A DNA stretch of 10,377 nt from Clostridia bacterium (GTDB taxonomy: Bacteria; Bacillota_A; Clostridia; Peptostreptococcales; Anaerovoracaceae). A program made the translations under genes and the position numbers. Within the stretch, counting starts at the first letter, position 1. Each line of letters starts with the position of its first letter. The stretch lies in contig JAKSSI010000030.1 of NCBI GenBank assembly GCA_024403175.1, positions 1 to 10,377 of the forward strand, read 5' to 3'. Below, in pieces: positions 1 to 10,377 of this stretch. The notes under the pieces were generated by a model that saw nothing but the letters and a program-made list of their open reading frames with translations, ran no database searches and had not been told where the DNA came from.

Positions 1-1260
1 AACAAGCTGATCTCTTAATGCTGTCATCTTGATGTACCAAGATGGCTTTGCATAGTAGATGAGCGGTGTATCGCATCTCCAACAGTGTGGATAGTTATGT
101 TCAAGCTTTTCCTTTTCGTAAAGCTTTCCTTCGTTTGCGAGCCACTTGATGATTTCTACATCAAGGCCTTCTTCCATGATGAAGTGACCAGCCCAAGGTG
201 TTGCTGTGTACTTACCTTCTTCGTCAACTGGGTTAACAACTGGAAGGTTATACTTAAGACCTGTGTTGTAGTCGTCTTCACCAAATGCAGGTGCTGTATG
301 AACAATACCAGTACCATCTTCAGCTGTTACGTAATCGTTGCATGTTACGATGAATGCATTGTTCTTTGTTGTATCAACCTGAACGAATGGCATAAGCTGT
401 TCGTACTTCTTGTATTCAAGATCCTTACCCTTCATTTCAGCAACAATCTTGTATTCGCCGTGCTTACCAAGAACCTTTTCTGCAAGGCTCTTTGCAACGT
501 AGTAGAACTTACCATCCTGTTCTGCCTTTACGTAGTCCATATCTGTGCCTACTGTAAGTGCAACGTTGGAAGCAAGAGTCCAAGCTGTTGTTGTCCAAGC
601 AAGGAAGTATGTGTTTTCTTCTTCAGTGCTCTTGAATGGAACAGTAAGAGTAATTACCTTAACCATCTTGTAACCCTGAGCTACTTCGTGGGAAGCAAGA
701 CCTGTTCCGCAACGTGGGCAGTATGGAAGAATCTTATGTCCTTCGTAGATAAGACCTGCTTTATAGAATTCCTTAAGAATCCACCAACCTGTTTCAATGT
801 AGTTGTTGTCGAGGGTAATATATGGATCGTCGAGATTGATGAGATAACCCATGCGGTGTGTCATCTTTCTCCACATTGCTTCGTAAGTGAATACAGAAGC
901 TTTACACTTTTCGTTAAATTCTTTAATACCGTACTTTTCGATATCCTGCTTGCCGTTAAAACCAAGCTGCTTTTCAACTTCAATTTCAACTGGAAGACCG
1001 TGAGTATCCCAACCAGCTTTTCTGTTTACCTTATAACCCTGCATTGTCTTATAACGACAGATAGAGTCCTTAAGAGTTCTAGCAATAACATGGTGAATAC
1101 CAGGCTTGCCGTTTGCTGTTGGAGGTCCTTCGTAGAATAAGAAGTTTGGCTGACCTTCGCGTGATGTTACGCATTTTCCAAGCATGTCAATTTCGTCCCA
1201 CTTGTCGGCCTGAGCAAGCTGGACGTCTGCTATTGGTAAATCTGATAAATTCTTATACAT
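1..1260 (-). CDS. ileS: Isoleucyl-tRNA synthetase, N-terminal part (runs off left edge)
   Basis: Charges tRNA-Ile with isoleucine in the cytoplasm. The 420 visible codons contain the class I synthetase start: residues 44-54 read EGPPTANGKPG, followed by the HIGH-equivalent GIHHV at about 54-58. Next come GWDTHGLPVEIEVEK (83-97) and the zinc-type PYCPRCGTGLASHEVA block (179-194). After these come a CP1 editing domain with WTTTAWTLASN and GTGIVHTAPAFGEDDY, and the HNYPHCWRCDTPL segment close to the left edge. The GIHH form of the signature and the eukaryote-like editing domain fit the IleS2 clade, members of which are known for low mupirocin sensitivity. The KMSKS loop and anticodon-binding domain lie outside the window. 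The ATG at 1260 is preceded by GAGGAAA at a good distance. It lies 37 bases after the PPTase-RecX stop, so the two are probably cotranscribed. Its codons are strongly biased (no in-frame TTA, CTA or TCA over about 370 codons), as expected of a highly expressed gene. Confidence 0.97.
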   Translation of the reverse strand, partial: MYKNLSDLPIADVQLAQADKWDEIDMLGKCVTSREGQPNFLFYEGPPTANGKPGIHHVIARTLKDSICRYKTMQGYKVNRKAGWDTHGLPVEIEVEKQLGFNGKQDIEKYGIKEFNEKCKASVFTYEAMWRKMTHRMGYLINLDDPYITLDNNYIETGWWILKEFYKAGLIYEGHKILPYCPRCGTGLASHEVAQGYKMVKVITLTVPFKSTEEENTYFLAWTTTAWTLASNVALTVGTDMDYVKAEQDGKFYYVAKSLAEKVLGKHGEYKIVAEMKGKDLEYKKYEQLMPFVQVDTTKNNAFIVTCNDYVTAEDGTGIVHTAPAFGEDDYNTGLKYNLPVVNPVDEEGKYTATPWAGHFIMEEGLDVEIIKWLANEGKLYEKEKLEHNYPHCWRCDTPLIYYAKPSWYIKMTALRDQLV

Positions 1261-1275
1261 TTTGTTTCCTCGACT

Positions 1276-1287
1276 TTTGTATACAAA
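1276..1287. promoter_or_regulatory. 12-bp perfect palindrome between recX fusion and ileS
   Basis: TTTGTATACAAA is a perfect inverted repeat lying just upstream of the ileS ribosome binding site. It is AT-rich and short, so chance is possible. If it has a role, it could be a repressor site or a small mRNA structure controlling ileS. I do not recognise it as the site of a known regulator. Confidence 0.25.
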
Positions 1288-1297
1288 TAAACAATTT

Positions 1298-2218
1298 CTA
1301 ACTTTTTCTTAACCTAGATAGTATATCATAAATTATAGTAGCTTCATACCCTAAACTTGACAGCTTTCGGCCTATTTTTGCCAAATCTTTTTCCGTCTCA
1401 GCCTTGTATTTTAAAGCTATTTCCATTGCCGCTTCTCTTGAGTTTTCCTTGTAGGAGGATGCAGCATCTTTTGCAAGCTCTTTTGAGAGACCTTTTTTCA
1501 TAAGTTCGTACTCAATTCGGCGCGGAGCCTTGCCCGAATTTGCTAATTTATCGGCCCAATTTTGAGCGTACAAAGCATCGTTTATGTACCCGTATTCAAG
1601 AAGTTTTTCGATGGCATAATCAATATCTTCATCCGGGTAAGTGCGTTCTTTTAGCTTATTTCTAAGCTCTGCTTCGCTGTAGGTTCTGGTATCTAAAAAG
1701 CCTGCTGCACAGTCCAAACAGCTTTGAATAAATGGCGCATCATATTCAACCCATTTAATGCTGTAATCTGGGTCGCCAGCTATACCGACAAAGAGTTTTT
1801 TATGGATAAAACTTTGAGTTATTCCATCATCAATTACAGAAAAAGATGAAAGCCCCATGCGAAGGCCCTCTTCTTTAAGCTTCATAAAGGCTTCTTTTCT
1901 AACCCAAATGGATAAAAATTCTTCTCTCCACTCGCTGCTGCCAGGGGCAAGAGCACTTAAATAATCTTGCTCAGATGGATGCAATTTCTTTGCAAGATTT
2001 GGCTTTACAACCCTTGAAAACTCTTCAATATCAACGCCTACAGGGTTTTCTGATATTGCACAGCACCAGTAGTTTTTTGTGTCTGAAATAGAAATAAATC
2101 CATCATCAATCTTTGGCGCACCGTTTACATGAATCAGTTTTTTGCCAAGTATTTCTTCAACAATTTGCTCGGATTTATAAGTTCTATATTTATTTTTTTC
2201 TAAAAAAAGGATATTCAT
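1298..2218 (-). CDS. Fused 4'-phosphopantetheinyl transferase - RecX protein
   Basis: One uninterrupted frame of 306 codons joins two unrelated families. Numbering is from the ATG at 2218. The N-terminal part, about 1-170, is an Sfp-type phosphopantetheinyl transferase, which moves phosphopantetheine from CoA onto carrier proteins. It shows GVDIE at 61-65 (metal ligands D63 and E65) and WVRKEAFMK at 105-113 (E109 and K113). The usual SH of the first CoA-binding motif is SD here (SISD, 43-46). The C-terminal part, about 175-306, is a complete RecX made of three-helix repeats: TYSEAELRNKLKER, then LLEYGYINDALYAQNWADKL, APRRIEYELMKKGL and a final KIGRKLSSLGY block. RecX proteins bind RecA filaments and control their activity. 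The frame opens 36 bases earlier with a TTG at 2254, preceded by AAGGGA. I prefer ATG because MNILFLEKN looks like a natural first strand and the TTG lies inside a good -35 box. The domain calls are firm; the start is about 60% sure. Confidence 0.9.
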   Translation of the reverse strand: MNILFLEKNKYRTYKSEQIVEEILGKKLIHVNGAPKIDDGFISISDTKNYWCCAISENPVGVDIEEFSRVVKPNLAKKLHPSEQDYLSALAPGSSEWREEFLSIWVRKEAFMKLKEEGLRMGLSSFSVIDDGITQSFIHKKLFVGIAGDPDYSIKWVEYDAPFIQSCLDCAAGFLDTRTYSEAELRNKLKERTYPDEDIDYAIEKLLEYGYINDALYAQNWADKLANSGKAPRRIEYELMKKGLSKELAKDAASSYKENSREAAMEIALKYKAETEKDLAKIGRKLSSLGYEATIIYDILSRLRKS

Positions 2219-2225
2219 AGTATAA

Positions 2226-2254
2226 AGTTTACCTTTTGCACGAAATAGTGTCAA
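2226..2254 (-). promoter_or_regulatory. Candidate promoter of the PPTase-recX gene
   Basis: On the minus strand a consensus TTGACA (2254-2249) is followed after 17 bases by TAAACT (2231-2226), four of six matches to TATAAT. Transcription would begin near 2219, at or next to the ATG at 2218, giving a leaderless or almost leaderless mRNA. The competing reading is that the TTG of TTGACA is itself the start codon, served by AAGGGA upstream. In that case the promoter lies further back. Confidence 0.45.
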
Positions 2255-2262
2255 ATTTCCCT

Positions 2263-2290
2263 TTTACTTTCACGCTTTAAAGCGTATAAT
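2263..2290 (+). promoter_or_regulatory. Promoter of the TrpR-like repressor gene
   Basis: A perfect TATAAT (2285-2290) has TTTACT (2263-2268, four of six matches to TTGACA) 16 bases upstream. The expected transcript start is near 2297, leaving a leader of about 30 bases with GGAGGA before the ATG at 2329. The -35 box lies only 8 bases from the -35 box of the opposite promoter, so the two back-to-back promoters could be controlled together. Confidence 0.7.
2272..2285. promoter_or_regulatory. 14-bp palindromic operator candidate in divergent promoter region
   Basis: ACGCTTTAAAGCGT is a perfect inverted repeat. It fills the spacer between the -35 and -10 of the plus-strand promoter and touches the first base of TATAAT. 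A protein bound here would block RNA polymerase. A two-fold symmetric site suits a dimeric TrpR-fold repressor, and the adjacent gene encodes one, so autoregulation is the simplest inference. The sequence is not the E. coli trp operator. Confidence 0.55.
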
Positions 2291-2328
2291 AGATAGTACG
2301 TTAAAACATCAAACAACGGAGGACCCAA

Positions 2329-2619
2329 ATGGCTTACGAATCAAAATTTAAATCCGCTGCAACTGACGCTCTCTTTGAAGCTATTCTTAAACTGGAAAAT
2401 GTAGATGAGTGTTACAGATTTTTTGACGACCTTATGACTATTAAAGAAATTCAGTCTGTAGCCCAGAGATGGGAGGTTGCAACACTGCTTGCCGAAGGAA
2501 ACACATATCAGGAAATCGAAAAGAAAACAAAAGCTTCAACTGCTACAATTAGCCGTATTAACAAGTGTATGCAATATGGCGCAGACGGCTATAAAATCGT
2601 TTTAGACAGACTTAAATAA
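2329..2619 (+). CDS. TrpR-like transcriptional repressor, YerC/YecD family
   Basis: A 96-residue all-helical DNA-binding protein of the TrpR superfamily, matching the YerC/YecD group found in Firmicutes. An N-terminal helical part (about 1-38, with LFEAILKLENVDECYRFFDD) provides the dimer interface. The helix-turn-helix lies at about 45-79: QRWEVATLLAEGNTYQEIEKKT leads into the recognition helix STATISRIN. Its length is typical of the family. In E. coli TrpR the ligand is tryptophan, but this group is not known to bind it and its regulon is poorly defined. The ATG has GGAGGA five bases upstream. The gene is monocistronic, read away from the PPTase-recX gene and closed by a strong terminator. 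The palindrome in its own promoter suggests that it represses itself and perhaps its divergent neighbour. Confidence 0.93.
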   Translation: MAYESKFKSAATDALFEAILKLENVDECYRFFDDLMTIKEIQSVAQRWEVATLLAEGNTYQEIEKKTKASTATISRINKCMQYGADGYKIVLDRLK

Positions 2620-2628
2620 AACAAAAAG

Positions 2629-2653
2629 CCTTTCCCATAGGAAAGGATTTTTT
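2629..2653 (+). terminator. Rho-independent terminator of the TrpR-like gene
   Basis: A seven-base stem CCTTTCC/GGAAAGG with a CATA loop is followed by ATTTTTT, ten bases after the stop codon. The run of A upstream of the stem gives a T-rich tail on the other strand, so it may also stop leftward transcripts. Confidence 0.9.
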
Positions 2654-2659
2654 ATTGCT

Positions 2660-2693
2660 AAAATAAAAGACATGCGGGCTTTAAGGCCCGCAT
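2660..2693 (-). terminator. Terminator at the end of the ftsE-to-UroD-like operon
   Basis: An eight-base stem ATGCGGGC/GCCCGCAT (2672-2679 with 2686-2693) has a six-base loop. On the minus strand it is followed by GTCTTTTATTTTA. It starts 16 bases after the stop of the UroD-like gene. The stem is GC-rich and stable; the T tract is interrupted. Confidence 0.75.
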
Positions 2694-2708
2694 TTAATTT
2701 GCTTTGGA

Positions 2709-3689
2709 TTAATAGTGTTCCTTAGCGATCATGTCGCAGATAAGCTTTGTCTGTTCTGGGGAAACGCCCTTCTTTGGTACTCTGTACCAAACCTTGTAAC
2801 CCTTGTATGTGTCAAGGATCTTCTGAGCATATTCTCTTACAGCTTCATCGCTGGAAACGTCTGTTGGTTCGATGGATACGCCGCAGATAATCTTTCCGTC
2901 GTATGTCTTAACCATGTTTTCCTTAATGCCAGCTGTTTCCTGACCGAACCATGTATCTGTACCAGCTTCGATCATGTCAGGGAATACGTCTGTGATGTTA
3001 CCACAGGAGTGCTGCATGTAAAGCATTCCGAGTTCGTGGCACTTGTCAACTACTCTCTTAACATAAGGGAAGATGAATTCATGGTGAGCATCAAGAGACA
3101 TCATAGAAGACTTCTGTGTTCCCCAGTCATCGTGAAGTTCGATCATTTCTACGTTGAAGTACTTGTGCATTCTTTCAATATAATCGCAGTAGAGGTTGGA
3201 GAGCTTATCGAAAAGTCCTTTAAGAGCTTCTTCAGCATCTGGATCTACAGCTGCCATAGCAAGAGCCATAGCTGCATCCTGGAAGTCCATGAAAGCAATG
3301 ATTCTTTCAAAGAATCCGTTGAATACTGTAGCACAGATAATCTTGTCAGTCTTGAGGTATTCTGCATTTCTTGCAGCGATGCCTTCCCAATCGTAATCAT
3401 CGAGGTTAGGGAAAACAACCTTGTCCTGCCATTCTTCGATATCATCGAATGTTCTGCCCTTGTCGATAGAACCACCTGCGGATGGTTCGAATTCCCATTC
3501 TACGCCGAACCAGCCCTTACCGCCGGATTCATTGTTTCTGTCAAATGGGAAACCATCGAATACGAAGCCTCTAGCTACGTAGTCGTGGAGTTCTCTTGGC
3601 TGGAAAACGAGAACGTCTTCGCCAAGTGTTGGAACGTGATCATATTCTTCGCCCTTAAAAAACGCAAAGAAATTGTCTCTTCTTGTCAT
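2709..3689 (-). CDS. Uroporphyrinogen decarboxylase-superfamily protein, probable corrinoid-dependent methyltransferase
   Basis: A 326-residue TIM-barrel protein of the UroD/MtaA/MtbA superfamily. It resembles the methyltransferases of anaerobes that act on methylated corrinoid proteins or demethylate methoxy compounds, rather than true HemE. Visible marks are the opening MTRRDNFFAFFKGEEYDHVP, ELHDYVARGFVFDGFPFD (33-50), ELHDDWG (184-190) and the metal-binding HSCGN (227-231). The heme-type N-terminal motif of HemE is not seen. In methyltransferases of this superfamily zinc is held by His-X-Cys plus a later Cys. H227 and C229 fit, but only C269 and C318 follow and neither is an obvious third ligand. 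AGGAGG precedes the ATG. It is the last gene of the operon, 15 bases after prsW, but has a very different codon choice (AAG, CTT and no TTA, CTA or TCA), suggesting high expression. No corrinoid protein or activating enzyme gene is in the window. The substrate is unknown. Confidence 0.85.
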   Translation of the reverse strand: MTRRDNFFAFFKGEEYDHVPTLGEDVLVFQPRELHDYVARGFVFDGFPFDRNNESGGKGWFGVEWEFEPSAGGSIDKGRTFDDIEEWQDKVVFPNLDDYDWEGIAARNAEYLKTDKIICATVFNGFFERIIAFMDFQDAAMALAMAAVDPDAEEALKGLFDKLSNLYCDYIERMHKYFNVEMIELHDDWGTQKSSMMSLDAHHEFIFPYVKRVVDKCHELGMLYMQHSCGNITDVFPDMIEAGTDTWFGQETAGIKENMVKTYDGKIICGVSIEPTDVSSDEAVREYAQKILDTYKGYKVWYRVPKKGVSPEQTKLICDMIAKEHY

Positions 3690-3704
3690 AATGACCTCCT
3701 GTAT

Positions 3705-4448
3705 TTAAACATCAATAATTGTAGGCCTGTTTGTATCGTCTAAATAACGATCTTTTAAAGATAATCTTTTTACTGCCTTAAAGCAAATAAAGAACATTAT
3801 TGCTATGAAGACAATAAACACCATATTCCCGATGTACTCAGAAATAGTGGCTATATAATCATAAGCGCCATGTATGATTGCAGGGAACACAACGCTGATA
3901 ATTCTAAGTGTTTTGGAGCTACTGTAATTGTCTCTTAATTCTTGCTTTTTTGCAACCCCATACCAGATGCCCATAAACACACCAAAGCTAGCGTGTCCTG
4001 GAACCGCAGTAAATGCTCTTACAATGGCTGTGGAAAAACCGTATGAGAAAACATACTTAATGTTTTCCCACAGGGCAAAGCCTAAAGAAACTGTAACGGC
4101 ATAAACTACTGCATCAAATTGGCAGTTAAAATCAGGATCTTTCCAGGAACCGATTTTAAGCATTATGTACTTTGCCAATTCTTCGGCAGGTCCAACGATA
4201 ATGAAGAACATTATCACGTCATAGCGATTGCTATACTGATTAACCGTAAGGTCCAAGATATTAAAGCCTATAGTTTCTAAAATCAAGGCAATATATGTGG
4301 ACGCAATGCCAAGCGCTAACAGTTTAATTATAAGGTGTGGCGGCTCTTTTTCCAAGCGGTCAATTTTATAAATATACCTTAAAAGTACAATTGCCGGGAT
4401 AACAGCCGATGCCACCAATATGTACATGTAATTTGTAAGTAAACCCAT
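3705..4448 (-). CDS. prsW: PrsW-family intramembrane metalloprotease
   Basis: A 247-residue polytopic membrane protein with about seven hydrophobic segments. It carries the PrsW signature set in order: EELAK at 89-93, FALWEN with E128, PGHASFGV with H152, and HGAYDY with H193. The two Glu and two His residues are the expected metal and catalytic groups of this fold, related to the CAAX protease group. B. subtilis PrsW makes the first cut in the anti-sigma factor RsiW after envelope stress. No anti-sigma or sigma gene is present here, so the substrate is open. The start ATG shares its A with the ctpA stop (TAATG), and no strong ribosome binding site is close, so translation is probably coupled to ctpA. 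The C-terminal tail (about 228-247) is charged and probably cytoplasmic. Confidence 0.9.
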   Translation of the reverse strand: MGLLTNYMYILVASAVIPAIVLLRYIYKIDRLEKEPPHLIIKLLALGIASTYIALILETIGFNILDLTVNQYSNRYDVIMFFIIVGPAEELAKYIMLKIGSWKDPDFNCQFDAVVYAVTVSLGFALWENIKYVFSYGFSTAIVRAFTAVPGHASFGVFMGIWYGVAKKQELRDNYSSSKTLRIISVVFPAIIHGAYDYIATISEYIGNMVFIVFIAIMFFICFKAVKRLSLKDRYLDDTNRPTIIDV

Positions 4449-5647
4449 TATTTTAGTAATTCAATAGCCTTAAGCAGCTGTGTATCCTCTTCGATGAAAC
4501 CCATAGGGTCTGGAGCAGGCAATTCTACTATATAGTCTGGAGTTACTCCAACTTTGTGAATTGGGTCGCCAGAAGGACTATAGTACTGAGTTCTTGTAAG
4601 TTTAATTACGCTTCCATCGGAAAGTTCTCTGGCTTCCTGAATGATGCCCTTTCCGTAAGTTTTTGTGCCAACAATCTTTGCTTCATTGTTGGACTGAATA
4701 CCTACAGCAAGTATCTCAGAAGCAGAAGCTGTATACTCATTTACTAAAAGTACATAAGGCAGCTTAGTTCTGCCATCAGTTGTTGTATAGTAAGTTCTTT
4801 TACCGTCTTGAGCCTCTGCATATACCACAGTGCCCTTATTCATAAGCATATCAGCTACTTCTACGGCTTGGTCTACAAGGCCGCCGCCGTTGTTTCTTAA
4901 GTCGATAACAAGGCCTTCAACACCCATATCTTCCATATCGGATAAAGCCTTTTCAAATTCCTTTGCTGTACCGGATCCGAAAGCTGCAATTTCAATGTAT
5001 CCGAGGTTTACATCCATATCTACATTGGATTTGTCGAGCTTAACACTGCTAACGGTAATTTCGCTTATAATTGCTCTGGTGATAGTTACAACGTATTCCT
5101 TACCTGCTCTTTGGTAGGTAAGTTCTACGTCTGTGCCCTTAGGACCACGGATCTTATCTCTAATAACAGTTGAATCCTGTCCTTTTATGTCTTCTCCGTT
5201 GACTTTTGTGATAATATCACCGGACTTTATGCCCGCTTTATCAGCTGGACTGTCAAGGTAAACTGAATCTGCACATACGTATCCATCATCTCCTATATAG
5301 AATGCCATACCTATGCCACCAAATTCAAGTGCAACTTCTTCCAAAAAAGCGTCCGCTTTATTGTAGGAAACATACTCAGAATACTTATCTCCTAAGGCTT
5401 CGAACATTCCCTTGTATGCGCCTTCCAATAATTGGGATTCTTCTACAGGCTGATAATAGTAAGATTCCACAAAATTCATAAGCGTATCAAGTTTGCCGTA
5501 TCTTTCTAAATATCCGTTATAGACTTCAGCATCAGCCGATGTAAGAAGCTTTGCACCCCCAACGCCTAAAGATGTTGCCAGTATCATTCCGCCTGCGCCG
5601 AGCAATACTGAAAAAATCATCAAAATGGCGACAATTCTCTTATTCAT
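4448..5647 (-). CDS. ctpA: C-terminal processing serine protease, S41 family, with PDZ domain
   Basis: A 399-residue secreted or membrane-anchored protease. Residues 6-28 form an N-terminal hydrophobic signal anchor. A helical segment (about 50-100) leads to a PDZ domain (about 105-190, with EFGGIGMAF and SPADKAGIKSGDIITKVNG) that reads substrate C termini. The S41 protease domain follows, with GYIEI, LVIDLRNNGGG (246-256), TASASEI (306-312) and YGKG (331-334). S308 and K333 form the catalytic Ser-Lys dyad; their 25-residue spacing equals that of the E. coli Prc dyad, so the enzyme should be active. The ATG overlaps the recJ stop by one base and AAGGG lies upstream inside recJ. Such proteases mature or degrade extracytoplasmic proteins. 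In this operon the M23 hydrolase is a plausible substrate, which is inference. Confidence 0.95.
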   Translation of the reverse strand: MNKRIVAILMIFSVLLGAGGMILATSLGVGGAKLLTSADAEVYNGYLERYGKLDTLMNFVESYYYQPVEESQLLEGAYKGMFEALGDKYSEYVSYNKADAFLEEVALEFGGIGMAFYIGDDGYVCADSVYLDSPADKAGIKSGDIITKVNGEDIKGQDSTVIRDKIRGPKGTDVELTYQRAGKEYVVTITRAIISEITVSSVKLDKSNVDMDVNLGYIEIAAFGSGTAKEFEKALSDMEDMGVEGLVIDLRNNGGGLVDQAVEVADMLMNKGTVVYAEAQDGKRTYYTTTDGRTKLPYVLLVNEYTASASEILAVGIQSNNEAKIVGTKTYGKGIIQEARELSDGSVIKLTRTQYYSPSGDPIHKVGVTPDYIVELPAPDPMGFIEEDTQLLKAIELLK

Positions 5648-7365
5648 TACTTACTAACCCTTATATCCTTAACCTTTATCTGGAGCTTTCTTTCGCCCCT
5701 ATATTCGTTGATTTCAAGCTCTCCGGCCACGTCGACCCTCTGGCCACTGAACACTAAATCTCTAAAATCAGCTGCGCTTTGGAACAGTATGCAGCTAATG
5801 CCAATACCGTCTGCAGCAACTATGTTAAATCTCATATGCTGTCCATCTGAACCCATAGTAAAGGCATTGCTAATATGAGCACCCCTTACACAGAACAGTG
5901 GAACAGGATTTGCCTCGCCATAAGGCTCTAATTTTTGCAGTTTTTCAGCAAACTCAAGAGTCTTTTCGTTTTCGGCAAGTTCTTTTTCTATAACAAGGCA
6001 CTCTTCAAGCACATCGGCGTTAAGTTCCACCTGAGCTTTTACAAGTTCTTGCATTTTCTGTCTAAATTCATCGAGGCATTCAGCCTTAAGGCTAAATCCG
6101 CAGGCACCGGCATGTCCACCGAATCTAAGGAACACATCTCCGCAGTTTTCAAACAGTTCATGAAGATTAATTCCCGGAACAGATCTACCTGTACCCTTTA
6201 AGCTGCCATCTTCAGCAGGTGTTACAATGCAAACCGGTTTATGGAAACGCTCTTTTAAATTACCAGCTACAATTCCTGCCACGCCCTCATGGGCACCAGG
6301 CGCGAAAATAACTGGGGCGAATTCACCGCAGTCCTCAGTTTCAAGAGCTCGTTCGCAAATTCTATATGTTTCTTCCTGTACGGATTTTCTTTTGATGTTG
6401 GTTCTTACTGTTTCGTCAGCCAAAGCATCAAGCTGAGACTTGCTTTCAAAACCAGCTAAAAGTTCAACACCTAAAGCTGCAGAATCCATTCTACCCAAAG
6501 CGTTAAGATTTGGTGCAAGAATAAATGCTACGTTGGAAGAAGTGATTATCTTATCGTTTATTTCAAGTCTTTCGAAAAGGCTTGTAAGCCCTATACGGCT
6601 ACGTCTATTTATGCGGTCGAGGCCGTATTTTACAAGACTTCTGTTTTCATCTAAAAGAGGAACAACATCTGCTACAGTTGAGATAGCAACTAAGTCTAAA
6701 AGATTGTTCAGTCTGCTCTTTGTTAAGGTTAAATCGCCCTGAGCCTCCAAAATTCTTTTAACACCCTGAGCTAATTTAAATGCTACGCCGCAGCCAGAAA
6801 GTTCTGCAAAAGGATAATTTGATTCAGCTCTTTTCGGATTAACAAAAAGGCAATCAGGATCTTGTCCGTCTCTTAATCTATGGTGGTCTGTAATAATTAC
6901 TTCCATTCCCAAAGACTTAGCATATTCAACTTCGGCAGGCGAAGTGCTTCCGCAGTCTACGGTAATGAGTAAATCTACATTGTTTGCCTTAATCTTATCG
7001 ATAGCAGCGTTATTAAGGCCATAACCATCTGTAAAACGGCTTGGCACATAATAGCAAACATTTTCCGTTAAGTATCTAATTACTGTGTATAAAAGAGTTG
7101 TGGATGTAACGCCGTCTGCGTCGTAGTCACCGTAAACGCAAATACGCTTACCAAGTTTTGCTGTGTTAATAAGAGTCTGAGCAGCGTCTCTTAAGTCTGG
7201 CAGAAGGAATGGGTCGTAAGTAACCTTTGGTGTTTCGGAGAGGAAATCTTCGATTTTGCTCTCTTCTACCCCTCTATCCCTAATTATCTGAACAATAGAA
7301 GCAGGGACCCCAAAGCGTCCCTGTTCCATGTTATATCTATTCTGTTTTATTATCCACTTTGCCAT
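5647..7365 (-). CDS. recJ: Single-stranded-DNA-specific 5'-3' exonuclease RecJ
   Basis: A 572-residue DHH-family nuclease that degrades single-stranded DNA from the 5' end in recombination and repair. The motifs run in family order: DYDADG (80-85), DCG (137-139), DHH (160-162), SGCGVAFKLAQ (190-200), NALGRM (288-293), then GTGRS (391-395) and RFGGHAGACGF (414-424) in the DHHA1 part, and a C-terminal OB-like segment (about 485-572). All expected metal ligands are present. The length is near the usual 560-580. The ATG is two bases after the stop of the M23 gene, and the stop overlaps ctpA as TAATG, so it is built tightly into an operon of envelope genes. Confidence 0.97.
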   Translation of the reverse strand: MAKWIIKQNRYNMEQGRFGVPASIVQIIRDRGVEESKIEDFLSETPKVTYDPFLLPDLRDAAQTLINTAKLGKRICVYGDYDADGVTSTTLLYTVIRYLTENVCYYVPSRFTDGYGLNNAAIDKIKANNVDLLITVDCGSTSPAEVEYAKSLGMEVIITDHHRLRDGQDPDCLFVNPKRAESNYPFAELSGCGVAFKLAQGVKRILEAQGDLTLTKSRLNNLLDLVAISTVADVVPLLDENRSLVKYGLDRINRRSRIGLTSLFERLEINDKIITSSNVAFILAPNLNALGRMDSAALGVELLAGFESKSQLDALADETVRTNIKRKSVQEETYRICERALETEDCGEFAPVIFAPGAHEGVAGIVAGNLKERFHKPVCIVTPAEDGSLKGTGRSVPGINLHELFENCGDVFLRFGGHAGACGFSLKAECLDEFRQKMQELVKAQVELNADVLEECLVIEKELAENEKTLEFAEKLQKLEPYGEANPVPLFCVRGAHISNAFTMGSDGQHMRFNIVAADGIGISCILFQSAADFRDLVFSGQRVDVAGELEINEYRGERKLQIKVKDIRVSK

Positions 7366-7367
7366 GA

Positions 7368-8534
7368 CTAATAAACACCTGCTTTTACATAGTCAAGAGG
7401 ATTTACATACTGACCATTTACACGAACTTCAAAGTGAAGGTGCGGACCAGTAGACATACCTGTAGAACCTACCTTTGCGATAGTCTGACCTCTTACTACG
7501 ATATCTCCAGCAGATACCAGCAGCTTGGATGAATGTGCATATAAAGTAACAATTCCGCCGCCGTGGTCTATCATTACATAATAACCATAACCGCCAGCAT
7601 TATATGCCGCCTTAATAACCTTACCGCTGTTTGCTGCAAGTATATCTGTACCCATGCCAGCACCAATATCGATACCGGTATGAAGCTTATATTTCTTTAA
7701 TACTGGATGGCGTCTGTTACCAAATGGAGATGTTACTCTTGTACTGGATTTTGCAGGCCAGCACATAGTACCACCAGTGTAGGCTTCCTTGCTTTGCAGA
7801 GCAAGAATTTCAGCAACCAGTTTTTCAGCTTCCTTGTTTAGTTCATCGATTTGAGCCTCGAGCATGGAGTTGTTGTTTTCAACATTCTTTTTCTGCTGAG
7901 CAAGCTTTGCTTCACTTTCATCAAGACCTGCTTTGTAAGCTGTAGCCTCTTCCTGCTGCGCAATAAGTTTTTCCTTAAGCTGCGCAAGTTCTTCTTTCTT
8001 CTGAACAACTACTTCGTAAGCTGTCTGCATATCTTCAAGAAGATCTTCGTCTGAGCTATAAATCTTCTTAGACATTTCCATGTTTGTAAGGAAATCGCTC
8101 ATGCTCTTAGAACCTAAAAGAACAGAGAGTATTCCTATGCTTCCGTTCTTGTACATAGCACGAAGTCTGTCGTTTAAGTTAGAATTGTGAGCATCGATTT
8201 CAGCCTGAAGTGCTTCAAGTTCTGCTAAGGTTTCAACAATCTTTGCCTTTGTATTGTTAATTTCCTTGTTAAGCGCATTGATTTGCTTTTGCGCAGAGTA
8301 AATCTTACTTTCGATATCTTTAATCTGCTTCTTTAAAGCTGCAGCTGTACTCTGGCCAGATTTAAGAGCCTTTTCAAGAGCTGCCAAATCCGCATTGATA
8401 TCGGAAAGTTCGTTCTTTTTATTGGTTATATCATCAGCATAGGAAACTGCAGGCACGCTAAAAGTAAACAGCATAACAAGTACCATGCTGAGCACTAAAA
8501 TCTTTTTAATTGTCCCCTTAAAAATATTTTTCAT
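7368..8534 (-). CDS. Secreted M23 murein hydrolase with N-terminal coiled coil (EnvC/PcsB-like FtsEX partner)
   Basis: A 388-residue secreted protein. A signal peptide spans about 1-33, with probable cleavage after SYA. A long coiled coil follows (about 36-125 and 160-250). Between its arms is RLRAMYKNGSIGILSVLLGSKSMSDF (123-148), a hinge seen in EnvC/PcsB/CwlO-type proteins. The C-terminal LytM/M23 domain (about 262-385) has HTGID (H285, D289), YAH (H334) and GPHLHFE (H365, H367), so all zinc and catalytic groups are present, unlike E. coli EnvC, whose LytM domain is degenerate. It should therefore cut peptide bridges in peptidoglycan itself. It lies 10 bases after ftsX, with AGGGGAA before the ATG. 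The coiled coil is the part that contacts the FtsX extracellular domain in known systems, keeping the enzyme off until FtsE hydrolyses ATP. Confidence 0.93.
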   Translation of the reverse strand: MKNIFKGTIKKILVLSMVLVMLFTFSVPAVSYADDITNKKNELSDINADLAALEKALKSGQSTAAALKKQIKDIESKIYSAQKQINALNKEINNTKAKIVETLAELEALQAEIDAHNSNLNDRLRAMYKNGSIGILSVLLGSKSMSDFLTNMEMSKKIYSSDEDLLEDMQTAYEVVVQKKEELAQLKEKLIAQQEEATAYKAGLDESEAKLAQQKKNVENNNSMLEAQIDELNKEAEKLVAEILALQSKEAYTGGTMCWPAKSSTRVTSPFGNRRHPVLKKYKLHTGIDIGAGMGTDILAANSGKVIKAAYNAGGYGYYVMIDHGGGIVTLYAHSSKLLVSAGDIVVRGQTIAKVGSTGMSTGPHLHFEVRVNGQYVNPLDYVKAGVY

Positions 8535-8544
8535 TATTCCCCTA

Positions 8545-9438
8545 TTATGCCTTAAGGAACTTTCTCATAGATACGATAGAACCAAAGGCACCAATGCTGA
8601 CCCCAAGAGCCACAAAGATTGCAGCGAAGTTCTTGATTACGAAAATTGGGTCAACAAAACCAGATGAAAACAGTGCCACTGCCTGCAAAGAGAACATATC
8701 GTGTAATTCATAATATGCAAGAGCAGATATGCCTAAAGCCAAAGCTGCAGAAATGATGCCGATAAACACACCTTCCAAAAGCAGAGGGCCTCTTATGAAC
8801 CAGTTTGTAGCACCAACGTACTGCATGATTTCGATTTCTTCGCGTCTTGCAAGTACGGTAATTTTAATTGTGTTGCTTACAACTACAACAGATACAACTA
8901 CAAGGAAAAGAATAATTACAAGTGCACCCTTTTGAATTGCATTTGCAACATTGATAACCTTGTTAACTTCATCTGCATAAAATCTAATGTCTTCAACTCC
9001 AACAAGTTTGGAGCAATATGCTTTAACTGAAGAGCCATATTCAAGAGCAGAAAGCTTAACTCTTAAAGAATTTGGCAGAGGGTTTTCGGAAAGAGAATCT
9101 AAAAGATAAGCGCTGTCGCCCCATCTAACTTTAAACTCCTCCATAGCCTTTTCTTTTGAAATCAGTTCAACAGAAGCAACGCCCTCTTTCTTTTCAATCT
9201 GACTCTTTAAGAGGTTTATCTGCTGATCTGTTGTTTCATCCAAAAGGAAAACTTCAACAGTATCAAACTGGGTTTTAACAGTTTCAGTAATGTAGTTGAT
9301 ATTGATTGTAAGGGAAAGTACAACGGCTAAGATAAGAAGCATAGCTGTAATTGAGAAAATTGAAGCTACACTCATGCCCTTGTTTCTAATGCTTTGCTTT
9401 ACAGCCTGCTTAATCGAATAAATTAAATCTTTAAACAT
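8545..9438 (-). CDS. ftsX: Cell division ABC transporter, permease subunit FtsX
   Basis: A 297-residue membrane protein of the FtsX/MacB fold. It has one N-terminal transmembrane segment (about 24-46), an extracellular domain (about 50-165, including FDTVEVFLLD and PNSLRVKL) and three more transmembrane segments (about 170-190, 218-242 and 268-290). The cytoplasmic loop after segment 2 holds ARREEIEIMQYVGATNWFIRGP (197-218), the FtsX motif that contacts FtsE. With FtsE it transmits ATP hydrolysis to an extracellular hydrolase rather than exporting a substrate. The ATG overlaps the end of ftsE by eight bases, and its GGAGG is formed by the last codons of ftsE. Confidence 0.96.
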   Translation of the reverse strand: MFKDLIYSIKQAVKQSIRNKGMSVASIFSITAMLLILAVVLSLTININYITETVKTQFDTVEVFLLDETTDQQINLLKSQIEKKEGVASVELISKEKAMEEFKVRWGDSAYLLDSLSENPLPNSLRVKLSALEYGSSVKAYCSKLVGVEDIRFYADEVNKVINVANAIQKGALVIILFLVVVSVVVVSNTIKITVLARREEIEIMQYVGATNWFIRGPLLLEGVFIGIISAALALGISALAYYELHDMFSLQAVALFSSGFVDPIFVIKNFAAIFVALGVSIGAFGSIVSMRKFLKA

Positions 9439-10108
9439 GGCTGCCTCCTAAACGGCGGTCGGCAATGATGCTTCCGTCGTCAATGGCAATAACACGCTTG
9501 CCCATACGTTCAACGATTTCGGTGGCATGAGTAACCATAACAACTGTTGTGCCTCTGCGGTTAATCATGTTCATAAGTTCCATAATTTCTTTTGCAGTTT
9601 CTTTGTCTAAGTTTCCTGTAGGTTCGTCTGCAATAAGAATCTTTGGGTTGTTGATAATTGCTCTAGCTATTGCAACTCTTTGCTGTTCGCCGCCAGAAAG
9701 CTCAGATGGGAATCTGTCTTTTGCATCAGAAATGCCCATTACTTCAAGCATCGCTGGCACCTGTCTTGCAATAGTTCTTGGTGTAGCATGAACCACTTCC
9801 ATAGCAAATGCCACATTTTCATAAACAGTCTTGTTCTGAAGAAGTCTGAAATCCTGGAAAACCATGCCAACTTGTCTTCTAAGCTTTGGAATTTCCCTGT
9901 TAGACATCTTGCGAAGAGATTTGCCGTTTATAACAATCTCACCCTCATCTGGAGTAATCTCCTTAAGCATAAGCTTAATAAAAGTGGACTTACCTGCACC
10001 AGATGGACCCACTACAAAAACAAAATCACCTTCGTCTATGTGTAAAGTTGCATTTTGCAATGCAACAGTATCTCCGTATTTTTTTGTTACGTTTTTAAAA
10101 TCGATCAC
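9431..10108 (-). CDS. ftsE: Cell division ABC transporter, ATPase subunit FtsE
   Basis: A 225-residue ABC ATPase of the FtsE type. Walker A GPSGAGKS spans 34-41, and the Q loop is at Q85 within GMVFQDFRLL, a stretch typical of FtsE. The signature LSGGE is at 137-141, Walker B ILIADE at 157-162, and the H-loop His at 194. All catalytic residues are present. The start is a GTG at 10108 preceded by AGGGGTG; MIDFKNVTKKYG is the usual FtsE opening. It is the first gene of the operon, directly behind a good promoter. Confidence 0.97.
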   Translation of the reverse strand: MIDFKNVTKKYGDTVALQNATLHIDEGDFVFVVGPSGAGKSTFIKLMLKEITPDEGEIVINGKSLRKMSNREIPKLRRQVGMVFQDFRLLQNKTVYENVAFAMEVVHATPRTIARQVPAMLEVMGISDAKDRFPSELSGGEQQRVAIARAIINNPKILIADEPTGNLDKETAKEIMELMNMINRRGTTVVMVTHATEIVERMGKRVIAIDDGSIIADRRLGGSHV

Positions 10109-10144
10109 TTTGCACCCCTATATATACATATGTAATCACGTTAA

Positions 10145-10172
10145 ATTATACCATATATTTGGTTTATATCAA
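10145..10172 (-). promoter_or_regulatory. Promoter of the ftsE operon
   Basis: On the minus strand TTGATA (10172-10167, five of six matches) and TATAAT (10150-10145, perfect) are 16 bases apart, and TG-G precedes the -10 as an extended element. The start point would be near 10138, giving a leader of about 30 bases before the GTG at 10108. The rest of the gene-free stretch 10109-10241 is AT-rich and shows nothing else I can name. Confidence 0.8.
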
Positions 10173-10213
10173 ATGTAAACCACTAGGGGATGATAGAGAT
10201 TAGATGAAGAATG

Positions 10214-10256
10214 AGTGAAAATATGCGTTTTTCGCTAATTATTACGGTAAAACGCA
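10214..10256 (-). terminator. Weak hairpin terminator of the right-edge gene
   Basis: On the minus strand TGCGTTTT and AAAACGCA (10256-10249 and 10231-10224) pair over eight bases with a 17-base loop, followed by TATTTTCACTC. The first arm lies inside the last codons of the upstream gene. The long loop and short T run make it a modest terminator, but it is rightly placed to separate that gene from ftsE. Confidence 0.4.
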
Positions 10257-10377
10257 GTTATACTCCGCGGCATAAAGCTTATCTAAGGCCTTTGCCGGAT
10301 ATTCCTCGATTTTTCCGCCTCCAAGAAATCTCGTAAGTTCTGCTTTATGCACACCTTTATTCATCTTGTTAATTACA
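10242..10377 (-). CDS. C-terminal end of an unidentified protein (runs off right edge)
   Basis: An open minus-strand frame enters from the right edge and ends at a TAA (10244-10242), giving 44 codons. The visible end includes NKGVHKAELTRFLGGG, KIEEYPAKALDKLYAAEY and the last residues NCVLP. It looks like a soluble, helical, charged tail, and the codon usage fits the neighbours. I do not recognise a family from this fragment. A short internal ATG (codon 5) also exists, but with no ribosome binding site near it, so a partial longer gene is the better reading. Confidence 0.5.
   Translation of the reverse strand, partial: VINKMNKGVHKAELTRFLGGGKIEEYPAKALDKLYAAEYNCVLP

Follow-up and report, generated by a model that had tools for sequence, protein, structure and literature searches.

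A single uninterrupted reading frame on the minus strand of the DNA stretch analysed here (10,377 nucleotides, hereafter the window) encodes a phosphopantetheinyl transferase (PPTase) joined to a complete RecX. We consider it probable that the product is a bifunctional chain descended from two neighbouring genes, in which an active housekeeping PPTase and the only RecX of the cell operate independently of each other. The N-terminal half would take 4'-phosphopantetheine from CoA and attach it to the acyl carrier protein (ACP) of the cell, its presumed substrate; this half, usually the genome's only PPTase, would fill the housekeeping job of AcpS. The C-terminal half, the genome's only RecX, would bind RecA and modulate its filaments, by analogy with what the available text of two sources describes for RecX in E. 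coli and B. subtilis (PMC9252578, PMC3527212). Both activities would most likely be exercised independently on one chain, in fixed 1:1 amounts.

The fusion gene occupies positions 1298..2218 (minus strand; 306 aa, with the stop codon at 1298-1300 included). Its listed open reading frame begins at a TTG at 2254; the ATG at 2218 stands where most homologues start and is backed by them as the start codon. Residues 1-162 (1733..2218, minus strand) form an Sfp-type PPTase half, with two pseudo-symmetric halves within one chain, and residues 163-306 (1301..1732, minus strand) form the RecX half, with the RecX fold and three tandem three-helix modules. Pfam searches with the 306-aa protein place ACPS (PF01648) at residues 59-137 (E 1.1e-11, 45.1 bits versus a cut-off of 25), RecX_HTH1 (PF21982) at residues 167-206 (E 1e-11, 45.1 bits, cut-off 26) and RecX_HTH2 (PF02631) at residues 213-252 (E 1.3e-10, 41.7 bits, cut-off 26). 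The third RecX module has no Pfam match in the window protein; it is formed by the last three of nine helices in the predicted model, and RecX_HTH3 is above cut-off in the relatives P0152 and P0167. The best NCBIfam RecX equivalog is NF001058 (E 4.2e-22), whose 79 bits compare with a cut-off of 194, such cut-offs being fitted to whole proteins of particular lineages. Both folds are present in the predicted model of the fusion (mean pLDDT 95.7), which has no stretch with pLDDT <70 between the domains. The earlier note had described one PPTase-RecX chain without a stop, and the uninterrupted frame, together with domain matches above curated cut-offs, confirms it. Its claim of a full RecX set holds as well, both sides of the fusion being complete. 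It had further placed the junction at about residues 165-180; the fusion point itself stands, but it lies nearer residues 160-166.

The same architecture recurs widely among homologues. A search with the protein itself returned 53 proteins including the query, at 37-62% identity across nearly full length, and PF01648 plus at least one RecX domain is listed for 49 of the other 52, which makes a product of chance or of misassembly very unlikely. An alignment search yielded 85 clusters at E <=1e-20 (query included), 81 of which have PF01648 together with one or more RecX domains in a precomputed table, the exceptions being P0030, P0046, P0170 and P0171. Among the 81, P0172 is an odd chimera of 223 residues on a 1337-base contig, matching a PPTase piece, the first RecX module and an aminoglycoside adenylyltransferase-like domain; it is possibly a misassembly. 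Across alignment A1, mean pairwise identity is 53% for the PPTase half and 45% for the RecX half.

A more distant form of the fusion, clade B, came to light when the 417-residue fusion from genome G194 served as query; both domains are present in P0054 to P0059 and in P0061, and P0060 has the PPTase only. Clade B fusions at L025 (1489-2742, minus strand) and L071 (1474-2628, minus strand) carry the usual SVSHSG motif and a longer linker. P0061 is 27% identical to P0054 and may represent a third fusion form.

When named genome contigs were scanned, four of five loci were fusions, titled as Clostridia, Clostridiales, Bacillota or Firmicutes metagenome genomes, with horse faeces and goat jejunum among their named sources; the fifth, from Streptomyces, matched over the PPTase part only. 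Within the family of G001, a stop-free fusion occurs in 21 of 197 sampled genomes, 19 of clade A (the centre G001 included) and 2 of clade B (G194 and G223). Fusion pieces that end at contig ends are found in G288 and G351; in G327, a clade-A-type RecX piece adjoins a contig end, near which there is a TAG. In the class of G004 (391 genomes, at most five candidates scored per genome) only the centre G004 passes E 1e-36, and for the order (198 genomes) the stop-free fusions among those listed are G001 (the centre), G143 and G194; the family, class and order sets are overlapping samples, and these counts are not frequencies for whole groups. One genome, G255, holds two different stop-free fusions, on contigs C2 and C205, reflecting either a duplicate or a mixed assembly. 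The concentration of the fusion in one lineage makes this unusual architecture usable as a lineage marker, as had been proposed.

AcpS is the usual housekeeping holo-ACP synthase elsewhere, and carrier-protein activation is needed for fatty acid synthesis. We examined 22 fused genomes, metagenome assemblies among them and all of unstated completeness, where an absence is not proof. No PPTase besides a fusion is present in 21 of them, PF01648 being matched once in 20 and twice in G255, both times in a fusion. The exception, G318, has an extra 208-residue PPTase on contig C6, together with a 2497-residue open frame that holds carrier domains and is presumably a peptide synthetase with its own activator. 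The PF01648 search does pick up AcpS-sized genes: across 148 genomes of the order, many of the listed matches lie in frames of 120-150 residues. As for a separate RecX, a search of 20 of the 22 fused genomes for RecX_HTH2 matched nothing but fusions, and a whole-protein profile gave no second RecX match at E 1e-12 in G143 and G194. A carrier protein (PF00550) is found in 21 of the 22, without a match in G001, and RecA is above cut-off in 20, the two others being G002 and G344.

Since completeness is not stated, each single absence is weak, and the argument lies in the agreement among genomes. This tally of separate recX, sfp and acpS genes, proposed in the earlier note as a check, thus gives no separate recX in 22 fused genomes and no other PPTase in 21 of 22. 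These counts, together with the carrier protein found in 21 genomes, make it most likely that the PPTase half stands in for AcpS as housekeeping holo-ACP synthase and that the genome has no RecX other than the RecX half. Unfused relatives are similar: 23 of 24 examined genomes with the gene pair have a single PF01648 match, located near recX (the single match of G140 is below the curated cut-off, and G185 has two matches). Two further unfused genomes in which the PPTase adjoins recX by coordinates, G046 and G070, each give two matches to PF01648; not every unfused genome, then, has just one PPTase. Because genomes with the unfused pair mostly have a single match, we infer that the replacement of AcpS probably came before the fusion.

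The residues expected of an active PPTase are retained. D63-I64-E65 (codons at 2024..2032, minus strand), aligned with Sfp, provide the first and second metal-binding positions of the triad, and K108-E109-A-F-M-K113 (1880..1897, minus strand) is the KE..K catalytic motif, so that the window protein has the metal triad and the catalytic lysine (D63, E65, E109 and K113). According to the available part of PMC2148441, human PPTase requires its counterparts of D63, E109 and K113 for catalysis. K108, E109 and K113 are found in 51 of 51 rows of A1; of the rows that cover the site, 49 of 50 have D63 and 50 of 51 have E65, and P0052 deviates, probably because of a wrong start. In a comparison of 75 rows, all 46 fused proteins have an Asp-Glu-Glu triad, and 24 of 29 unfused neighbours (L024, L028-L037 and L040-L050, for example) have Asp-Gln-Glu, which the accessible text of PMC4103896 lists for just 10 of 373 archaeal, bacterial and cyanobacterial group II PPTases. 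Active enzymes with either triad are known; residues one and three are essential, and the second is dispensable in those tested (PMC4103896, same text). Between L052 and L053, the closest pair of sequences, dN/dS amounts to 0.13-0.15 for the PPTase half and to 0.08-0.12 for the RecX half; of the 9 pairs compared, only this one is quoted, because most others have dS >1 or no usable value (YN00 returned no value for several, and one pair has no dS). The conserved residues suggest that the PPTase half is an active enzyme.

The unfused relatives suggest where the fusion came from. Both genes were recognised in 29 unfused loci, and in all 29 recX follows downstream of the PPTase gene, on the same strand. 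The gap is <100 nt in 19 of these 29, with a 4-nt overlap in L028, L032 and L050, as measured on the longest reading frame, where the choice of start may shift it. One gene separates the pair in about 10 of the 29; three such genes were scanned, two encoding EamA transporters and one a metallo-beta-lactamase fold. The unfused loci are those with the highest profile scores, and the sample favours neighbours, since five of them (L069, L070, L073, L075 and L076) were taken for having both genes score in one stretch. Among 27 unfused loci from the order sample, 24 have the PPTase within the fetched stretch; it lies just outside in L043 (G197) and on another contig in L048 (G026), and for L039 no PF01648 match was found anywhere in the genome (G069). 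The view that PPTase and RecX have no established link therefore needs qualifying, as the two genes are frequent neighbours in this lineage.

In trees of 75 rows, for which 20 of the 51 rows of A1 were combined with locus proteins, clade A forms a single branch (support 100/99 for the PPTase half, 99/96 for the RecX half and 100/99 for the joint alignment), and so is clade B (100/99, 100/98 and 100/100, respectively). The union of the two has 85/78 in the joint tree, and the unfused L069 groups beside clade B (95/75) in the PPTase tree; clades A and B may thus be two separate fusions. The trees omit the duplicates L022, L057 and L065 and the contig-edge pieces L072 and L077, with P0054 and P0057 replacing L025 and L071; the careful trees also omit P0061, because of its long branch, L039, L074 and rows missing one half, such as L043 and L048. 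P0030 and P0053 were excluded from A1 itself. On the evidence of gene order, we read the fusion as the descendant of a neighbouring gene pair. Loss of the stop codon between two close genes is the likely path, and the fusion could arise easily because the genes were already in a tight same-strand pair.

The surroundings of the gene were also inspected. A divergent neighbour outside the fusion (2329..2619, plus strand) encodes a Trp-repressor-family protein (PF01371, E 1.2e-32), which lies on the strand opposite to the fusion in both the window and L001; PF01371 genes recur near a PPTase or a fusion in the window, L001 (4300-4593), L024, L029 and L036. The downstream neighbour, likewise outside the fusion (1..1260, minus strand), is a class I aminoacyl-tRNA synthetase (PF00133, E 1.6e-58), probably IleS, and also adjoins the fusion in L001 and L002. 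The minus-strand order in the window is ftsE, ftsX, an M23 peptidase with a PcsB-type coiled coil, recJ, an S41 peptidase, PrsW, a URO-D-like protein, the fusion and the tRNA synthetase. The block from ftsE to PrsW (3705-10108), upstream of the fusion, is kept in parts of the lineage: in L004, ftsX, the M23 peptidase, recJ and the S41 peptidase lead directly into the fusion with a 4-nt overlap, L003 retains recJ, the S41 peptidase and PrsW, and L001 retains PrsW and the synthetase. That the fusion lies close to recJ in some members of the lineage may be coincidental or may reflect a theme of recombination. No SOS box with <=2 mismatches to the consensus was found in the window, where 2.2 would be expected by chance. 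Promoter-like sites were not used, because 4 were found against 3.5 expected.

Could the two halves be functionally coupled? CoA, apo-ACP or holo-ACP on the PPTase half would then alter the action of RecX on RecA, or RecA would alter the PPTase, linking lipid supply and recombination. The fusion has been retained across strongly diverged homologues (37-62% identity), it may have formed separately in clades A and B, and its model is free of any stretch under pLDDT 70 between the domains, all of which would suit such coupling. The genes were also neighbours before the fusion, but a tight gene pair can fuse without coupling, and another gene intervenes in about 10 unfused loci. The window, moreover, is without an SOS-type site, and no result of this analysis shows interaction; we regard coupling as unlikely. 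A more specific form, in which RecX is gated by whether CoA or carrier protein sits in the PPTase site, would let RecA control sense the state of fatty acid synthesis, with the H-to-D site at position 46 as part of the sensor; it too strikes us as improbable. Coupling of RecA control to the CoA or carrier-protein state, as the earlier note envisaged, is possible and appealing, with no result favouring it over independence. The other suggestion of the note, that RecX may be modified or carried by the PPTase, found no support either: no carrier-type DSL motif was seen on reading alignment A1.

Position 46 (codon at 2081..2083, minus strand) bears on whether the PPTase half still uses CoA in the usual manner. 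Aligned to Sfp, the window protein has D46 where relatives have a histidine in contact with the CoA 3'-phosphate. D46 is aligned with the histidine of the Sfp ISHSG motif, which we take to be H90 in Sfp numbering, in agreement with the alignment. Judging from the motif, the human equivalent would be H111, which binds the CoA 3'-phosphate and whose H111A substitution lowers kcat/Km for acetyl-CoA from 578 to 64 (PMC2148441, available part). Of the 40 clade-A rows, 34 have D and 6 have H (P0050, L059, L063, L066, L067 and L068); H is found in 6 of 6 clade-B rows and in 26 of 29 unfused rows, of which two have D and one N. Since L066-L068 are the first branches inside clade A in the joint tree, the histidine was probably present when the fusion formed, and with three more H rows within the rest of the clade, the change to D would have come more than once or reverted. 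The segment ahead of the motif is also shortened, with medians of 44 residues for clade A, 59 for clade B and 67 for unfused rows. K28 and K31 of Sfp hold the same 3'-phosphate (PMC2148441, available part); going by the lengths, their equivalents would fall in the missing N-terminal part. Every covering row of A1 has K at position 8, K (once R) at position 10 and R or K at position 12, and these residues may replace the lost phosphate contacts.

With D at position 46 in most of the clade and a shortened N-terminal half, activity with CoA is not assured, and the remodelled site predicts a changed CoA affinity or donor choice. The PPTase half might accordingly have turned to another donor, for example dephospho-CoA, or have drifted towards weak CoA binding. 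The contrast between clade A and unfused rows in both residue and length, along with the loss of efficiency in the human H111A enzyme, would fit such a change. It is nevertheless doubtful in our judgement, as the catalytic residues are conserved, the closest pair indicates purifying selection, the fusion is the sole PPTase in most fused genomes and the basic residues at positions 8, 10 and 12 may make up for the lost contacts.

Less probable still is that the chain is not used whole, an internal start or proteolysis giving a separate PPTase and RecX. An ATG or GTG with a Shine-Dalgarno-like stretch lies near the junction in 6 of 23 distinct fusions (L003, L025, L053, L056, L058 and L059), but the other 17, the window's included, have no such site in the scanned region. 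Finally, that the missing stop codon is an assembly or sequencing error, for which separate genes in related genomes had been named as the telltale sign, is rejected: such pairs do occur, but the stop-free fused form is present in 81 of 85 clusters and 21 of 197 family genomes, the fused rows form one well-supported branch in both halves, and recurrence across dozens of assemblies makes the separate genes look like the ancestral order, not an error.

Taken together, a lineage of uncultured gut Clostridia appears to be without AcpS and to depend on one chain, probably with independent halves, for both carrier-protein activation and RecA restraint. It offers a case of a gene pair turning into a fusion, with unfused forms persisting in relatives, and a practical way to test whether unrelated activities affect one another when they share a chain. 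It also calls for caution in annotation: source names for the fusions mostly cover one half ('RecX family transcriptional regulator' or '4'-phosphopantetheinyl transferase superfamily protein'), so that fused genomes can seem to be without a holo-ACP synthase or without RecX. Our search for RecX with phosphopantetheinyl transferase, acpS or fusions returned no report of a PPTase-RecX fusion in the literature covered (for fusions, the top 10 of 77 hits), which leaves out most subscription papers and preprints; papers mentioning RecX and phosphopantetheinyl transferase treat them separately in their available text.

Among known systems, the closest to the PPTase half are the Sfp-type (group II) enzymes, such as B. 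subtilis Sfp (1qr0, 4mrt), which share its fold, its D-x-E and KE..K motifs and its two-half layout. The fusion differs from them in its shortened N-terminal half, in the D at the CoA histidine in most of clade A and in its C-terminal RecX. AcpS (group I) is a protein of about 120 residues (PMC5605751) that forms a trimer (PMC2148441, both as far as available), unlike the two-half chain of the fusion PPTase, which is nearer to Sfp. Synechocystis Sppt is a single PPTase serving fatty acid synthesis (available parts of PMC4103896 and PMC5605751), and the fusion is likewise apparently the cell's only PPTase. RecX, solved in 3e3v, 3dfg, 3c1d and 3d5l, is normally a separate protein, of 264 residues in B. 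subtilis and <180 in Proteobacteria (PMC3527212, available text), whereas here it is the C-terminal half of a PPTase chain. The type I fatty acid synthases of yeast and fungi likewise hold a PPTase within a larger chain (PMC5605751, available part), but there its partner is its own carrier-protein megasynthase, while in the fusion the partner is a recombination regulator.
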